In this document: in pieces, positions 1-64,000 of the stretch | Numbering within the stretch: position 1 is the first letter of the stretch | Layout of the letters: every line of letters begins with the position of its first letter | NCBI RefSeq assembly: GCF_026239735.1 | Contig: NZ_JAPIVT010000002.1 | Location: 186,001 to 250,000, forward strand | Length of the DNA: 64,000 bases | Reading direction: 5' to 3' | From: Pedobacter sp. MC2016-05 | GTDB taxonomy: Bacteria > Bacteroidota > Bacteroidia > Sphingobacteriales > Sphingobacteriaceae | Position numbers and translations under genes: made by a program | Notes under the pieces: model-generated | Seen by the model: the letters and a program-made list of their open reading frames with translations, nothing else | Databases searched by the model: none | What the model was told of the DNA's origin: nothing

Positions 1-364
1 TAATGATTGCTTTATTTAGCTCATCAAGCTTGTTTATAAATTTATATAAGAGCTGCGTTCTATAGGTATTCTCTTCAGAACAATTTTCTTCCTCGGAAAT
101 TTGAAAGACAGCATCATCATAAGGTTCATTAGTCTCCTTACGTTTCACATCTCTTCTATAATGCGATATTGCCACATTCAGAGCTATTTTGTATATCCAG
201 GTAGATAGTTTGAATTCCTGGTTATAGTTTTTAAATGACTTCCATAGTTGGATTATAATTTCTTGCTCAAGATCTTTCCTGTCGTCCAAATTTCGGCAAT
301 AAGAATAAGTCACTTTATACAGAAGTCTCAAGAGGGACGGTGTTAGGTTTTTTTTGATAACCAA
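1..364 (-). CDS. ECF sigma-70 factor, partial (runs off the left edge)
   Basis: This is the N-terminal part of an extracytoplasmic-function sigma factor, which directs RNA polymerase to a small regulon. Reading leftwards from about 364, the frame gives a region-2 signature (RKDLEQEI, then QLWKSFKNYNQEFKLSTWIY and IALNVAISHYRR), which is typical of Bacteroidota ECF factors. Region 4 would lie beyond the left edge. There is no ATG in a plausible place. I chose a TTG at 364-362, which puts about 20 residues before the region-2 core, the usual amount. The start abuts, in divergent orientation, a MutS-like gene that has lost its own N-terminus, so the sigma gene's promoter region may have been replaced. 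Family assignment is firm and the start is uncertain. Confidence 0.8.
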   Translation of the reverse strand, partial: MVIKKNLTPSLLRLLYKVTYSYCRNLDDRKDLEQEIIIQLWKSFKNYNQEFKLSTWIYKIALNVAISHYRRDVKRKETNEPYDDAVFQISEEENCSEENTYRTQLLYKFINKLDELNKAII

Positions 365-1497
365 ATTAATTTTGATATCAGAAATGAAGAAATCGATTTG
401 ATTGATTTCTATCTTGAAAGCAAATTTAAGCACTTTAAAAATAATCCACTTGATGCTTTATCGGATTACTTAATACGTAATTCTAGTAATAATTATTATA
501 TTATAAAAACTGGGCTCAATTATCTTATCAAGACTACAAAATACATTTTAAACTTCATAAACGATCAAAAAGCAAATAATCCTCCAACATATCTTCATGA
601 AATTTTCGATGAGATTTTTGATACCATTGATGGAGGTGTTTTGATGAAAGCTTCATTGCTCAACGAAAAACATCTTCGTTTCTTAGCTGTAACAAAGTTA
701 GACAGAGCTATACGCGGAGCAGAAAAACATAATATTAAAAAATTCCTACAGCTGATGTATGAATTAGACGTTTTTGAAAATGTCGCTTTAGTTGCTGCTT
801 CTAAAGAATTTTCGTTCCCGATTTTTAATATTGAGGAAGATTTAAATATATCTATTACTGGCCTCTTTCATCCTTCGATTAAAGAACCAGTTAAAAATGA
901 TCTCCAGATAGATGTTACTAAAAACATAATATTTTTAACAGGATCTAATATGGCTGGAAAGTCCTCGTTGTTAAAGTCCCTGGGGTTAACAATTTATTTA
1001 TCTCACCTAGGCTTTCCCGTCCCAGCAGAGGAAATGAAATTGAGTGTGCTCAATGGTTTGGTAACTACAATTAATCTTCCTGACAATATCAACGATGGTT
1101 TAAGTCATTATTATACGGAAGTAAAGAGAGTAAAGGAGGTTGCAGAAATTTTGTTAAGAACCAAAATGTTTTTGTGATATTTGATGAGTTATTTAGAGGA
1201 ACTAATGTAAAGGATGCCTATGATGCATCTTCTCTAATTATGGCGGAGCAACAAGCTATTCAAAATTCAGCATTTGTTATCTCTATTCACATCATAGAGC
1301 TAGCTACTTCTTTAAATAACTTTAAAAATATCTCATTTCGATACCTAGACACCTATTTTGAAAACAAAAAACCGATTTTTACTTATTCTCTTAAAGAAGG
1401 AATTTCCAACGAAACTTTAGGAATGTATATAGTAAAGAATGAAGGGATTGTGGAAGTCTTAAAACTGGCTGCAAAAAAATCTTTATATAAATCTTAG
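347..1497 (+). pseudogene. MutS-domain ATPase, 5'-truncated and frameshifted
   Basis: This is related to the short MutS-like ATPases of Bacteroidota, which have the mismatch-repair ATPase core without the mismatch-recognition domain. The open frame begins around 347 without a start codon, and recognisable sequence (NEEIDLIDFYLESK) already lies before the first possible start, a TTG at 398. The Walker A motif is GSNMAGKSS and the Walker B motif, VIFDEL, follows the break. At about 1165-1174 the frame stops (TGA at 1175-1177) and continues in the next frame with NVFVIFDELFRGTNVKDA. One missing base in the AAGAACC stretch would explain this. The rest of the gene ends normally at 1497. It lacks roughly the first 70-100 residues expected. 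It is probably a non-functional remnant. Confidence 0.82.
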
Positions 1498-1673
1498 TTT
1501 TCTACTTTCAATCTTTAAATTTGATTTTCAAAACCTGGGGATTTTCTTGTTTGTAATTTTAGATATGAATTTTAGAGTATCTTGTCTCAAAAAACGAATG
1601 TATTCTGCCCCTCTTACCACTTCCTTTTACTAATGATTTCATTAAATATCAGCAAAACCAAATCGCTCATAAA

Positions 1674-2702
1674 GTGTTTAGATGTTTAAAAAATCTAAAG
1701 CCCTTGTCATTGAAATCATTATCGAAAACCCGTTGGCGGATTGAGCCGGACCGTATAACAGTTTACCCATATGGCCTATCCTATATTCTTGCTGCCGTAC
1801 TATCCATTTTTTTCCTGAGCGGATACCTGGTCTATCTTTATTATCTCCGAAATTCTTTTACTTCTTCCCTGCCAATACTTATTATCCTGATAACGGTCGT
1901 TACCCTATTCATCCTGTGGGCGGGCACATCTGTAGAGTTTGACATTAGTGCGGGCGTCATGCGAAAAAAAATAATGGGCTTGCTGACCATATCTTCCCTT
2001 CCATTTTCTAAAATATACAGTATTTCACCTGTTTCCAACATGGCTGGGTCCTATACCTACAGGCTATTTAAAAAAAATGATCGATATGGAAAAGGGATAC
2101 TGGTATCATCCAGTTATGGAAAAAATGATGATCCCAATGCAATCGCCTTTGTCGATGAGGTAATCACCCCTCTACACCGTCATCTGGAGGCGCATGATAG
2201 CCTGGGAGATTTCGCCCCACAGTATATTGATGAGTATAAGTTTTTTATCCCAAATGGTGGCGCATACACTCTTAAAAGAAACAGAATCGGCAGCCTTTTA
2301 CTTGGCGTTTGTCTTTTGGCTATAGGCATTCATGAAATTACACCCTATGCATGGCTGGGCGGCGGCTTTAATATCGGGAGAGTTTGCTTTCTGCTCTTTA
2401 CCCTGGTTGGAGGACCAGCGATTATCCTGTCGGGTTTTACCGAAATTACTCTTGACAAGGGTTCCAGAATGCTCACGCGAAAAAACCCTATCGGATTGGG
2501 GAACAGAACTTATTCATTTGATGATTTCAATGGAATCCAAACGGTTAGAAAATCAACTAATATGATTTATTCGGGAACCGATGTACAGGTATATTTTTTT
2601 AAACCGGGAAGCCAGAAAGAAGATGTGTTGGTTCTATCAAGTTTTTTTAGTACAAAAAAAGTGGAACGTTTTGTAGCGGAAGTAAACAGCATCCTTCTTT
2701 AA
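1674..2702 (+). CDS. membrane protein of unknown function with two similar halves
   Basis: I do not recognise the family. The protein (342 aa from a GTG at 1674) has four predicted membrane segments in two pairs: about residues 32-58 and 66-88, then 205-222 and 235-255. Each pair is followed by a soluble beta-rich stretch. The two soluble parts resemble each other in layout (VEFDISAGVMRKK... then TLDKGSRMLTRKN...), in the manner of bacterial PH-like membrane proteins. This suggests an internal duplication. The start is unclear, because an ATG at 1682 lies in another frame and a TTG near 1704 is also possible. There is no obvious operon partner. It is followed by about 300 bases with no convincing gene. 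Confidence 0.6.
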   Translation: MFRCLKNLKPLSLKSLSKTRWRIEPDRITVYPYGLSYILAAVLSIFFLSGYLVYLYYLRNSFTSSLPILIILITVVTLFILWAGTSVEFDISAGVMRKKIMGLLTISSLPFSKIYSISPVSNMAGSYTYRLFKKNDRYGKGILVSSSYGKNDDPNAIAFVDEVITPLHRHLEAHDSLGDFAPQYIDEYKFFIPNGGAYTLKRNRIGSLLLGVCLLAIGIHEITPYAWLGGGFNIGRVCFLLFTLVGGPAIILSGFTEITLDKGSRMLTRKNPIGLGNRTYSFDDFNGIQTVRKSTNMIYSGTDVQVYFFKPGSQKEDVLVLSSFFSTKKVERFVAEVNSILL

Positions 2703-2998
2703 CAAATCATATAGTCAGAACAGACCGGTAACTCAAATCAAAAGAAATTAAATATTAGCAAACGATTAGTTAAATAAGCTATTATCAAGGGCGACCCAAA
2801 TTGAAACTCACCAAAGAATATAGATCTAATGCTTTTTTCTTCAGGTTCCGTATATTTATTAAATCTTCATCTGGAAAAATTAAAAAATGAGACTGGGCTT
2901 TTGCGCATTGGCAAATAGTAATTTGCACAAAACAAGAAAATATGCAGGGATTTTCTTCAAAGCGTTTACTCAACCTATCTGATGTAACAAATCGCGAA

Positions 2999-5347
2999 TT
3001 ACATCACTTTGATATCTGCTTCCTGGAAAGCAACCATGATGCGCAAAAGAGTCTCGCTTTTAAAGGCGGCTTCTACATACACATTGTTAACCCAAACTAA
3101 AACTTTAATTTCCACACTATCGGCTGCCAAATTATTAACTAAAATTTCTGGTGGGAGCTTGTTTACGGTATGGACTGATCCTTTGATCACTTCGGAAATG
3201 ATTTCCTGAACCTGCTGCATGTTAGCGGTGGAGCTTACTTTGATTAGTAATTCGGATTTCAGATAATCATTGCTCAGCGTCCAGTTGACCAACCTGCCGG
3301 AAAGCAAATCACCATTTGGGATGATCACTTCAGAGCCTTGTGGCGTGAGTAATTTGCTCGACCGAATACCAATATCCTGAACCTTACCTTTTTTATCTGC
3401 AAGTTCAACATAATCACCAATACGGAAGGGTTTCTCGAATATTAAAATAATGCCGGAAACAAAGTTGTTCACAATATTCTGCATACCTAATCCAATTCCA
3501 ACACCAAGTGCGCCCAAAACAACGGTAAGTTTATCCATCGGGAGGCCAGATGCGGTAAAAGCTAGAAGCAGTCCAATCACGATAATGATTAACCGAAAAA
3601 GTGCCACTTTTGAACCCTTATGATCACTGGCGCCATCGAAACTGATTTTTTGTTCGCCAAAAAATAGCGGCACATGTTTTTGTAATTTATTGGAAACGTA
3701 TATAATAATGAAGAAGAAAAGCACATTTCCAAGCGAAAAGTGGATGCTGCCGAAACTTCTTTCTTTGGAGAGTACGCCAGTCATCAGGCTATAAATCCCG
3801 GATGACATCCCCAGATTATTAAATAAGATTAAAAGCCAAACAATAAAACTGAATACCTTAAGTACCTTTTTGAACTGCGATTTCATTGCATCAGGATTTA
3901 ACCTGGAGAAGAAACCTTTATTGCAAGAACTTATTTTGATTTGTAGTTCGAGTGCATCCAGCATAATCTGGATAAATACAGCCAGCGAAATCATTTGCGT
4001 CAGATTAATGACCCCAGCCATGCCAAAGACTTTAGATAAGCTGATTCTGCCAAACACATTCATGATTATCGCCAGTCCGTTCATCAATACCAGCACCCAG
4101 ATAACTAATTTAATGAACCTTTTGGAAAACTGCGGAATTTTTGTTTTCCCATACATCCTCACTCCTAAAAATAGAAAACCCACATGGATGGCCAACAAAA
4201 TCAATCTCGGCAAGAGCGCCTCACTGATCAGGCTCGAGGCAAAAACCAGGAACACAAAGCCACCGAGAATCATAAACCACAACCTTAGCGCCTCTTTTGG
4301 CAAAACTCTTCGCAAGTGGATGGTAATCAAAATCATTAAAATAAGTTGTACCACCTCGATAAAAATAGAGGGTGCATCGGAGTGAAAGGCGAGCAAAAGA
4401 CATAAAAGAACAATGGAACTGGCCATAATGGGATAAGCCCGCAAATAGTCGAATTTGAGTTCTCCTATCTTTCGCTTAACTGATAAACGACTTGCTGTTA
4501 CAAAGTTCCGGTGAACCCAGATAAAAAAAGCCAGCACAACAATCAGTAACACAACGCCGGTATCCCAGATTGAATTGATAAAATATTGGAAGATTTCTCC
4601 CTGTCCGAAATAGGCATCGGACAACCTTGAACCAATTTGGCTAAACCCAAACAGTTTTAAAGGTGCTGACCAAATGTATGGAACTTCTCTATTGGCCGCA
4701 ATCCGTCCAGATTTTTCCAGCTGGTCATCAAGGGCAACTTGTAAATCATTTACCTCACTGCTCATGGAAGAACTTTTTGCTAAAAGCTCGCTTACTTTTG
4801 AAAGGTTTTTGCCTGTAACCTCTCCAGTTTCGTGCAAACGGGTTTTTATTTGCAAGAGTTGAGGTCTGTACAACATTTTTTCTGATTCTTCCTGATCTGC
4901 AAGAAGCAGCGAATCGGAACTGAGGTCAATTACCTGTTGCGACATTCGCTGAAGTTCAGAATTGGTTTTGACCAGGCGTGCAGAGATTGCCGAAAGTTCA
5001 GTCTGCACATCTTTCAAGATCAGTTTAAAACTAACCAGGCTTCTGCTTTCTGCATTACCTTTTCCGTTGCCAAAATCCCTTTTTACGGAAGCAATACTGG
5101 AACCAAGTACTGCCAGCCGATCTTGAGTTGCACTCACATCATAGCCTTTTTTATTGGCTGCATTAATTTCCGTAATGGCTGCCTGGGCAGTCTGGATTCT
5201 GAACAGCAATGTGTCAGGGATAACCTGAACAGAATCCTGAGCTCTTTTTAAAGAATCTTGTGCCCTGGATGATCCTACCCAACACAGCGAGATTGTCAAT
5301 AAAATGATAAGATTCAGTAAAGCTTTTGGAACCTGGGATTTATACAT
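2999..5347 (-). CDS. MscS-family mechanosensitive ion channel, long form
   Basis: A small-conductance mechanosensitive channel that would release osmolytes on hypo-osmotic shock. From the ATG at 5347 the protein has about 782 residues: a signal peptide ending near SSRAQ, a predicted helical or coiled-coil periplasmic region (about 40-230), a series of membrane helices, and a C-terminal MscS core over the last 190 or so residues. The core shows the pore-helix pattern GALGVGIGLGMQNIVNNFVS and the beta-domain motif FRIGDYVEL. I preferred 5347 over the longer frame because it places the signal peptide at the N-terminus. The protein ends abruptly at DIKVM, whereas homologues usually run a few residues further (P-F-P-Q-like). 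The extreme C-terminus may therefore be altered. Confidence 0.9.
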   Translation of the reverse strand: MYKSQVPKALLNLIILLTISLCWVGSSRAQDSLKRAQDSVQVIPDTLLFRIQTAQAAITEINAANKKGYDVSATQDRLAVLGSSIASVKRDFGNGKGNAESRSLVSFKLILKDVQTELSAISARLVKTNSELQRMSQQVIDLSSDSLLLADQEESEKMLYRPQLLQIKTRLHETGEVTGKNLSKVSELLAKSSSMSSEVNDLQVALDDQLEKSGRIAANREVPYIWSAPLKLFGFSQIGSRLSDAYFGQGEIFQYFINSIWDTGVVLLIVVLAFFIWVHRNFVTASRLSVKRKIGELKFDYLRAYPIMASSIVLLCLLLAFHSDAPSIFIEVVQLILMILITIHLRRVLPKEALRLWFMILGGFVFLVFASSLISEALLPRLILLAIHVGFLFLGVRMYGKTKIPQFSKRFIKLVIWVLVLMNGLAIIMNVFGRISLSKVFGMAGVINLTQMISLAVFIQIMLDALELQIKISSCNKGFFSRLNPDAMKSQFKKVLKVFSFIVWLLILFNNLGMSSGIYSLMTGVLSKERSFGSIHFSLGNVLFFFIIIYVSNKLQKHVPLFFGEQKISFDGASDHKGSKVALFRLIIIVIGLLLAFTASGLPMDKLTVVLGALGVGIGLGMQNIVNNFVSGIILIFEKPFRIGDYVELADKKGKVQDIGIRSSKLLTPQGSEVIIPNGDLLSGRLVNWTLSNDYLKSELLIKVSSTANMQQVQEIISEVIKGSVHTVNKLPPEILVNNLAADSVEIKVLVWVNNVYVEAAFKSETLLRIMVAFQEADIKVM

Positions 5348-5616
5348 TTTTTTAAAAGTGATTTGAGTTGATAACGGGCCATGATTCTGGCGTCTGCTAA
5401 AATAGCAGATTATCAGTTTTGCTTTAAGTTTATTTGAAAATATCAATTAATGAGCTCACCTTCTCCCTAAATTTGGTTACCTCATAGACGGCATGGCATT
5501 GTCGCGATTGAAGAACATGACTTTGCATATAAATGGGAAAAAATCGCTCGTTGATGTTATTCGAGATGCCCATTCCAACATCTCAAATAACAACAAAACT
5601 GGGATGCTTTAAGCAA

Positions 5617-6093
5617 CTAATGTTGTGCTGATTCTCCGTTTAATGCTTCTTTTTCCAGATAAGTTTTTAAAGCTTCCAGCGCTTCTTTCCAACCTTCCTC
5701 GTGTGGATGTATTCCTTCAGTTTCACTTTGATTCTCCTGTGTGATCGTTATTTCGGATCCCTCTCCCGCAGCTTCAAAGCCAACGGTAAGCAGATAATTA
5801 CCATTTTCAAGTGCTGCATCATCAACTATCCAGTTCCAGGTATAAACCAGTTTTTGTTCTGGAATTACAGATTGATACGTACCCTCGATGGTTAATTTAC
5901 CGGTGGTCTCGGCTTCACTTTCGAAATGATACGCAACTTTTCCGCCTTCCTTAATATCGTTCTCTACATTTGAAAGTGTTTTCCCTGTTGGTTTCCACCA
6001 GGCTTTCAATGCAGATTCATCCGTCCAAGCCCTGAACAATGTTGCGGTGTCAACATTAAATTTTTCACTAATTTTAATGGGTTCATTTTTCAT
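5617..6093 (-). CDS. SRPBCC / AHSA1-like domain protein
   Basis: A 158-residue protein of the START/SRPBCC superfamily, AHSA1 (activator of Hsp90 ATPase homologue 1-like) branch. Typical features are the N-terminal FNVDTATLFRAWTDESALKAWW, the central EGTYQSVIPEQKLVYTWNW and the C-terminal helix with HEEGWKEALEALKTYLEK. The fold binds hydrophobic ligands in a helix-grip cavity, and many bacterial members have no known substrate. It stands alone, with an ATG start at 6093. The IS element begins about 270 bases upstream of its start, so its regulation may be affected by that insertion. Confidence 0.88.
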   Translation of the reverse strand: MKNEPIKISEKFNVDTATLFRAWTDESALKAWWKPTGKTLSNVENDIKEGGKVAYHFESEAETTGKLTIEGTYQSVIPEQKLVYTWNWIVDDAALENGNYLLTVGFEAAGEGSEITITQENQSETEGIHPHEEGWKEALEALKTYLEKEALNGESAQH

Positions 6094-6334
6094 GTTATTG
6101 ATTTAAGAGTATAATTTACAACATCAAAAAACTGGAAAAGTTCCATTAATCTAAACTTGACAGGTGGCTATTGCGTGTTAGCTTGACAAGGAGATCAACG
6201 TAGAAGGTTTGAGTTTTAATCTACCCTGCCTATTAAACCATTCGCCACCGTTTCTGACTTATCGATACTAAGACACTCCATTAAAACAAAGTTTAGTCAA
6301 ATATCAGGCGGTTAAAGGTTGTTTTTAAATAAAT

Positions 6335-6365
6335 AAAGCCTTAACAATCGAGTTGTTAAGGCTTT
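6335..6365. repeat. left copy of a 31-bp hairpin flanking the IS element
   Basis: A perfect stem-loop with a 13-bp stem (AAAGCCTTAACAA with its complement) and loop TCGAG, followed by a short T run. An identical 31-bp copy in the same orientation lies at 8110-8140 on the other side of the element. It can be read as a target-site duplication, as an old terminator the element landed in, or as part of long terminal inverted repeats, because the palindrome matches almost as well in inverted orientation. Confidence 0.85.
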
Positions 6366-6401
6366 TTTGAGTTTGGCTATTTACTAGTCAATAAAAAAAA
6401 G

Positions 6402-6434
6402 TAGCCGTAAATTTGGTTTTACGGCTATTTTTTT
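6402..6434 (+). terminator. terminator-like hairpin inside the IS left end
   Basis: TAGCCGTAAA (6402-6411) pairs perfectly with TTTACGGCTA (6418-6427) and is followed by seven T residues. It lies upstream of the first IS ORF and downstream of the 31-bp hairpin. The two structures together would block transcription entering from the left, a known way for insertion sequences to avoid uncontrolled transposase expression. Confidence 0.75.
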
Positions 6435-6464
6435 AGATTTTTATATCTAGTTAAAAGACTAGAT

Positions 6465-6671
6465 ATGGGTTACCCAACGAAAGTACAGGTTATTAAGAGG
6501 AAGACAAGTGAGCAGTGGTACGTTAATTTTCCGGCAGCTGTTGCCCAGGCAATTGAGTTCAAGCAGGGCGAGATTGTGGAGTGGATTATCGATGACAACC
6601 AGCGATTGGTGCTTCAGAGAAGTGATGAGTCCGTTGAGGACCTTAAAAAAAAACTCCCCAAGAAACCCTGA
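6465..6671 (+). CDS. AbrB/MazE-like small ORF of the IS (frameshift donor)
   Basis: A 68-residue product with the look of a swapped-hairpin AbrB/SpoVT/MazE DNA-binding domain: VQVIKRKTSEQWYVNFPAAV, then QAIEFKQGEIVEWIID and LVLQR. Such domains dimerise and bind DNA. Here it is carried inside the IS. Its codons run GAC CTT AAA AAA AAA CTC through an A9 run (6645-6653), and it stops at 6669-6671. The transposase frame is open across this point in the -1 frame, so this ORF is best seen as the N-terminal domain of a 544-residue fusion transposase plus, possibly, a free short protein that could act as a repressor. The fold is inferred from pattern only. Confidence 0.72.
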   Translation: MGYPTKVQVIKRKTSEQWYVNFPAAVAQAIEFKQGEIVEWIIDDNQRLVLQRSDESVEDLKKKLPKKP

Positions 6672-8098
6672 TCGGAAGCTTCAGATCGATTTTTGAGGGT
6701 TGCCTGCCAGCTTTTAAACAAGCCAGAACTTTTGAACGTGCCAGGTCTTTGGCAATGGGTGTACTGGGATGTCTTGGCCGGTGTACCATTACCGGTATAC
6801 TCTCAGCCAATGGCAACCAGTTCAGGGACTGGTCTGCAGCGTATAGATTGTTTAAGGATGACAGAATGAACCTTGATTGTATCTTCGGGGCTGTAAGAAG
6901 AGGTGTCCAGAAACTTAATTTTTCTTTAAAAGACACGAATATCTATGGCCACATGGACGATACCCTGTTTCGTAAAAAAGGAAAAAATGTATTCGGAACC
7001 TCTTGGTTAAGAGATCCTTTAGGGCCACCTTTCGCAAATAATTTCGTCTGGGGCCAAAGATTTATACAGGTTTCGCTCTCGCTGTTAGAGAATGGATCCT
7101 CTGGTTCTTCAAAAGCAATACCTGTAGATCTTGTCCATTGCCCCGCCACCAGGAAACCTGGTAAGAATTCTTCACAAGCGGAAGTTGCTGCTTTCAAAGA
7201 AACCCAGAAAAAAGCCAAGCTTAGTGAAATCGGTATTCAGCGCATTGTTAAGTTAAGGACCGATCTGGATAGCGATGGGCACGCAGAAAGGAAGCTTATC
7301 ATGAGCGTGGACGGAAGCTATACCAATGAAACAGTGATAAGAAAGCTCCCTGATAACGTTGATCTGATAGGCAGGATCCGAAAAGACTGTAAGCTTTATG
7401 CACTTCCCTGTGAGCAACCCCAGGGATCCGGCAGAAAAAAGTATTATGGAGAGGAACTTCCCACTCCGGAAATGATCCGACAGAACCTTCAATACCCCTA
7501 TATGGAAGTGAAAGCCTGGGCAGCAGGGAAAATCAGATCCTTTGATGTCAAGGTTATCAGGAACATAAGATGGAGAAAATCAGGACAGAAAAACCTAATG
7601 CTTGTTATAGTAAGACCAGTCGGCTACAGGCTCACTAAAAAATCAAAACTACTTTACAGGAACCCGGCATATCTGATATGTACCAATCCAGAAATGGAAA
7701 TAAGTACGCTGTTGCAGAGCTATATAAGAAGATGGGAAATAGAGGTTGGTTTTCGGGATCAGAAAACGCTGATCGGCTGTGGGCAGGCCCAGGTTAGGTT
7801 AGAAGGTGTCGTGGAGAAAGTACCTGCGTTTATTTCAGCATGCTACGGAATGATGCTATTGGCTGCTCACGAAACGGACCTGGCTGAAAAGGTTTCTCTG
7901 CCAGGGACAAAATGGTATAACAATGCCATAAGAAAAAGAACAACAACGGGAGATATATTAAACAGATTTAGAGCAGAAAAATGGATGGAGAGCATCAAAA
8001 TCAATTTTTCCGACTTCGTGAACATAGAGAATAAAATAGCAAAATTGGAAAAATTAGCAAATCCTGTATTATCTTCATTATTTTACATGAGAAATTAG
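6654..8098 (+). CDS. IS4-superfamily DDE transposase (expressed by -1 frameshift)
   Basis: The catalytic part of the IS transposase. The frame is open from inside the upstream ORF: TPQETLIGSFRSIF..., then FKQARTFERARSLAMGVLG. This is typical N-terminal transposase sequence lying before the first usable start (TTG at 6749), so translation most likely enters by slippage on the A9 run at 6645-6653. Likely DDE residues lie in YGHMDDTLF and in MSVDGSYTN, with the final glutamate in SYIRRWEIEVGFRDQK, which fits the IS4 Y-(2)-R-(3)-E-(6)-K signature exactly. The stop codon (8096-8098) overlaps the right inverted repeat. No disabling mutation is seen. Confidence 0.88.
6664..6701 (+). promoter_or_regulatory. 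candidate frameshift-stimulating stem-loop
   Basis: AACCCT (6664-6669) can pair with AGGGTT (6696-6701), enclosing a second near-palindrome with GATC at 6670-6673 and 6684-6687 around GAAGCTTC. It begins 10 bases after the A9 slippery run and overlaps the stop codon of the first ORF. This is the expected position for a structure that stimulates -1 ribosomal slippage. The structure is drawn by eye and its energy was not computed. Confidence 0.5.
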
Positions 8099-8109
8099 CC
8101 AAACTCAAG

Positions 8110-8140
8110 AAAGCCTTAACAATCGAGTTGTTAAGGCTTT
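8110..8140. repeat. right copy of the 31-bp hairpin flanking the IS element
   Basis: Identical over 31 bases, loop included, to 6335-6365 and in the same orientation. It is directly followed by an open frame on the plus strand with no start. Confidence 0.85.
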
Positions 8141-8249
8141 AAATTTAAAGTACCGTACCGATCAGCGGGAGTACTTTCAATATTTGAAAGCCTTTCTACT
8201 TCTTATTGAGCCCATAGTTGATGATTTGAAAATGAAAGGGTTAATTTAA
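8131..8249 (+). pseudogene. possible C-terminal fragment of a gene cut by the IS
   Basis: A frame open through the right hairpin reads ALNLKYRTDQREYFQYLK and then AFLLLIEPIVDDLKMKGLI before a stop at 8247-8249. The amphipathic pattern looks like real protein sequence and there is no start codon. I do not recognise the family. No matching N-terminal part is visible left of the IS, so any parent gene has also lost sequence. Confidence 0.3.
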
Positions 8250-8418
8250 CTCTTGAGAATTTAATGAAAATTGCAATCAAATGACACACCTTCATCGGGA
8301 AACTTTGAACCAAAAAACTTGATATTATGCAAAGTTTTGCTTTCCTTAAAAATTATTTAACAAAGCGCAAAGTTATTTAATGGTGGCAACTGCCTTTCAG
8401 GTTTTATCAGCGATATTT
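8250..8418. other. intergenic stretch, nothing recognised
   Basis: AT-rich sequence between the presumed gene fragment and the end of the TauE/SafE-like gene. I see no ORF, strong hairpin or repeat in it. Confidence 0.5.
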
Positions 8419-9120
8419 TTATCGGCAATCTTTTGCTTGACCATACGTACTGATAGTCCTTTGGGATATAAAGGGAACACCCAAATCGGCCGACCTCAAG
8501 ATAAGTAAGGTACCCATAAAAAACATAAACCAGGGGATAAGTTTGTTGGTATTAAAGTGGATGTATTTCTTCAGAAAGATCCCGCCTAACGAAATCATAA
8601 GCATCAGTGGTGCGGTACCCAATCCAAAGAAGAACATAAAAGTACCACCAGATTTAATACTACCAGTATTTAAAGCAGTTGCAAGTGCTAGATAAACCAT
8701 CCCGCAGGGGATGATGCCATTAAGCATTCCGGCAAACAATCCCCACAATGGCAAATTGAATACTTTTCCCATAAGTCTGCTCAGCGGATTGAGCGCCTTT
8801 AACTGAAGCTTTGCGAACCTATTTCTGTAAACAGCATTAAACTGTAGCGCTGTAAATAAAATCAGTATACAACCGATTAAGATACTCAGCATTTTCTGAT
8901 CACTAAAAATGCGGATACTGCTCCCTAAAGCACCCACCAACAATCCTAACACAGTATACACGGCAATTCTGCCAAATTGGTACAACAAAAGCTGTAATCC
9001 ACTTTGAAAGAAATTCTGCTTCGCGAATGGCATACCCAGCATAATCGGCCCGCACATTACGGCGCAATGAAGGCTTCCGAAAAGTCCCATCAAAAATGCC
9101 AATGGTAAAAAATCCATCAT
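8419..9120 (-). CDS. sulfite exporter TauE/SafE-like membrane protein of the cbb3 assembly locus
   Basis: A 233-residue integral membrane protein with about six helices and the family's N-terminal motif GLFGSLHCAVMCGP and the mid-protein motif NGIIPCGMVY. The conserved cysteines sit near the membrane. Members coded next to ccoG and ccoH in Bacteroidota are thought to take part in copper supply or maturation of cbb3-type cytochrome oxidase, although they are often annotated as sulfite exporters. The start ATG overlaps the stop of the fixH-like gene by four bases, which indicates translational coupling. The oxidase genes that should lie upstream are missing. Confidence 0.85.
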   Translation of the reverse strand: MMDFLPLAFLMGLFGSLHCAVMCGPIMLGMPFAKQNFFQSGLQLLLYQFGRIAVYTVLGLLVGALGSSIRIFSDQKMLSILIGCILILFTALQFNAVYRNRFAKLQLKALNPLSRLMGKVFNLPLWGLFAGMLNGIIPCGMVYLALATALNTGSIKSGGTFMFFFGLGTAPLMLMISLGGIFLKKYIHFNTNKLIPWFMFFMGTLLILRSADLGVPFISQRTISTYGQAKDCR

Positions 9121-9545
9121 AGGGTGATGTTACTTTTAAACAGATAATCTTTGCCTGAGAAGTGCCACTGGAGGTTTAAAAACCACGTTCCCTTAGGCAT
9201 TTTAGTTTTATCAACCAGAATAAGATTCGCCGGCCCTGAGGTCCTTCCCTTTAACTTAACATCATCGTTGCTATTGGCAGGCCGCATTAAAACAAGATCG
9301 TATTGTGCACTATCTTTTACCTGAATGATAATCTGAGTTTTTGTAATGGTAATTTCCGGACTGGCATTATCGTCTATAACGTTCACTTTGGCATTGTATT
9401 CTGCATTATAATTGATTCCCTTTTCGTAATAATTTTCTTCTATCAAGGCATCTCTTCCGTGTACATGGAACATGTAGACTACCATCCCCCCAATAAACAT
9501 CATGAATGTAGGCATACCCAATACTATTTTTGTTCCCCAGTTCAT
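9117..9545 (-). CDS. ccoH: FixH/CcoH family protein
   Basis: A small single-span membrane protein of the FixH family, needed for assembly or stability of the cbb3 oxidase. It starts with MNWGTKIVLGM and one membrane helix (about residues 8-28), followed by a periplasmic domain with EENYYEKGINYNAEY and ending in WHFSGKDYLFKSNITL. I chose the ATG at 9545 because MNWGTK is the usual beginning in Bacteroidota. The frame stays open upstream to a GTG at 9581. It lies between the ccoG remnant and the TauE/SafE gene, the standard gene order. Confidence 0.88.
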   Translation of the reverse strand: MNWGTKIVLGMPTFMMFIGGMVVYMFHVHGRDALIEENYYEKGINYNAEYNAKVNVIDDNASPEITITKTQIIIQVKDSAQYDLVLMRPANSNDDVKLKGRTSGPANLILVDKTKMPKGTWFLNLQWHFSGKDYLFKSNITL

Positions 9546-9620
9546 ATCTCTTTTTTTAATTTTGAATGAGTAATTGTTCACATGTAATTATTATTTCCGA
9601 TCCTTCAACCACTCTCTAAT

Positions 9621-10577
9621 TCACTCATTCTCTATTTCAATTCCTTCCGGTTGCGCGAAAAAACTTGTAGTTGCTGTGCTTAAAACTTTGCCATTTGCAA
9701 TAATTTCAAAAACGGCATCGGTTTTATATTTTTTAATGGCATTATTTTTCCTGATCAGAAAAAAAGTAAGGTGTACCGAGCCTTCTTTTGGTAAAAGATC
9801 AGCTTTTTGGATGAAACTAATTTTGTCTCCCTTTTCCTTCGATCTGAAAGTAAACTTTACAGCCTTATTGGTTTTGTTGATCAGCTCTGCATTATAAAGA
9901 TTGCTCGTTTTATCTGCTCCCCTACTCTGGTATAAAGTACCACTTGCTCTCAATACCGTGGTCTGGATATCTTCTCTTTTATAGATCAGTGAAGAAAAAA
10001 CCATCATTACCACAAACAGTACCGCAGCGTAACCGTAAGATTTTAAGCCAATTTTATAGGGTTTACGTTCGTTAATAAAATCCTGATTGAAGAAACCGAT
10101 CAGATTTTTAGGTCTGTTTATTTTAATCTTTACCTCTTTACATGAATCGATACAGGCAGTACATTTTACACATTCGAGCTGTGTACCTTCGCGAATATCG
10201 ATACCCGTTGGGCAAACCTGCACGCAAAGTCCACAATCTATACAGTCGCCGGCTGTTAATTCATCAGCATTTTTTTGAAGATGACCACGTGGTTCGCCCC
10301 TGGCAAAATCATAGGCTACCACCAAACTTTGATTATCTAACAAAACGCCCTGTAACCTACCATACGGACAGATTACCGTACACACCACTTCGCGTACATA
10401 GGTAAATACCCCATAGAATATAAATGTAAATAGCCAGATGGATACAAAGCCCGAAATATGGCCTGAGACGGGCCCCACTATAATTTTAAGGAGTACATCC
10501 GAGCTGATCATGTATGCCAAAAAAGTATTAGCAATGGCAAACGTACAGACAGGCTTTTGGAATGCAGGGCTGGACAA
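9621..10577 (-). pseudogene. ccoG: CcoG (FixG/RdxA) cytochrome oxidase accessory protein, 5'-truncated
   Basis: CcoG is a membrane-bound ferredoxin-type protein that helps reduce copper for cbb3 oxidase assembly. This copy keeps IANTFLAYM and the following membrane helices, EVVCTVICPYGRLQGVLLD, both 4Fe-4S clusters (CIDCGLCVQVCPTGID and CVKCTACIDSC), another membrane helix and the C-terminal Ig-like domain. It lacks roughly the first 150 residues of a protein that normally has about 460-480. These would hold the first helices and the FCGWLCPQ motif. Homology fades around 10545-10575, and the first possible start there is a TTG. It is probably inactive, although the downstream genes are intact. 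Confidence 0.85.
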
Positions 10578-10909
10578 ACCAACTTATTTTACCCCATCCC
10601 ACCAATCTTTAATTATTTGTAAACATATTAATAAACAGGGTTTTATGAAGAAAATATTTTTGGTGAGAAGGAGTCAATTGGCTTCGGTTTATCCATCATA
10701 CATGTTACGCCCCAGTTTCGAGTCGAAAGAAGAGGTTTGGGTTTTGAAATCTTTGCGAAGATTTTTTACTTGGAGTTTTAAATACTCAATAGGTGTCATA
10801 ATACATTCCTGTTTAGACCTACTTAGTTATCCTTGGTATCTGCGTTCGTAATCTTGTTTGGATAATAAGTGCACAAACCAATTCATTTGACCCCTTTCTG
10901 CCAATTCAC
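10573..10909. repeat. pair of imperfect direct repeats about 300 bp apart
   Basis: The segments starting ACAAACCAA at about 10574 and at about 10873 match at roughly 26 of 33 positions (shared pattern ACAAACCAA, ATTT, ACCCC, CCAAT). The left copy lies right at the break in ccoG and the right copy lies upstream of a small gene fragment. They may be paired operators or the borders of a lost insertion. Function unknown. Confidence 0.4.
10689..10799 (-). pseudogene. short ORF, likely N-terminal remnant of a small conserved protein
   Basis: This codes for 36 residues beginning MTPIEYLKLQVKNLRKDF. It resembles the start of a roughly 90-residue uncharacterised protein that I recall from Sphingobacteria. 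The frame stops early after NMYDG. It lies in the noncoding gap upstream of the broken ccoG gene, flanked by the imperfect repeats. Assignment is from memory and weak. Confidence 0.35.
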
Positions 10910-11137
10910 TAAAATGCAGTCAAGCAAAACTTTACAGCAAATTTATTCCCAGTGAAACCTTATATTCCTAAATTTTAGTCATCAAAAGCCGATAAACCAG
11001 TTTGGTCAAATATCTTGATGTTCATCACTTTTTACCAACAAGTTATATATGTCAAATTAGATTTACCTTCAAATGTCTGAGATGGAAATTTCAAGGTTTT
11101 GAATCAATTTGTAATTATATTCGGCATCGCAGAATTT
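10910..11137. promoter_or_regulatory. leader region of the FecI-type sigma gene
   Basis: About 230 bases without coding potential, AT-rich, upstream of the sigma gene at 11138. It must contain that gene's promoter. I could not place a clear Bacteroidota -7 (TAnnTTTG) element with confidence. Confidence 0.35.
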
Positions 11138-11731
11138 ATGTTTTCTTACTCAAAGTTATCGGATAATGATCTTCTTTCGCTTCTAAATGAAGGGAATGAA
11201 CTTTCTTTTTCTGAAATTTACAATCGTTACTGGGAAAAAATGTATTCATATTCGATTCGTTTAACGAAATCACAGGAAGAATCTGCAGACATTGTTCAAG
11301 AGATATTTATTTCTTTATGGAACAGAAGATTGGATTTAGCAGTCAAAGGAAGTCTGGCTTCATATCTGATCAAAAGCGCTAGAAACTTAAGTCTCCGCTA
11401 CATCGAGCGGAATATTCACCAAACTGACTTTGCCGAAAAAATTAGCGAATTTACTGCCGACACCAGCCTGAATATTGAAGAAAGCATTTCTATAAAAGAA
11501 CTGGAAAAACAAATTGAGCTTGGAATTAGCAAACTTCCAAAAAAAATGAAGGAAGTTTATATTTTAAGCCGTGACGAGCAATTATCCTACCGGGAAATAG
11601 CAGTAAAATTAGAAATTAGTGAAGGAACCGTGAAAAAACAGATTCATAATTCACTAAAAATCATTGCCGAATCTTTAAATGGCAAGCTTTCGTTAGCGAT
11701 AACAGCATTGTTTCTTCAACTTTTGAAATAA
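11138..11731 (+). CDS. FecI-type ECF sigma factor
   Basis: An ECF sigma factor of the Bacteroidota cell-surface signalling type (about 197 aa from the ATG at 11138; a longer frame with a TTG at 11099 is less likely). Region 2 shows FSEIYNRYWEKMYSYSIRLT and ADIVQEIFISLWNRR. Region 4 shows LPKKMKEVYILSRDEQLSYREIA with the HTH ISEGTVKKQIHNSLK. It precedes a FecR-like anti-sigma gene and a SusC gene with an STN signalling domain, so it should be released when the cognate SusC binds its substrate and should activate the downstream SusC/SusD operon. Confidence 0.93.
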   Translation: MFSYSKLSDNDLLSLLNEGNELSFSEIYNRYWEKMYSYSIRLTKSQEESADIVQEIFISLWNRRLDLAVKGSLASYLIKSARNLSLRYIERNIHQTDFAEKISEFTADTSLNIEESISIKELEKQIELGISKLPKKMKEVYILSRDEQLSYREIAVKLEISEGTVKKQIHNSLKIIAESLNGKLSLAITALFLQLLK

Positions 11732-11830
11732 AAATCCATTTAGCCAATTTTTTTTTTAAAAATAAATCTACCACCAAAGACCCTTTTTTGGAATACATAT
11801 TATATCATCCCTACATTTTTTTTGAAAACT

Positions 11831-12985
11831 ATGAAAAACCATCACATTAGAACATTATTGCAAAAATATCTGGATGGGAAGACCAGTGCGAAAGAGAACT
11901 ATTTGGTGGATTCTTTCATAGAAGACCAATTGTTGTCAAATTCATGGAATATCTCAGCGGAAGAAAAAAAAATGCTTGGTGCAGATTTAAAAAATAAAAT
12001 TGATCAAAAATTATCAGCTGATAGAAGCGATGGCTTAAAAAATAAAAATCTGTCAAATCAAAAAGGGAGAAAATTATGGCCAATCATTGCCGCTGCGGCA
12101 ATGATCACCATCATTAGTTTAACAGCGCTTTATTTCATCAAAATAAAAAAACAAGGGCTCGAAGTAAAGTTTACAACTGATATCAAACCTGGTAAGAATC
12201 AAGCGCTACTGACTTTAGCAGATGGAAGAAAAATTAATCTCTCTAACAGTATTAATGGAGAACTGGCCAATGTTGACGGAATAAGTGTAAAAAAGACCGA
12301 GAATGGCGAACTGGTTTTTTCCATTGCAAAATCCATTTATCCGAAAAAGCCAGATCAGCAGAATATGGTGGAAACTCCTTTAGGTGGCCAGTACAAGGTG
12401 AACTTGGCTGATGGAACCCGAGTGTGGCTGAACGCCGGAACAACGTTGAAATTTCCCAACCAATTTAACGGATCGAGACGTACAGTGGAACTAGATGGTG
12501 AAGCTTATTTCGAAGTAGCAAAAGATCATGCCCACCCATTTTGGGTTAAAAGCGGTTCACAAAATGTTAAAGTTTTAGGAACCCATTTCAATATAAGCAA
12601 TTACAGGAACGAGCCACATATTAAAACGACTCTTCTTGAAGGTTCCATCAAACTAGATAACGGCTACATTCAAAAATTAATTGAACCGGGTGAACAGGCC
12701 ACTTTAACTGGTAATGCCTTTGAAGTAAAGTCCGTTGATCCTGCCCTGGTAGTAGACTGGAAAAACGGAGAGTTCCGCTTTAAGAATGAAAATCTTAAAA
12801 GCATTTTTCGTAAGCTTTCCAGGTGGTATGATGTTGACTTTATCCTGGAAAATCGCAGCACGCAGCTGCCAAATTTCACTGGCTCAGTATCTCGTTTCGA
12901 TCAGATATCAGTGATACTCAAAATGCTGGAAGAAACGGGTAATGTGAAATTCCATATCAACGGAAAGGTCATTACCGTAAAATAA
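11831..12985 (+). CDS. FecR-family anti-sigma factor
   Basis: A single-span inner-membrane regulator of about 384 aa. The cytoplasmic N-terminus (HHIRTLLQKYLDGKTSAKEN) would hold the sigma factor. One membrane helix lies at LWPIIAAAAMITIISLTALY. The periplasmic FecR domain follows (TPLGGQYKVNLADGTRVWLN, then VELDGEAYFEVAKDHAHPF), and the C-terminal DUF4974 domain ends the protein (FRFKNENLKSIFRKLSRWYD). I chose the ATG at 11831 over the TTG at 11822. It lies 100 bases after the sigma gene and before SusC, the usual FecI-FecR-SusC order. Confidence 0.93.
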   Translation: MKNHHIRTLLQKYLDGKTSAKENYLVDSFIEDQLLSNSWNISAEEKKMLGADLKNKIDQKLSADRSDGLKNKNLSNQKGRKLWPIIAAAAMITIISLTALYFIKIKKQGLEVKFTTDIKPGKNQALLTLADGRKINLSNSINGELANVDGISVKKTENGELVFSIAKSIYPKKPDQQNMVETPLGGQYKVNLADGTRVWLNAGTTLKFPNQFNGSRRTVELDGEAYFEVAKDHAHPFWVKSGSQNVKVLGTHFNISNYRNEPHIKTTLLEGSIKLDNGYIQKLIEPGEQATLTGNAFEVKSVDPALVVDWKNGEFRFKNENLKSIFRKLSRWYDVDFILENRSTQLPNFTGSVSRFDQISVILKMLEETGNVKFHINGKVITVK

Positions 12986-13106
12986 CAGGATGACTTTAGG
13001 ACTAACCAACCTAAATACCAATACATTAATCAACTAAATAAACCAAAACATGAAAAAAGAAGTACCTCCACCGCGTTAATGAATCAAAGGGTTTAGAAGA
13101 AAAAAC

Positions 13107-13133
13107 CATGAACGTGTTACCAGCACGTCCATG
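13107..13133 (+). promoter_or_regulatory. hairpin in the SusC leader
   Basis: CATGAACGTG and CACGTCCATG can pair with one mismatch across a 7-base loop. It lies about 70 bases before the SusC start, in a 220-base leader that also holds a 9-codon ORF (13049-13078). No T run follows, so it is not a typical terminator. It may affect translation or stability of the susC mRNA. Confidence 0.35.
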
Positions 13134-13205
13134 GCAATATCTGAGTTAACCCTATAAAAACAAATTACAAGTTCCATTTACGCATTAACCCAAACAAACG
13201 AAAAT

Positions 13206-16200
13206 ATGAATTTTAATTCCTTTAACCAAGGAAGGCATTTGATGCGCCTACCAAAAAAAATCATGCTTATCATGAAGCTTACCATTGTTTTCATGGCCAC
13301 CATCATCTTAAATGTTAGCGGCAGCAGCTTCGCACAGAAACTCACCCTTTATGGAAAAAGCGTGAAGATAGATCAATTGTTCAAAGAAGTAGAGAAACAG
13401 ACCCATTACCGAATTCTATATGCGACGAATATTCTTAATGATGCTGCGACGATAAATGTGAATTTTAGAAATGCGCCACTAGATCAGGTACTTAACTATG
13501 TCCTAAAAAACAAATCTTTAACCTATACCATTGAACGTAATACCATATTAATCAAAAAGGCTGAACCTTCTTTTTTTGATCAGATCAGTGCTGTTTTTTC
13601 CAGTGGAAGATTTAATGGAAGAATTGTTGATGAAAATAAAAATCCCCTTGTAGGCGCTACAGTTACGGTTAAAGGAACCAAAAGATATGCCATAACGGGT
13701 TCAACAGGTTCCTTCATACTTGACCTGGAAGAAAATGATGTATTGGTGATCTCCTATATTGGCTATGAAACAAAAGAACTCCGGATATCACAGAGCATAT
13801 TACAAAGTGGGGTGGCTAGTCTGCTTGACATCAGCTTAAATGTTTCTGCAGCTGCCTTGGATCAGGTTCAGGTTATTGGTTACGGAACCACCACAAAAAG
13901 AAACAATACCGGATCGGTAAGTTCCATTACTGCCGAAGATATTGGTAAACAAACTATAGAAAACCCATTATTAGCTTTACAAGGCAGGATATCTGGTGTT
14001 CAGATTACTCAGGACAATGGCTTGCCGGGAGCTGGCGTAAGGATGAATATCCGAGGAGCATATTCTGGATTATCAGGTGCCGGATTCATTCCACTTTACG
14101 TGATTGACGGAGTACCCTTTACGCTTTTTAATGGTGCTCAGCCCGCCTCAGATAACCTTAATGCCAATGGATTTTCTTCGGCAAATGGTGCGGTAAGTCC
14201 TTTTAGTATGATTGCCCCGGAAGATATCGAACGCATTGATATCCTCAAAGATGCTGACGCAACTGCGATTTATGGTTCACGCGGCTCAAACGGCGTTGTA
14301 CTGATCACGACAAAAAAAGGAAATAAAGGTAAAACCGCCTATAATTTTAATCTCAATAGCGGGGTTTCTAATGTGTCAAACTATATTCCGATGATGAATA
14401 CCCAGGAATACCTCACCATGCGGAGGGCTGCTTTTGCAAAAGCAGGCGTTACACCAACCGCCGCAAATGCGTTGGATCTGGTGAGCTGGGATCAAAGTGC
14501 CTATACCGACTGGCAGAAATACTTCATCGGCCACACCGCACAAACCACGAATTTAACAGGCTCAGTATCCGGAGGGAATGCCCAAAATTCATTTCTTTTT
14601 TCTTCAACCTACCGCAAACAGGGTACCGTTTATGGTGGTGATTTCGGCGCGACAACTTTCTCTGGAAGGCTTAATGCAGGCCACAAAAGCATTGATGGAA
14701 GATTCAGCATTGATGGCTCTGTGAATTATGCCTATATGAAAAATCTTCTCCCCAATACTGACTTAAGCGGTATATATGCCCTGGCTCCTAATTACCCGCT
14801 GTATAATGCCAACGGAACATTAAACTGGACATCCACCAGCCCGCTTTCCTATGATCCTAAAAGAACTACTGCCCAAACGAGCAATTTATTCACCAATGTG
14901 AATATATCATATAAAATTCTGAATAATCTCTTGGTACGGGCCAATCTGGGTTATACCTCCACCAGGCTCAAGCAGCAGCAGATCGATCCGGCAAGTTCTC
15001 AAAACCCTGCTAACTCACAAGTTAGCACGTTAAGATTTGCGGATAATAATAACGACAATTACATTGTTGAACCCCAAGCAGTTTACAACACCAAAATTGG
15101 TGAGGGCAATCTTGAGGTGCTGGTGGGAACGACCTTCCAGAAGACAAATGCGACAGGTATTTCCCTCAGCGGAACTGGATATAATAACGAAGCATTGCTT
15201 TATACGTTAACCGGTGCCTCTGCAGTTACCACCTCCTCAAATGCTAGCAGTATTTATAAGTACAATGCAGTCTTTGGCCGATTAAATTACAATTGGAAAG
15301 GCACATACATCATAGATGGAACTTTTCGCAGAGATGGCTCGTCACGCTTTGGTGCAAATAACAGGTTTGGAAATTTTGGCGCCGTAGGGGCATCCTGGAT
15401 TTTCACTCAAGAAGAATTTTTAAAAAATATAACCTTCCTGAGTTTCGGTAAATTAAGGGCAAGTTACGGGATTACCGGAAACGATCAGATTCCTAATTTT
15501 CAATACCTGGGTCTTTATTCCACCTCGGGTTCCGCTTATAACTACAATGGTGCAACAACGATTATCCCATCAAACATAGAAAATCCCAACCTGAAATGGG
15601 AAACCAATAAAAAGCTTGACATTGCCATAGAGCTTGGCTTTCTCAAAGACAGGATATTTTTAAAAGCAGATTATTACCGCAACAGGGTTTCCAATCTGTT
15701 GAATTTTATCACCACCCCTTCTCAGATCGGTACAACGGGATATACCGCTAACCTTGATGCGACTATCGAGAACAAAGGTTTTGAGTTCGAGCTGACTACC
15801 ATTAATTTGTCATCAGGAGATTTCAAATGGACTACCAATATAAATCTCAGTATTTTAAGAAATAAGCTTGTTAAATTTGACAATCTTGCAAACACTTCTT
15901 ATGCAAGCACCTATGTTGTGGGCCAACCAACAGATATCAGGAGATTTTATCAATATACAGGCGTCAACCCCACTACAGGGCTGGCAACTTTTCAGGATCT
16001 GAACGGAGACGGCCTGATCAGTTTTGCGGCTGACCGTTACATCGGCGATTATGGCCATCCTTATTTCGGGGGCATGAATAACAGCATTAGCTATAAAAGC
16101 CTTTCACTTGACTTTATGTTCCAGTATAATCACCGCTACGGCATCCTGAATTCTACGCTCGGTTTTAATCCGCCTGGAATTAATTATACCAACCAAAGTA

Positions 16201-16565
16201 CCGCGCTGCTGGATCGCTGGACAGCAGTAGGCGATAATGCCCTTTTCCCGGCCGCTTCAGTGGTTAACGATGCATCTTATAGCAATCTAGCCTCATCAGA
16301 CGTGAACTGGGGAGATGCTTCCTTTCTTAAACTAAAAACTGTAAGCGTGAACTATAATTTTTCTAAGGCATTGACCAGCAGACTGAAGCTGTCCAATCTC
16401 AGTGTTTATATTCAGGGACAAAACCTGTACACGTGGGCCAAGCAGAAGTATACTTACGATCCTGAATCTACCGTACCTGGTACAGGTCCGGGACTTGGAA
16501 CCGGTCAATATATTGCAGCGCCGCAATTGCGTACAATCGTATTTGGTTTAAACTGTTCATTTTAA
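13206..16565 (+). CDS. SusC/RagA-family TonB-dependent transporter with STN domain
   Basis: An outer-membrane transporter of 1,119 aa. It has a signal sequence (about 1-45), an STN secretin/TonB domain (about 46-115, KIDQLFKEVEKQTHYRILY), a carboxypeptidase-like regulatory domain (about 135-215, FNGRIVDENKNPLVGATVTV), a plug with the SusC signature (QVIGYGTTTKRNNTGSVSSI and DILKDADATAIYGSRGSNGV) and a 22-strand barrel. The STN domain signals to the FecR protein encoded just upstream. It imports a substrate together with the SusD lipoprotein encoded 11 bases downstream. No glycoside hydrolase follows. A thioredoxin-like protein does, so the substrate may not be a polysaccharide. Confidence 0.95.
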   Translation: MNFNSFNQGRHLMRLPKKIMLIMKLTIVFMATIILNVSGSSFAQKLTLYGKSVKIDQLFKEVEKQTHYRILYATNILNDAATINVNFRNAPLDQVLNYVLKNKSLTYTIERNTILIKKAEPSFFDQISAVFSSGRFNGRIVDENKNPLVGATVTVKGTKRYAITGSTGSFILDLEENDVLVISYIGYETKELRISQSILQSGVASLLDISLNVSAAALDQVQVIGYGTTTKRNNTGSVSSITAEDIGKQTIENPLLALQGRISGVQITQDNGLPGAGVRMNIRGAYSGLSGAGFIPLYVIDGVPFTLFNGAQPASDNLNANGFSSANGAVSPFSMIAPEDIERIDILKDADATAIYGSRGSNGVVLITTKKGNKGKTAYNFNLNSGVSNVSNYIPMMNTQEYLTMRRAAFAKAGVTPTAANALDLVSWDQSAYTDWQKYFIGHTAQTTNLTGSVSGGNAQNSFLFSSTYRKQGTVYGGDFGATTFSGRLNAGHKSIDGRFSIDGSVNYAYMKNLLPNTDLSGIYALAPNYPLYNANGTLNWTSTSPLSYDPKRTTAQTSNLFTNVNISYKILNNLLVRANLGYTSTRLKQQQIDPASSQNPANSQVSTLRFADNNNDNYIVEPQAVYNTKIGEGNLEVLVGTTFQKTNATGISLSGTGYNNEALLYTLTGASAVTTSSNASSIYKYNAVFGRLNYNWKGTYIIDGTFRRDGSSRFGANNRFGNFGAVGASWIFTQEEFLKNITFLSFGKLRASYGITGNDQIPNFQYLGLYSTSGSAYNYNGATTIIPSNIENPNLKWETNKKLDIAIELGFLKDRIFLKADYYRNRVSNLLNFITTPSQIGTTGYTANLDATIENKGFEFELTTINLSSGDFKWTTNINLSILRNKLVKFDNLANTSYASTYVVGQPTDIRRFYQYTGVNPTTGLATFQDLNGDGLISFAADRYIGDYGHPYFGGMNNSISYKSLSLDFMFQYNHRYGILNSTLGFNPPGINYTNQSTALLDRWTAVGDNALFPAASVVNDASYSNLASSDVNWGDASFLKLKTVSVNYNFSKALTSRLKLSNLSVYIQGQNLYTWAKQKYTYDPESTVPGTGPGLGTGQYIAAPQLRTIVFGLNCSF

Positions 16566-16576
16566 TTAATAGCCTT

Positions 16577-17962
16577 ATGAAAATTAATATTATCCCATTC
16601 AAAAATATAGTGCTGCCGGCTTTGCTTATCCTTTCTTTTGCCTCTTGCAAGAAGTTTGTTGAAGCAGACCTGGCCACCAACCTGATTTCAAAGGAAGATG
16701 CCTTTGCAACCGATGCTTCGGCGACAAGTGCCACTTTATCTCTTTATTCTTATTTCCCTACCATTCAGGCGATTCAATACCAGAGCTGGTTGGGAGGCTT
16801 ATCTTCTGATGAGCTACAAAACACCACGGCTAATGCAGAGCTGATACAATATTCACAGAATGTGGTTGCAACCACTAATTCTTTTTATCAGTTTATCTGG
16901 AATTATCCCTACCAAGTGATTAGAGAGTCTAACCTAATCATTGACGGAGTGAATAGATCTACTGGGATTTCCCCGGCAGTAAGAAGCCAGCTGACCGGTG
17001 AAGCTAAGTTTTTCAGGGCATTGATGTACTTTAACATGGTAAATTGTTTTGGGGGCATTCCCATTACTTCTGATGTTAGCGAATTGAACAATTCATTTAC
17101 ACCAAGAGCTACCCTGGCAGAGAATTACATGCTCATTATTGCAGACCTGAGAGATGCGCAGAATCTCTTGCCGGAATCCTATACGGGAACGGCCAGCTTA
17201 AAGGTCCGTGCCAATAAATGGGCTGCAACTGCGCTACTTGCAAAAGTCTATCTCTATAATCGAGATTACGTGAATGCGGAAGCAGAAGCGGGAAAAGTAA
17301 TCAGCTCAGGAACCTACACGATGGCTACACTTGGTAATGCATTTATTACAAGCAGCCCAGAAACAATTTTACAACTGGCTACCCTATTCGGGGCTTCGGG
17401 TTTTACCTCCTATCGCACCACCAGCTCTGCGAATAATGTTGCTCCTCCGGCCTATGTGTTAAACAACAGTTTCACAAGGGACTTTGAACTGAATGATAAC
17501 CGAAAAACATCCTGGGTTGATTCTACTACCTTCAACGCTGTAAAATACTATAGAATTAATAAATACAAAGTTCAAACAGCAACCGCAGCAACCTTAGGTA
17601 ATGAATACACAGTTTTGTTTCGTTTAGGAGAACTCTACCTAATACGTGCTGAAGCTAGGGCACAACAAAATAATATTGCTGGTTCACAAAACGATTTGAA
17701 TGTGATCCGAACAAGGGCAGGACTTGCCAATACACCGGCAGTAACTCAGACCGGTTTACTAGCAGCGATAGCGAGAGAAAGAAAGCTGGAGCTTTTTGGA
17801 GAATATGGAAACAGGTGGTTTGATTTAAAAAGGACAGCAACAGCAGATGCCGTTCTTGGTCCAATAAAGTCTACTTATCGCTCAACGTCCCAGCTCTTCC
17901 CAATTCCCGCAGCCCAAATTTTATTAAATGCCAATTTAACCCAGAACCCAGGATATAACTAA
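16577..17962 (+). CDS. SusD/RagB-family surface lipoprotein
   Basis: A substrate-binding lipoprotein that forms the lid over the partner SusC transporter. It has 461 residues and an N-terminal lipobox (LLILSFASCKKF), so the mature protein is anchored by Cys near residue 23 and exported to the cell surface. Typical SusD features are the TPR-like helices (EAKFFRALMYFNMVNCFGGI), a C-terminal YLIRAEARAQQNN segment, and the ERKLELFGEYGNRWFDLKRT motif before the TQNPGYN end. It lies 11 bases after SusC and is certainly cotranscribed with it. The ligand cannot be read from sequence. Confidence 0.95.
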   Translation: MKINIIPFKNIVLPALLILSFASCKKFVEADLATNLISKEDAFATDASATSATLSLYSYFPTIQAIQYQSWLGGLSSDELQNTTANAELIQYSQNVVATTNSFYQFIWNYPYQVIRESNLIIDGVNRSTGISPAVRSQLTGEAKFFRALMYFNMVNCFGGIPITSDVSELNNSFTPRATLAENYMLIIADLRDAQNLLPESYTGTASLKVRANKWAATALLAKVYLYNRDYVNAEAEAGKVISSGTYTMATLGNAFITSSPETILQLATLFGASGFTSYRTTSSANNVAPPAYVLNNSFTRDFELNDNRKTSWVDSTTFNAVKYYRINKYKVQTATAATLGNEYTVLFRLGELYLIRAEARAQQNNIAGSQNDLNVIRTRAGLANTPAVTQTGLLAAIARERKLELFGEYGNRWFDLKRTATADAVLGPIKSTYRSTSQLFPIPAAQILLNANLTQNPGYN

Positions 17963-18027
17963 CCCGTTTGCTCATATCACTACATTATTAATGCAGAGTG
18001 GTATGAGCAAATATTAAATATGTTAAT

Positions 18028-19530
18028 ATGAAAAAGAACAACACATTAATCAAAAAGATTTTCACTTTGCTTATTCTGTTTGCCGTTGGCAGTAGCCTTC
18101 AGGCGCAGGAAAAACAAACTGCTGATACAACAATTCAATATCTGAACAGACTGATCTCATCTAAAGACTCCACAGATAAGACATTACTTCGAACTAAACT
18201 AGCGGATTTATCGAATGGAAAGACCGAAAAATCAGTTTTAATGGCAGCTAATTACTATTATCAGTTGGGAAATTCAAAGCAGTCAGAACTGCTGTATAAA
18301 GAGGTCGTATCCCGGTTCCCATTGGGAACACAGGCAAGACAGGAAGCTTCAAAAGGCTTTCACGAACTAAAAACTGCCAGCGAGGCCGAAGCAGCCTATA
18401 ATACCTGGATAAAAAAGTTTCCACCAGAAAGTTTTGAAAACACTAAAGTTGATGACCGATTGGCCTATGATTATGTTCGGGCAATGATAGCTGGAAAATT
18501 TGCATCAGAAAAAAATGTGGCAAAGGCAAATTCTTATGCAAAAATGCTTGAGGTAGATTTCTGGAAAGGTAATGCATATTCAGGGTTAACAACTGCATTT
18601 TACAAAAATGGTGATTTGGCAAATGCTGAAATTTATGCTAAAATGGCTATGGATAACGCATTTTCTTATATTGATGGGAAACAGGGTGAGCAAAACTGGG
18701 CAAAATTTTCTGCCTCAGGTTATCCTGGCTTAACAAGTACTTATGCTAACATTCTATATGAAAGAAAAAAATACGATGAGGCATTGAAGTATTCTGAAAT
18801 GGCCTATCAAAAAAGCACATCACTCAATCCTTCTTTAAATTACCGTTATGCCCAGATTTTGATGGGGTTGAACAGAAACCAGGAAGCTTATGATAAACTG
18901 GAGGAAGTGGTAAAAGCCGGAAAGGCAAACCCTAACATGGCAGAGGATTTTAAAAAACTATACATCAAATTAAAAGGCAACGATGCTGGGTTTGATGAAT
19001 ATGCATCAGCAATAAGAAAAAGCTACCTGGAGGTTTTAAGTAAAAAGCTGACAAAAGATATGGTAAAAGAAACTGCTGCAGGCTTTACTTTAACTGATCT
19101 TGGTGGCAAACAGGTTTCCCTATCAGACTACAAGGGCAAAATCGTAATTCTAGATTTCTGGGCTACCTGGTGCGGTCCTTGCAAAGCTTCATTCCCGGCA
19201 ATGCAAATGGCTGTAAACAAATATAAGGATGATGAAAACGTTAAATTTCTTTTCATCCATACGTGGGAGCGCTCTGCTACTCCAACACAGGATGCAACTG
19301 AATACATCAACAGCATGAAATATAACTTTACAGTTTTAATGGACAATAAAGATTTACAAAGCAAAATCAATAAGGTGGTAAGCAGTTATAAAGTAAATGG
19401 TATACCAGCAAAATTTGTGATTGACGGTGCGGGCAACGTAAGGTTTAAACTGACAGGTTTTGATGGCAGTAATGAGGCAGCAGTAGATGAATTGACCATG
19501 ATGATCGATATGGCGAAAAACAAATCGTAA
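18028..19530 (+). CDS. TlpA-like thioredoxin-domain protein with TPR-like N-terminal half
   Basis: A secreted or periplasmic redox protein of 500 aa. It has a signal peptide (ending GSSLQAQ), a helical TPR-like region (about 30-335) with repeated LGNSKQSELLYKEV and NGDLANAEIYAKMA units, and a C-terminal TlpA/AhpC-type thioredoxin domain (about 350-500) with the active site FWATWCGPCKASFPAM and the cis-proline segment VNGIPAKFVID. It follows SusD by 65 bases and probably belongs to the same operon. Such pairs are common in Sphingobacteria, where the SusC/SusD pair may import peptides or metal- or thiol-containing substrates. That role is inference. Confidence 0.88.
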   Translation: MKKNNTLIKKIFTLLILFAVGSSLQAQEKQTADTTIQYLNRLISSKDSTDKTLLRTKLADLSNGKTEKSVLMAANYYYQLGNSKQSELLYKEVVSRFPLGTQARQEASKGFHELKTASEAEAAYNTWIKKFPPESFENTKVDDRLAYDYVRAMIAGKFASEKNVAKANSYAKMLEVDFWKGNAYSGLTTAFYKNGDLANAEIYAKMAMDNAFSYIDGKQGEQNWAKFSASGYPGLTSTYANILYERKKYDEALKYSEMAYQKSTSLNPSLNYRYAQILMGLNRNQEAYDKLEEVVKAGKANPNMAEDFKKLYIKLKGNDAGFDEYASAIRKSYLEVLSKKLTKDMVKETAAGFTLTDLGGKQVSLSDYKGKIVILDFWATWCGPCKASFPAMQMAVNKYKDDENVKFLFIHTWERSATPTQDATEYINSMKYNFTVLMDNKDLQSKINKVVSSYKVNGIPAKFVIDGAGNVRFKLTGFDGSNEAAVDELTMMIDMAKNKS

Positions 19531-19533
19531 ATC

Positions 19534-19571
19534 ATATAAAATCATTAATAGGATAGAAAAAGATTTTATAT
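19534..19571 (+). terminator. inverted repeat after the thioredoxin-like gene
   Basis: ATATAAAATC (19534-19543) is perfectly complementary to GATTTTATAT (19562-19571). It begins four bases after the stop codon. There is no long T run, but it is well placed to end the SusC/SusD/thioredoxin transcript. Confidence 0.45.
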
Positions 19572-19580
19572 TAATTCTTA

Positions 19581-20989
19581 AGGTTTACTGGCCATTTGTC
19601 AAAAGTTAAACTTAAAGCTAGAAAATATTTCTGTGATAACCCTGAATGCCCAAGGAAAGTCTTTACCGAACGATTTGATTGTGAAATCAAACCTTAATAC
19701 AGAAGGATGATCCGATCTAATGATCTTCTTACCCGAACGGCCCTTGAGCTTGGTGGCAATACAGGGGCCGTTATCAGCAGGTATGTCGGTATACCAGTAA
19801 GTTCATCCACAATATTGAGAATAGTAAAACGCTTGGATATCCAACCCAAAAAACTCACATCCGGTATTATTGGCGTAGATGATTGGGCGTTCAAAAAAGG
19901 AAAAACTTATGGGACTGTCATCGTCGATCTAGAAAAAAAAGAAGTTGTAGATCTGTTGTCGGATCATGAGTCTGCTACTTTATCCGAGTGGCTGAAGCAA
20001 CATCCCGAGATAAAAACGGTTTCAAGAGATAGGTATGGGCCATACGCGCTAGGTATAAAAACAGGTGCACCTAATGCCAGTCAGGTTGCAGACCGCTTTC
20101 ACTTATTTATGAATCTGGGGAATGCGACCAAAAGAATATTTAAATCGAAGGGAAAAGAACTCAGGGAGGCTTTTAAGATTTACAATGAACCGAAAGATCA
20201 GCCGCCAAAAGCCGTGGAGATTGAACCAGAGGTTCAAAATTCGATAAGCATTATAGCGGCTACTTTAACTACTGCCGATATTAGCATTGATAAGCAGCAC
20301 AAATTCGAAAAAGTTAAAGTTCTCTTTGGGAAGGATATCTCTATATGACAGATTGCAATGACTGTAAAATTAAACCGAAAAACCGTAAGAAAATTATACT
20401 ATGATGGAACAGCTGGTTAAAAGACAGGCTCATACCACGACAAAGCTGGATGCCTTTATTGATTTTTTTAATACAGGATAGGAATAGAGAAAAAACCTAC
20501 AGAGAATTGCATAAAATAATTGTTGAAATGGGTTTTAATGGGAAGTACACCCAATTTTGCTATAAAATGAATGAGCTTAAGAGCAAGCAACCCGCTCTGA
20601 GACCGAAATCCACAGGCCCAATACTGGTAAAAACCTGGTCACCGACAAGATTATCACTTATGCTATACATGGAGCCCAATGAACTTAAAGCTGACGATAT
20701 GGATTTTCTAAAGCTTTTATTTGAAAAATATCCGCAAATGAAAAAAATGGAAAAGTCAGTAAAAGGCTTTAAAAATCTATTTAAGGACAAAAAGGATGGA
20801 ATGCTTAAAGCATGGATTGAAGAGGTGCTTGAATCAGATTGTGGCTTGAACAACTTTGGAAAAAATCTTTTGAAAGATTATGATGCAGTTAATAATGCGG
20901 TCATTACAAGCATAAGTAATGGACAGGTAAAAGGACAAGGTAATCGAATAAAAACAATAAAAAGAAAGATGTACGGTCACCAAAAGTGA
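19581..20989 (+). pseudogene. decayed ISL3-family transposase
   Basis: Pieces of an ISL3 transposase in several frames. The first is the end of the zinc-finger region (KYFCDNPECPRKVFTERFD), interrupted by an in-frame TAA at 19695-19697. Next comes the HTH and DDE core from 19707 (RTALELGGNTGAVISRYVG, GVDDWAFKKGKTYGTVIVDL, QVADRFHLFMNLG), broken near 20335. Short stretches in other frames follow (RQIAMTVKLNRKTVRK at about 20350; LVKRQAHTTTKLDAF at about 20410). The C-terminal part runs from 20450 (LNNFGKNLLKDYDAVNNA, NGQVKGQGNRIKTIKRKMYG). The usual C-terminus after MYG is missing. At least three frame breaks make it non-functional. Confidence 0.85.
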
Positions 20990-21457
20990 CGAAGAACCGG
21001 GATAGTAGCCACCTGATTCCGGTGCAAACTGTTCATCCGGCTTTTGTTCAAGGTCTTGGATTAGCGCACTGATGTGCGGTCAAAGATATCAAATTCATTT
21101 TCAGTTCAAATGTTCGGCATTGTGCCCAAGCGTTCAGCATCCGGTCACATCAGACAACTTTCCAGCGCTTCTGATCACTAATAGATCTCCAGGGCAGGCT
21201 TCTTATGATCACCACAATACCTTTCAAAAGCACGGCAACAATTTCCAGAATTTATTTTCGTTTTAAGGCGGTTTTAGACCGCAGGAAAGATTTTAGCGGG
21301 CAAGGATGACAAATGAAGCCAGCGGGTAAATCCGAGGCTTAAAAAGCTTAAAAATCAGCCGAATACACATTTTAAGGGGTAATCAGTGCACATTTTGGAG
21401 TGAAATGTAGTGACCACTATAGCAGGATAAAAAAGATTTGATACCTTTTCTTAAAAA
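20990..21457. other. noncoding stretch with probable insertion-sequence debris
   Basis: No convincing gene. Just after the transposase remnant is a segment with CCACCTGATTCCGGTGCAAA (about 21008-21027), which resembles the repeated terminal motifs I remember from IS21-type elements of Bacteroidota. No matching IstA or IstB coding sequence was found. The short open frames here have no protein-like pattern. Confidence 0.4.
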
Positions 21458-21515
21458 AACCCTTTCAGCTGAAATATTCTAACAAAATATTCATTATAGT
21501 TGAAAGGGTTCTTTT
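21458..21515. terminator. strong bidirectional terminator
   Basis: AACCCTTTCA (21458-21467) pairs perfectly with TGAAAGGGTT (21501-21510). Runs of seven A before and five T after allow it to work in both directions. On the minus strand it lies about 160 bases beyond the last gene of the GH43/GH39/GH115 operon and would end that transcript. Confidence 0.75.
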
Positions 21516-21672
21516 TAATACTTACCATAAGAAGATTTATAAAGCCTCGATGAACATTTCCAACTGGTAAAATTTGATATAGAGAGAGTTTAAATCCTCG
21601 GATGATCAATAGTTTATTAGTTCCATAGCGGTTACAGTTAAGCCAATTTAAGTTATACTCTTCCATATTTCA

Positions 21673-22944
21673 TCATTTGTTAGATTTACTGCTAATCGGT
21701 TTGATTCCTTGATGGGTCGGCGTAATGATTTTGATGGCTCCATCGTCCTCAAATCCCATTCTGTCAATACAGACTTCGCGATTATAACCAGCCTCTCTGC
21801 CCATATGGATTCCATGGGGGAAACTGAACCTGTGATAGATCATGTACCACTCATTTTTCCCTTTCACTTTGATGGTTGAATTATGGCCAGTCGCATATAT
21901 CCCGTGTTCATCGATCCTACTCAAGATAATATTATCTTTCGGCGATATGATGCCCGAAAGCGGTGAATTGGAAGTGCCATATCTTACTCTATAATTTGGA
22001 TCCCTGGTGTCGTTCTCGGACCAAAGGAAATAGTAGCGCCCGTCCCGATAAAAAACATGTGTACCTTCTGTATAGGATTTTGGTGTGAGTTCCTTTATCG
22101 TCTCTTTTTTAATTGAGATCATGTCGTCATTGAGTTCTGCACCAGCCATGAAGCCATTTCCCCAGAATAGATAAAACTTACCCGTTTTGGGGTCCTCAAA
22201 AACATCAGGGTCAATGGTTTGACCTTTTTTTAAAAATCCTTCTGGTCTGGTATCCAATAATGCTTTATCGGTATCTTTGAAAGGGCCCATGGGATGGTCT
22301 CCTACTGCAACCCCAATTTTCTTATCGGCGCAATAATAATAGAAATAGCGGTATTTACCTGAAATTATTCGTTCGATAATAGCAGGCGCCCAGGCGTTAC
22401 CTTTGGCCCAGCTGACATCCTTCAAATTCAATACCTCCCCATCATCCCTCCAATTGGCCAGGTCAGAGGAAGAGAAGGATTTAAAATAAGTTCCAGACCA
22501 ATTGGTGAAGCCATCACTGGTGGGATAAATATGATATCTTTTTGTCTTTTGTGAATAGATGATGTCCGGATCAGCGAATAGACCTGGGAGCACAGGGTTT
22601 CCCCACTTTTTGATAAAAACCTTCCATTCTTTTTCGCCTTTGCCCTGGATTGACATCCTGTATAAAACGGGTCCAGTATTAAAGTTTCCTTTTCCACGCG
22701 AGAAGCTAACCTTTGCAGTTGGAGTGATTTTAAGGTCAAATTTATCAAGGTCAAGATCAGGATGAACCGGGATGGTGATGACTGAATTGATCGTATCGAT
22801 ATCAATGTTATTCAATTTTACTCCTTTCGCTTTGGAAGTATAAAAAAGCTCGAACAGAACAGAGTCTGTCCGAAACTGTTCCTGTTGAGCTGCACACTTC
22901 AGGGAAAGTAAGATTGCGATGGCAATTGTAAAAATAATTTTCAT
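21673..22944 (-). CDS. GH43 glycoside hydrolase (arabinofuranosidase/xylosidase type)
   Basis: A secreted five-bladed beta-propeller enzyme of family GH43, which typically removes alpha-L-arabinofuranose or beta-D-xylose from plant polysaccharides. From the ATG at 22944 it has a signal peptide (ending CAAQ), an N-terminal beta-sandwich (about 22-112) resembling DUF5018-type modules, and the propeller from about 115. The catalytic residues fit the GH43 triad: base Asp in GLFADPDIIY, pKa-modulating Asp in TIDPDVFEDP, acid Glu in YTEGTHVFYRDG. It is the last gene of the minus-strand operon, 72 bases after the GH39 gene. Exact substrate is unknown. Confidence 0.9.
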   Translation of the reverse strand: MKIIFTIAIAILLSLKCAAQQEQFRTDSVLFELFYTSKAKGVKLNNIDIDTINSVITIPVHPDLDLDKFDLKITPTAKVSFSRGKGNFNTGPVLYRMSIQGKGEKEWKVFIKKWGNPVLPGLFADPDIIYSQKTKRYHIYPTSDGFTNWSGTYFKSFSSSDLANWRDDGEVLNLKDVSWAKGNAWAPAIIERIISGKYRYFYYYCADKKIGVAVGDHPMGPFKDTDKALLDTRPEGFLKKGQTIDPDVFEDPKTGKFYLFWGNGFMAGAELNDDMISIKKETIKELTPKSYTEGTHVFYRDGRYYFLWSENDTRDPNYRVRYGTSNSPLSGIISPKDNIILSRIDEHGIYATGHNSTIKVKGKNEWYMIYHRFSFPHGIHMGREAGYNREVCIDRMGFEDDGAIKIITPTHQGIKPISSKSNK

Positions 22945-23016
22945 GGAAATTTTTCGAAAAAACGCCTCAGCTATCGGAGGCAAGTAAATATTAAAAATAA
23001 AAAATAAAGGTGATGG

Positions 23017-24720
23017 TCACCATTTAAAATGAAGCAATGCCACTGCCTGCCTCTCCAAATCGATTTCGATCTCCAGTTGTCCATTCCTGACATTCATCGT
23101 TTTTGGTGCTGCTGACTGGGCGAGTTGACCTGTTTTTTGAAGTGCCCTGATCTGTGCGGTACTAGGATTCTGTGGGGAACCCATTTTTTTCCATAGTGCA
23201 TAGGAATTACTGTGTTTACTATCAATCAGGTATGAACTTACGGTCATTCTTTTTACCTCAATTCCCTTGAGGTGAACTTTAACTTTCTCCGCCGCTCCGG
23301 GAATATCAAAGTCATGATAGTTCCAGAGCATGATGCCGGCTGATTTATCATCCTTTGAGGCTAAGGCTCCAATTTCTGTGGTTCCTGTACGAACACTGCT
23401 GTCCACAACATTGCTCAGCGATCTCATTCTACTTGCATCCACCAAAACGCGTTGACCGGACATTTTGCCAAACATGCGAAAAACATTTAGCACAGGTTTA
23501 TCCACTCCGTTAGTTGACAGGTCTCGAAGCCCTGCAAACCAGGGCTGGTTTTCAAACTCGAATGACCAGCTGACTGCCCCTAAGAAATTAATGCCGTATT
23601 GATCTGCAAGCAGGTATTTCCTGGCAAAAGATGCCGCGGTATAACTACTGAACATGGTTCCGTTTCGATAAGCATTCTGGGGATCAGTTGCAATTCCACA
23701 GGCCGCACATCCTTCCGGATCACTCTCTCCAATAACGATAGGTATATTTTTAAATTCAGGAAATGAGGAAAGCATTTCAAATCCACTGGATATATCCTGA
23801 AGTTGTGTAGACATATCCATTTCAACCACCCCATTTTTCAACCTGGGTTCTCCTTTTGCGTGAAAAAGAAATAAATCCAAGGGTGCTCCTTTTTCTCCTG
23901 TTGCATAGTTAGTTCCGTTTTGACAATGCTCCAGAAAAGCCTTCATCCATTTTCGGGAACCTTCTTTGCGCGTCTGGGCAATATTTAATCCCCCTATTTT
24001 TGCAGTGGGCAAAGCGCGTTTTACTGCATCGGCAGTATGATCATAAAGCTTAAAATATTCTTCCATCGTTCCGCGCCAATATCCCGAGGGTTCATTCCAA
24101 AGCTGCCAATACCAGCTTTCCACTTCCTTTTTACCGTATCGGACAACGCTGTGGTTTACCCACTGAAAAATTAGTTCAGCCCATTTATGATAATCTTTGG
24201 GCGGATAAGCCCATCCTGTAATGAGCTTACGAAAAGGATCTCCGGGCTTCCAATCGTGCTGATAGGGCGTTGGCTTTGTGGACATCGCCTCAGGCATAAA
24301 ACCAATCTGGGCAAGGGGTTTCATACCTCTTTGCACATAGCTGTCAAAGATCCGGTCAATGATTGTCCAGTTGTAGATTGGATTTACTTTGGCATCCTCT
24401 GTATATGCATTAGTTGATCCCCATTTAAGCGCAGGTTGTCCGTTGCCGGTGGTCAAAAGATTATGTGTACGAACATATACTGGCACCTCACTTAGCATGG
24501 AAAGTTCTGAGAGCAGTTTCTTTCCATCCTTCATGTAAGTATAATTTGGCTCATCGTAACCAAACCATGACCAGACAGGGCTCATCTGCCCTACTGGCCT
24601 GGAAAAGTCGACAGTAACTCGAGCTGGATTAGGCCTGCTGCCCTGAGCAAATGACTCAGGCAATACCATTACAGAGAGGAAAAAAATCAGGATGTATTGA
24701 ATTTTTTTATTGCTTATCAT
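23017..24720 (-). CDS. GH39-like glycoside hydrolase
   Basis: A secreted (beta/alpha)8-barrel enzyme of clan GH-A, closest to GH39, a family with beta-xylosidases, alpha-L-iduronidases and arabinogalactan side-chain enzymes. Signal peptide MISNKKIQYILIFFLSVM... ends at SFAQG. The acid/base is expected to be the Glu in WQLWNEPSGYWRG and the nucleophile the Glu in IPIVIGESDPEGC. A C-terminal beta-domain (about 440-567) includes GIMLWNYHDFD. The ATG at 24720 gives a proper signal peptide. It is 87 bases downstream of GH115. In this context, cleavage of beta-xylosyl or arabinosyl units next to glucuronic acid is plausible but unproven. Confidence 0.85.
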   Translation of the reverse strand: MISNKKIQYILIFFLSVMVLPESFAQGSRPNPARVTVDFSRPVGQMSPVWSWFGYDEPNYTYMKDGKKLLSELSMLSEVPVYVRTHNLLTTGNGQPALKWGSTNAYTEDAKVNPIYNWTIIDRIFDSYVQRGMKPLAQIGFMPEAMSTKPTPYQHDWKPGDPFRKLITGWAYPPKDYHKWAELIFQWVNHSVVRYGKKEVESWYWQLWNEPSGYWRGTMEEYFKLYDHTADAVKRALPTAKIGGLNIAQTRKEGSRKWMKAFLEHCQNGTNYATGEKGAPLDLFLFHAKGEPRLKNGVVEMDMSTQLQDISSGFEMLSSFPEFKNIPIVIGESDPEGCAACGIATDPQNAYRNGTMFSSYTAASFARKYLLADQYGINFLGAVSWSFEFENQPWFAGLRDLSTNGVDKPVLNVFRMFGKMSGQRVLVDASRMRSLSNVVDSSVRTGTTEIGALASKDDKSAGIMLWNYHDFDIPGAAEKVKVHLKGIEVKRMTVSSYLIDSKHSNSYALWKKMGSPQNPSTAQIRALQKTGQLAQSAAPKTMNVRNGQLEIEIDLERQAVALLHFKW

Positions 24721-24807
24721 GGTTTTAAAAGGTTATTTAATATTAAACTGGCGCATGTGGTCAGGCTAGGAAATAAGAAAATTGGCGATAATGTCATGAG
24801 CTAAAGA

Positions 24808-27792
24808 TCAATGCCGCTGATTGGGCACCCCGTAAAGTCCGGGCGAACCCAGATCAACGAAAATTCTGTCTAGAATTACGCCTGGGTCAATTTTGATAAT
24901 TTTTAAGGTATGTTTTCCCGCTTTCATCCAGATCTTTGGTGATTGTCTAATGGCAGAATTGGACAGTACATTTTCTTTCCATTCCTCGCTCCTTCCTACG
25001 GTTTCAAAATTCATAATCTGAATTTGCCCATTATCTATACTTAAGCCATAGCGCATGCCCAAGGTTTTGTTTATGGGATGGGTAGGCAACGTAAAAACAG
25101 ATACAACCGCAGAGGTATCCTGAAATGTCTGGAATTCATATTCAATGAATGCAGCGCTGTTAAAATCATCACCATCCTTAGTGGCCCTCTGCGGTAAAGG
25201 TTCAAGTGGCAGCGCCTGCAGAGATGAACCGGTAGACCCCAAATCATTAAGTAGTGACCATGTTCCGTTTTCCCCCGCAGAAATGCGAGCATAGGCTGCA
25301 GCAGGTAGGCTAACATGATGATCGTTCGCGAAAATCAGGCGTTTGTTAAATTGCGATATATCCTGACCATAACTTAATGGCACATTGATCAGATATTTCA
25401 CAGCACCGTCACTTATTTCTATAATACCTTCAATGGAATGCTTGGGAACCTTTGAAAAGTCAACACTTACCCACAACCTTTGTTGACTAAACTGCCCCTT
25501 GCCGTGAAGTTCAATTTTTTTATGCTCCGTAATAATCCATTCGGCAGAGGGTGTGATGCTGATTTTAGCGGAGGATGACTGCAACAGAAATAAGTCTATA
25601 AAATATTTTTGCTTATTGTTTCGGTCGAAGCGGGGAAGCATTGACTTGTCTTTGACCTCAGTTGCCCCTTCGGGTAAAACGCCCCATAATCCCGGCTGTT
25701 GGGCGACTGGCCTAAATTTGGGAAGCTCATATGCTGGAAGGTTTCTGGGATTCATTGACATCATATGCTTCCATTTTCCATTGGCCAGGGTATCGTTATA
25801 TTTTTCAGTGAGTTTTAGTATCCGTTCATAGGCGCCTCGCGATAGGTTTTCGAAATAACCAGTGATCTTTCTACCCTGCCTGGCGTATAAATTTGCCTTA
25901 TCAGCATACAAAAACTTTTGGTTGATCAGGGATGCGCCAGTAAGTGGATATTCAATGAGTTCATACCAGGCATCCTTGCGATTTGAAGGCACAAGTTTAC
26001 TTAATTTCCTGGCCTGCGCCTCCAGCGATAGATAAGTATCAACTCTTTGCTGCCCCTGATCTCCAAAGGCGGTGTGGTTATAACCGCTCTGTTTGGTTGG
26101 TGTGGTGGGCTCCGTCTGACTCCAGCCCATAAACTCCGGCCTGCGCTCAAATGCAAGTTGATAATATTTCCACATCATTTCATTCAGCTGTGGAGCCAGT
26201 TCAGCTCCAAATATCTGACCAAGCCACTTTTGCTGGTGCACCCTGACATCATTAGCTTTTATAAAGGGTGTGATATCGTAAGCCATGTCAGTAAATAACT
26301 GCAGGTCATATTCCGCTGGTTTGATATCCCCGATATTGATCGCCCATAAGTTACGTGCGCCTAAGAGATAAGCTTTAGTCATTTCTTCTCTGATCAATCC
26401 AGGATGAGTGCTGGATAACCAAAGGTAATCATGCGGACGACCCCAGTAAGATGCATGATAGTAAACGCCCGACCCTCCTTTGCGTTTTTGTTCATCTTCA
26501 TTGCTGAGTCTCTGAATATATCCATAATTATCATCCGGCCACACCAGCGTGATATCTTCAGGTACTTTCAGCCCGGCCTCGTAATTGTCCAGCACTTCTT
26601 TATAAATCGTCAATACCTGCGGTACCTGAGCAGCATCAGGATTCACATGTCTGGACAACAGCGTCCGTTGGTCTTTAAAAATATTCTCCAGCACGGGAAC
26701 GGCCTGCTCTGGGCTTTCCACGCCCTCCATAGCGCCGTCGTGAATGCCCCTCATCCCCATGGTATAGATGACATTATTGGATTTACTATCTTTTATCCTA
26801 CTCTCCCAATAATCGTACACTTTTTTCCTGTTGGACAGGTAATTGAAATGCCCCATCGTTTTTTCATCCCACTCGCCAACATTGTTTCTCAACATTGGTT
26901 CGGCATGTGAAGAGCCTACAATGATTTGAAAGTCCCTGGCCATGGCAATATTGCCCGGATAGGTATAGAAAGCCTTTGTACTGGGATGCATCGCCGGCCA
27001 GATCAGATTAGCTTTGAGACGAAGGAGGAGCTCAAAAACCTTTTGATAAGTTTTTGGCCCGATGTCGCCGGTTTCAGGTTCAAACGTTTTGGCCGCCCAG
27101 GGTTGTAATCCCCAGTCTTCATCATTGATAAAAATTCCGCGATACTTTACTGTTGGTTCATTTGAAGTATAAGGAGGGACATCTATCTTCAGCTTTCTTT
27201 TTCTTACCGGAGTAACATCCGCCCACCAATACCATGGCGACACTCCAATTTTTTCTGAAATCGAAAACACCCCGTAAGCGGTTCCCCTGACATCACTCCC
27301 TGTTATCACCAGCGCTTGATTAATTCCTTTTACCGGATTGCTGAGAATTTCCAACTTATAGGATTCCCATTTACTTTGCAGGGATGAAAGTTCGGTTTTC
27401 AATCCCTTAATTAGCATGGAATTAGCCGTACCGATTATAATGACTTTTCCCTTTGCGCTGTTCAGGTTATCATAAACCTTTGGCCGATATCCGAACACGG
27501 CTTGTATATCATTTGCAAGTAGGTTGGCACTAATGGAGTTAAGCTTAGGATCATCAGGTGCATACACGATTGAAAGATCATTTTGCTTACTCTTAAATTC
27601 AAACTTTTGGGCCAGGGCAAATTGTGATGTGAAAAGAAAAAATATCAAGGCTAAAATTTGGATGCATGATTTAAACTCACATTGAATAGTTTCAGCGACG
27701 AAGTAAGATATGGGATCAACGCTGTATAAAATCGATGTAGATCGTGTGTTATAGCATTTCATCATTTTATTTTTTTCTTTAGCATGGTTCAT
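24808..27792 (-). CDS. GH115 xylan alpha-1,2-glucuronidase
   Basis: A large secreted enzyme of 994 aa that removes (4-O-methyl-)glucuronic acid from internal positions of glucuronoxylan. GH115 hallmarks are present: the N-terminal alpha/beta domain (VIIIGTANSMLIKGL and TGSDVRGTAYGVFSISE), the barrel with KYRGIFINDEDWGLQPWA, LLLRLKANLIWPAMHPS, TMGMRGIHDGAME and VWPDDNYGYIQRL, and the GH115 C-terminal domain from about residue 790. The signal hydrophobic stretch (CIQILALIFFLFTSQFALAQ) is preceded by an unusually long 42-residue N-region, so the true start may lie further in, without an ATG. It is the best substrate marker of this locus. Confidence 0.95.
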   Translation of the reverse strand: MNHAKEKNKMMKCYNTRSTSILYSVDPISYFVAETIQCEFKSCIQILALIFFLFTSQFALAQKFEFKSKQNDLSIVYAPDDPKLNSISANLLANDIQAVFGYRPKVYDNLNSAKGKVIIIGTANSMLIKGLKTELSSLQSKWESYKLEILSNPVKGINQALVITGSDVRGTAYGVFSISEKIGVSPWYWWADVTPVRKRKLKIDVPPYTSNEPTVKYRGIFINDEDWGLQPWAAKTFEPETGDIGPKTYQKVFELLLRLKANLIWPAMHPSTKAFYTYPGNIAMARDFQIIVGSSHAEPMLRNNVGEWDEKTMGHFNYLSNRKKVYDYWESRIKDSKSNNVIYTMGMRGIHDGAMEGVESPEQAVPVLENIFKDQRTLLSRHVNPDAAQVPQVLTIYKEVLDNYEAGLKVPEDITLVWPDDNYGYIQRLSNEDEQKRKGGSGVYYHASYWGRPHDYLWLSSTHPGLIREEMTKAYLLGARNLWAINIGDIKPAEYDLQLFTDMAYDITPFIKANDVRVHQQKWLGQIFGAELAPQLNEMMWKYYQLAFERRPEFMGWSQTEPTTPTKQSGYNHTAFGDQGQQRVDTYLSLEAQARKLSKLVPSNRKDAWYELIEYPLTGASLINQKFLYADKANLYARQGRKITGYFENLSRGAYERILKLTEKYNDTLANGKWKHMMSMNPRNLPAYELPKFRPVAQQPGLWGVLPEGATEVKDKSMLPRFDRNNKQKYFIDLFLLQSSSAKISITPSAEWIITEHKKIELHGKGQFSQQRLWVSVDFSKVPKHSIEGIIEISDGAVKYLINVPLSYGQDISQFNKRLIFANDHHVSLPAAAYARISAGENGTWSLLNDLGSTGSSLQALPLEPLPQRATKDGDDFNSAAFIEYEFQTFQDTSAVVSVFTLPTHPINKTLGMRYGLSIDNGQIQIMNFETVGRSEEWKENVLSNSAIRQSPKIWMKAGKHTLKIIKIDPGVILDRIFVDLGSPGLYGVPNQRH

Positions 27793-27896
27793 TGTTATTT
27801 ACTGTTTGCGATAATCCACTAATATTTGATGTGCTTTGAATTAACTACACTGAAAAATCGGCTTTTTTAAAAACATCAATACCGAATATTTCTTTT

Positions 27897-29315
27897 TCAG
27901 CGCTTAATGATAAGCTTATCGAAAGAGAAAGATGTACCGGTACTTCCATATAGATTTTTTCTTTTGTCTGACCAATTACTTTTCTCGCCTGTGATCATTA
28001 CAGACAATGTGTATTTTCCTTTTTTAAGCAAAGGAGTGATGTATTTAAGTGACGAATTTGCATACTTACTATAATTATCTACGAGATTTGATAGCAGTAG
28101 TTTTCCTTTTGCATCGGTGAGCTCAATGTTAACGTACCCTCCGGAAGGACTGGAAAAACCATAAAGGGCAGCCTGTATACCTTCAAAGCTGACTGTAAAG
28201 GAGTTGCCTTTGACCGCTGAAGAAGTCAATGTAATACGATCATTAGTTAGCTGCCATTCTCCATTGTATCGGATGCGGTGATGATCACTATTTACAATCG
28301 TGTCTCCGATGATCTTATCTGGAACAAACTTGCCGTTAGGGCATATTCTCCAGCTATCATACCATTCGGACATCGACAGGTTTGTATCGATAAAACTTAA
28401 AGGTTGCCAGACATAAGTAGCTGCACTGGCTTGTTTGGGATAGGACCATCTGTCACCCATGAACATAAACGTAGTATCTTTGGCGCTTATGATTGGTAAG
28501 ACGAAAGTAGTCTGGGAATTCCGGGTAAGGCTTCCAGGGGGTGAGAAAAACCCTTTTTTGCTCCATGGACCGCTAAGTTTATTTGATGTATAATAGTAAT
28601 TGTCATTTCGCTCCCAGCTGGTCAAATCTGAGCCCAAAAAATAATAGACATTGTCCTTTTTTAACATGGCGGGTGATTCAAATCCCGGCGTCATGTTCCC
28701 GTTGACCTTTTTAACAATACTTTTGTAGTCCGCACTGAGTTCATATATCTCTCCTCCATGAATCAGCAGATACCCTGAGCCGTCATTGTCCTGAAAAGTT
28801 CCCATATCCCATTTGCGAATAGCCTGTCCGTTAAACATCAACGGACCCCGAAACCGGTAAGGGCCTGTAACGGATGAAGATGTGGCATAGCCGATAAACT
28901 GATCGGTATAACCCAAAGTATCTACATGCATGAACATCACATATTCTCCCGTTTCTGGGCTCTTCATGACTTTAGCACGCTCACCGATTCGTTTAGGGCC
29001 AAGTTTTCCTGATGTTTGCCTGGGAAGTGCCAGACGCTCGAATTTCCAGCTGATCAGATCAGCAGAAGAATAGCAGTTAAAACCTTCAAAAACATTGCTG
29101 GTGTCTGAATGTTTCTCGCCAAATAGATAATACCTTCTACCCTCTTTTATGATACAAGCGCCGTGTGCGCTCAAGGTGTTGCCGTTATTATCAACGAGTG
29201 GAACACCTGAATGAATCGCCTGATATTTGTAACGCTGCTGTGCGCTGGCAGTAAAAGGAAACCACAGGGCAAGAATTAAAATCACCTGCATTATTCTATT
29301 GATATTACTTTTCAT
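27897..29315 (-). CDS. GH43-type enzyme of the GH43_24/34 branch
   Basis: A secreted five-bladed propeller enzyme (472 aa) with a C-terminal beta-sandwich (about 345-472). Sequence style matches the branch that includes GH43_24 exo-beta-1,3-galactanases: GNTLSAHGACIIKEGRRYYL, FGEK, FNCYSSADLISWKFE, IGERAKVMKSPETGEYVMFM, KWDMGTFQDNDGSGYLL, MTPGFESPAMLKKDNVYYF and FMGDRWSY. In GH43_24 the usual catalytic base Asp is absent, and the N-terminal ADPD motif of ordinary GH43 enzymes is also absent here. If it is a galactanase the locus would target arabinogalactan rather than xylan. The subfamily call is from memory. Confidence 0.78.
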   Translation of the reverse strand: MKSNINRIMQVILILALWFPFTASAQQRYKYQAIHSGVPLVDNNGNTLSAHGACIIKEGRRYYLFGEKHSDTSNVFEGFNCYSSADLISWKFERLALPRQTSGKLGPKRIGERAKVMKSPETGEYVMFMHVDTLGYTDQFIGYATSSSVTGPYRFRGPLMFNGQAIRKWDMGTFQDNDGSGYLLIHGGEIYELSADYKSIVKKVNGNMTPGFESPAMLKKDNVYYFLGSDLTSWERNDNYYYTSNKLSGPWSKKGFFSPPGSLTRNSQTTFVLPIISAKDTTFMFMGDRWSYPKQASAATYVWQPLSFIDTNLSMSEWYDSWRICPNGKFVPDKIIGDTIVNSDHHRIRYNGEWQLTNDRITLTSSAVKGNSFTVSFEGIQAALYGFSSPSGGYVNIELTDAKGKLLLSNLVDNYSKYANSSLKYITPLLKKGKYTLSVMITGEKSNWSDKRKNLYGSTGTSFSFDKLIIKR

Positions 29316-29347
29316 TTTTTCTGCTTTAGGTCAAAAAATATTTATGA

Positions 29348-31213
29348 TTAATAATCCTTTAACCGACGGTTATACATCGTGGCTGATATGTTTCTTGCGG
29401 CATTTATCATTTCTGGATATGGCCGATCGCAGATATCCACAAAACCAATCTGGTAATTTTCTCCATCATTTCTGGCAGAATACACCTGATCACTATACTG
29501 AAACCAGTGTGCGCCGACAAACCTGGGATCTTTAATAGCCTGATTAAGAAAGTGTGCATATACTCTACTGCGTTGGGTCTGGTTGGATACTGCACGCAGT
29601 CCGGGATGGGGTAACCCCCTATCGAGCGCACCGAAATGGTATTCGCCGATGATAATCGGCCGATCCATTCCATCGGTTTGATTAAAATCTGAAACATTAT
29701 AGTCGTAGTAGTTGATACTGATCACATCGCAATATTTTGCTGCAGCTTTGAAAGCAGTTGGGCTGAAGTTTGGACTATTGGTACGGCAGCCTAGATAAAG
29801 CTTATCGGGAGCCACCGAATCAAGCACTTGCTGTATCGTACTGAAATAATCATTTATTGCTTCTTCCGAATGTTTTACCGGCCACCCGAGTTCGTTGTCG
29901 ACAAAAAATCCAATACACCATGGATCATTTACGGCAAGGGCAATGTCCTGGCGACTGAGTTTTTGAGCAAATACCCTGCGCAGTTCCTGCCGATTAATAC
30001 TGTCAGGGAGCGGATTGGAAATGCCGGATCTAATTTCAATGGTATAGGGAGTTTTATTAAAATGATACAGATAAGGATCTGAATTAGCGGCCATAGTATT
30101 TACTCCCCAGCTTCTCAGCCTTTGATGAGTGACCATAGCAATGGTGTCACGAAGCTGATCTGACCATGGTTGAGCATATTTACGCACGAGATTGGCCCGC
30201 AAAAAATCGCCATCTGGGGGGATGTGCGTAAAATAATGCTCCCGCTGGACAGTAGGGGTACGCTGCGAAGGACTGACAATATTAATGCCATTGGACCAAA
30301 AGAGTTTGCCTAACGGATCTACAAGCCACCATTTGCCCTGGTATTTTTCAACCCGGAAATGTCCCGAGGCATGCAATGTGGGACCATCGCCCCAGCCCCC
30401 ATACTTATCCCACCCGCGTGGTGATGGCTTTTGCAGCAATTCCGCTGATTCGGTATATTTCTGATCGTATATATTTTGGACGGACTTGACCTTTCCAGAC
30501 CAATCGTTATGACGATACTGCCCAAAATCGTCTAAGAAAGGAAAAAAAGAGTCACTGAGCACCAACGCCGATGGAAGACTGTAATTTCCTGTGGCACGTA
30601 TAGCTATGATGCCAATATCGCAATCCTGTTGGGAACGGGTTTTAAAGATGCTGATATTGGTAATTCTTTTTAGGTTTAAATTTTCTTTTCGCCGTACATA
30701 TCCCCCTGGCAGACCGTACATTCCCTTAAAGTACCGACCAATATATGAAGGCAGACTGTCTGCCGATCGGCTTAAGGTAATCAATAAGGTATCTGTCTCT
30801 CCCGGCTCAAGTATGATCATGCTCCGATAGTAAAATTTGGCGCCATCTGCCAAGGTAAGTTTATGATTATTAGCATCTGAACATTGTGCCTCAATGGCAA
30901 CTGGAATTGCCCCAAAGTTCTTCAGGGTGATGGATATACCGATCGATTGAGACAAGTCGACTGGCGGAAAGGAGAACTCTGCTTTTGCCCGCTCGGCCTT
31001 GTGTCCGAGAAAAAGCCGCATTGTTGATTTCCCTGCCAAATCCACAACTTTTGCATCAGCATCAGTCAGGATCAATCGCTGCCCGGCTTTTCGCTCGGTA
31101 GGGTCAATAATTTGCGCAGCATGTTTTAACTGCGCAAGCGCGGGTGGAATCATTAAAAACCATATTATCAGCGCTGTGGCAATGCGATTTATATATTTCG
31201 GGGCGTACATCAT
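29348..31213 (-). CDS. agarase/GH50-like clan GH-A glycoside hydrolase, substrate unknown
   Basis: A secreted protein of about 621 aa with a signal peptide (ending PPALAQ), an N-terminal beta-sandwich (about 30-205) and a (beta/alpha)8-barrel beginning with GKWWLVDPLGKLFWSNGIN. Likely acid/base Glu in GFFVDNELGW and nucleophile Glu in PIIIGEYHFGAL. This arrangement resembles GH50 agarases and related unclassified enzymes. It sits directly after SusD in a GH115/GH39/GH43 operon, where agarose is not an expected substrate. With no recognised endo-xylanase nearby it may supply the backbone-cutting or another missing activity. I took the ATG at 31213 rather than the TTG at 31222. The gap to the next gene is 32 bases. 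Confidence 0.75.
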   Translation of the reverse strand: MMYAPKYINRIATALIIWFLMIPPALAQLKHAAQIIDPTERKAGQRLILTDADAKVVDLAGKSTMRLFLGHKAERAKAEFSFPPVDLSQSIGISITLKNFGAIPVAIEAQCSDANNHKLTLADGAKFYYRSMIILEPGETDTLLITLSRSADSLPSYIGRYFKGMYGLPGGYVRRKENLNLKRITNISIFKTRSQQDCDIGIIAIRATGNYSLPSALVLSDSFFPFLDDFGQYRHNDWSGKVKSVQNIYDQKYTESAELLQKPSPRGWDKYGGWGDGPTLHASGHFRVEKYQGKWWLVDPLGKLFWSNGINIVSPSQRTPTVQREHYFTHIPPDGDFLRANLVRKYAQPWSDQLRDTIAMVTHQRLRSWGVNTMAANSDPYLYHFNKTPYTIEIRSGISNPLPDSINRQELRRVFAQKLSRQDIALAVNDPWCIGFFVDNELGWPVKHSEEAINDYFSTIQQVLDSVAPDKLYLGCRTNSPNFSPTAFKAAAKYCDVISINYYDYNVSDFNQTDGMDRPIIIGEYHFGALDRGLPHPGLRAVSNQTQRSRVYAHFLNQAIKDPRFVGAHWFQYSDQVYSARNDGENYQIGFVDICDRPYPEMINAARNISATMYNRRLKDY

Positions 31214-31395
31214 AGTGCTCAAATATGTTTTTATTAAGCGATCAGCAAGTAGAATAAAAGCAGCGTTGAAGCCCAGTGCGTCAGTGAATGCTAAATTGCA
31301 TCAACCAACGCATGGACTTCTTGAGGCGTCACAAAGTCAAGACTGTATGGATTGCACCTACAGCGCCGATTATATTTTGTAAGAAATTAAATTTC

Positions 31396-33090
31396 TCAAT
31401 ATCCATTATTCTGTGGATAGCCACCTGTGTTCCGGTCAATAAATATCTGGGGAATTGGGCGGAGATAGTATTTATCCAGAACGCCAGCGGGATTGGCATT
31501 CTTGGTCAGAATATTCTGACTAAATGCACGTTCCAGTCTGCGGGTACGTTTTAAGTCAAACCATCTTTTGTATTCACCAGCCAGCTCGCGTGCACGCTCG
31601 TCCAGAATAAAATCGATGTTAACCTCAGCTGCCGTAATGGACAGTGATTGACCTGATTTTGCTGCGCGCTGTCTGACTGCGTTGAGTTTATCTGCCGACT
31701 TGCTCAGCTGACCGCTTTTAAAATAAGCCTCTGCAGCAATCAGATAGGTTTCGGCTAAACGAAACAGAAAGACGTCTTTTGAACCGGTGTATAGGTTTTC
31801 ACTACTACTTCCCGGAAGGGCGGCAGTGGGATCATAGAATTTATTAATCATTGGAAATTTCTCTGCTCCACCAATGCCAGCAAATGCCTGTTTCCATTGA
31901 TCAAACCTAATTACCTGCACATTTGGGTTAGCGACTTTTAGCGTTGCCTCATCCGCAGCACTGAATGGCTGATCGGGATAGGGAAAGAAGAATCTTAAAT
32001 CGCCGACTTTAACGGCAGAGGTTGCTAAGACGTCTGCTTTGGTCGCAAAAAAACGGCTCGAAAATGTTACATCATAACGGGCATCTGCAGTAGTATTGTA
32101 TAAGGTATATAAAAATTGTGTAGGCATGAATTCAGAGCTCCGGCGATTATAGTCCTTTAGTGATGAAGTTTCATCAAAGCCTTTTTCACGCCATAATCTC
32201 CAGCCAAAAAGAATATTTTGCCCATTTCCGGCTCCGCCTGGTAGCGGCTCATACTGAACAGCAAAAACAATCTCGCGGTTGCGTTCATTGCCCGATCTAA
32301 AAACTTCGGCAAATGTTGGCTGTAGGGCATAGGATGTATTTGCGATCACTTCTTCAGCCAACAGGGCTGATTTTTCGAAGTCTGTGCTCACTGCAAATGT
32401 CTTATACCCCCTGGTCAGGTGCAATAAAGAAAGAAAGTGCTTTGCGGCAGCCTGCGTTACCCGGCCAGTTTCTACCTGTGTCGGATTTACGGATAGGCTG
32501 GGAAGCGCGGCATTGATTTCAGAAATCATAAATTCATATATCTGCTGCTCTGTATTTGGTTCAAAGCGTGTAACCGGAGCAGTGAACTGCTCTTGGACCA
32601 AGGGTATGGCACCAAAATTTTCCACCAGAAGATAGTAAAAATAGGCGCGGATAAATTTCACTTCCGCTATCCTGCGATCTTTCTGAGCCTGCGTCAAATC
32701 CGGAATGCTTCCGGCAGTGTTTATTGCATTATTACAGATCTGAATACCACTGTAGGAGCGGGTAAAGAAGTTGCTGATGTAGGAATTATCGGCGGTAAGC
32801 GCCCTGTACTCATTAATCTGAATTGCTGGAGGCTCATTGGAAACACCGCTGACCAGCTCGCTTTCCCCACGGGTAATTAAATCTGTTCCCCATTCAAATA
32901 ACGCAGGATTTGTGCTATAGATTGGTTTCAAAGATGCATAACAAGCATTAACCAATGATTCGAAACCTTTTGCGTCCTTATAATAGTTTTGAGCGGTGAT
33001 ACCGCTCAGGTTTTCTTCCTGAAGGTATTTTTTACATGAGGTTGTACTGATCACCAGAAGTGTGATCAATAAATAAAATATCTTTTTCAT
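31396..33090 (-). CDS. SusD/RagB-family surface lipoprotein
   Basis: Substrate-binding lipoprotein partner of the SusC gene 16 bases upstream. 564 residues, lipobox LLVISTTSCKKYL with lipid anchor at the Cys near residue 19. SusD features include VKFIRAYFYYLLVENFGAIP, a YLIAAEAYFKSGQ helix and the RARELAGEYKRWFDLKRT motif, and the protein ends near NGGYPQNNGY-like residues. It probably binds the polysaccharide or oligosaccharide attacked by the enzymes downstream in the same operon. Confidence 0.95.
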   Translation of the reverse strand: MKKIFYLLITLLVISTTSCKKYLQEENLSGITAQNYYKDAKGFESLVNACYASLKPIYSTNPALFEWGTDLITRGESELVSGVSNEPPAIQINEYRALTADNSYISNFFTRSYSGIQICNNAINTAGSIPDLTQAQKDRRIAEVKFIRAYFYYLLVENFGAIPLVQEQFTAPVTRFEPNTEQQIYEFMISEINAALPSLSVNPTQVETGRVTQAAAKHFLSLLHLTRGYKTFAVSTDFEKSALLAEEVIANTSYALQPTFAEVFRSGNERNREIVFAVQYEPLPGGAGNGQNILFGWRLWREKGFDETSSLKDYNRRSSEFMPTQFLYTLYNTTADARYDVTFSSRFFATKADVLATSAVKVGDLRFFFPYPDQPFSAADEATLKVANPNVQVIRFDQWKQAFAGIGGAEKFPMINKFYDPTAALPGSSSENLYTGSKDVFLFRLAETYLIAAEAYFKSGQLSKSADKLNAVRQRAAKSGQSLSITAAEVNIDFILDERARELAGEYKRWFDLKRTRRLERAFSQNILTKNANPAGVLDKYYLRPIPQIFIDRNTGGYPQNNGY

Positions 33091-33106
33091 AATAATGAGT
33101 CAATGT

Positions 33107-36100
33107 TTAAATACCGATATTCAATCCGAATAAATATGTTGATGTACTAATCGCTGTACCGTATGTGTTCTGAGAAGCCCACTCGGGATCAAATCCCTGA
33201 TAATCCGTGAACAGCAGTGGATTATTCGCCGTAGCATACATCCGGACACTGCTTAAGCGAACCTTATCCACTAACTTTTTCGGAAAGGTGTAGCCAAGAG
33301 TGACGTTGTTTACGCGGAGAAAGTTAGTTTTCTGATAGTAAATTGCATTCACAAAAGGCCCTGGATTCCCTGGTTGAAAATTTGTCTGTGAAGGGTTGGT
33401 TGCTGTCCAGTAATCAACTTTCAACTGATTATACACTTGATTGTAATTTTTGAAACCCCCATCAAAACTGCTATTGAATTGTTCCCCCTGACGGGTATAA
33501 AGTAAGACATATAGGTCCAGATTACCATATTTGAATGTATTTCCAAATGAGCCCGTCCAACTTGGAATGCGCTTACCGATAATCTGCCTATCGTTGGTAT
33601 TGATTACCCCGTTTCCGTCACGATCTTTAACGCGAACCTGACCGGGACGCTGACCATAACTTGCCGCCAGTGCAGCCTCATTTGTCTGCCATATTCCCTC
33701 AAATTCATAATCATAATTCACCAGCACGGGATGTCCGATGAAGAGCAGGCTACCCAAATCATCTTTCTGCCCATTCGCCGTTTCCAGCACTTTATTGGAA
33801 TTGATGTCCAGAACAAAATCAGACATCCAGGTAAATTTGCCCAGCTTTAAGTTGATGGTATTCAGCCCAACTTCAAGTCCCCTGTTTCGTAATTTGCCGA
33901 GATTATCCATTACTGAGGAAAAACCAGCAGGTGGTGGAAGCGGACGGTTACCGATAATATTGTCTATTTTACGGTCATACATATCAATGCTTCCAGAGAT
34001 CCGGTTATTGAAAAATCCAAAATCTATACCAAAGTTGATCTCTTTGGTGGTCTCCCAGGTGAGATTTTGATTGGCCAGACGATTTGGTGAGTAACCCAAT
34101 GCTAAAATACTTCCGAAGTAATAGCTACTGGATCCCAGGGTGGCCTGTGTATCATATGGATTAACCCTATCATTACCTGATTTTCCGTAACTCAAACGGA
34201 ATTTCAAGTTGCTGATGGCAGAGATATTCTTGATAAATGTCTCTTCAGACGCTCTCCATGCTAATGAGGCAGATGGAAAAAAGCCCCATTTATTGCCTTC
34301 GGATAATCTGGATGACCCGTCTGCTGTTCCGGAAACAGTTAATAAATATTTATCCCTGAACGAATAGTTCACTCTTGCAACGTTTGAAACAAGATTGAAT
34401 CTAATATAATTCGAGGTTACCGTTGGTCCTCTGAAAGTTCCATTTGGATCGGTATTTGTTGCAGAACCTAAGTTATACCATAAAGATCGAAACGGAAGGT
34501 TGTATGCTGATATTGAGCCAGTTTCTGAGCGATCATTCTGAACACTGCTTACTGCGGTTGCTGTTATTTTGTGCACATTATTAAAAGTCCGCTCATAGGT
34601 AAGCTGATTGGTCCATACCAAAGTAAGTTGTTCACCTGTTGTATAGGTTCCGGCGCGATAGCTTCCGTTTCCAGCACCTTCTTTGGATTCAATATCAAAA
34701 AACGTCCCGTTTCTTGATCGGTAAAAATTAGGAGATAAACTGGTCCTAAAAGAAATATATTTTACAGGATCAACCTGTAGATACAAATTTCCGAACATCC
34801 GGTAGTTGCGATTTTCCCGAAGGTCATTTAACTGATCAAAGAGTGGGTTTGTGACACCATCGGCACCCAAAACCCTAAATACTGGATTTCCCGCTGCATC
34901 ATTAGGGGAAACAGTCGCCGGCAGACGATATGCAGAACGCAAAGCCTCCGAGCTGCCCAAATTTTGAAGGTTTTGGTTGGCGTAAAAGCTAATTCCTGCT
35001 TTGAAGGTATTGTTGATGGTCCGGTCGATGCTTCCCCTGAAAGAATATCGTTTGAAATCTTCCGGAGAAACATTTCCTTCCTCCCTGAGTAACCCTGCAC
35101 CAAAAGAAAAACGCGTTTTATCATCCCCCCCACTCACCGCAAGGTTATGGTTCATCTGCAAACCATTTTGCTGCACTAAACCCGGCCAGTCTGTGAAGGT
35201 GTTGGAACTGGCGTATGATGGGAGCGCATTCAATACGGCGGCCGTTGCTCCTCTGCCCCTTAAATACTGTTCTTCCAGAAAAGTACGATACTCAGTCGCA
35301 TCAAAAAATTCAGGCAGATTATTAGGTCTACGACTACCCAGATAGCCATCATAGGTGATCGTGGTTTTACCTGCCTTGCCTCTTTTCGTGGTAATAATGA
35401 CTACCCCTTTTGCACCGCGTGAGCCATAGATTGCGGTCGCCGAGGCATCTTTTAATACATCCATTTTTTCGATATCAGCAGGATTAATATCATTCAGTCC
35501 TGAAGTTGTGGGTATGCCATCAATAACCAAAAGGGGAGAATTGGCTCCTGTGAAGGAACTTGTTCCCCTTATACTCACACTGTATCCGGATCCCGGTTTT
35601 CCGACATTTTTGACCACGACCGCCCCTGGCGTCTGTCCCTGTAATGCCCCAGTTGCATCCGTTGTTGCTGCCCTGGTAATTACGCTGGAATTGACAGAAG
35701 AAATTGCCCCGGTAACATCAGATTTTCGCTGCGTGCCATAACCTACAACGACTACATCTGTCAGATTGCCCGCAGATGGCTTCAAACGAATAGTCAGCGT
35801 TTCCTGATCACCCACTATAATCTCTTGGGTGATATAACCGATATAAGCGATGGTCAACACTGCATTATCAGGTGCATCGATTCGGAAAGCCCCATTGGCA
35901 TCCGTAATACTTCCCCCCTTTTCCACACCTTTGATTTTAATAGTGACTCCGACCATGGGTTGACCGGTTTCGTCGAGCACTTTTCCTGTGATCAGCGCTC
36001 TGAGGTTTTCCGTAACCCTTGGAACAATGACAATCAAATCATTTTCTAAATGTCTATATGTAAACGAAGTGCCTTCCAGAAGTCTGGTGACCAGAGTTAA

Positions 36101-36379
36101 TACTTCTTCATTCTGCGCATTGACTACATCAAATTTTTTGGTAGGGATTTTAAATTCCCCAAAAAGAAACCTGTATTTGGTTTTTTTCTCAACTTCTGAG
36201 GCCACTCTTTTGAAATCTACTGACTTCAAATCAAGGCTTACTCTGGACTGTGCATATCCGGCTGCAAACAACTGAAAATTAAACGCCACAATCAGCAGGA
36301 GGGTCAATTTCATAATCAATAGTAATTTATTTAGGCAATAGGATTGCCTAACACACGTGTAGTGCGTAAAAAATTTCAT
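33107..36379 (-). CDS. SusC/RagA-family TonB-dependent transporter with STN domain
   Basis: Outer-membrane importer of 1,090 aa that heads the polysaccharide locus. Signal sequence up to about residue 44 (FAAGYAQ), STN domain (about 48-118, DFKRVASEVEKKTKYRFLFG), carboxypeptidase-like domain (about 128-205, ITGKVLDETGQPMVGVTIKI), plug with VVVGYGTQRKSDVTGAISSV and DVLKDASATAIYGSRGAKGV, then the barrel ending in YLFGLNIGI. The STN domain implies signalling to the FecR protein encoded 155 bases upstream on the same strand. It forms a pair with the SusD gene immediately downstream. Confidence 0.95.
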   Translation of the reverse strand: MKFFTHYTCVRQSYCLNKLLLIMKLTLLLIVAFNFQLFAAGYAQSRVSLDLKSVDFKRVASEVEKKTKYRFLFGEFKIPTKKFDVVNAQNEEVLTLVTRLLEGTSFTYRHLENDLIVIVPRVTENLRALITGKVLDETGQPMVGVTIKIKGVEKGGSITDANGAFRIDAPDNAVLTIAYIGYITQEIIVGDQETLTIRLKPSAGNLTDVVVVGYGTQRKSDVTGAISSVNSSVITRAATTDATGALQGQTPGAVVVKNVGKPGSGYSVSIRGTSSFTGANSPLLVIDGIPTTSGLNDINPADIEKMDVLKDASATAIYGSRGAKGVVIITTKRGKAGKTTITYDGYLGSRRPNNLPEFFDATEYRTFLEEQYLRGRGATAAVLNALPSYASSNTFTDWPGLVQQNGLQMNHNLAVSGGDDKTRFSFGAGLLREEGNVSPEDFKRYSFRGSIDRTINNTFKAGISFYANQNLQNLGSSEALRSAYRLPATVSPNDAAGNPVFRVLGADGVTNPLFDQLNDLRENRNYRMFGNLYLQVDPVKYISFRTSLSPNFYRSRNGTFFDIESKEGAGNGSYRAGTYTTGEQLTLVWTNQLTYERTFNNVHKITATAVSSVQNDRSETGSISAYNLPFRSLWYNLGSATNTDPNGTFRGPTVTSNYIRFNLVSNVARVNYSFRDKYLLTVSGTADGSSRLSEGNKWGFFPSASLAWRASEETFIKNISAISNLKFRLSYGKSGNDRVNPYDTQATLGSSSYYFGSILALGYSPNRLANQNLTWETTKEINFGIDFGFFNNRISGSIDMYDRKIDNIIGNRPLPPPAGFSSVMDNLGKLRNRGLEVGLNTINLKLGKFTWMSDFVLDINSNKVLETANGQKDDLGSLLFIGHPVLVNYDYEFEGIWQTNEAALAASYGQRPGQVRVKDRDGNGVINTNDRQIIGKRIPSWTGSFGNTFKYGNLDLYVLLYTRQGEQFNSSFDGGFKNYNQVYNQLKVDYWTATNPSQTNFQPGNPGPFVNAIYYQKTNFLRVNNVTLGYTFPKKLVDKVRLSSVRMYATANNPLLFTDYQGFDPEWASQNTYGTAISTSTYLFGLNIGI

Positions 36380-36534
36380 AACTTTACTTCGTTAAAGGTG
36401 AAAGAAATCAGGCTCCCTTGGACAGTAGCCTATCTTAATTAATCGTCTTTGGTACATTCGGGGATATATTATCCCCGTTTTTTTTGGAGCACTATTGCTG
36501 GTTCATATTTGGCTATTAAAGGTTAATTATTTGA

Positions 36535-37560
36535 TTAGTATATGGTGATTTTTTTGTTGTCTATTGAATATGAAAAGGGTTCAATCAGCGCTAATGCGTC
36601 CAGTACATCCCGGATCTCTTTTTGGTCAAAAGTACCCGAGAAACTTGCATCTCTTGCCTTTGCACTTCGAAACTCAAAGCTAACGTCATATACCCGCTCC
36701 ATTTCTTTTGATAGATCACAAAAAGTCTTTCCCCTGAATACAATCGTATGGTATCTCCAGAGGGCTTCTACGACAGCAGTATCTTCCTTGTTTAAGTAGG
36801 TAAGCTCAGGAAGTGACGAATAACTCTTCTGAACTTTACCAAAAACCTGGTCTTGATATCGAACGATAAGCTTTTCTGAAGATTTAAGGGTGATCACGTC
36901 ATTTGGCCTGTCTGGAAGTGTAACCTGAACCTTTCCTGTGATTAACGTTGTCTCACTCATTTTATCCCTAGGATAGGCTTTCAGATTGAAAACCGTACCG
37001 AGAACCTTTATGTCAGCTTTATCTGTGTGAATGATAAATGGATGGGCGCTGTCATGATGTACATTAAAGTAACCCTCTCCAGAGAGATAAATTTCTCTAT
37101 GATTTGGACCAAATGTATTGGCTAGTTTTATCTTGCTGTCCACATTGAGAATTACACGGGTTCCGTCGCTCAGAAGCAGTGATTTTTTGATCCCTTTTGC
37201 TGTACTGAATACCAAAGGGTTACTGGCAACAACCGGACTGTATTCATTCCAGAGAAAATAAGAGGTTCCTAATGTTAGTAGGGTCAAAGCTGCAATTCGC
37301 AGAAGCCAGTTGAATTTTCTTTTTTTCTCCACCTGGTAGCCCTGCTCAATGGTGGCAATCTTTGACTGTACTTTTCTGTATAAAGCAATATTCTCCCGTT
37401 CTTCTATCTGAGCTGACAGCAAGTAATTCCTTATTGAATGATACTCCTGCAAAAGTTGTGGGTCCTGAGAAAGTAAACTATCTAGTTTTTCTCTATCAGC
37501 CTGAGAAATTTCCTCAAGAAATTCAGCAGTGATCAAACGGACAAATTCTTCGCTGGTCAT
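36535..37560 (-). CDS. FecR-family anti-sigma factor
   Basis: Inner-membrane regulator (about 341 aa from the ATG at 37560; an upstream frame to 37599 is less likely). It has an N-terminal sigma-binding region (SEEFVRLITAEFLEEISQAD), one membrane helix (WLLRIAALTLLTLGTSYFLW), a FecR domain (LLSDGTRVILNVDSKIKL, YLSGEGYFNVHHDSAHPF) and a C-terminal DUF4974 domain (YHTIVFRGKTFCDLSKEMER). It should hold the divergently transcribed ECF sigma factor until the upstream-signalling SusC is occupied. Confidence 0.93.
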   Translation of the reverse strand: MTSEEFVRLITAEFLEEISQADREKLDSLLSQDPQLLQEYHSIRNYLLSAQIEERENIALYRKVQSKIATIEQGYQVEKKRKFNWLLRIAALTLLTLGTSYFLWNEYSPVVASNPLVFSTAKGIKKSLLLSDGTRVILNVDSKIKLANTFGPNHREIYLSGEGYFNVHHDSAHPFIIHTDKADIKVLGTVFNLKAYPRDKMSETTLITGKVQVTLPDRPNDVITLKSSEKLIVRYQDQVFGKVQKSYSSLPELTYLNKEDTAVVEALWRYHTIVFRGKTFCDLSKEMERVYDVSFEFRSAKARDASFSGTFDQKEIRDVLDALALIEPFSYSIDNKKITIY

Positions 37561-37827
37561 AATTTGGTTAGAATGGATTATGGTATAGACAATTTTCAAA
37601 CCCGATTTACGTATACACTTTCTAATTTTTTTTATCTTTTTTTAGAGCGCAATTTCTGCTGGGGATTTAAAAATGATGTGCAGCTTAAATTTATCATAGC
37701 ATTAAGGAGAGTGACCATTATAATAAAAAAATGCATACATTAGAGAAAATTATAACCAGATATCAACCCACTACGATCTTGCCAGAACGTGGGGATCTTC
37801 TTGAGAATTCCAATAATGAGTTAAATA

Positions 37828-38457
37828 ATGACGGAGAAACAGGAAAATATTCTTGCGTGCTGGAACGAGATCCGGTACAGAAATGATGCGAAAGCTTTTG
37901 AGCGGCTTTTTCATTTGACTCAACGTAGATTTATCCGTTTTTGCACGCAGTATGGAGCTAGTCGTGAAGAAGCCGAAGAGATTGTATCTGATGTGTTTGT
38001 GCAGTGCTGGGTTAACAGGGCCGCATTAAACCATATTAATAAACCAGAAGTGTATTTGCTCACCCTGATTAAAAATAAAGCCATCAATCATTGGAAAAAA
38101 TCAGCACAGATGCGTGTTGTAAATATTGACGATGTTCAGGGGGAGCTATCCAGTGTTTATCGACCAGATCTGGATCTGGAAAAAAAAGAACTCCGGATGA
38201 AGCTTGATGTTGCTATTGATGGTCTTCCGCTACAAACCAAGCTTGCCTTTAAACTGGTAAAGGAGGAAGGATTGAAATCCGCTGAAGTAGCTGAAATACT
38301 CAATATATCAGTCCGAACGGTTCATACCCATGTCTATAATGCGATGAACAGACTATGTAAAGAAATGCATCAATACAGAAAAGTATCCAATTTTCAAGAG
38401 CTGATCATTAAGTTGGCTTCTGCCACGATCTTATTCCTTCAATTTAATTTTCGCTAA
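37828..38457 (+). CDS. FecI-type ECF sigma factor of the polysaccharide locus
   Basis: 209-residue ECF sigma factor. Region 2: FERLFHLTQRRFIRFCTQYG and EEAEEIVSDVFVQCWVNRA. Region 4: GLPLQTKLAFKLVKEEGLKS with the HTH AEILNISVRTVHTHVYNAMN. It is divergent from the FecR gene, with a 267-base shared upstream region that should contain both promoters. It probably drives the SusC-to-GH43 operon on the minus strand when substrate is present. Confidence 0.93.
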   Translation: MTEKQENILACWNEIRYRNDAKAFERLFHLTQRRFIRFCTQYGASREEAEEIVSDVFVQCWVNRAALNHINKPEVYLLTLIKNKAINHWKKSAQMRVVNIDDVQGELSSVYRPDLDLEKKELRMKLDVAIDGLPLQTKLAFKLVKEEGLKSAEVAEILNISVRTVHTHVYNAMNRLCKEMHQYRKVSNFQELIIKLASATILFLQFNFR

Positions 38458-39088
38458 TTGATTGAAACTTTTATGAAAAAGGATGGTCAATTTGTCATCA
38501 TATCCTTTACTCATTATCACTATTCGCTTGTTTGATGATAATCTAAATTTGCGAATTCAAAAAGATAACCCAAGCACATAAAATCCTAGCTGATTTTTTC
38601 ACAAGTCTCATAAACTCATCTCATTAATCATAACCATTTTTAGGTTTTTGAAGATGAGTTTTAGTAATGATGAATGGCCATTATTAGATTAAAAATTAAT
38701 GGAGATTGGGTAGTCAATTAAAAAGTATTTCAGAAAACATGGGAATAATGAGAAAGGTTTTTTGCTAAGCCCTATCAGAATCATACAAAATTCTAATAAA
38801 CAAAAAATTAGATCTATGTGTAGCTATGGTTTTTAAGATATTTTATGGGGTTTATTCTGATAGCGATAAGTATTTTGATGTATTTGCTATCCAAGCCGTC
38901 ACAAAGGTTAACAAGCCTGCAAACGCAAAATGCCACCACCGTAAACATATTCTATAGGCAAGCTTTCGAGCCAATCACCTATTATCAAATACCCTATCGG
39001 AAAAACTATGAAAATTGCAATAAAAATAATTCTGACAAAAAATTTGATAGCAATCTTTTCGAATTCAAGCCGTTAAAAATACATATTG
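38458..39088. other. 631-base noncoding stretch, nothing firm
   Basis: A weak hairpin (AAAGGAT near 38480 with ATCCTTT near 38500) just after the sigma gene could end its transcript. The only longer open frame (from 38845) codes for a low-complexity product without recognisable features, and I do not consider it a gene. Confidence 0.45.
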
Positions 39089-39757
39089 TCAGAAGTTTTG
39101 GTAAAAGCTAATATTTAAAAATACTTTGTGACTTATATTCCCAAATATTTCTTCCATTCGATAGTCTCCCCCGGTTTCTATTCTATTTTCCTTACCAATT
39201 GTATAGCCAATAATTGCAAGTCCACGAACTTCCATATTTGTCTTTGAATCTTGTAACACCCCTAGATACTCATTATTGAGTTTCAGATAAAATTCCTTGG
39301 GGTCTACCTGTAATCCGCTGAGTGGCTTTTCCCAACTTGCTCGGTAGCGCAAGCGAAACTGAGGAGACTCAGCATCTTCTAAAGTCTGATCAATTCGAAA
39401 ACGGTGACTCATTTTCGAGCTATATAGTTTCTTAGTATAGGCATATTGTTGAATAAAACGATGAATAAATTTCCCTTCCTCCCATCTAACCAAATAGCCT
39501 ATACCTAAGTCATTTGAAGAGTTAAGGGCTTTATCTAACACCACCTCAAAGTCAAGCCGTTCGAATACTTGCTCTTTTTTATTCTCCGGAAAAGGATTTT
39601 GATTTAAGAGCTGGCGGCCCTCTAGTTTCGAGTTAATGTTCCAATCATTTTTTAGTTTCATAGATGCATTGATAACAGGAGATATTCCAAACTGGTTTTG
39701 GGCCGAACAGATTAGGCTTAAACCAGATAAAAGAAACAGTAGTATGTAGTACCTCAT
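39089..39757 (-). CDS. DUF2490 outer-membrane beta-barrel-like protein
   Basis: A 222-residue exported protein. Signal peptide MRYYILLFLLSGLSLICSAQ, then alternating amphipathic strands with aromatic girdle residues (DWNINSKLEGRQLLN, DLGIGYLVRWEEGKF, RFRIDQTLEDAESPQFRLRY) ending in a terminal aromatic (NISFYQNF). This is typical of DUF2490 beta-barrels of Bacteroidota. Function unknown. It begins five bases after the stop of the PepSY-like gene, so the two form an operon. Confidence 0.78.
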   Translation of the reverse strand: MRYYILLFLLSGLSLICSAQNQFGISPVINASMKLKNDWNINSKLEGRQLLNQNPFPENKKEQVFERLDFEVVLDKALNSSNDLGIGYLVRWEEGKFIHRFIQQYAYTKKLYSSKMSHRFRIDQTLEDAESPQFRLRYRASWEKPLSGLQVDPKEFYLKLNNEYLGVLQDSKTNMEVRGLAIIGYTIGKENRIETGGDYRMEEIFGNISHKVFLNISFYQNF

Positions 39758-39762
39758 AAGAT

Positions 39763-40368
39763 CTAGTACAGTAAATGTGGATTATTTTGATTTATAATCT
39801 TTAATATTTTAACTAGTCTCCCTTGATCGTCGAACAATACTTCGTAGTCCGATGTGCTTTTAATATTGATACCTCTGAGTACAATTTCATATCTGGTCAT
39901 ATAATTTCTTGAAGAATTTTTTCCTGCAAGCAGCAATTGCAAAGTTTCTGGTGATCCACTCCATTGACGCTGAACCTTCAGAATTTTAATTCGCATAAAC
40001 TTCGATTTTAATCCCTCGTTAATAGCCCCTCGTACCTTCTCTGGTAACGAATCAAAGCTAACAATGGTTTCTATATCCTGAAGTTTGCCCATCCTATCAA
40101 ATTCGATGCTGTAAATGGTTCGGTTTGTCTTTATTTTAGCCTCTATACTCTCACCACTTTCACTTTTTTCTACATACCATTTAATCTTGCCAGCAGGGAA
40201 AAGCTGCGTAACATAATTCAAAGCGGATTTGGGAACTTTTCCAGGCTTTATTCTAAATTCCCTCTCAATCTTGTTTTGTGCAGATAAGCTATTGGGATAT
40301 AGCAGGAAAATAAAAGTTGACACCATTAAACTAACACGCAATCTGTTGTAATACTTATCATTTATCAT
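39763..40368 (-). CDS. exported PepSY-like/BLIP-like domain protein
   Basis: 201 residues with a signal peptide (ending NSLSAQ) and two similar alpha/beta repeats: PKSALNYVTQLFPAGKIKWYVEK...YSIEFDRMGKLQDIE and LPEKVRGAINEGLKSKFMRIKI...YEVLFDDQGRLVKIL. This pattern matches putative periplasmic beta-lactamase-inhibitor-like/PepSY-like domains of Bacteroidota, which bind proteins or ligands in the envelope. First gene of a two-gene operon with the DUF2490 protein. Specific role unknown. Confidence 0.65.
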   Translation of the reverse strand: MINDKYYNRLRVSLMVSTFIFLLYPNSLSAQNKIEREFRIKPGKVPKSALNYVTQLFPAGKIKWYVEKSESGESIEAKIKTNRTIYSIEFDRMGKLQDIETIVSFDSLPEKVRGAINEGLKSKFMRIKILKVQRQWSGSPETLQLLLAGKNSSRNYMTRYEIVLRGINIKSTSDYEVLFDDQGRLVKILKIINQNNPHLLY

Positions 40369-40747
40369 CTTGACGAATTTTTATCAAATTTCATTAGATC
40401 ACATCCTCAGAACTATTCAGCGATAAACAATAACCCGCCTTAATTGTTGTAGTAAAAATAAATTTATCATAATGAATCCAGATTATGGCCTACCTTAATT
40501 CATTATAAATTGGGAGTGTTATAGTCATTATTTTACCCTCAAACCCATATATTGCAGACTTAATTTAAAATTTGTATTGCAGCAAAAATTATCATTGAAA
40601 TGCAATCCCTGGGATGGAACAAAAATTAGTTAACCATTTGATTTAGCGAGGCAATTGAAGGTCAATTAGAGCATGCAGCCCAAAAAACTAATATTTGATT
40701 TCGCTAATATATCTAATTTAATACATGGGAATTAAACAGAATAGTCG
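40369..40747. other. intergenic stretch, nothing recognised
   Basis: AT-rich sequence upstream of the PepSY-like gene and the SusC remnant. It should contain the promoter for the minus-strand pair. I see no ORF or strong structure. Confidence 0.4.
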
Positions 40748-41029
40748 AAGTTTTTTGTGGTACCTTTGATAGCACTTTTAGCATTATCAGTTCATGTTTA
40801 ATCACTAGGAAATACAATAGCCTCCTACGGGTTAAATCTAAACCAGGAAAACCTCTGCATTCGGAAAAGTCAATGTTAACCATGGCATTCCATTATTTGG
40901 CGCTATAATTCAGGGCTCAAATCTAAATAACAAAATTCAGACAGATAGAAATGGAAGCTACCTTCTAGATTTGACAAATAAATCCATAGAGGTTAAAGCT
41001 TATTGGCTAGGCTATAATCCATTTCACAG

Positions 41030-41060
41030 AATAAGTAAAACTAGCAACTCAAGATTCGCT
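41030..41060. repeat. 31-bp target-site duplication, left copy (IS1634 element)
   Basis: Runs from AATAAGTAAA to AAGATTCGCT and is identical to 42741-42771 in the same orientation. The IS terminal repeat begins at the next base. Confidence 0.93.
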
Positions 41061-41126
41061 CCTGACTTCGCCATGATTTTTTAAGTAATTTTTCAATGCG
41101 CTGATTTTATGTTAGTTACATTATTT

Positions 41127-41148
41127 GCATCACCAATTTGGGTGACGC
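41127..41148 (+). promoter_or_regulatory. hairpin before the IS1634 transposase
   Basis: GCATCACC pairs with GGGTGACGC across AATTT with one mismatch, about 27 bases before the transposase start. It includes the 16-bp motif shared with the right end, so it may be a transposase-binding or autoregulatory site. Confidence 0.4.
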
Positions 41149-41174
41149 AAGGCGATTAAGAACTATCTTTAGGG

Positions 41175-42722
41175 ATGTTTGTCCGCAAAAAAAGGAATCG
41201 TTCTGGCACCACTAGCATTGTTGTAGCGGTTAAGGTTCAAGGTAAATTTAAGGAGGTTAAGACAATTGTTGTCTCTAGGGATGAGGCGGAGATTGAACGT
41301 TTTTACAAGGAAGGCAAGATCTGGGCAGATAATCAGGTGAAGGGAGAAGATTTATTCGAGCAGCATACCCAGGAGACAGATGAAGTGTACGTTACCAATC
41401 TCCTGCTTTCCAATATTGAAAATATCCTTCACAATGGCACTCAGCTCATATTAAATAGAGTATATGATTCAATTGGATATGATGCGATAGATGATTATAT
41501 CCTGAGACAACTGGTCATCTCAAGATTAGATCAGCCTATGAGCAAATCTGCAACAATTGAATACCTGAAGGCACATTTTAACGAAGATCTTCATTTGGGT
41601 AAAATCTATAGGTATATGGATAAGCTCTATAATACGCAACAGGAATCCATTCAAAAAATCAGCGTTGAACATACCAGAAAGATATTGGGAGGGAAAATTG
41701 GCTTGATGTTTTATGATGTAACCACACTTTATTTTGAGTCAGATTATGGGGATGGCTTTAGGGAGCCTGGTTTTTCTAAGGATGGTAAGCACAGCCAACC
41801 TCAAATCGTATTAGGGCTATTAGTGAGCGAGGATGGATACCCCTTATCTTATTCTATGTTTAATGGTACACAATATGAGGGGCACACTATGATTCCCATT
41901 GTAGATGATTTTGTAAGACGATTTAAGCTGGATGATTTTGTGCTGGTCGCTGATTCTGGATTAATAAACAAGAAGAATATCGATTTTCTTAAGGCACAGG
42001 GATACAAGTATATTATAGGTGCACGCATAAAAAATGCGAATAAGATACAAAGAGATTGGTTGCAGTCGCTTGATAAGGTCGAAGGTCATTTTAATGAAAC
42101 AACGGTTGCACATGGAAGATTGATAGTAGGCTACTCTGAAAAACGAGCAAAAAAGGATGCTCATAACCGTATCAAGGGAATTAATCGTTTGGAGAAAGCA
42201 TTTAAGGCAGGTACCATTTCTAAGGAAAATATAAACAAGCGCGGGTATAACAAGTTCCTGGTGATTTCAAAAGATGTCCAGGTAACGATAGACAAAAGTA
42301 ATGTAGAAGAGGATGCTAAATGGGATGGATTGAAGGGGTACATTACTAATACTGATTTACCCGCTGCAGAGGTCTACGATCAATATAGTAGTTTGTGGCA
42401 GGTTGAACGTGCTTTTAGGATTACCAAGGGGACGATTGAAATGAGGCCGATGTTCCACTTTACTCCAAAACGAATGGAAGCTCATGTATGTATCTGTTTT
42501 GCAGCTTATAAGGTATATAAGGAACTAGAACGTATACTAAAGGAAAATCGGTATAAGATCAGTGTAGATAAGGTCTTGGAAGTTGCTAAGACGGTCACCA
42601 CACTGAAAATAAAATTACCAAACAGCGGAAAAACCATGAGTAAAACAATGATTATTACCGAAAGACAGAAAGCAATCGAACCACTATTTTCCGATGATTT
42701 TTGGAAATCTCAATTTGGGTGA
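41175..42722 (+). CDS. IS1634-family transposase
   Basis: 515-residue DDE transposase, full length for the family. It starts with the typical MFVRKKRNRSGTTSIVVAV. The middle has GKIGLMFYDVTTLYFESDY (first Asp), FVLVADSGLINKKNIDFLK (second Asp) and YIIGARIKN. The final catalytic Glu lies in SLWQVERAFRITKGTIEMRP. The C-terminus is SQFG, and its stop overlaps the 16-bp motif at the right end. No frameshift or stop is seen, so it is probably active. Confidence 0.95.
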   Translation: MFVRKKRNRSGTTSIVVAVKVQGKFKEVKTIVVSRDEAEIERFYKEGKIWADNQVKGEDLFEQHTQETDEVYVTNLLLSNIENILHNGTQLILNRVYDSIGYDAIDDYILRQLVISRLDQPMSKSATIEYLKAHFNEDLHLGKIYRYMDKLYNTQQESIQKISVEHTRKILGGKIGLMFYDVTTLYFESDYGDGFREPGFSKDGKHSQPQIVLGLLVSEDGYPLSYSMFNGTQYEGHTMIPIVDDFVRRFKLDDFVLVADSGLINKKNIDFLKAQGYKYIIGARIKNANKIQRDWLQSLDKVEGHFNETTVAHGRLIVGYSEKRAKKDAHNRIKGINRLEKAFKAGTISKENINKRGYNKFLVISKDVQVTIDKSNVEEDAKWDGLKGYITNTDLPAAEVYDQYSSLWQVERAFRITKGTIEMRPMFHFTPKRMEAHVCICFAAYKVYKELERILKENRYKISVDKVLEVAKTVTTLKIKLPNSGKTMSKTMIITERQKAIEPLFSDDFWKSQFG

Positions 42723-42740
42723 CGCATTGGCGAAGTCAGG

Positions 42741-42771
42741 AATAAGTAAAACTAGCAACTCAAGATTCGCT
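42741..42771. repeat. 31-bp target-site duplication, right copy (IS1634 element)
   Basis: Identical to 41030-41060. Removing the element and one copy restores the reading frame of the SusC-like remnant across the site. Confidence 0.93.
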
Positions 42772-43067
42772 GCAACTCAATTTTACAATGATCGAAAGTG
42801 AGGAAGAAATTTTGATAGTCCCGCTCTTTATACTGTACCTTATACTAAGTAGTTTGAATACAAATATCTTGCATTTTTGGCAAGCCAAAACGCTTTCCAC
42901 TAAGATTTACGTCTGAAAAAACGATCAAATTTCAAAGACCAATTGACCTCCATTACAAAATTATTCCCTCAAAAAACGAAGGCTTTGATTTGAATATTGC
43001 AGAAAGTAAAATGATCTTGTTATTTTTGAGTGCTTTTGTTCACCCTCACGACATTGCCTATTTAACA

Positions 43068-43913
43068 ATGGAATCTATAATTATCAAGCCCAGGAACGAA
43101 GTTCTAAAAAAATACGTACAATATTTTTTATTTTTTAAAAAAACAGATCCGGGCTTTTTAAGCTATTCCACATTTCCAAATAACAATCTTTGTCTAGCCA
43201 TTTATAAGGAAAATACAATCGATTATACCAGCAATTCAAAATCCAATAATTGCATCATTACACCGGGTAATGTCGGTTTCAAAAGCAGATTGTTCGGATT
43301 TCATAAAATGCCATTTCAGGTTAATATTAGTTCGGCTTTGGATCAAATTTGCATTCTATTTGAGCCTGCTGCCTTGCGTGTTTTTACCCGAGAGTCCTTT
43401 GAAGATTTACTAGCTATAGATCATGTATTTGATATATTTACACAAAAGAGTGATTTTTTTCTGGAACAATTATTTGATGAGAATAATCTTTTAAGCAGAG
43501 CGGAGAAATTAGAAACCTTGCTATTGGAAAACTTAAATGTCAGACAATCGGAAAAGATGATAGAAGCATTACATCTTATAAAAAGAGGTAGTGAGCAAAA
43601 TTTAACTACTGAAAAACTGGCTAAAAAACTTGGGATGAGCGCTCCCACACTCTTCCGCCTATTCAAAAACAATATAGGCATGAACCCTAAATCCTTCATG
43701 AATACTCATCGCTTCAGAAATATCCTTAATGAAATTCTTCGTGAAAAACAGGCCTTGACACATGTTGCCTATGCTAATCTTTACTATGACCAGGCCCATT
43801 TTATAAAAGATTTCAGGTCATTTTCCGGCTATTCGCCGAAGCAACTATTAAACAAGATTTCCATTGAGCAAAACGATCTGGCCTGGATATACAATAACAA
43901 AAACCATCGCTGA
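43068..43913 (+). CDS. AraC-family transcriptional regulator
   Basis: About 282 residues from the ATG at 43068 (the frame is open upstream to a TTG at 42990, which I consider unlikely). The N-terminal half is a DUF6597-like sensor domain (KYVQYFLFFKKTDPGFLSYS, ITPGNVGFKSRLFGF). The C-terminal half has two HTH motifs: TEKLAKKLGMSAPTLFRLFK and VAYANLYYDQAHFIKDFRSF, followed by GYSPKQLL. It lies 57 bases before an S41 peptidase gene on the same strand and may control it. Confidence 0.9.
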   Translation: MESIIIKPRNEVLKKYVQYFLFFKKTDPGFLSYSTFPNNNLCLAIYKENTIDYTSNSKSNNCIITPGNVGFKSRLFGFHKMPFQVNISSALDQICILFEPAALRVFTRESFEDLLAIDHVFDIFTQKSDFFLEQLFDENNLLSRAEKLETLLLENLNVRQSEKMIEALHLIKRGSEQNLTTEKLAKKLGMSAPTLFRLFKNNIGMNPKSFMNTHRFRNILNEILREKQALTHVAYANLYYDQAHFIKDFRSFSGYSPKQLLNKISIEQNDLAWIYNNKNHR

Positions 43914-43941
43914 ACGATTTTTACAATTTTTCCAAATTGAT

Positions 43942-43968
43942 GTTGATTTTCTTTGTGAAAAAATCAAC
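43942..43968 (+). promoter_or_regulatory. perfect inverted repeat at the S41 peptidase ribosome-binding region
   Basis: GTTGATTTT (43942-43950) and AAAATCAAC (43960-43968) are perfectly complementary across nine bases and end two bases before the ATG at 43971. It could be an mRNA hairpin masking translation initiation or an operator bound by a dimer, for instance the neighbouring AraC protein. Confidence 0.5.
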
Positions 43969-43970
43969 TC

Positions 43971-45545
43971 ATGAAATACTTCGTTTATATCGTTATCTAT
44001 TTTCTCTTTGCTGATTCTCTGATTGCACAGGCCCAGCTTGATGGCAAAATAAAACTAACTAAAATATCTTATTCAGAAATGCTCAAAGAGCATGATTCGC
44101 TAGTATATTACATTAAACAAACAAGCCCGGTCATCTATTATAACAAGGAAGTACGCGGTATCGACTTTGACCAGCTGTCTGCGCAGCTCAAAAAGCGAAT
44201 CAAGCCCAAAACATCCATGGGTGAATACCTGGAGATTATTAAAAAAACTCTAAATGTTGCCCAGGATGGTCATACCAGCCAGCTAAATTCAACTTTGCTC
44301 GATATCGTGAAAAAATACTGGATCCCGGCCAAGTTGGTATCGTTTGACAGTGCTAGTACAGCCAACATGTATGAATATGTCAAATATTTAAAAGAGGCAT
44401 ATTATGCTAAGGTGGAACTCAACCTAATCTATACTTCAGGGGAATATTATAATCTGCTTGGTTTTAGCTACAAAGGGAAAAGGTATCCATCAGGAATGAA
44501 ACTTCTGAGTTGCAACGGTAAAAATATTCATGATTTCGTCAAAACACTTACCGCACTCGTTTCTCCTTTACGTTGGGACAGGTTAAGAAACAGGGTATAT
44601 GATGAAAATTTTTACTGGCCGGCAGAAATATATAAAAATGGTGTGCTTAATCTTGTCTTTTCCGATAAAAACAACAACAGGCATCTATTGAATATCGCTA
44701 AACAGGATACTGTTACCTATCAAATCAAGAAAAATAACGAATACGGCTATCTCAGTCAGACAGATACTGTAGTGACCCATTATTTTGATACAACGGGTAT
44801 TTTCTATGCCAAAATTCCTGCCATGAAAGAAGAACTTGGAGATACCATTAAACGCCGCTTGATGGCTGCTTTCCGACACAAAAAAATAACAGGTATCGTG
44901 ATTGATATCAGAGGAAATGGTGGGGGAAGCGATAATACTTACAGCAAATTCCTGAGCACGTTGGTTCAGGATACTTTAAAGAAAAAGGTAGTCGTTGCGA
45001 GAAATTTCAGTCCTTATATCCAGGCACATTATCATATCAATAAAGATTCTGTCTTAAAGAGCAGTACCTATACCTTTGATCCGGAGGTGCCCACATTGAA
45101 ATCGCAGGATATGTACTACATCAAACAGGATTTTAATTTTGTTGTGCCAGACAGCGTAACCTTACCTTTTGAGGGAAAAATATATGTGCTTCAAGATAAA
45201 TTCATCTATTCCTCGGCCAGCAACCTTTCTAGTCTGGCGAAGAATAGTGAACAGCTCATTAGCATTGGTCAGACGCCGGATTTGTTGGGTGGTCTTCAGG
45301 CAAGTACATTGATGATAATGTTGCCATATAGCAAATTCATCTTTAGGGTTGAACCTCAGATTGATTTAACAGACATTAAAAAGGTGGATGATATCTTTCA
45401 GAATCATGTGGAATATCCCGTTCAGTACACCATTGATCATTTATACCTACGGACAACGACCAAAGAGGACATTTATGGAATGGGCTTTCTACAAAAGCAT
45501 GACCCGATGTTTGCCAAAGTACTTGAACTGGAACAAAAAAAATAA
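43971..45545 (+). CDS. S41-family peptidase-like protein
   Basis: 524-residue exported protein. Signal peptide (MKYFVYIVIYFLFADSLIAQ), a helical N-terminal region with VAQDGHTSQL, and a C-terminal S41 (tail-specific/tricorn-like) domain with IVIDIRGNGGGSDNTYSKFL and IYVLQDKFIYSSASNLSSLA, where the family places its nucleophilic Ser. No clear PDZ domain is visible. S41 proteins cleave proteins in the periplasm, and many Bacteroidota members of this layout are uncharacterised. It follows an AraC regulator on the same strand. Confidence 0.82.
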   Translation: MKYFVYIVIYFLFADSLIAQAQLDGKIKLTKISYSEMLKEHDSLVYYIKQTSPVIYYNKEVRGIDFDQLSAQLKKRIKPKTSMGEYLEIIKKTLNVAQDGHTSQLNSTLLDIVKKYWIPAKLVSFDSASTANMYEYVKYLKEAYYAKVELNLIYTSGEYYNLLGFSYKGKRYPSGMKLLSCNGKNIHDFVKTLTALVSPLRWDRLRNRVYDENFYWPAEIYKNGVLNLVFSDKNNNRHLLNIAKQDTVTYQIKKNNEYGYLSQTDTVVTHYFDTTGIFYAKIPAMKEELGDTIKRRLMAAFRHKKITGIVIDIRGNGGGSDNTYSKFLSTLVQDTLKKKVVVARNFSPYIQAHYHINKDSVLKSSTYTFDPEVPTLKSQDMYYIKQDFNFVVPDSVTLPFEGKIYVLQDKFIYSSASNLSSLAKNSEQLISIGQTPDLLGGLQASTLMIMLPYSKFIFRVEPQIDLTDIKKVDDIFQNHVEYPVQYTIDHLYLRTTTKEDIYGMGFLQKHDPMFAKVLELEQKK

Positions 45546-46219
45546 TGCAAGACTCATATTAGAACGCTATCGATGAAAAGAATAGCGTGGTTATATAAGT
45601 TTATCTCGAGAACTTAAAGGTCATAACCAAGTTTCCGACGTGCTAACTTAGCTTTTGTAGCCTCTGTAAACATATTGCGGACAATCCTTGTATTTCACAT
45701 GGTCTCTTGAGTGATTAATATGGTGTTAACGGTGTTGTGTCCATGAGGATAGATGGACCAATTTTCAACTTGATAATCATATCAACCGAGCCCCAGGCAA
45801 AATCGAGGTTAAATTGCTTTTCTGATCTTTCTGACTGTTCCAATGCAGGCAAACCTCTATATTATCGAAATGACGATTGTATAAGTAAAAAAATTAATAC
45901 CGCCCTTCATTATATTTTTTTTAAAAATTTTTCAGAGCTCAAATACAGCCATTTCTATTAAGATTATTGGCTTATCTCTATCTTCAATATTTATCTTTTG
46001 GGAAAATGGTTTTTTGTTTTGCTTGTTTATGAAAGAATCTGCACTTAAATTGCTTAAAACCATAAATAAATTAGCGTAGAAGTACAATTATAAAAAGAAT
46101 TGTTTTAGTAAAAAATAAATGTTAATTTAACGCTTATCATTTTGCCGGCATTGAAGTAGTTTATATAAATTTCTTCATGGCAAACTAAAACCAATATAAA
46201 CTGTATAATTCTACGCCAA
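45546..46219. other. 674-base stretch with possible gene debris
   Basis: A short hairpin (ACGCTAT at 45564-45570 with ATAGCGT at 45582-45588) follows the S41 gene. On the minus strand, around 45620-45690, a short protein-like stretch (RNMFTEATKAKLARRKLGYD) appears between stops and may be a gene relic I cannot name. The last 250 bases are AT-rich and should hold the GH29 promoter. Confidence 0.35.
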
Positions 46220-47992
46220 ATGTTAAAACTCCCCAAAGTAGCTTGCAGCTACATCGCTATTTTACTTTGCTGTATTTGTCAACAGTCGGAGGCTCAAACA
46301 AAGGTTAGCCCAATGAAAGCGGCATTGCCAATACCGATGATCCCTTCACCAGGTCAATTCGATAGTTTGCCGATGGGCGACTGGAATTCATTTGCGGAGG
46401 TCAAACTTGGTGTACCCATTTTTCCAGGCCCATTCAAGCCTACCTGGGAATCCATAGAGGCAAATTACCCAGGTACTCCAGCTTGGCTAAGAGATGCTAA
46501 ATTTGGAATATGGGTTCATTTTGGGCCACAGGCTTCGGGTGCAAGCGGCGATTGGTACGCCAGAAAGATGTATACCCCAGGAACGCCAGCCTACAAAAAC
46601 CATCTGGAAAAAAATGGTCATCCTTCAGAATTTGGCTATAAGGAAATCCTCCGCGACTGGAATCCCACACAACTTGATCCTGCTAAACTTGCGAAGATAT
46701 ACAAGGACGCTGGAGCCAGGTTCCTGATGATCCAAGGGGTGCACCACGACAACTATGACCTTTGGAACTCACGTTACCAGCCTTGGAATTCGGTCAATAT
46801 CGGACCCAAACGCGATCTGCTCGGAGAATGGGCAAAAGCCTGCGTAGCGAACAATATTCGCTACGGGATTACATTCCATCATGAATATACTTGGTGGTGG
46901 TGGCAGACTGCATTTGGAAGTGATACCACAGGAGTCAAAAAAGGAATTCCGTATGATGGAAGCCTGAGGCTTGCAGACGGTAAGGGAAAATGGTGGGAAG
47001 GTTATGACCCCCGGATGTTATACGGTATTGATTTGCGTGAATATAAAGGCGTCGCAGAAAAATCACACAGTCCATGGTCTCCCCCATCACCAGGGATTTT
47101 TAGCAGACACCTCGATTATGCCAAATGGTATGCCAACAATTGGGCATTACGTATGATGGATGTTGTAGAAAACTATAACCCTGACTTTATCTATACAGAC
47201 GGCACTGTACAGGGACCATTTACAGGTAATGGCACCGGTACTGGTTATAAAGCTGATGCCATGCAGAGCGTGATTGCCGATTACTATAACCGGACGCTAA
47301 AACATCGTGGAAAGGTCAATACCTTCAGCATTGTGAAATTTCGAGATAAGACCAATGGTACGGTCACTACAGAAGAATTTGCCATTCCTGATAAGATCAA
47401 AACCGATCAAGCGTGGATAGCCGAAGCTCCAGTTGGAGACTGGTATTATGCACCAGACTTTACCTACGATTCGGGAATGATGATCAGATATGTCACTGAG
47501 GCAATCGCTAGAGATGGCAATGCGGCGCTTTGCATTTCCCTACTTCCTGATGGATCTCTGGATGAGGGTAGCTTAAAGATGCTAAAAGAGGTAGGTGTAT
47601 GGATGCGTCGAAATGGAGAAGCCGTTTACGGAAGCCATGCCTGGAAAATTCCAGGAGAAGGGGAATTGATAAAAGGAAAATTGAAAATGCTTCCTGGTGG
47701 AGCATTAAGGCGCAAACATGCCGACTTTAAGTTCGGAGAACAGGATTTCAGGTTTACAGTAGGTAAAAATGGTGCTCTATATGTTTTCAGTATGATGGTC
47801 CCTGAAACAGGAGATAAACTAAAGATTAAATCACTTGGTAGTAATGAATCCTACCTTGGGAAAACAATAAAAAAAATAAGTATGCTTGGCTATAAAGGTA
47901 AGTTGCAGTGGAAACAGCAGGCTGATGGGCTAATTGTTACTTGTCCTCCTATGATGCCATATGGAACCTCGGTCGTGTTTAAAATTGAATAA
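46220..47992 (+). CDS. GH29 alpha-L-fucosidase-like enzyme
   Basis: 590-residue exported enzyme of family GH29, which removes terminal alpha-L-fucose. Signal peptide ends near QSEAQ. The barrel shows AKFGIWVHFGPQASGASGDW, RFLMIQGVHHDNYDLWNSRY, YGITFHHEYTWWWWQ and the nucleophile segment NPDFIYTDGTVQG. The C-terminal beta-domain has RNGEAVYGSHAWKIPGEGEL. The start ATG at 46220 gives a good signal peptide. It is transcribed towards the minus-strand hemicellulose locus and could help it by removing fucose, as needed for fucosylated xyloglucan. Confidence 0.9.
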   Translation: MLKLPKVACSYIAILLCCICQQSEAQTKVSPMKAALPIPMIPSPGQFDSLPMGDWNSFAEVKLGVPIFPGPFKPTWESIEANYPGTPAWLRDAKFGIWVHFGPQASGASGDWYARKMYTPGTPAYKNHLEKNGHPSEFGYKEILRDWNPTQLDPAKLAKIYKDAGARFLMIQGVHHDNYDLWNSRYQPWNSVNIGPKRDLLGEWAKACVANNIRYGITFHHEYTWWWWQTAFGSDTTGVKKGIPYDGSLRLADGKGKWWEGYDPRMLYGIDLREYKGVAEKSHSPWSPPSPGIFSRHLDYAKWYANNWALRMMDVVENYNPDFIYTDGTVQGPFTGNGTGTGYKADAMQSVIADYYNRTLKHRGKVNTFSIVKFRDKTNGTVTTEEFAIPDKIKTDQAWIAEAPVGDWYYAPDFTYDSGMMIRYVTEAIARDGNAALCISLLPDGSLDEGSLKMLKEVGVWMRRNGEAVYGSHAWKIPGEGELIKGKLKMLPGGALRRKHADFKFGEQDFRFTVGKNGALYVFSMMVPETGDKLKIKSLGSNESYLGKTIKKISMLGYKGKLQWKQQADGLIVTCPPMMPYGTSVVFKIE

Positions 47993-48764
47993 CCAACAAA
48001 GTTATAATTCAAACTGAATTTTTACTATTGCTCATACCCTCGCTACAAACCGTTTAATAAGATGTATGGGTCTTTTAGAATTACCAATTTAATTTTTCTT
48101 TATCCGGCCCATTTTAGCATGTTGAATGTAGAAACTCATGTAAGCGTTGATAAAACTGCTTACATGAGAATTGATATTGCGCTGAGGCTTGAAGTTACAG
48201 GCTCAATTTGCTGTTGTTCATCCAATCTGGTCAAAATCTTAAGGCAGGCCTGAAATAAAAAAAAGGAGCGTTAAAGATACAGGAAGCTCCCTTCCGTTTT
48301 CTTTCTCCAGATGTCTTTCATCAGCTTTCCATTTACAAAAAATAGGAATAAAACAAGTGCTAGCATTTTTTTTACTATAGCTTTTCAGGGTTCATAGTAC
48401 TTATTGATGCTTTTCTGGTAGAATTTAGCAATTACTTCTGGAGATGATTTAAACGTTCAATTTGATCAAGCATACAAATAAATTCTAAAATTTAGAGAAC
48501 TATGAGGTAGTAAGATTTATTCTTTTTGGAAAATTAATTTCCAACTACTAACAGATCTCTTCTCATTGAATATCTTAAATACACCAAGAATCTTGTATTT
48601 CTCAGAATGTATTTATCGAAAGAATCAGCCTAGTAGAAATGTTGCTCATCAAACCATTCAGATAAATTGGTAGATGGCGTCAAGATGCAGAGGCTAAATT
48701 TTGTTTGGCTTCGCTTGTGGAAAGATGATGAGGTCTTTAGTAAAAGGTATTATTCCCTTTGACG
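47993..48764. other. 772-base gap between convergent genes
   Basis: No convincing gene. It holds an 11-bp inverted repeat (48135-48168). On the minus strand around 48280-48370 there is a short open frame (MLALVLFLFFVNGKLMKDIW and about 11 more residues) that could be a relic or a small membrane peptide. The rest is AT-rich sequence without recognised features. Confidence 0.4.
48135..48168. repeat. perfect 11-bp inverted repeat
   Basis: CTCATGTAAGC (48135-48145) and GCTTACATGAG (48158-48168) with a 12-base spacer. It lies between the convergent GH29 and GH43 genes. No T run follows on either strand, so it does not look like an intrinsic terminator. It may be a protein-binding site or a relic of a mobile element. 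Confidence 0.6.
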
Positions 48765-49733
48765 TTATTTTTCCTTTTTTACGCCCTCACTTGTCATAAT
48801 TACTCGTTTCATGGTTCCATCGCTATTGTAATTCAAATAGTCTATGCAAACTGATCTTCTAAAACTTCCGCCATCTTCATTTATAGTACCGTTGTGGTAT
48901 ACAAAATATGATTTTCCTTTAAAATCAATAATAGCCTGATGGTTGGTATTTGAATTTCCAGCAACTTCATTCAAAATACCTTTGTATTGCCATGGTCCTG
49001 TTACCTTTTTGCTCATGGCATACACGATCTTTTCTGGAAAACCGGATGCATAGGAAAGATAATACCAGTTCTTACGCTTATGAATCCAGGGTGCCTCCGT
49101 AAAATTTGGTATATCAACTCGCTGTATAGGGCCATCCAATTCAATCATATTCTTTTTCAGCTTGGCGTAATAACATTTCTGATTTCCCCAGAATAAATAT
49201 GCCTGACCATCATCATCAATTAATACTGTCGGATCGATATCGTCCCAGCTGATTTTAACATCGGTGGTCATGTCGTTTGTAATCAATGCTTTTCCTATTG
49301 CATCCTTAAATGGTCCACGAGGGTTATCCGCCACAGCTACTCCAATGGATTTTCCGGAAATTGTTCCATGTTGGATGGCCACATACCAATAAAATTTTCC
49401 ATCTCGTTGAATCACTTGTGAAGCCCATGCATCATCTTTTGCCCAGGCAAAATCGTTTACATTGAGTGGCGATTGATGTTCTTTCCAATTTACCATATCC
49501 GCTGAAGAATAAAGCAACCAATCATGCATTTCATATCGTTCCTTGCCTTTTGGCGCTACATCATGGCCGGTGTATAAATAAACTGAATCACCATAAACAT
49601 ACGCTGCGGGATCGGCGGTATATTTATCGGTAATAATCGGATTGCCTTTTGAAGCAATGATTTTTTCCTGAGCCCTTGTGCTTAATTGCATCGCGGAAAG
49701 CATCAGGATTGATAAACTGATTTTCTTCAACAT
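48765..49733 (-). CDS. GH43 glycoside hydrolase (arabinofuranosidase/xylosidase type)
   Basis: 322-residue exported single-domain beta-propeller enzyme. Signal peptide ends at STRAQE. GH43 triad: Asp in KYTADPAAYVYGD, Asp in WDDIDPTVLIDDDGQAYLFW, Glu in NFTEAPWIHKRKNWYYLSYA. It probably removes alpha-L-arabinofuranose or beta-xylose. It is the last intact gene of the third SusC/SusD locus and begins four bases after the end of the composite pseudogene. Confidence 0.92.
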   Translation of the reverse strand: MLKKISLSILMLSAMQLSTRAQEKIIASKGNPIITDKYTADPAAYVYGDSVYLYTGHDVAPKGKERYEMHDWLLYSSADMVNWKEHQSPLNVNDFAWAKDDAWASQVIQRDGKFYWYVAIQHGTISGKSIGVAVADNPRGPFKDAIGKALITNDMTTDVKISWDDIDPTVLIDDDGQAYLFWGNQKCYYAKLKKNMIELDGPIQRVDIPNFTEAPWIHKRKNWYYLSYASGFPEKIVYAMSKKVTGPWQYKGILNEVAGNSNTNHQAIIDFKGKSYFVYHNGTINEDGGSFRRSVCIDYLNYNSDGTMKRVIMTSEGVKKEK

Positions 49734-49736
49734 TAT

Positions 49737-50849
49737 TTATTGTATTAATAATTTTTCAAGTTCTTTTTGTTTGATGGTTTGGATTGTTCCATACCTTAAA
49801 CCTTTGGGAAGCGTAATTTTTTCGGACACATCGGTCCAGTTTTTTAAATCTGATGATTGCATTGCACCATATTTATGGTCGCGGTATTTGTCAAAATAAA
49901 CCAGCCATTGATTGTTTAGTTTTACCGTAGTTGGGCTTTATGCCGAATATTTCCCAGTAATCGGATCTCTAGCCTTTGAACAGGGGCCAATCAATTGATC
50001 GGCGTAAGCAACCTTAATGTTCTTTTCCGAAGGTTCAGGGGTTTCGTCTTTCAAAACATGATAAATTTTCCATTATCCTTTATAATCGACGCATCTATTA
50101 CATTGAAACCAGGATCATAATGTAGTTTGATATTTGAATAAGTTTCAAAATCCTTTGTAATTACAAAGTAAATACCGTGATTGTAGCCACCTTCCGTTGC
50201 CGATGAAGTTTGAGGAAATTTTCCAGTAATGTTTAATCTGCTGTCATGTTTCCACCACAGCCCCAGCTTTCATTGCTCACACCCCAGAATGCTACCCTCC
50301 ACGGCTTTTCCATGCCATTTTGTTTACGAATTTCCGTCATCGGACTTAACCCCATCGAAATTTAAATACTCCACCCATTTGGCCATTTCTTCAACGGTTC
50401 CACTGCCTACATTTCCAGCAATATAAGGTTCGCAATTAAGCATTTCACAAAGTTCCAAAAACTCATGGGTACCAAAGCTATTGTCTTCGGTTACCCCGCC
50501 CCAATTGGTATTGACCATTTTCGGGCGTTCGTTTCTTGGCCCGATTCCATCTCTCCAGTGGTATTCATCTGCAAAACAACCTCCTGGCCAACGTAAATTA
50601 GGCACATTTAATCCTTTTTAAAGCCTCTACTATATCCAACCTGATTCTGCCCTTATTTGGGATGGTAGAATTTTCGTCAACCCAAAACCCATCATAAATA
50701 CATCGGCCCAAATGTTCTGAAAAATGTCCGTAAATGTGTTTGCTCACCACCTGATTGCTGACCGGCTTAATCGTTAACAAAGTTTCACTTTGTCCATTTG
50801 CAAAAATGCTGATGCAAAGCATTACCGCTGAAAAGATTAGTTTCTTCAT
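49737..50849 (-). pseudogene. composite GH51/GH43 pseudogene
   Basis: Two enzyme fragments joined. The first (50849 to about 50222) is the N-terminal part of a GH51 arabinofuranosidase: signal peptide, VVSKHIYGHFSEHLGRCIYD, a frameshift near 50600, [20 protein letters not shown], a second frameshift near 50330, then [19 protein letters not shown]. The second fragment begins at once (about 50222 to 49737) and is the C-terminal part of a GH43 enzyme: SATEGGYNHGIYFVITKDFE, a stop after DNGKFIMF, and a final LEKLLIQ. The middle of both genes is lost. A deletion between two adjacent GH genes followed by decay is the simplest account. Confidence 0.85.
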
Positions 50850-50860
50850 TTTTGGTGTAT

Positions 50861-52846
50861 TTAGTTAAATGGGATTTTAATCAAGTTAAAAGAATATGGC
50901 TTCAGAGTGGCGTTTAATTTTCTGCCCTTTAAGTAAATAGATGAAGTTTTCGGACTTAATGCTTCCGGATTTTCAAAAGAATTTAATTGTTTGAGATTTT
51001 CACTAACCAGTTCATCAATCGTTCCTTTGCTTTTCAATCGTGTTTCTCCTTGTAGATCGAAATCCAAGTTCTGGCTTTGATCAGAATTATTGGCTATTTT
51101 GATAATTAATTCTTTTTTGCCCTTATCCAGTACGGATGATGCAAAAAGCCCGTCCTGACCAATGATATTCTTTTCATCCAGGGTTATGGAAACTACATCC
51201 GTTCCTTTGTTAGTGGAAAACAATTTTTGCACGTAATAATCCGGAGTTCCGTAAGATTGCAAATTATCAACCCAAATCAAATCAGGTGCCCATTGCCAGC
51301 CATCAATATGGGCGAAAAGCGGAGCGTAAGATGCCATTTGAACCACATCTGCATTGCGTTCAAGACCTGTCATTAGTGATGCCGATGCCAGTGCACTTTG
51401 CCAGTTATTGCGTTCACTACCAATTATTTTCTTATCGGCGTGAACCGCGTATTCCCCAACAAAAACTTTAGTTTCATTTCTAGGGTAGTTATCATACCTG
51501 CCAGCATTTTTTAAAAACCAGTCTGCTGGGCGGTAATAATGTTCATCAATAAAATCGGCTTTATTTTCGCGGAGCGAGGTGTTCAATAAATTGAAACGAT
51601 CTCCTTCCGGATCAGTTCCAGAGCTGTTGATTAGTTTGAAATCAGGATATTTTGCTTTTATTGCCTTGGTGAAAATGGCTAAACGTTCGAGGTACTGAGG
51701 TCCCCAGTTTTCATTCCCAACGCCCATCATTTTTAAATTAAATGGTTTTGGATGACCAAGATCAGCTCTTTTCCTGCCCCATTTCGTTGTGACCTCGCCG
51801 TTTGCAAATTCAATTAAATCGAGTGCATCCTGAACATAAGGGTCAAGTTCATCCAAGGATGCCACCTCGCCAGTGTTAAACTGACAAGCCATTCCGCAAT
51901 TTAAAATCGGTAAAGCGTCAGAACCAATATCTTCGGCCAGCTGAAAATATTCAAAAAATCCGAGTCCGAAACTTTGATAATAATCAGGTGCGGGGCGATG
52001 AGCAAATTCAGTATTCCAGCGATTGATTAGCATCTTTCGCTCTTCAATCGGGCCGATTGTATGTTTCCACTGATAGCGATTAGCTAAATCTGTTCCTTCT
52101 ACGATGCAGCCGCCAGGGAAACGGATAAATCCAGGTTTCATATCGGCTAAAAGCTGCACCATATCTGCCCTTAACCCTTGTTTACGGTTTTTCCAAGTAT
52201 CGCCAGGAAATAGCGAAATCATATCTAAATCAATGCTACCTTTTCCCTGAAAATTAATTGAAAATTTTGCTCTTGGATTGGTTTCTCTAGCGAGAAAACT
52301 TACTGACTGCTTTTTCCAGTCACTACCTGATTGATCTGGAGTAAATACCCCCTGACCAATGATTTTTTTATTCGAATCTTTTAAAAGCAATACCATTTTC
52401 ACGCCGGGTTGCAACTGGCGGTATAGGACTGAAAAGTCGTAGCGCATGCCTTTTTTCACCCCAATGCCTTTAAAACCTTCATTGATCAATTCAAAATCAT
52501 CACTCATTTTTTTTATTTGAAGATATCGAGGATTGGCCGCATTTTCCGCTTCACGATTAACCACCAAAACTTCCCCTTCCTGTGGCCTACTCCTTAAAAT
52601 CGACCATCCCATCAAGGGTTTTGCGAACTCAAAAGATCTGTTTTTGATCAGCTCAGCATAAATTCCGCCATCGGCCCCGAAGTTGATATCCTCAAAAAAG
52701 ACACCCCACATGTTTGGCTGAACCCTCGCAATAGGATCATCAAACTTAATTTTAATAAGTTTTGGGGCTTGTGCATTTGCTGAAATGGCAAAAAAGGCCG
52801 TCAAACATGCTATTAATATACTTTTTGCGACAGAATTTAATCTCAT
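50861..52846 (-). CDS. GH51 alpha-L-arabinofuranosidase with CBM-like insert
   Basis: 661 residues from the ATG at 52846. Signal peptide (ending ANAQA), an early catalytic-barrel strand (WGVFFEDINFGADGGIYAEL), a carbohydrate-binding-like beta-sandwich (about 75-205), the barrel with GFIRFPGGCIVEGTDLANRY, acid/base Glu in MGVGNENWGPQYL and nucleophile Glu in VFVGEYAVHAD, and a C-terminal beta-domain. GH51 enzymes release alpha-L-arabinofuranose from arabinan, arabinoxylan or arabinosylated xyloglucan. Intact, in contrast to the broken GH51 gene that follows 11 bases later. It is not a close copy of that gene. Confidence 0.93.
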   Translation of the reverse strand: MRLNSVAKSILIACLTAFFAISANAQAPKLIKIKFDDPIARVQPNMWGVFFEDINFGADGGIYAELIKNRSFEFAKPLMGWSILRSRPQEGEVLVVNREAENAANPRYLQIKKMSDDFELINEGFKGIGVKKGMRYDFSVLYRQLQPGVKMVLLLKDSNKKIIGQGVFTPDQSGSDWKKQSVSFLARETNPRAKFSINFQGKGSIDLDMISLFPGDTWKNRKQGLRADMVQLLADMKPGFIRFPGGCIVEGTDLANRYQWKHTIGPIEERKMLINRWNTEFAHRPAPDYYQSFGLGFFEYFQLAEDIGSDALPILNCGMACQFNTGEVASLDELDPYVQDALDLIEFANGEVTTKWGRKRADLGHPKPFNLKMMGVGNENWGPQYLERLAIFTKAIKAKYPDFKLINSSGTDPEGDRFNLLNTSLRENKADFIDEHYYRPADWFLKNAGRYDNYPRNETKVFVGEYAVHADKKIIGSERNNWQSALASASLMTGLERNADVVQMASYAPLFAHIDGWQWAPDLIWVDNLQSYGTPDYYVQKLFSTNKGTDVVSITLDEKNIIGQDGLFASSVLDKGKKELIIKIANNSDQSQNLDFDLQGETRLKSKGTIDELVSENLKQLNSFENPEALSPKTSSIYLKGRKLNATLKPYSFNLIKIPFN

Positions 52847-52974
52847 AGTTAAAGTATTTTGTTTTGGTATCATTATAGAGCTAAAATTTTGAGTTGATAA
52901 ACAATGCTAGTAAGTCTTTTTTGCTTAAAGTTAATATTTCTCCAAATGGACAAGGCTTAAGGTCATTTAAAACT

Positions 52975-55506
52975 TTATTTACCTTTGCTACGCATAGAAA
53001 CTTGAATGCTCTGTCCAGAGTAAGTAACAGTTTTCTTATCTATTGAATGATCTGAAGGCTTATTAACATGTCCTACCAGTCTAATATTAAACAATTGATT
53101 TCGGGTCATATCAGCAAAGCTACCTTCCCTAGTTCCGATGTTGAGTACTTTCGTTTTCTCACTCCATCTCAATGTTATGGTAGAAGATTTTCCTTTCTCA
53201 TAATTATAATTGTCTCCCTCATCCTGATAAATAGTAAAAGAAGCATCCTTACCGGAATAAATCCTAATTTCAATTGGTGCATGAGGTAGTTCAGATGAAT
53301 ATTGTTGAGCGACACCAAGGGGGACAATAGAGCCTTCCTTAACAAATACTGGGATTTTATCAATTGGCGCATTTGCACTGACCGTTTGTCCCCCTTTATA
53401 GGATTTACCAGTATAAAAGTCATACCAAATATGATCTTTAGGTAAATAAACCATTCTGCTTTTTGTTCGGTTAACCTCTTTATTCCCTGGATCGAAATAC
53501 ATTGCAGTGGTTACAGGGCATGCCATAAATGAAGGTCCAAACATAAACTGGTCTTTAATATCATATACCGAAACATCCTTTCTAAAATCAAAAACAAGTG
53601 GGCGTGTCATTGTATAATTTTCATTGGAAACCATTGCAGCAACCGAATAAGTATATGGTAATAACTGGTATCTCAGGTTGATCTGAGTAATAATGCTTTT
53701 GTAAAATGGATCGTTAACATCGCCAAACTTCCAGGGTTCCCGGGCAAAGTCGGTACCATGGCTTCTCATCATTGGCAACCAAGTGGCGAATTGCAAGGTC
53801 CTCACGTAAAACTCCCGGTAACCGGCATCTAAAGTTCCTTTGTCAAAATCTCCTTTCCAAAACCACTGCGATTTTGTTTTGACAAAAAATGCACCGGCAT
53901 CAATGGTCCAGTAAGGGTTACCTGTAGCCATGTAGTTTAAGCCTGAGGGGATCCATTTGGCAAAATCGGCCCATGTTGCCTTGGTATCTCCATTCCAAAT
54001 AAATGTTCCGTAACGATGAATACCGGCAAAGCCAGACCGTGTCAGGTTTAAAACCCTCTTTTTATCTGTGTCTAACCGCTGGTTTTCATAGATGCCACGA
54101 GCGTGATTGAGTGAGAACAAATTAGCCCTCAAAGGGCCGAGAAGTTCATTTAAACCAGCAGAATTAAGATCATACCTGGCTTTTGGATTCTGCGCAATAT
54201 CATTCGCTTTGTCATTCCAATCACCGTCTACAGGCTCAGAGGAGTCGCACCACCATGCATCAACTCCATTTGAGAACAGATTTTTGTTGACGTAATCGCT
54301 CCAATACATTTTTCTGGCCATAGGGTTAAAAGCGTCGTATACCGATCTGCCAAGTACAAAGTTTTTAGCACCCATTTCTACGGTCTCATTTCCAGCAACA
54401 TTTGGCCAGATTGAGAGCATGAACTTGGCATGTTTATCATGAATGCCCCGAATCATCTTCTTGGGATCAGGATAAAATTTTTCATCGAATTTTTTGTGTC
54501 CCCATAAACCATTAGACCAGTAGTTCCAGTCCTGAACAATCACATCAAGCGGAATTTTATTGGAACGAAAGCGTGTAACCACGCTGTCAATCTCATAGGA
54601 ATTGGTATATCTTTCCTTTGACTGAATATAACCAAACGCATATCTTGGTGCAAGCTGAACCTTACCTGTAAGGTTACGGTAATGCCCCACAACCTGATCC
54701 AATTCTGGCCCATACATAAAATAGTAATCGAGTTGATTTACCGCATCAAGTTGAACTTTTTTATCAGGCGACTGGTCTGAGAACACCATTGTAGAGCCCA
54801 CATCGAAAAGCAAGCCATAGCCTTGAGAACTCATCAGCACAGGTACACTTTTTTTCAGGTTATGCTGGTAAAGATACTGGGTTTTGCCACGAAGATTCAG
54901 ATCGCCTTCCTCATGCGATCCAAGTCCATACAAGGCCTCACCTTTTTGCCATTGAAATCTGGATATCATTTTCCATGCCTCTCCGACTTTCGCTTTAGAG
55001 CCAACCTGGGCAATAACCAAATCTCCATTGGCTGTTTTTTCAACTTTGTTCTTACTATCATCGAAACCAACTTTTTCAATATTGATTTTTTCAGCTGAGC
55101 GAGGATTTAAAGGAGATTCTTCTAAAATTACTCTTCCATCCTTTTGAAAATAGCTTATAGCTCCATTTGATTTATTGATTTTTACATTTAATCTTTCAGA
55201 ATTCAGGCTAAAATAATCTGTATGCTGAGAAAAAACAAAGGCTATCCTCTGTTCTTGGTGAGGAATACAGATTTCAGTTTCATTGCTTTTAAAATTATTT
55301 TTGGGAACATATTGTATGCGCAATACTTGAGGATTCACAAAAGTTACCCTTAATTTTTCATCACCTCTTGTAAAAAGAGCACCTGTTTGCACCTTTCTTC
55401 CCTGAAATGTCGCTCCACCTACATCTACAGGTGACACAGCTTGGCTATGAGCTAATTTGAAAGTGGTACATAAACTAATTAGTATCAATAAAAATTTTGT
55501 CTGCAT
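52975..55506 (-). CDS. GH31 alpha-glycosidase, alpha-xylosidase type
   Basis: 843-residue exported GH31 enzyme. Signal peptide MQTKFLLILISLCTTFKLAH. N-terminal beta-sandwich with KGEALYGLGSHEEGDLNLRG, barrel with LDVIVQDWNYWSNGLWG, catalytic nucleophile Asp in NGVDAWWCDSSEPVDGDW, acid/base region NGDTKATWADF, and a C-terminal domain with YQDEGDNYNYEKG. The WCDSSEP type of active site is common in alpha-xylosidases that act on xyloglucan oligosaccharides. First enzyme after SusD in this locus. The xylosidase call is inferred from context as well as sequence. Confidence 0.9.
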   Translation of the reverse strand: MQTKFLLILISLCTTFKLAHSQAVSPVDVGGATFQGRKVQTGALFTRGDEKLRVTFVNPQVLRIQYVPKNNFKSNETEICIPHQEQRIAFVFSQHTDYFSLNSERLNVKINKSNGAISYFQKDGRVILEESPLNPRSAEKINIEKVGFDDSKNKVEKTANGDLVIAQVGSKAKVGEAWKMISRFQWQKGEALYGLGSHEEGDLNLRGKTQYLYQHNLKKSVPVLMSSQGYGLLFDVGSTMVFSDQSPDKKVQLDAVNQLDYYFMYGPELDQVVGHYRNLTGKVQLAPRYAFGYIQSKERYTNSYEIDSVVTRFRSNKIPLDVIVQDWNYWSNGLWGHKKFDEKFYPDPKKMIRGIHDKHAKFMLSIWPNVAGNETVEMGAKNFVLGRSVYDAFNPMARKMYWSDYVNKNLFSNGVDAWWCDSSEPVDGDWNDKANDIAQNPKARYDLNSAGLNELLGPLRANLFSLNHARGIYENQRLDTDKKRVLNLTRSGFAGIHRYGTFIWNGDTKATWADFAKWIPSGLNYMATGNPYWTIDAGAFFVKTKSQWFWKGDFDKGTLDAGYREFYVRTLQFATWLPMMRSHGTDFAREPWKFGDVNDPFYKSIITQINLRYQLLPYTYSVAAMVSNENYTMTRPLVFDFRKDVSVYDIKDQFMFGPSFMACPVTTAMYFDPGNKEVNRTKSRMVYLPKDHIWYDFYTGKSYKGGQTVSANAPIDKIPVFVKEGSIVPLGVAQQYSSELPHAPIEIRIYSGKDASFTIYQDEGDNYNYEKGKSSTITLRWSEKTKVLNIGTREGSFADMTRNQLFNIRLVGHVNKPSDHSIDKKTVTYSGQSIQVSMRSKGK

Positions 55507-55648
55507 GTTTTTCTAGATTCGTAGCTGAATATTCTCTAAAAGGCTTTTAAATGTAAATAGGCTGTTGCTGCAATTACTAATATTACAATGAATTTCTTTT
55601 AATCGATGAACAAGCAGAAGTTATCAAAACCCTGCTTGTTCATCATCA

Positions 55649-57178
55649 TTAATATCCTGGATTTTGGGTAAGATTTGCATTTGCCAAAAGGGCGGTTTGA
55701 GGGATAGCAAATATTAAATATTTATCTGCTGATACAGGTTTGAGCAAGCGAGCATTTAAAAACTTACCAAATCTGATCAAGTCAGGTCTTCTGGTACCCT
55801 CCCAATATAGTTCCCTTCCTCGTTCTGCTAGCAAGTCATCCAGTGTTAGAGTGCTAAGTGGCGCCAAAGATCCTGGGGTGGCTGATCTCGAGGATCTTAT
55901 CATGTTTACTATTGTCAAAGCGGCACTAGCGTTTCCATTCCTTAACAAAGCCTCAGCTTTCATAAGTTGGACATCGGCATACCTAATAAACATAAAATCA
56001 TTATCAGGGTTACCAACATTTGTATAATCTGGTACATATTTGATCACACGAACGCCGGAATACAAACCCTCTCCCTGCAATGTTGTTAAGTTAGGTGTGA
56101 TAATGGTATTTGCCAGTGGTGCTCCATTTGGACCAAATTGCTGCCCGATGATAAAACCAACATTAAATCCACCTTTAGCCTTTACTATAGGATCAATATA
56201 ACTTTTTCTGATATCCCCGTCAGAGAATGAAGCATAAAAATCAGGAGTTGTTGCAAAACCATTCCAACCACCGCCCTGAGGCAATGTCATCGACCCAATC
56301 AGTGACGCATACCACCAGTACTGGGTGAGCAGGCCTCGGCTCCCCCCAACACCCTGGAGGGTAAATATCTGTTCTTTGGATAATTCTCCATTTGCTGGCT
56401 GAAAATTGTTCCAGTAAAAATCTAACGATTTACCAACGATGTTATCGGCGTTTGCAATAACTTTATCCATATTGGCTTTATCGAATGTTGGTTTAGATCG
56501 GTCAGGATAAACCCCCTTATTAAGATACAATCTGGCTAAAAAGCCATAGGCGGCTTGTTTTGTTGGAACATATGCTGTACCTGTTGCTGGCAAATCTGGT
56601 AAGATAGACTCTATCTCAGAGATGATAAAATTGATTCCTTCTACGCCCGAGTATACTTTTGGCAATAAAATCAAGTCGGAACCAGGCTCACGATAAGGGA
56701 ATTTGCCAAACAAATCCAGGATGCTGTACATACTATAAGCCCTTAAAAATCTCGCCTGAGCAGCAATATCAGCAGGAGGACTGAATGTGAGTATGTTACC
56801 TGCGTCATAAACACATTTGTTCAACGAGTTGTAAGTTGCCAGTAAATAAGGATGACTTGAATCCCAGCTGTGTAGATATAATTTTCTCCAAACCCCATCA
56901 TCATCCCATCCGCTAGGACGTGAAGGTACAATAAGTTCATCTGTGGTTGCCTCCTGAAGGCCAAAGTGGTTTGAATAATCCGTGTAAGGCGCAGTCATGT
57001 CCAAATAAACGGTTTGCAATAATGAGGCAAAAGTAGTCGTTTTAGTAGCCAGTGCCCTTGCTTGTTCACGATTCAGTTCTGAACTTAAATTCTCATCTAG
57101 TTTTTTACAAGATGAGGTAATGAATAATGAGCATACGACAAGCACTGCTATACTATTTTTTAGTTGAGTTAATTTCAT
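55649..57178 (-). CDS. SusD/RagB-family surface lipoprotein
   Basis: 509 residues from the ATG at 57178 (the frame is open to a TTG at 57187). Lipobox LFITSSCKKLDENL. SusD features: AARFLRAYSMYSILDLFGKF-like helix pair, FMFIRYADVQLMKAEALLRN, ERGRELYWEGTRRPDLIRFG and the ending NANLTQNPGY. The sequence belongs to the SusD type often paired with xyloglucan- or hemicellulose-targeting SusC proteins. It starts 10 bases after the SusC stop. Confidence 0.95.
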   Translation of the reverse strand: MKLTQLKNSIAVLVVCSLFITSSCKKLDENLSSELNREQARALATKTTTFASLLQTVYLDMTAPYTDYSNHFGLQEATTDELIVPSRPSGWDDDGVWRKLYLHSWDSSHPYLLATYNSLNKCVYDAGNILTFSPPADIAAQARFLRAYSMYSILDLFGKFPYREPGSDLILLPKVYSGVEGINFIISEIESILPDLPATGTAYVPTKQAAYGFLARLYLNKGVYPDRSKPTFDKANMDKVIANADNIVGKSLDFYWNNFQPANGELSKEQIFTLQGVGGSRGLLTQYWWYASLIGSMTLPQGGGWNGFATTPDFYASFSDGDIRKSYIDPIVKAKGGFNVGFIIGQQFGPNGAPLANTIITPNLTTLQGEGLYSGVRVIKYVPDYTNVGNPDNDFMFIRYADVQLMKAEALLRNGNASAALTIVNMIRSSRSATPGSLAPLSTLTLDDLLAERGRELYWEGTRRPDLIRFGKFLNARLLKPVSADKYLIFAIPQTALLANANLTQNPGY

Positions 57179-57188
57179 GATTTCCAAA

Positions 57189-60100
57189 TTAAAAACTTAA
57201 GTTAAAACCGATTAAGAATGATCTTGCTGAGGGGTATGCTCCATAATCGATTCCGAATGAAGGAACTCCACCAACTGACTTGTCTGTACTTACTTCTGGA
57301 TCGAATCCAGAATATTTTGTTATCAACAATAAATTTTGTCCTGTTAAAAAGACTCTGGCTGTTTTGAACTCCCCAATGCTTCCCAAATCGTAATTTAAGG
57401 TCGCGTTGTTAAGCCTGATAAAGTTTCCATTTTCAAGAAAACGGGTTGATACAATATTTGCATTGGTCAGGCGCTCATTTCCTAATCCTATTTCAGCAGT
57501 TGTATTTCGGCCGATTGCCAAACCACTTGGAGCTAGGTTAACCATTCTGGTATTATTGTAAATCTTTGAACCGAAAGCGCCGTTCCATGACATCTCAAAA
57601 GAGACTTTTTTATATGAGACTGAAGTTGAAGCTCCAACAAGTGTCTTTGGATTCGGATCTCCTACATATTGTTTATCAGGACTGTATTGCGCCACACCAT
57701 TACCATCCAGACCCAGGTAACGAACCATATTATACACAAAAAGTGGTTGATCATTTGCAATCTGCTGAGCAGGGATTCCACTGGCCAATCCATTACCGTT
57801 TATGTTTCCGGTAAGTACCACCGGACCGGTATAGTTGGTAAAAAGATTTTTCTGGAAAGTAGCATTCAGGCCCAAATTCCATCTGAAATCTGTTTTTTCA
57901 AACAAAACGAAGTTCAACGCTGCTTCCATTCCATAATTTTTAAGCACCGCTGGCAGATTGCTAAAATAGTTTACTGCAGGTCCGGGCTGTACCAAAGCAA
58001 GCTGAAATAGTAAATCTTTGGTTTGTTTGTTGAAATATTCTACAGTACCGGTTATCCGATTGTTAAAAAGCCCAAAATCTATTCCGGCATTGTAGCTGTC
58101 TGTTGTTTCCCATTTCAGGTTTGGGTTGCCATAATTGGCCTGAGAAATGCTTTGTAAACCAAACGAGTACCGATCTTGAGCAGAACCGGCTGGAAATTCC
58201 TGATTACCTGTTTTACCATATCCCAGTCTCATTTTTAAGCTGCTGATTTTTTCTGGCAAGAAACCTTCCTCGGTTAATACCCAGGCAGCGGCTAGAGACG
58301 GAAAATATCCATATTTGTTGTTTGAGCCAAATTTGGTGGAACCGTCTGCTCGCATGGTAGCGGTCAATAAGTACCGTCCATCATAATTTAGATTAACTCT
58401 TGAGAAATAAGATTGCAATTGGTTTGTAGGATCTACGAATGATGATGTACCGATATTGCCACGTGCAGGATTTTGGAGAATACTGCTCCCTAATACTTCA
58501 AAACTGGTAAACCCTGTTCCCGAAACACCGTATGAGGATCTTTTAAAGTCAATGAATTCATATCCTAACAAGGCATTCAAGTTTAATTTCGATGAAAGTT
58601 GTTTAGTATAGTTCAGGGTGTTGGTTACCGTTGTGGTATTTAGCTGATTATTGGCTACACCTGCATAACCTATGTTAGTAATGTTATTTAGAAAAAGATT
58701 ACCAGAAATATCAGTTGTACGGTTACCAACAACATTGTTTAAACCCAAAGTCAACTTATACACCAGGCCATCAATAATCTTGATGCTCGGAGATACATTC
58801 GCTAAAATATTGGTAACTTCAGACTTGTCATTATAATATTCAATCAAAGCCAATGGGTTTGTACCAAATCCAGGTATAGATGTAGTTCCATCTGTGTAAT
58901 TCTGTTGTACGAATCTCCCATCTGGATATTGCAAAGGCACAGTTGGATTCCATTCCAGCGCATTGCCGATGAGGCTACCATAAAGATTACTGTTGTTACC
59001 AATTGGAACACCAACATTTTTGGTCTTTGCAGCAATGACATTGAAATCTAAACGTATGCGGTCGTTTTTGAGGAAACTGTGTCCACCAGAGATATTGGCT
59101 ACATATTTTTTAAAGTCTGATTTACGTACAATACCTTGTTGATCAGTATATCCTAAAGAAACCCGGTAATTGCCTTTGTCATTTCCACTTGAGATCGCAA
59201 TGTTGTGGTTTTGGCTGAAAGCGGTTCTGGTTATTGCATCTAGTGCATCAGTGGAATTTTTACCATCAAATTGAGTTAGGTTCCTGCTGGTTAAGGCTTG
59301 TTTGAATTCACTGCTATTCATTTGAGCATTTGATCGCATCAGGTTTGCGATGCCTACTGAACTGGAGATCTGTAGCTCAGCTGCACCCGATTTTCCTTTT
59401 TTTGTTGTGATAATGACTACACCGTTTGCTCCCCTGGAGCCGTAAATAGCAGTTGCAGATGCATCTTTTAACACATCAATTGATTCAATATCATTAGAAT
59501 TAATAAAACTTAAAGGATTACTACCGGCGGTTGAACCTAATGTAGAGGCATTTGCAGAAGGCTGAGTATTTCTCCCATCCAAAGGGATACCATCAACTAC
59601 AAAAAGTGGCTGATTGCCCGCTCTAAGGGAATTTGCGCCTCTAATCCTTACAGTCATTTCTGCTGCAGGAGCACCATTATTAGATCCTATCTGTACACCA
59701 GCTAATTTGCCCTGTATAAGTTGCTCCGGAGAGGTGGTAATACCTTTATTAAAATCTTTAGCTTTAACGCTACCCACAGCACCGGTAAGGTCACTCTTTC
59801 TCGCAGTTCCATAACCGATAACCACAACATCTTCCAGAGAGGCCTGTGAAGATTTAAGTCGAATATTGATTTCAGCATTGCCTCTTAGTTTTACAGTTTG
59901 GGTATCATACCCAATAAAACTAAATTCCAACGTTCCCTCACTAAGATTTGTATCAAGAGAATATCTACCTTGAGTATCGGTGACAGTACCTACATTTGTT
60001 CCTTTTAACCTTACAGAAACCCCTGGAATAGGGCTTCCGCCTTCATCTGTTACCCTTCCACTAATTTTTTGCTTGGAAATGACCAGATTGTCTAGGCCAT

Positions 60101-60293
60101 TATCCACTGATTTTATCCCCACTGTTTCTACAGAATTTTTCTCACTAATAATGGAGGTGTTGCTCGCTAAGCCACCTGCAGATAAACGGCCAAGTGATAG
60201 CAGCGATAGAAGAACTGTAATCTTTGTTACAGTCAGGCCTTTATTGTAATGTCGCAAATTTGAAATGCCATAGTCTAGTTTTAGATTTATCAT
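57189..60293 (-). CDS. SusC/RagA-family TonB-dependent transporter without STN domain
   Basis: 1,034-residue outer-membrane importer heading the third locus. N-terminal signal region, then directly a carboxypeptidase-like domain (about 75-155, ISGRVTDEGGSPIPGVSVRL), the plug (VVIGYGTARKSDLTGAVGSV; DVLKDASATAIYGSRGANGV) and the barrel ending in RSFLIGFNLSF. There is no STN domain and no FecI/FecR pair nearby, in contrast to the other two SusC genes here, so induction must come from another sensor such as a hybrid two-component or AraC-type protein. Confidence 0.95.
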   Translation of the reverse strand: MINLKLDYGISNLRHYNKGLTVTKITVLLSLLSLGRLSAGGLASNTSIISEKNSVETVGIKSVDNGLDNLVISKQKISGRVTDEGGSPIPGVSVRLKGTNVGTVTDTQGRYSLDTNLSEGTLEFSFIGYDTQTVKLRGNAEINIRLKSSQASLEDVVVIGYGTARKSDLTGAVGSVKAKDFNKGITTSPEQLIQGKLAGVQIGSNNGAPAAEMTVRIRGANSLRAGNQPLFVVDGIPLDGRNTQPSANASTLGSTAGSNPLSFINSNDIESIDVLKDASATAIYGSRGANGVVIITTKKGKSGAAELQISSSVGIANLMRSNAQMNSSEFKQALTSRNLTQFDGKNSTDALDAITRTAFSQNHNIAISSGNDKGNYRVSLGYTDQQGIVRKSDFKKYVANISGGHSFLKNDRIRLDFNVIAAKTKNVGVPIGNNSNLYGSLIGNALEWNPTVPLQYPDGRFVQQNYTDGTTSIPGFGTNPLALIEYYNDKSEVTNILANVSPSIKIIDGLVYKLTLGLNNVVGNRTTDISGNLFLNNITNIGYAGVANNQLNTTTVTNTLNYTKQLSSKLNLNALLGYEFIDFKRSSYGVSGTGFTSFEVLGSSILQNPARGNIGTSSFVDPTNQLQSYFSRVNLNYDGRYLLTATMRADGSTKFGSNNKYGYFPSLAAAWVLTEEGFLPEKISSLKMRLGYGKTGNQEFPAGSAQDRYSFGLQSISQANYGNPNLKWETTDSYNAGIDFGLFNNRITGTVEYFNKQTKDLLFQLALVQPGPAVNYFSNLPAVLKNYGMEAALNFVLFEKTDFRWNLGLNATFQKNLFTNYTGPVVLTGNINGNGLASGIPAQQIANDQPLFVYNMVRYLGLDGNGVAQYSPDKQYVGDPNPKTLVGASTSVSYKKVSFEMSWNGAFGSKIYNNTRMVNLAPSGLAIGRNTTAEIGLGNERLTNANIVSTRFLENGNFIRLNNATLNYDLGSIGEFKTARVFLTGQNLLLITKYSGFDPEVSTDKSVGGVPSFGIDYGAYPSARSFLIGFNLSF

Positions 60294-60839
60294 CTGTTTC
60301 AGATTTAGTTTATATTTGGTTTGTTTATTTGTCGTTTAGATTACCAATTGATTCGGCAAAAGAATTTTGTAAACTTATGATGCTCTTAAGTAGGGAAATT
60401 CTAATGTTGTCTTTAGCATCAAGGGATGACTTTATCCAGTGTCTGGTTCTTTATGTTGATTTTAAATTATCTAATGGATAGTTTGTTTCAGTGAAAAAAA
60501 ATTGCCTAAAAAACATCTCCCTTGATCAAACAGCAAGTAGCTTTTGTCTATTCGAAGTGGGAATAATCTTGAAGCAAAGACATTTAAATTGAAAACAAAG
60601 GCAAAGCCTTTTGAAGGAATGCAACGAATCATAAAATATTTGGTTAGGAATTACTTAAACAAATCTAAAACATAGCAAATCGTATTTTTTTGTATGAAAG
60701 TGACTGTTTTTTATACTAATCCGACTCAAACTAATTCAATCATTAATCATTTTGTACTTAATCTCGCTGTGGGAATTCAATAAATTCCACATTTATATTT
60801 TATGTAAGCATTTATTATGAATTACTCTCATCGCTAGGG
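60294..60839. other. 546-base leader and intergenic stretch
   Basis: AT-rich region upstream of the third SusC gene. It should contain its promoter and a 5' leader. I see no gene. I could not fix a -33/-7 promoter pair with confidence. Confidence 0.4.
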
Positions 60840-61043
60840 TCAGTATGATGAATTGATTGGTGTAACCTTAACGGCACGCAATCCCTGCATCTTCATTTCA
60901 ATTTCAAATAGTACAATAGAATTCAGACCTGCTGGGTTAGTTAAGTCAGCGATGTCAAATAGTATTTCTTGGTCGTTGCGATCAAAGATTTCCCCAATTC
61001 CAAGATCATAATTGAGAGTGATTATTTTACCTATTCTTTTCAT
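60840..61043 (-). CDS. small cold-shock-like (OB-fold) protein
   Basis: 67 residues from the ATG at 61043. The pattern GKIITLNYDLGIGEIFDR, EILFDIADL, IVLFEIEMKMQGLRAVKV follows the strand order of cold-shock domains (GKI...G.G.I...ILFH...V.FE...GL.AVNV), but the aromatic RNA-binding residues (FGFI, VFVH) are not kept. It may be a nucleic-acid-binding protein or a diverged relative. It is expressed away from the neighbouring AraC gene. Confidence 0.6.
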   Translation of the reverse strand: MKRIGKIITLNYDLGIGEIFDRNDQEILFDIADLTNPAGLNSIVLFEIEMKMQGLRAVKVTPINSSY

Positions 61044-61271
61044 AATATATCGTATATTTTGAATAAATTTGACAGAAGACAAAAGGGTCTTTCGGCCAAA
61101 AACCTTAATATTAAGCCTTACAGGAGCAGTAATAATAATATTTGTTGTGTATTATATTGGCTGAGTAAACATGCATGATATAGAGTGCTGTAATAATTTC
61201 TGCTTTTAGGAAAGTGACACTTTCTTAAATGCAACATTAACATCGAATTATCTTTCTAAGAGTCAACATTT

Positions 61272-62126
61272 ATGAGTGATATTCTACCAAAACACAACAT
61301 GGAGGGTCTGATGGATGAAAACGACTTCAACTTCTATAAAAGTGATGAGTTGATCGAATTTATGTCTCAAGACCAAAACCCACATTCTCATAACTATTAC
61401 ATTTTAAGCTTTTTATACAGTGGATCTATTCTACATCTGGCTGATTTTGAAAGTGACCGGATTGCAGCTCCAGCAATTTTATTGTTAGATATTGACCGCG
61501 TTCATACGCATCCTATACTTCATGATTGCAAAATTAAATCCTTAGGTTTCTCACAAAAATTCATTACAGATCGCGGCCCTACTTTCTTCAGTAAGCTCAA
61601 TAAAATTTTCTCCCGTCCCTACATTAAAATCTCTCAAGGTGAAATTGACCGGATTGATGAGATTCTTGGCTTGATGGAAAACAAAAGTCTCAACAGCATA
61701 CTAGAAACAGAACTCACACAGTCGCTGCTTGATGCTTTGGTGATTTATTGCGCCATACTTTCAGATCAAAATCCTTCAACGGAAAAGACCTTGAATGAAA
61801 TTTATTCCAGATTTCGAATACTTTTAAAAAAACATTATATGGAACATCATGAGGTTAGTTTTTATGCCGATTCCCTTAATATAAGTACAAGTGTATTGAC
61901 TCACCAGGTAAAGCATTCCACAGCCAAAACTCCCAAACAACTAATAGATGAACATTTATTATTAGAAGCTAAACGAATATTGTATTGGTCTGATACTACA
62001 AGTAAAGAACTTTCGTGGAAATTAGGCTTTGAAACTGATAGTTATTTCAGTCGTTTTTTCAAAAAATATACTGGGTTAACGCCAAAGGAATTTCAAAGGA
62101 CTTCCATTTTAAGCCGAAATTTTTAA
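61272..62126 (+). CDS. AraC-family transcriptional regulator
   Basis: 284 residues, ATG at 61272. The N-terminal cupin-like sensor (HSHNYYILSFLYSGSILHLA, PAILLLDIDRVHTHPILHDC) is followed by a C-terminal AraC domain with two HTH motifs (VSFYADSLNISTSVLTHQVK; TSKELSWKLGFETDSYFSRF) and FKKYTGLTPKEFQR. It is convergent with the DJ-1/PfpI gene. It could govern that gene or the nearby hemicellulose locus; the sequence does not decide. Confidence 0.92.
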   Translation: MSDILPKHNMEGLMDENDFNFYKSDELIEFMSQDQNPHSHNYYILSFLYSGSILHLADFESDRIAAPAILLLDIDRVHTHPILHDCKIKSLGFSQKFITDRGPTFFSKLNKIFSRPYIKISQGEIDRIDEILGLMENKSLNSILETELTQSLLDALVIYCAILSDQNPSTEKTLNEIYSRFRILLKKHYMEHHEVSFYADSLNISTSVLTHQVKHSTAKTPKQLIDEHLLLEAKRILYWSDTTSKELSWKLGFETDSYFSRFFKKYTGLTPKEFQRTSILSRNF

Positions 62127-62176
62127 AGGAACTACCGATGACAAAATACAACTTCATCATTGGTAGTTCAAAATCT

Positions 62177-62893
62177 TTACTTTTTAGGTAAAAACTCCAT
62201 TGTTCCATAGCGGTTGTACACCATTCCATGAGCAATATCGTCTGCTACATCTTTGCCGTGAATAAGTTCAATTGCTTCAAGGGCAACATCCATTCCTGAT
62301 GTAACACCTGCACCGGTCAGGAATTTTCCGTCAACAACGAAACGCTTTTTCTCCTGAACATTGATTTTGGGATGTGCTTTAAGTTCATGTATAGACCAAT
62401 GGTGGGTAGTAGCTGAACGCCCGTCCAGTAGACCAGTATTGGCCAGGATCAGCCCTCCGGTACATACCGACAAGGTCATTTGGGTTTTGTTGTTTTGATT
62501 GACAATCCAGTTCATCATTTTTTTATCAGCAGATACTTTCGCAACGATCTCAGGAGATGTTCCAGGAATAATTAGAATATCTGCCTGAGGCGCATCAAAA
62601 ATATTATACTTGGAAACTAAATTTACCGTTTTACCGTCCATAATAATATTCTTGTTCTCCGTGGCAGATACAGTATATATATTATAGTTGTTATTCCAAT
62701 TATTTGCCTTAACAAACACATCAATTGGCCCACCTGTATCAACAATCTCTACCCCATCATATACGAGCACGCCCACATTGATTTTTTTTTCTTTAGGAAA
62801 ATGGAAATTTGTTTTCGTATTTTCCTGTGCCTTCCCGCTCTTGGAGTAAACAATCATGACAATCATAATCATCAAAAATTTAACTTTCTTCAT
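62177..62893 (-). CDS. exported DJ-1/PfpI-family protein
   Basis: 238 residues with an N-terminal hydrophobic signal (KFLMIMIVMIVYSKSGKAQ). The DJ-1/PfpI fold follows: NVGVLVYDGVEIVDTGGPID, ADILIIPGTSPEIV and the nucleophile elbow TLSVCTGGLILANTGLLDGR with the reactive Cys, then TTHHWS. This is the GATase1/isonitrile-hydratase-like branch often found fused to or beside AraC regulators. Most relatives are cytoplasmic, so the signal peptide is notable. Enzymatic role unknown. Confidence 0.87.
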   Translation of the reverse strand: MKKVKFLMIMIVMIVYSKSGKAQENTKTNFHFPKEKKINVGVLVYDGVEIVDTGGPIDVFVKANNWNNNYNIYTVSATENKNIIMDGKTVNLVSKYNIFDAPQADILIIPGTSPEIVAKVSADKKMMNWIVNQNNKTQMTLSVCTGGLILANTGLLDGRSATTHHWSIHELKAHPKINVQEKKRFVVDGKFLTGAGVTSGMDVALEAIELIHGKDVADDIAHGMVYNRYGTMEFLPKK

Positions 62894-63201
62894 CTAAGTA
62901 TAACTTTATTTAAACATTTACTATGTGATGAATTGTATTGCCGGCAAGCTTATCACATGAAACAAAAGTATTGAGATATGGAAAATTCCAATTACACTTT
63001 TGCCACATTTTCTTTCACTTTACGCATAATTTTGTCCAGGCAATAAACTTTTTCTAATAGCTAGGGCAATAGTAAGCATAGCAGATTCTACGGTGGTGAT
63101 TTCAAAAGCTGAGGCAGAGGGTCGCTTTCATCGCGTGGCCCCCTAAATTTTCAGACTGTTGATTAGGAATCTGAAAAAATCGTGCCTCAAAATTTTATCT
63201 A
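62894..63201. other. 308-base intergenic stretch
   Basis: No gene recognised. A weak inverted repeat (TTTCAGA near 63148 with TCTGAAA near 63168) downstream of the GH31 gene at the right edge may end that transcript. Confidence 0.4.
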
Positions 63202-64000
63202 TTAAAATTTTATTTCAACCTCTTTCCCGGAATATACTATTGATTGGACGTTTTTTGATTTGCCTTTTCTAACAGTTGAATTGGCGGAAATTAACTCTAG
63301 ATTGAAATTCCTTCTAGCCAGCATTCCTTTAAAACTTCCTTTTTGATCTGAAATAAATAAAGTTTTGGATTTGTCATTCCATTTAAAGATTATAGTGGTG
63401 TAGTATCCCTTTTCATAATTGTAATTATCGTTTTCGTCTTCGTATAGAACGAATTCGCCATCTGCTCCTGCATAAACCCGAACATTTAGGTTATCCCATT
63501 TTTTTTCGGTAGAATATTGCACATCTGGTCCGAATGGGATTATAGCGCCAGTCTTTACATACAATGGAACAATGTCTACTGGCACATCAGTTTCAATAGT
63601 TTGCCCACCATTGTAATATTTTTTTGTCCAGAAGTTGTACCATCCATTCCCTTTCGGTAAATAAACCGGCCATTTTCTTGCCTGGTATCTAGTAACTGGG
63701 GTAACGAGTATTGACTTTCCAAAAAGATATTGACTGCCAATTTCATGCGTTTTTTTGTCTTCTGCAAAATCCATCATTAATGGTCGCATAAACGTACCGT
63801 CATTTTTACTCACCTCCCAAGAGGTAGCATAAATATATGGCAGTAGACTGTAGCGGAGTTTGATAAATTTCTCTTGTGCATCAAAGCACCAGGTTCCTCG
63901 GTCGCCGAAATTCCAGATTTCTCTAGGTAAGTTGGTTCCATGAGCGCGCATCATCGGACTAAATGCCCCAAACTGCATCCAACGAACATACAATTCCTGA
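63202..64000 (-). CDS. GH31 alpha-glycosidase, C-terminal part (runs off the right edge)
   Basis: The last 266 or so residues of a second GH31 enzyme. It starts inside the barrel (ELYVRWMQFGAFSPMMRAHG) and has LPREIWNFG, YSLLPYIYATSWEVSKNDGT, MRPLMMDF, the post-barrel beta-domain (YLPKGNGWYNFWTKKYYNGG) and LYEDENDNYNYEKG. The catalytic Asp residues would lie beyond the right edge. The frame is open at the window end, so there is no start here. It resembles the GH31 gene at 52975-55506 in layout but not closely in sequence. Probably an alpha-xylosidase or alpha-glucosidase. Confidence 0.92.
   Translation of the reverse strand, partial: QELYVRWMQFGAFSPMMRAHGTNLPREIWNFGDRGTWCFDAQEKFIKLRYSLLPYIYATSWEVSKNDGTFMRPLMMDFAEDKKTHEIGSQYLFGKSILVTPVTRYQARKWPVYLPKGNGWYNFWTKKYYNGGQTIETDVPVDIVPLYVKTGAIIPFGPDVQYSTEKKWDNLNVRVYAGADGEFVLYEDENDNYNYEKGYYTTIIFKWNDKSKTLFISDQKGSFKGMLARRNFNLELISANSTVRKGKSKNVQSIVYSGKEVEIKF

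Follow-up and report, generated by a model that had tools for sequence, protein, structure and literature searches.

The described insertion sequences closest to the locus analysed here belong to the IS4 and IS701 families. In the available parts of De Palmenaer 2008 (PMC2266710), IS4 elements are marked by a single ORF, no frameshift, the YREK signature and target duplications near 10 bp, and IS701 elements by a conserved 4-bp duplication and a YREK tyrosine that is mostly missing. In the IS1272/IS1182 family stem-loops are targeted by their structure, not their sequence; IS1272 replaces the stem-loop without duplication, and duplication of a whole stem-loop appears in the available text only as the hypothetical pathway b (PMC5678879). 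As to expression, IS elements with 8-10 A's were explained by transcriptional slippage in the accessible portion of PMC1088944, while families shifting in one direction were taken as cases of ribosomal shifting in that of PMC3711429. According to the accessible text of PMC4066793, a hairpin was conserved in the eight IS clusters carrying -1 motifs, and A_AAA_AAG ranked among the best of the motifs.

The locus in the window, a stretch of 64,000 nucleotides from Pedobacter sp. MC2016-05, probably represents an IS4/IS701-related lineage with a transposase fused by slippage on an A8-A9 run, likely inserting at the bases of hairpins and duplicating the whole hairpin; this reading is drawn from sequence comparison. 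The element is 1744 bp long (6366..8109, + strand), its borders being set by terminal inverted repeats and flush 31-bp direct repeats, and it was found in a single copy in the genome. The left terminal inverted repeat, TTTGAGTTTGGC (6366..6377, +), matches the right one (8098..8109, - strand; GCCAAACTCAAG on the + strand) at 11 of 12 positions, and the right repeat overlaps the transposase stop codon TAG at 8096-8098. The direct repeats are two copies of a target hairpin, AAAGCCTTAACAA-TCGAG-TTGTTAAGGCTTT, with a 13-bp stem. The left copy lies at 6335..6365, and the right copy at 8110..8140, in the same orientation, is identical to it at 31 of 31 positions. The sequence-only reading had placed the element at 6465..8098, which proved too narrow; the duplicated hairpin lies in the flanks outside that interval and was absent from the reading.

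Inside the left end, a CTAG half-site (ACTAGT, 6383..6388) is followed by a terminator-like hairpin upstream of ORF1 (6390..6439, +; inverted repeat I2, 22-nt arms, 86% complementary), which may shield the element against transcription from outside. The candidate operator ATCTAGT-N6-ACTAGAT (6445..6464, +) abuts the start of ORF1, a 68-aa frame at 6465..6671 (+) encoding a MazE/AbrB-like DNA-binding domain. As the earlier reading had stated, ORF1 crosses an A9 run at 6645..6653 (+), assigned as the slippage run by family comparison, and reads it as AAA AAA AAA CTC. The claim that the transposase frame is open in -1 across the run was likewise confirmed: this frame (6647..8098, +) follows the stop TAA at 6644-6646 and stays open to its end. 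A mechanical ORF call starts at TTG 6749 and yields 449 aa. A net -1 change on the A9 run results in a fusion of 63+481=544 aa, which agrees with the slip product that had been proposed.

Homologues of the transposase were numerous, 3326 at E 1e-20 or better, and the best 120 of these 3326 were all no longer than 490 aa. A single scan across genomes of bacteria and archaea yielded 80 loci. Eight places came from a phylum sample: besides the window copy there were seven, two of which repeated known loci (L086 = L025, L088 = L042) so that five were new; in this sample the transposase was detected in 5 of 395 genomes at E 1e-40, own genome included. No relative was found in viral contigs in one scan, and none at E 1e-20 in 147 related genomes besides the own genome. 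Among 92 loci, 64 had an ORF1 match, and four of the 64 repeated the window copy, leaving 60 with the window counted once.

The A run and its frame relation, put forward from the window sequence, were conserved in these homologues: 50 of the 60 ORF1 loci, window and GC-rich elements included, showed the -1 relation together with an uninterrupted A8-A9 run. By codon phase the runs were 34 A9 in phase 0, 6 A9 and 2 A8 in phase 1, and 1 A9 and 7 A8 in phase 2. The run lay inside the ORF1/ORF2 overlap in 49 of the 50, the remaining one (L075) being a contig-end fragment with a stop after the run; the 50 also include the internally deleted L064. Since one duplicate (L086) and near-copies are among the 50 canonical loci, the number of distinct junctions is 47. 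The base 3' of the run was C in 46 of these 47. When each element's own use of AAA and AAG was taken into account, the log10 probability of all lysines in the run being AAA was determined to be -35.5 for the 47 junctions; for those 24 elements whose GC exceeds 0.55 it was -24.7, both under a null that takes the loci as independent. That 50 of 60 loci keep both the A8-A9 run and the -1 relation indicates that the frame break is not due to local decay.

The same comparison bears on the possibility that the window copy is a pseudogene or carries a homopolymer sequencing error. A9 runs are prone to sequencing error, and the single copy in the genome as well as the lack of relatives in the 147 related genomes would fit this view. 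Nevertheless, a like run and frame relation occurred in 49 other loci, with 47 distinct junctions in all, the ends are intact and the 31-bp duplication is perfect, which leaves hardly any probability for this explanation. Decay or error was rejected on the basis of the conserved run and frame relation across loci.

The ten exceptions were of several kinds. A +1 relation was found at L005, L022 and L090 (A8, phase 0) and at L032 (A8). L063 had A6G and a broken transposase, L045 was without a run, the run of L065 was interrupted, and L078 and L082 were broken. L021, with A10, was in frame: its run fuses ORF1 directly to the transposase frame, yet the frame is broken farther downstream. L090 and L087, near-identical copies of one genome (G253), have A8 and A9, respectively; this one-A difference indicates that the run length drifts between copies.

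A protein tree was built from 49 selected rows. One branch (97/96) split the 43 rows with ORF1 from the six without ORF1, and according to a warning of the program the long branches of these six may join falsely. The codon phase of the run changed repeatedly on the tree (nine changes over all labels). The tree was built without the near-copies L008, L009, L086 and L090-L092, without L021 and L022, which are broken, and without six of the ten sister loci described below; the proteins were limited to 400-600 aa and the junctions to runs of at least 6. According to record titles, the hosts of canonical junctions belong to Bacteroidota, Balneolota, Ignavibacteriota, Verrucomicrobiota, Planctomycetota, Acidobacteriota, Actinomycetota, Bacillota, Thermodesulfobacteriota and Synergistota; many of these hosts are metagenome bins, in which the assignment of a mobile element can be wrong.

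Natural fusions were obtained by a search with the fused query, scored on residues 1-120 (105 candidates), which resulted in eight proteins, four of them without ORF1. The four fusions, three full (P0122-P0124; 545, 555 and 557 aa) and one truncated (P0121; 355 aa), all join at KKT. The start sites of ORF2 were compared in 25 hand-sorted junctions from outside Bacteroidota, Balneolota and Ignavibacteriota. A Shine-Dalgarno (SD)-like motif preceded ORF1 in 16 of them. In the ORF2 frame between the run and the core, a start codon was present in 19 and an SD-like motif in 1, and the positions of the starts varied. By another measure, the core motif was found in 35 of the 47 distinct junctions; between the run and the motif 20 of them had an ATG and 31 any start, so 15 were without ATG and 4 without ATG, GTG or TTG. 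No conserved ORF2 start was found among the junctions compared, and conserved transposase sequence was present upstream of the first start in the ORF2 frame, which bears out the earlier observation of family-like sequence ahead of that start.

The presence of a start before the core in 19 of 25 or 31 of 35 junctions, the two proteins carried by databases, and the overlapping coupled start that is indeed used by L057 would speak for ORF1 and ORF2 being two separate genes, the latter with its own start. This arrangement is very improbable, as the start positions are variable with an SD-like motif in 1 of 25, conserved transposase sequence lies ahead of the first start, four natural fusions exist, and the A run is kept against codon use. 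Separate translation of ORF2 is thus made unlikely by variable starts, by starts missing in some junctions and by the scarcity of SD-like motifs. A fused, slippage-made transposase is strongly supported by the sequence comparisons, and the earlier proposal of a slip into the -1 frame at the A run was upheld by the 50 of 60 loci, the four fusions and the lack of a conserved ORF2 start. If true, the absence of a frameshift falls as a hallmark of YREK transposases.

Slippage on the A8-A9 run would thus join the MazE/AbrB-like ORF1 to the frame of the DDE transposase, and the comparison of junctions slightly favours RNA polymerase over the ribosome as the slipping machine. Ribosomal -1 slippage on A_AAA_AAA is a possible alternative, rated as somewhat the less probable of the two. 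It accords with all 50 canonical sites, which by their phase and length hold an in-frame A_AAA_AAA, with a shift direction that is almost always -1, and with minimum runs of 9 for phase 0 and 8 for either of the other phases, which are near the need of the heptamer (9, 8 and 7, respectively). Against it, no folding signal was detected 3-63 nt downstream of the run in the 47 junctions (mean z +0.13 compared with -0.16 in a control region), unlike the conserved hairpin of the PMC4066793 clusters, and an SD-like motif ahead of the run was present in only 5 of 47. Moreover, the efficient A_AAA_AAG was unused at the 47 distinct junctions and occurred only in the broken L063, and A8 variants occur among copies whose transposase frame is open apart from the run (L005, L032, L090).

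A conserved stimulatory structure or SD motif before the run was considered as well and was not seen in the 47 junctions. The stem-loop noticed earlier downstream of the run, formed by AACCCT (6664-6669) and AGGGTT (6696-6701), is present as a pairing in the window but is not conserved in relatives. As the A8-A9 recoding site is held across about ten phyla with a changing codon phase, these elements provide a ready set for comparing polymerase and ribosome slippage.

The product of ORF1 was compared with the MazE family by profile. The window ORF1 matched Pfam MazE_antitoxin with E 4.5e-5 and a score of 23.8, slightly under the cut-off of 24.7, and the ORF1 of the relative P0134 scored 25.7, above it. 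The model of ORF1 had a pLDDT of 85.7, and its best Foldseek neighbours included MazE, VapB, SpoVT and AbrB with weak E-values (best 0.29). The swapped-hairpin type of N-terminal domain assumed from the window is accordingly supported by comparison, through profile and Foldseek matches that are weak; the structure prediction proposed for the N-terminal ORF gave MazE/AbrB-type fold neighbours consistent with it, but a best E of only 0.29. A search restricted to proteins of 37-119 aa yielded 1097 separate matches to ORF1, and no match was found in a plasmid collection at E 1e-3.

In raw counts over 52 loci, 49 had a CTAG at most 35 nt upstream of the ORF1 ATG, and 43 had one beside the left element end. 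This recurrence makes the CTAG repeats before ORF1 a candidate autoregulatory operator. ORF1 alone would act as a repressor binding the CTAG repeats, and the fused protein would be the active transposase. Several ORF1 relatives (P0133, P0136, P0141 and others) bear the source name 'antitoxin component of MazEF', and the studied relatives precede a transposase frame. The MazEF antitoxin naming is probably a misannotation, and the two-part structure explains why pieces are listed in sources as 'MazEF antitoxin' and 'IS701 transposase'.

The closest profile to the window transposase was that of the IS701 family, NCBIfam IS701_3, with E 5.9e-45 and 153.9 bits compared with the cut-off of 170. Among the fused relatives, P0122 (177.7) and P0124 (171.9) were above this cut-off and P0123 (164.6) below it. 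The residues Y325, R328, E332 and K339 were invariant in 20 of 20 rows, so that the Y-(2)-R-(3)-E-(6)-K motif is complete. The model of ORF2 had a moderate pLDDT of 69, and its top Foldseek match was the Tn5 transposase (E 2.7e-8). With the catalytic residues assigned by motif, the spacings D70/71-D188 and D188-E332 were about 117 and 143, the first being slightly outside the IS4 pattern D(60-110)D(100-150)E. The assignment as IS4-type made from the window therefore stands in part: the DDE transposase with the full YREK motif and the Tn5-like fold fit, whereas the duplication length and the no-frameshift hallmark do not.

The flanks of the elements were examined with ends called by the terminal motif, and a hairpin was counted when it had a stem of at least 6 and lay at most 2 nt from the end. 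Such hairpins adjoined 40 of the 50 left and 32 of the 39 right ends, and 26 of 37 loci carried them on both sides, the window and the duplicate L086 being counted; at random positions in the same loci the frequency was 124/12000 (1%). A few mis-called ends, such as those of L007 and L039, stay among the misses, and other end choices show hairpins at these two loci. No hairpin was found near the called end of L052, L053 (left end only) and L064. After removal of L086, 16 of 36 loci had the element flanked by identical direct repeats of the whole hairpin, 15-34 bp long, compared with 0 of 21977 random position pairs with flush repeats of at least 12 bp.

The other 20 of the 36 loci had no flush repeat of at least 12 bp, the longest being 7 bp (L008), and ten of these 20 carry different hairpins on the two sides. 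We read the unmatched hairpins as presumed results of recombination between copies or of chimeric metagenome assembly. In genome G253, two hairpins are found in a swapped arrangement, A|B at L087 and B|A at L091, as expected from recombination between inverted copies.

The origin of the hairpins was indicated by copies and empty sites. In G253, near-identical copies adjoin different hairpins, which indicates that the target supplies the hairpins. Seven other Belliella genomes were compared at L010, and five of them hold its hairpin once and without the element; the alignments of the two flanks share 30-32 bp compared with the 32-bp repeat, and for three of these five there is also a match to the left flanking gene. 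The remaining two of the seven did not align over the hairpin. At the Sphingobacterium locus L005, the empty site of one relative gave an overlap of 27 bp compared with the 30-bp repeat, a second relative aligning less fully, and at the Cyclobacterium locus L011 one relative gave an overlap of 20 for 20 in a repeated region. An empty site was not found for the window copy among genus relatives, in which the intergenic region does not align, or for L025, whose flanks are present in most of 28 genomes, the alignments of two relatives not extending over the hairpin. Hairpins at most ends could also mean that they belong to the element or were acquired later; this is next to impossible, given the different hairpins beside near-identical copies of one genome and the single hairpin at empty sites in relatives.

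On a duplex, a very flexible complex would be needed to reach two joining points that are 15-34 bp apart, and the foot of an extruded cruciform is therefore suggested as the target. Strand transfer would take place at the two 5' feet of extruded hairpins, that is, at a four-way junction, where the two joining points are always adjacent; they would keep a fixed distance apart and the duplication length would follow the hairpin. The step from the hairpin duplication, which is the outcome, to the cruciform mechanism is one that we infer. The varying duplication length argues for a transposase that reads the shape of DNA.

Alternatively, a transposase dimer might read palindromic double-stranded DNA and cut both of its borders without extruded hairpins. 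MazE/AbrB-type proteins bind palindromic DNA as dimers, in line with such a dimer. However, the hairpins differ in sequence and range from 15 to 34 bp, so a stagger of very different reach would be needed, and the hairpin-flanked L058 and L051 show no MazE-like domain; the palindrome-reading dimer is therefore considered unlikely. Taken in full, attack on a cruciform may define a new IS family whose DDE transposase acts on the four-way junction, duplicates a terminator-like hairpin and has slipped transcripts of a MazE-like repressor gene as its sole source, a proposal that we hold tentatively and at a little under even chances. As each insertion would duplicate the whole hairpin, the element would land between two hairpins, which is proposed to be a near-harmless site.

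When set against the published descriptions, the lineage shares with IS4 the DDE transposase with the full YREK motif and the Tn5-like fold. It differs from the accessible description of IS4 by being frameshifted with two ORFs, a -1 change at A8-A9 being needed in 50 of 60 loci, and by duplications in the form of 15-34 bp hairpins (16 of 36 loci) instead of about 10 bp. The traits given for IS701, the 4-bp duplication and the mostly missing tyrosine, are both lacking in the window lineage. Thus, the lineage fits neither IS4 nor IS701 as described in the available parts of PMC2266710. IS1549 and IS1634 resemble it by their long variable direct repeats (8-514 bp), but neither a hairpin link nor a frameshift is mentioned for them in those parts.

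The targeting of stem-loops by structure is shared with the IS1272/IS1182 family; unlike the replacement without duplication given for IS1272 in the accessible text of PMC5678879, 16 of 36 loci have the hairpin here in two copies, and the empty sites have it in one. If true, this is a natural case of structure-directed insertion with duplication of the whole stem-loop, which was only hypothetical in the accessible IS1272 work. Similarly to the IS1202 family, as far as described in the available parts of PMC10132070, a special target is used, and some IS1202 members duplicate over 15 bp; in contrast, their transposase is Tn7-TnsB-like, and dif sites, not generic hairpins, are the targets of part of that family.

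The conserved run of 8-10 A's fusing two ORFs is in common with the transcriptional-slippage elements of PMC1088944. Unlike here, IS4 and IS701 are unnamed in that text (term counts 0), and a MazE-like ORF1 is unmentioned in its available portion. In the open-access literature, judged by titles and abstract starts among the matches listed, nothing was found on this lineage or on an observed whole-hairpin duplication. In our reading this is a new lineage, with insertion at the bases of hairpins and duplication of the stem-loop, set apart from the known families by their descriptions.

Ten plasmid loci with about 23% identity represent sister elements; nine are annotated with one transposase gene, and L189 is unannotated there. 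The ends of the single-ORF sister elements (CTCGACTTTG) are similar to those of the window lineage, and the six sister loci with confident ends all start CTCGACTTT. Their repeats were exact 5 bp in five cases, which include several close Rhizobiaceae relatives, and 7 bp in one; L190, L194, L195 and L196 were left out of this count as their borders were not confident. No hairpin was flush with the end in the six sister elements, L188 having a stem-6 hairpin just past its 7-bp repeat. Due to the 5-7 bp repeats and the lack of flush hairpins in the sisters, the whole-hairpin duplication appears to be a derived trait.

An ORF1 match was missing in 28 of the 92 loci, and in 20 of the 28 the match to the transposase query begins beyond its residue 25. 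Of the other eight, three still have the A9 run but no ORF1 that could be recognised (L042, its duplicate L088, and L079); in L044 a shortened remnant of ORF1 lies in the frame of the transposase, and in L033, L051, L057 and L058 ORF1 was not seen. The two sides of L058 carry different hairpins, and L051 has a hairpin on the right, its contig containing only 218 nt upstream. As no ORF1 was detected at these two hairpin-flanked loci, hairpin targeting can probably do without the MazE-like domain. The idea that this domain selects the hairpin, prompted by the single-ORF sisters with their 5-7 bp repeats, was weakened by the same two loci. At L057 a different upstream ORF of 115 aa (L057:2052-2399) with a sub-threshold HARE-HTH match overlaps the GTG start of the transposase by 4 nt, suggesting that an accessory DNA-binding module has been exchanged.
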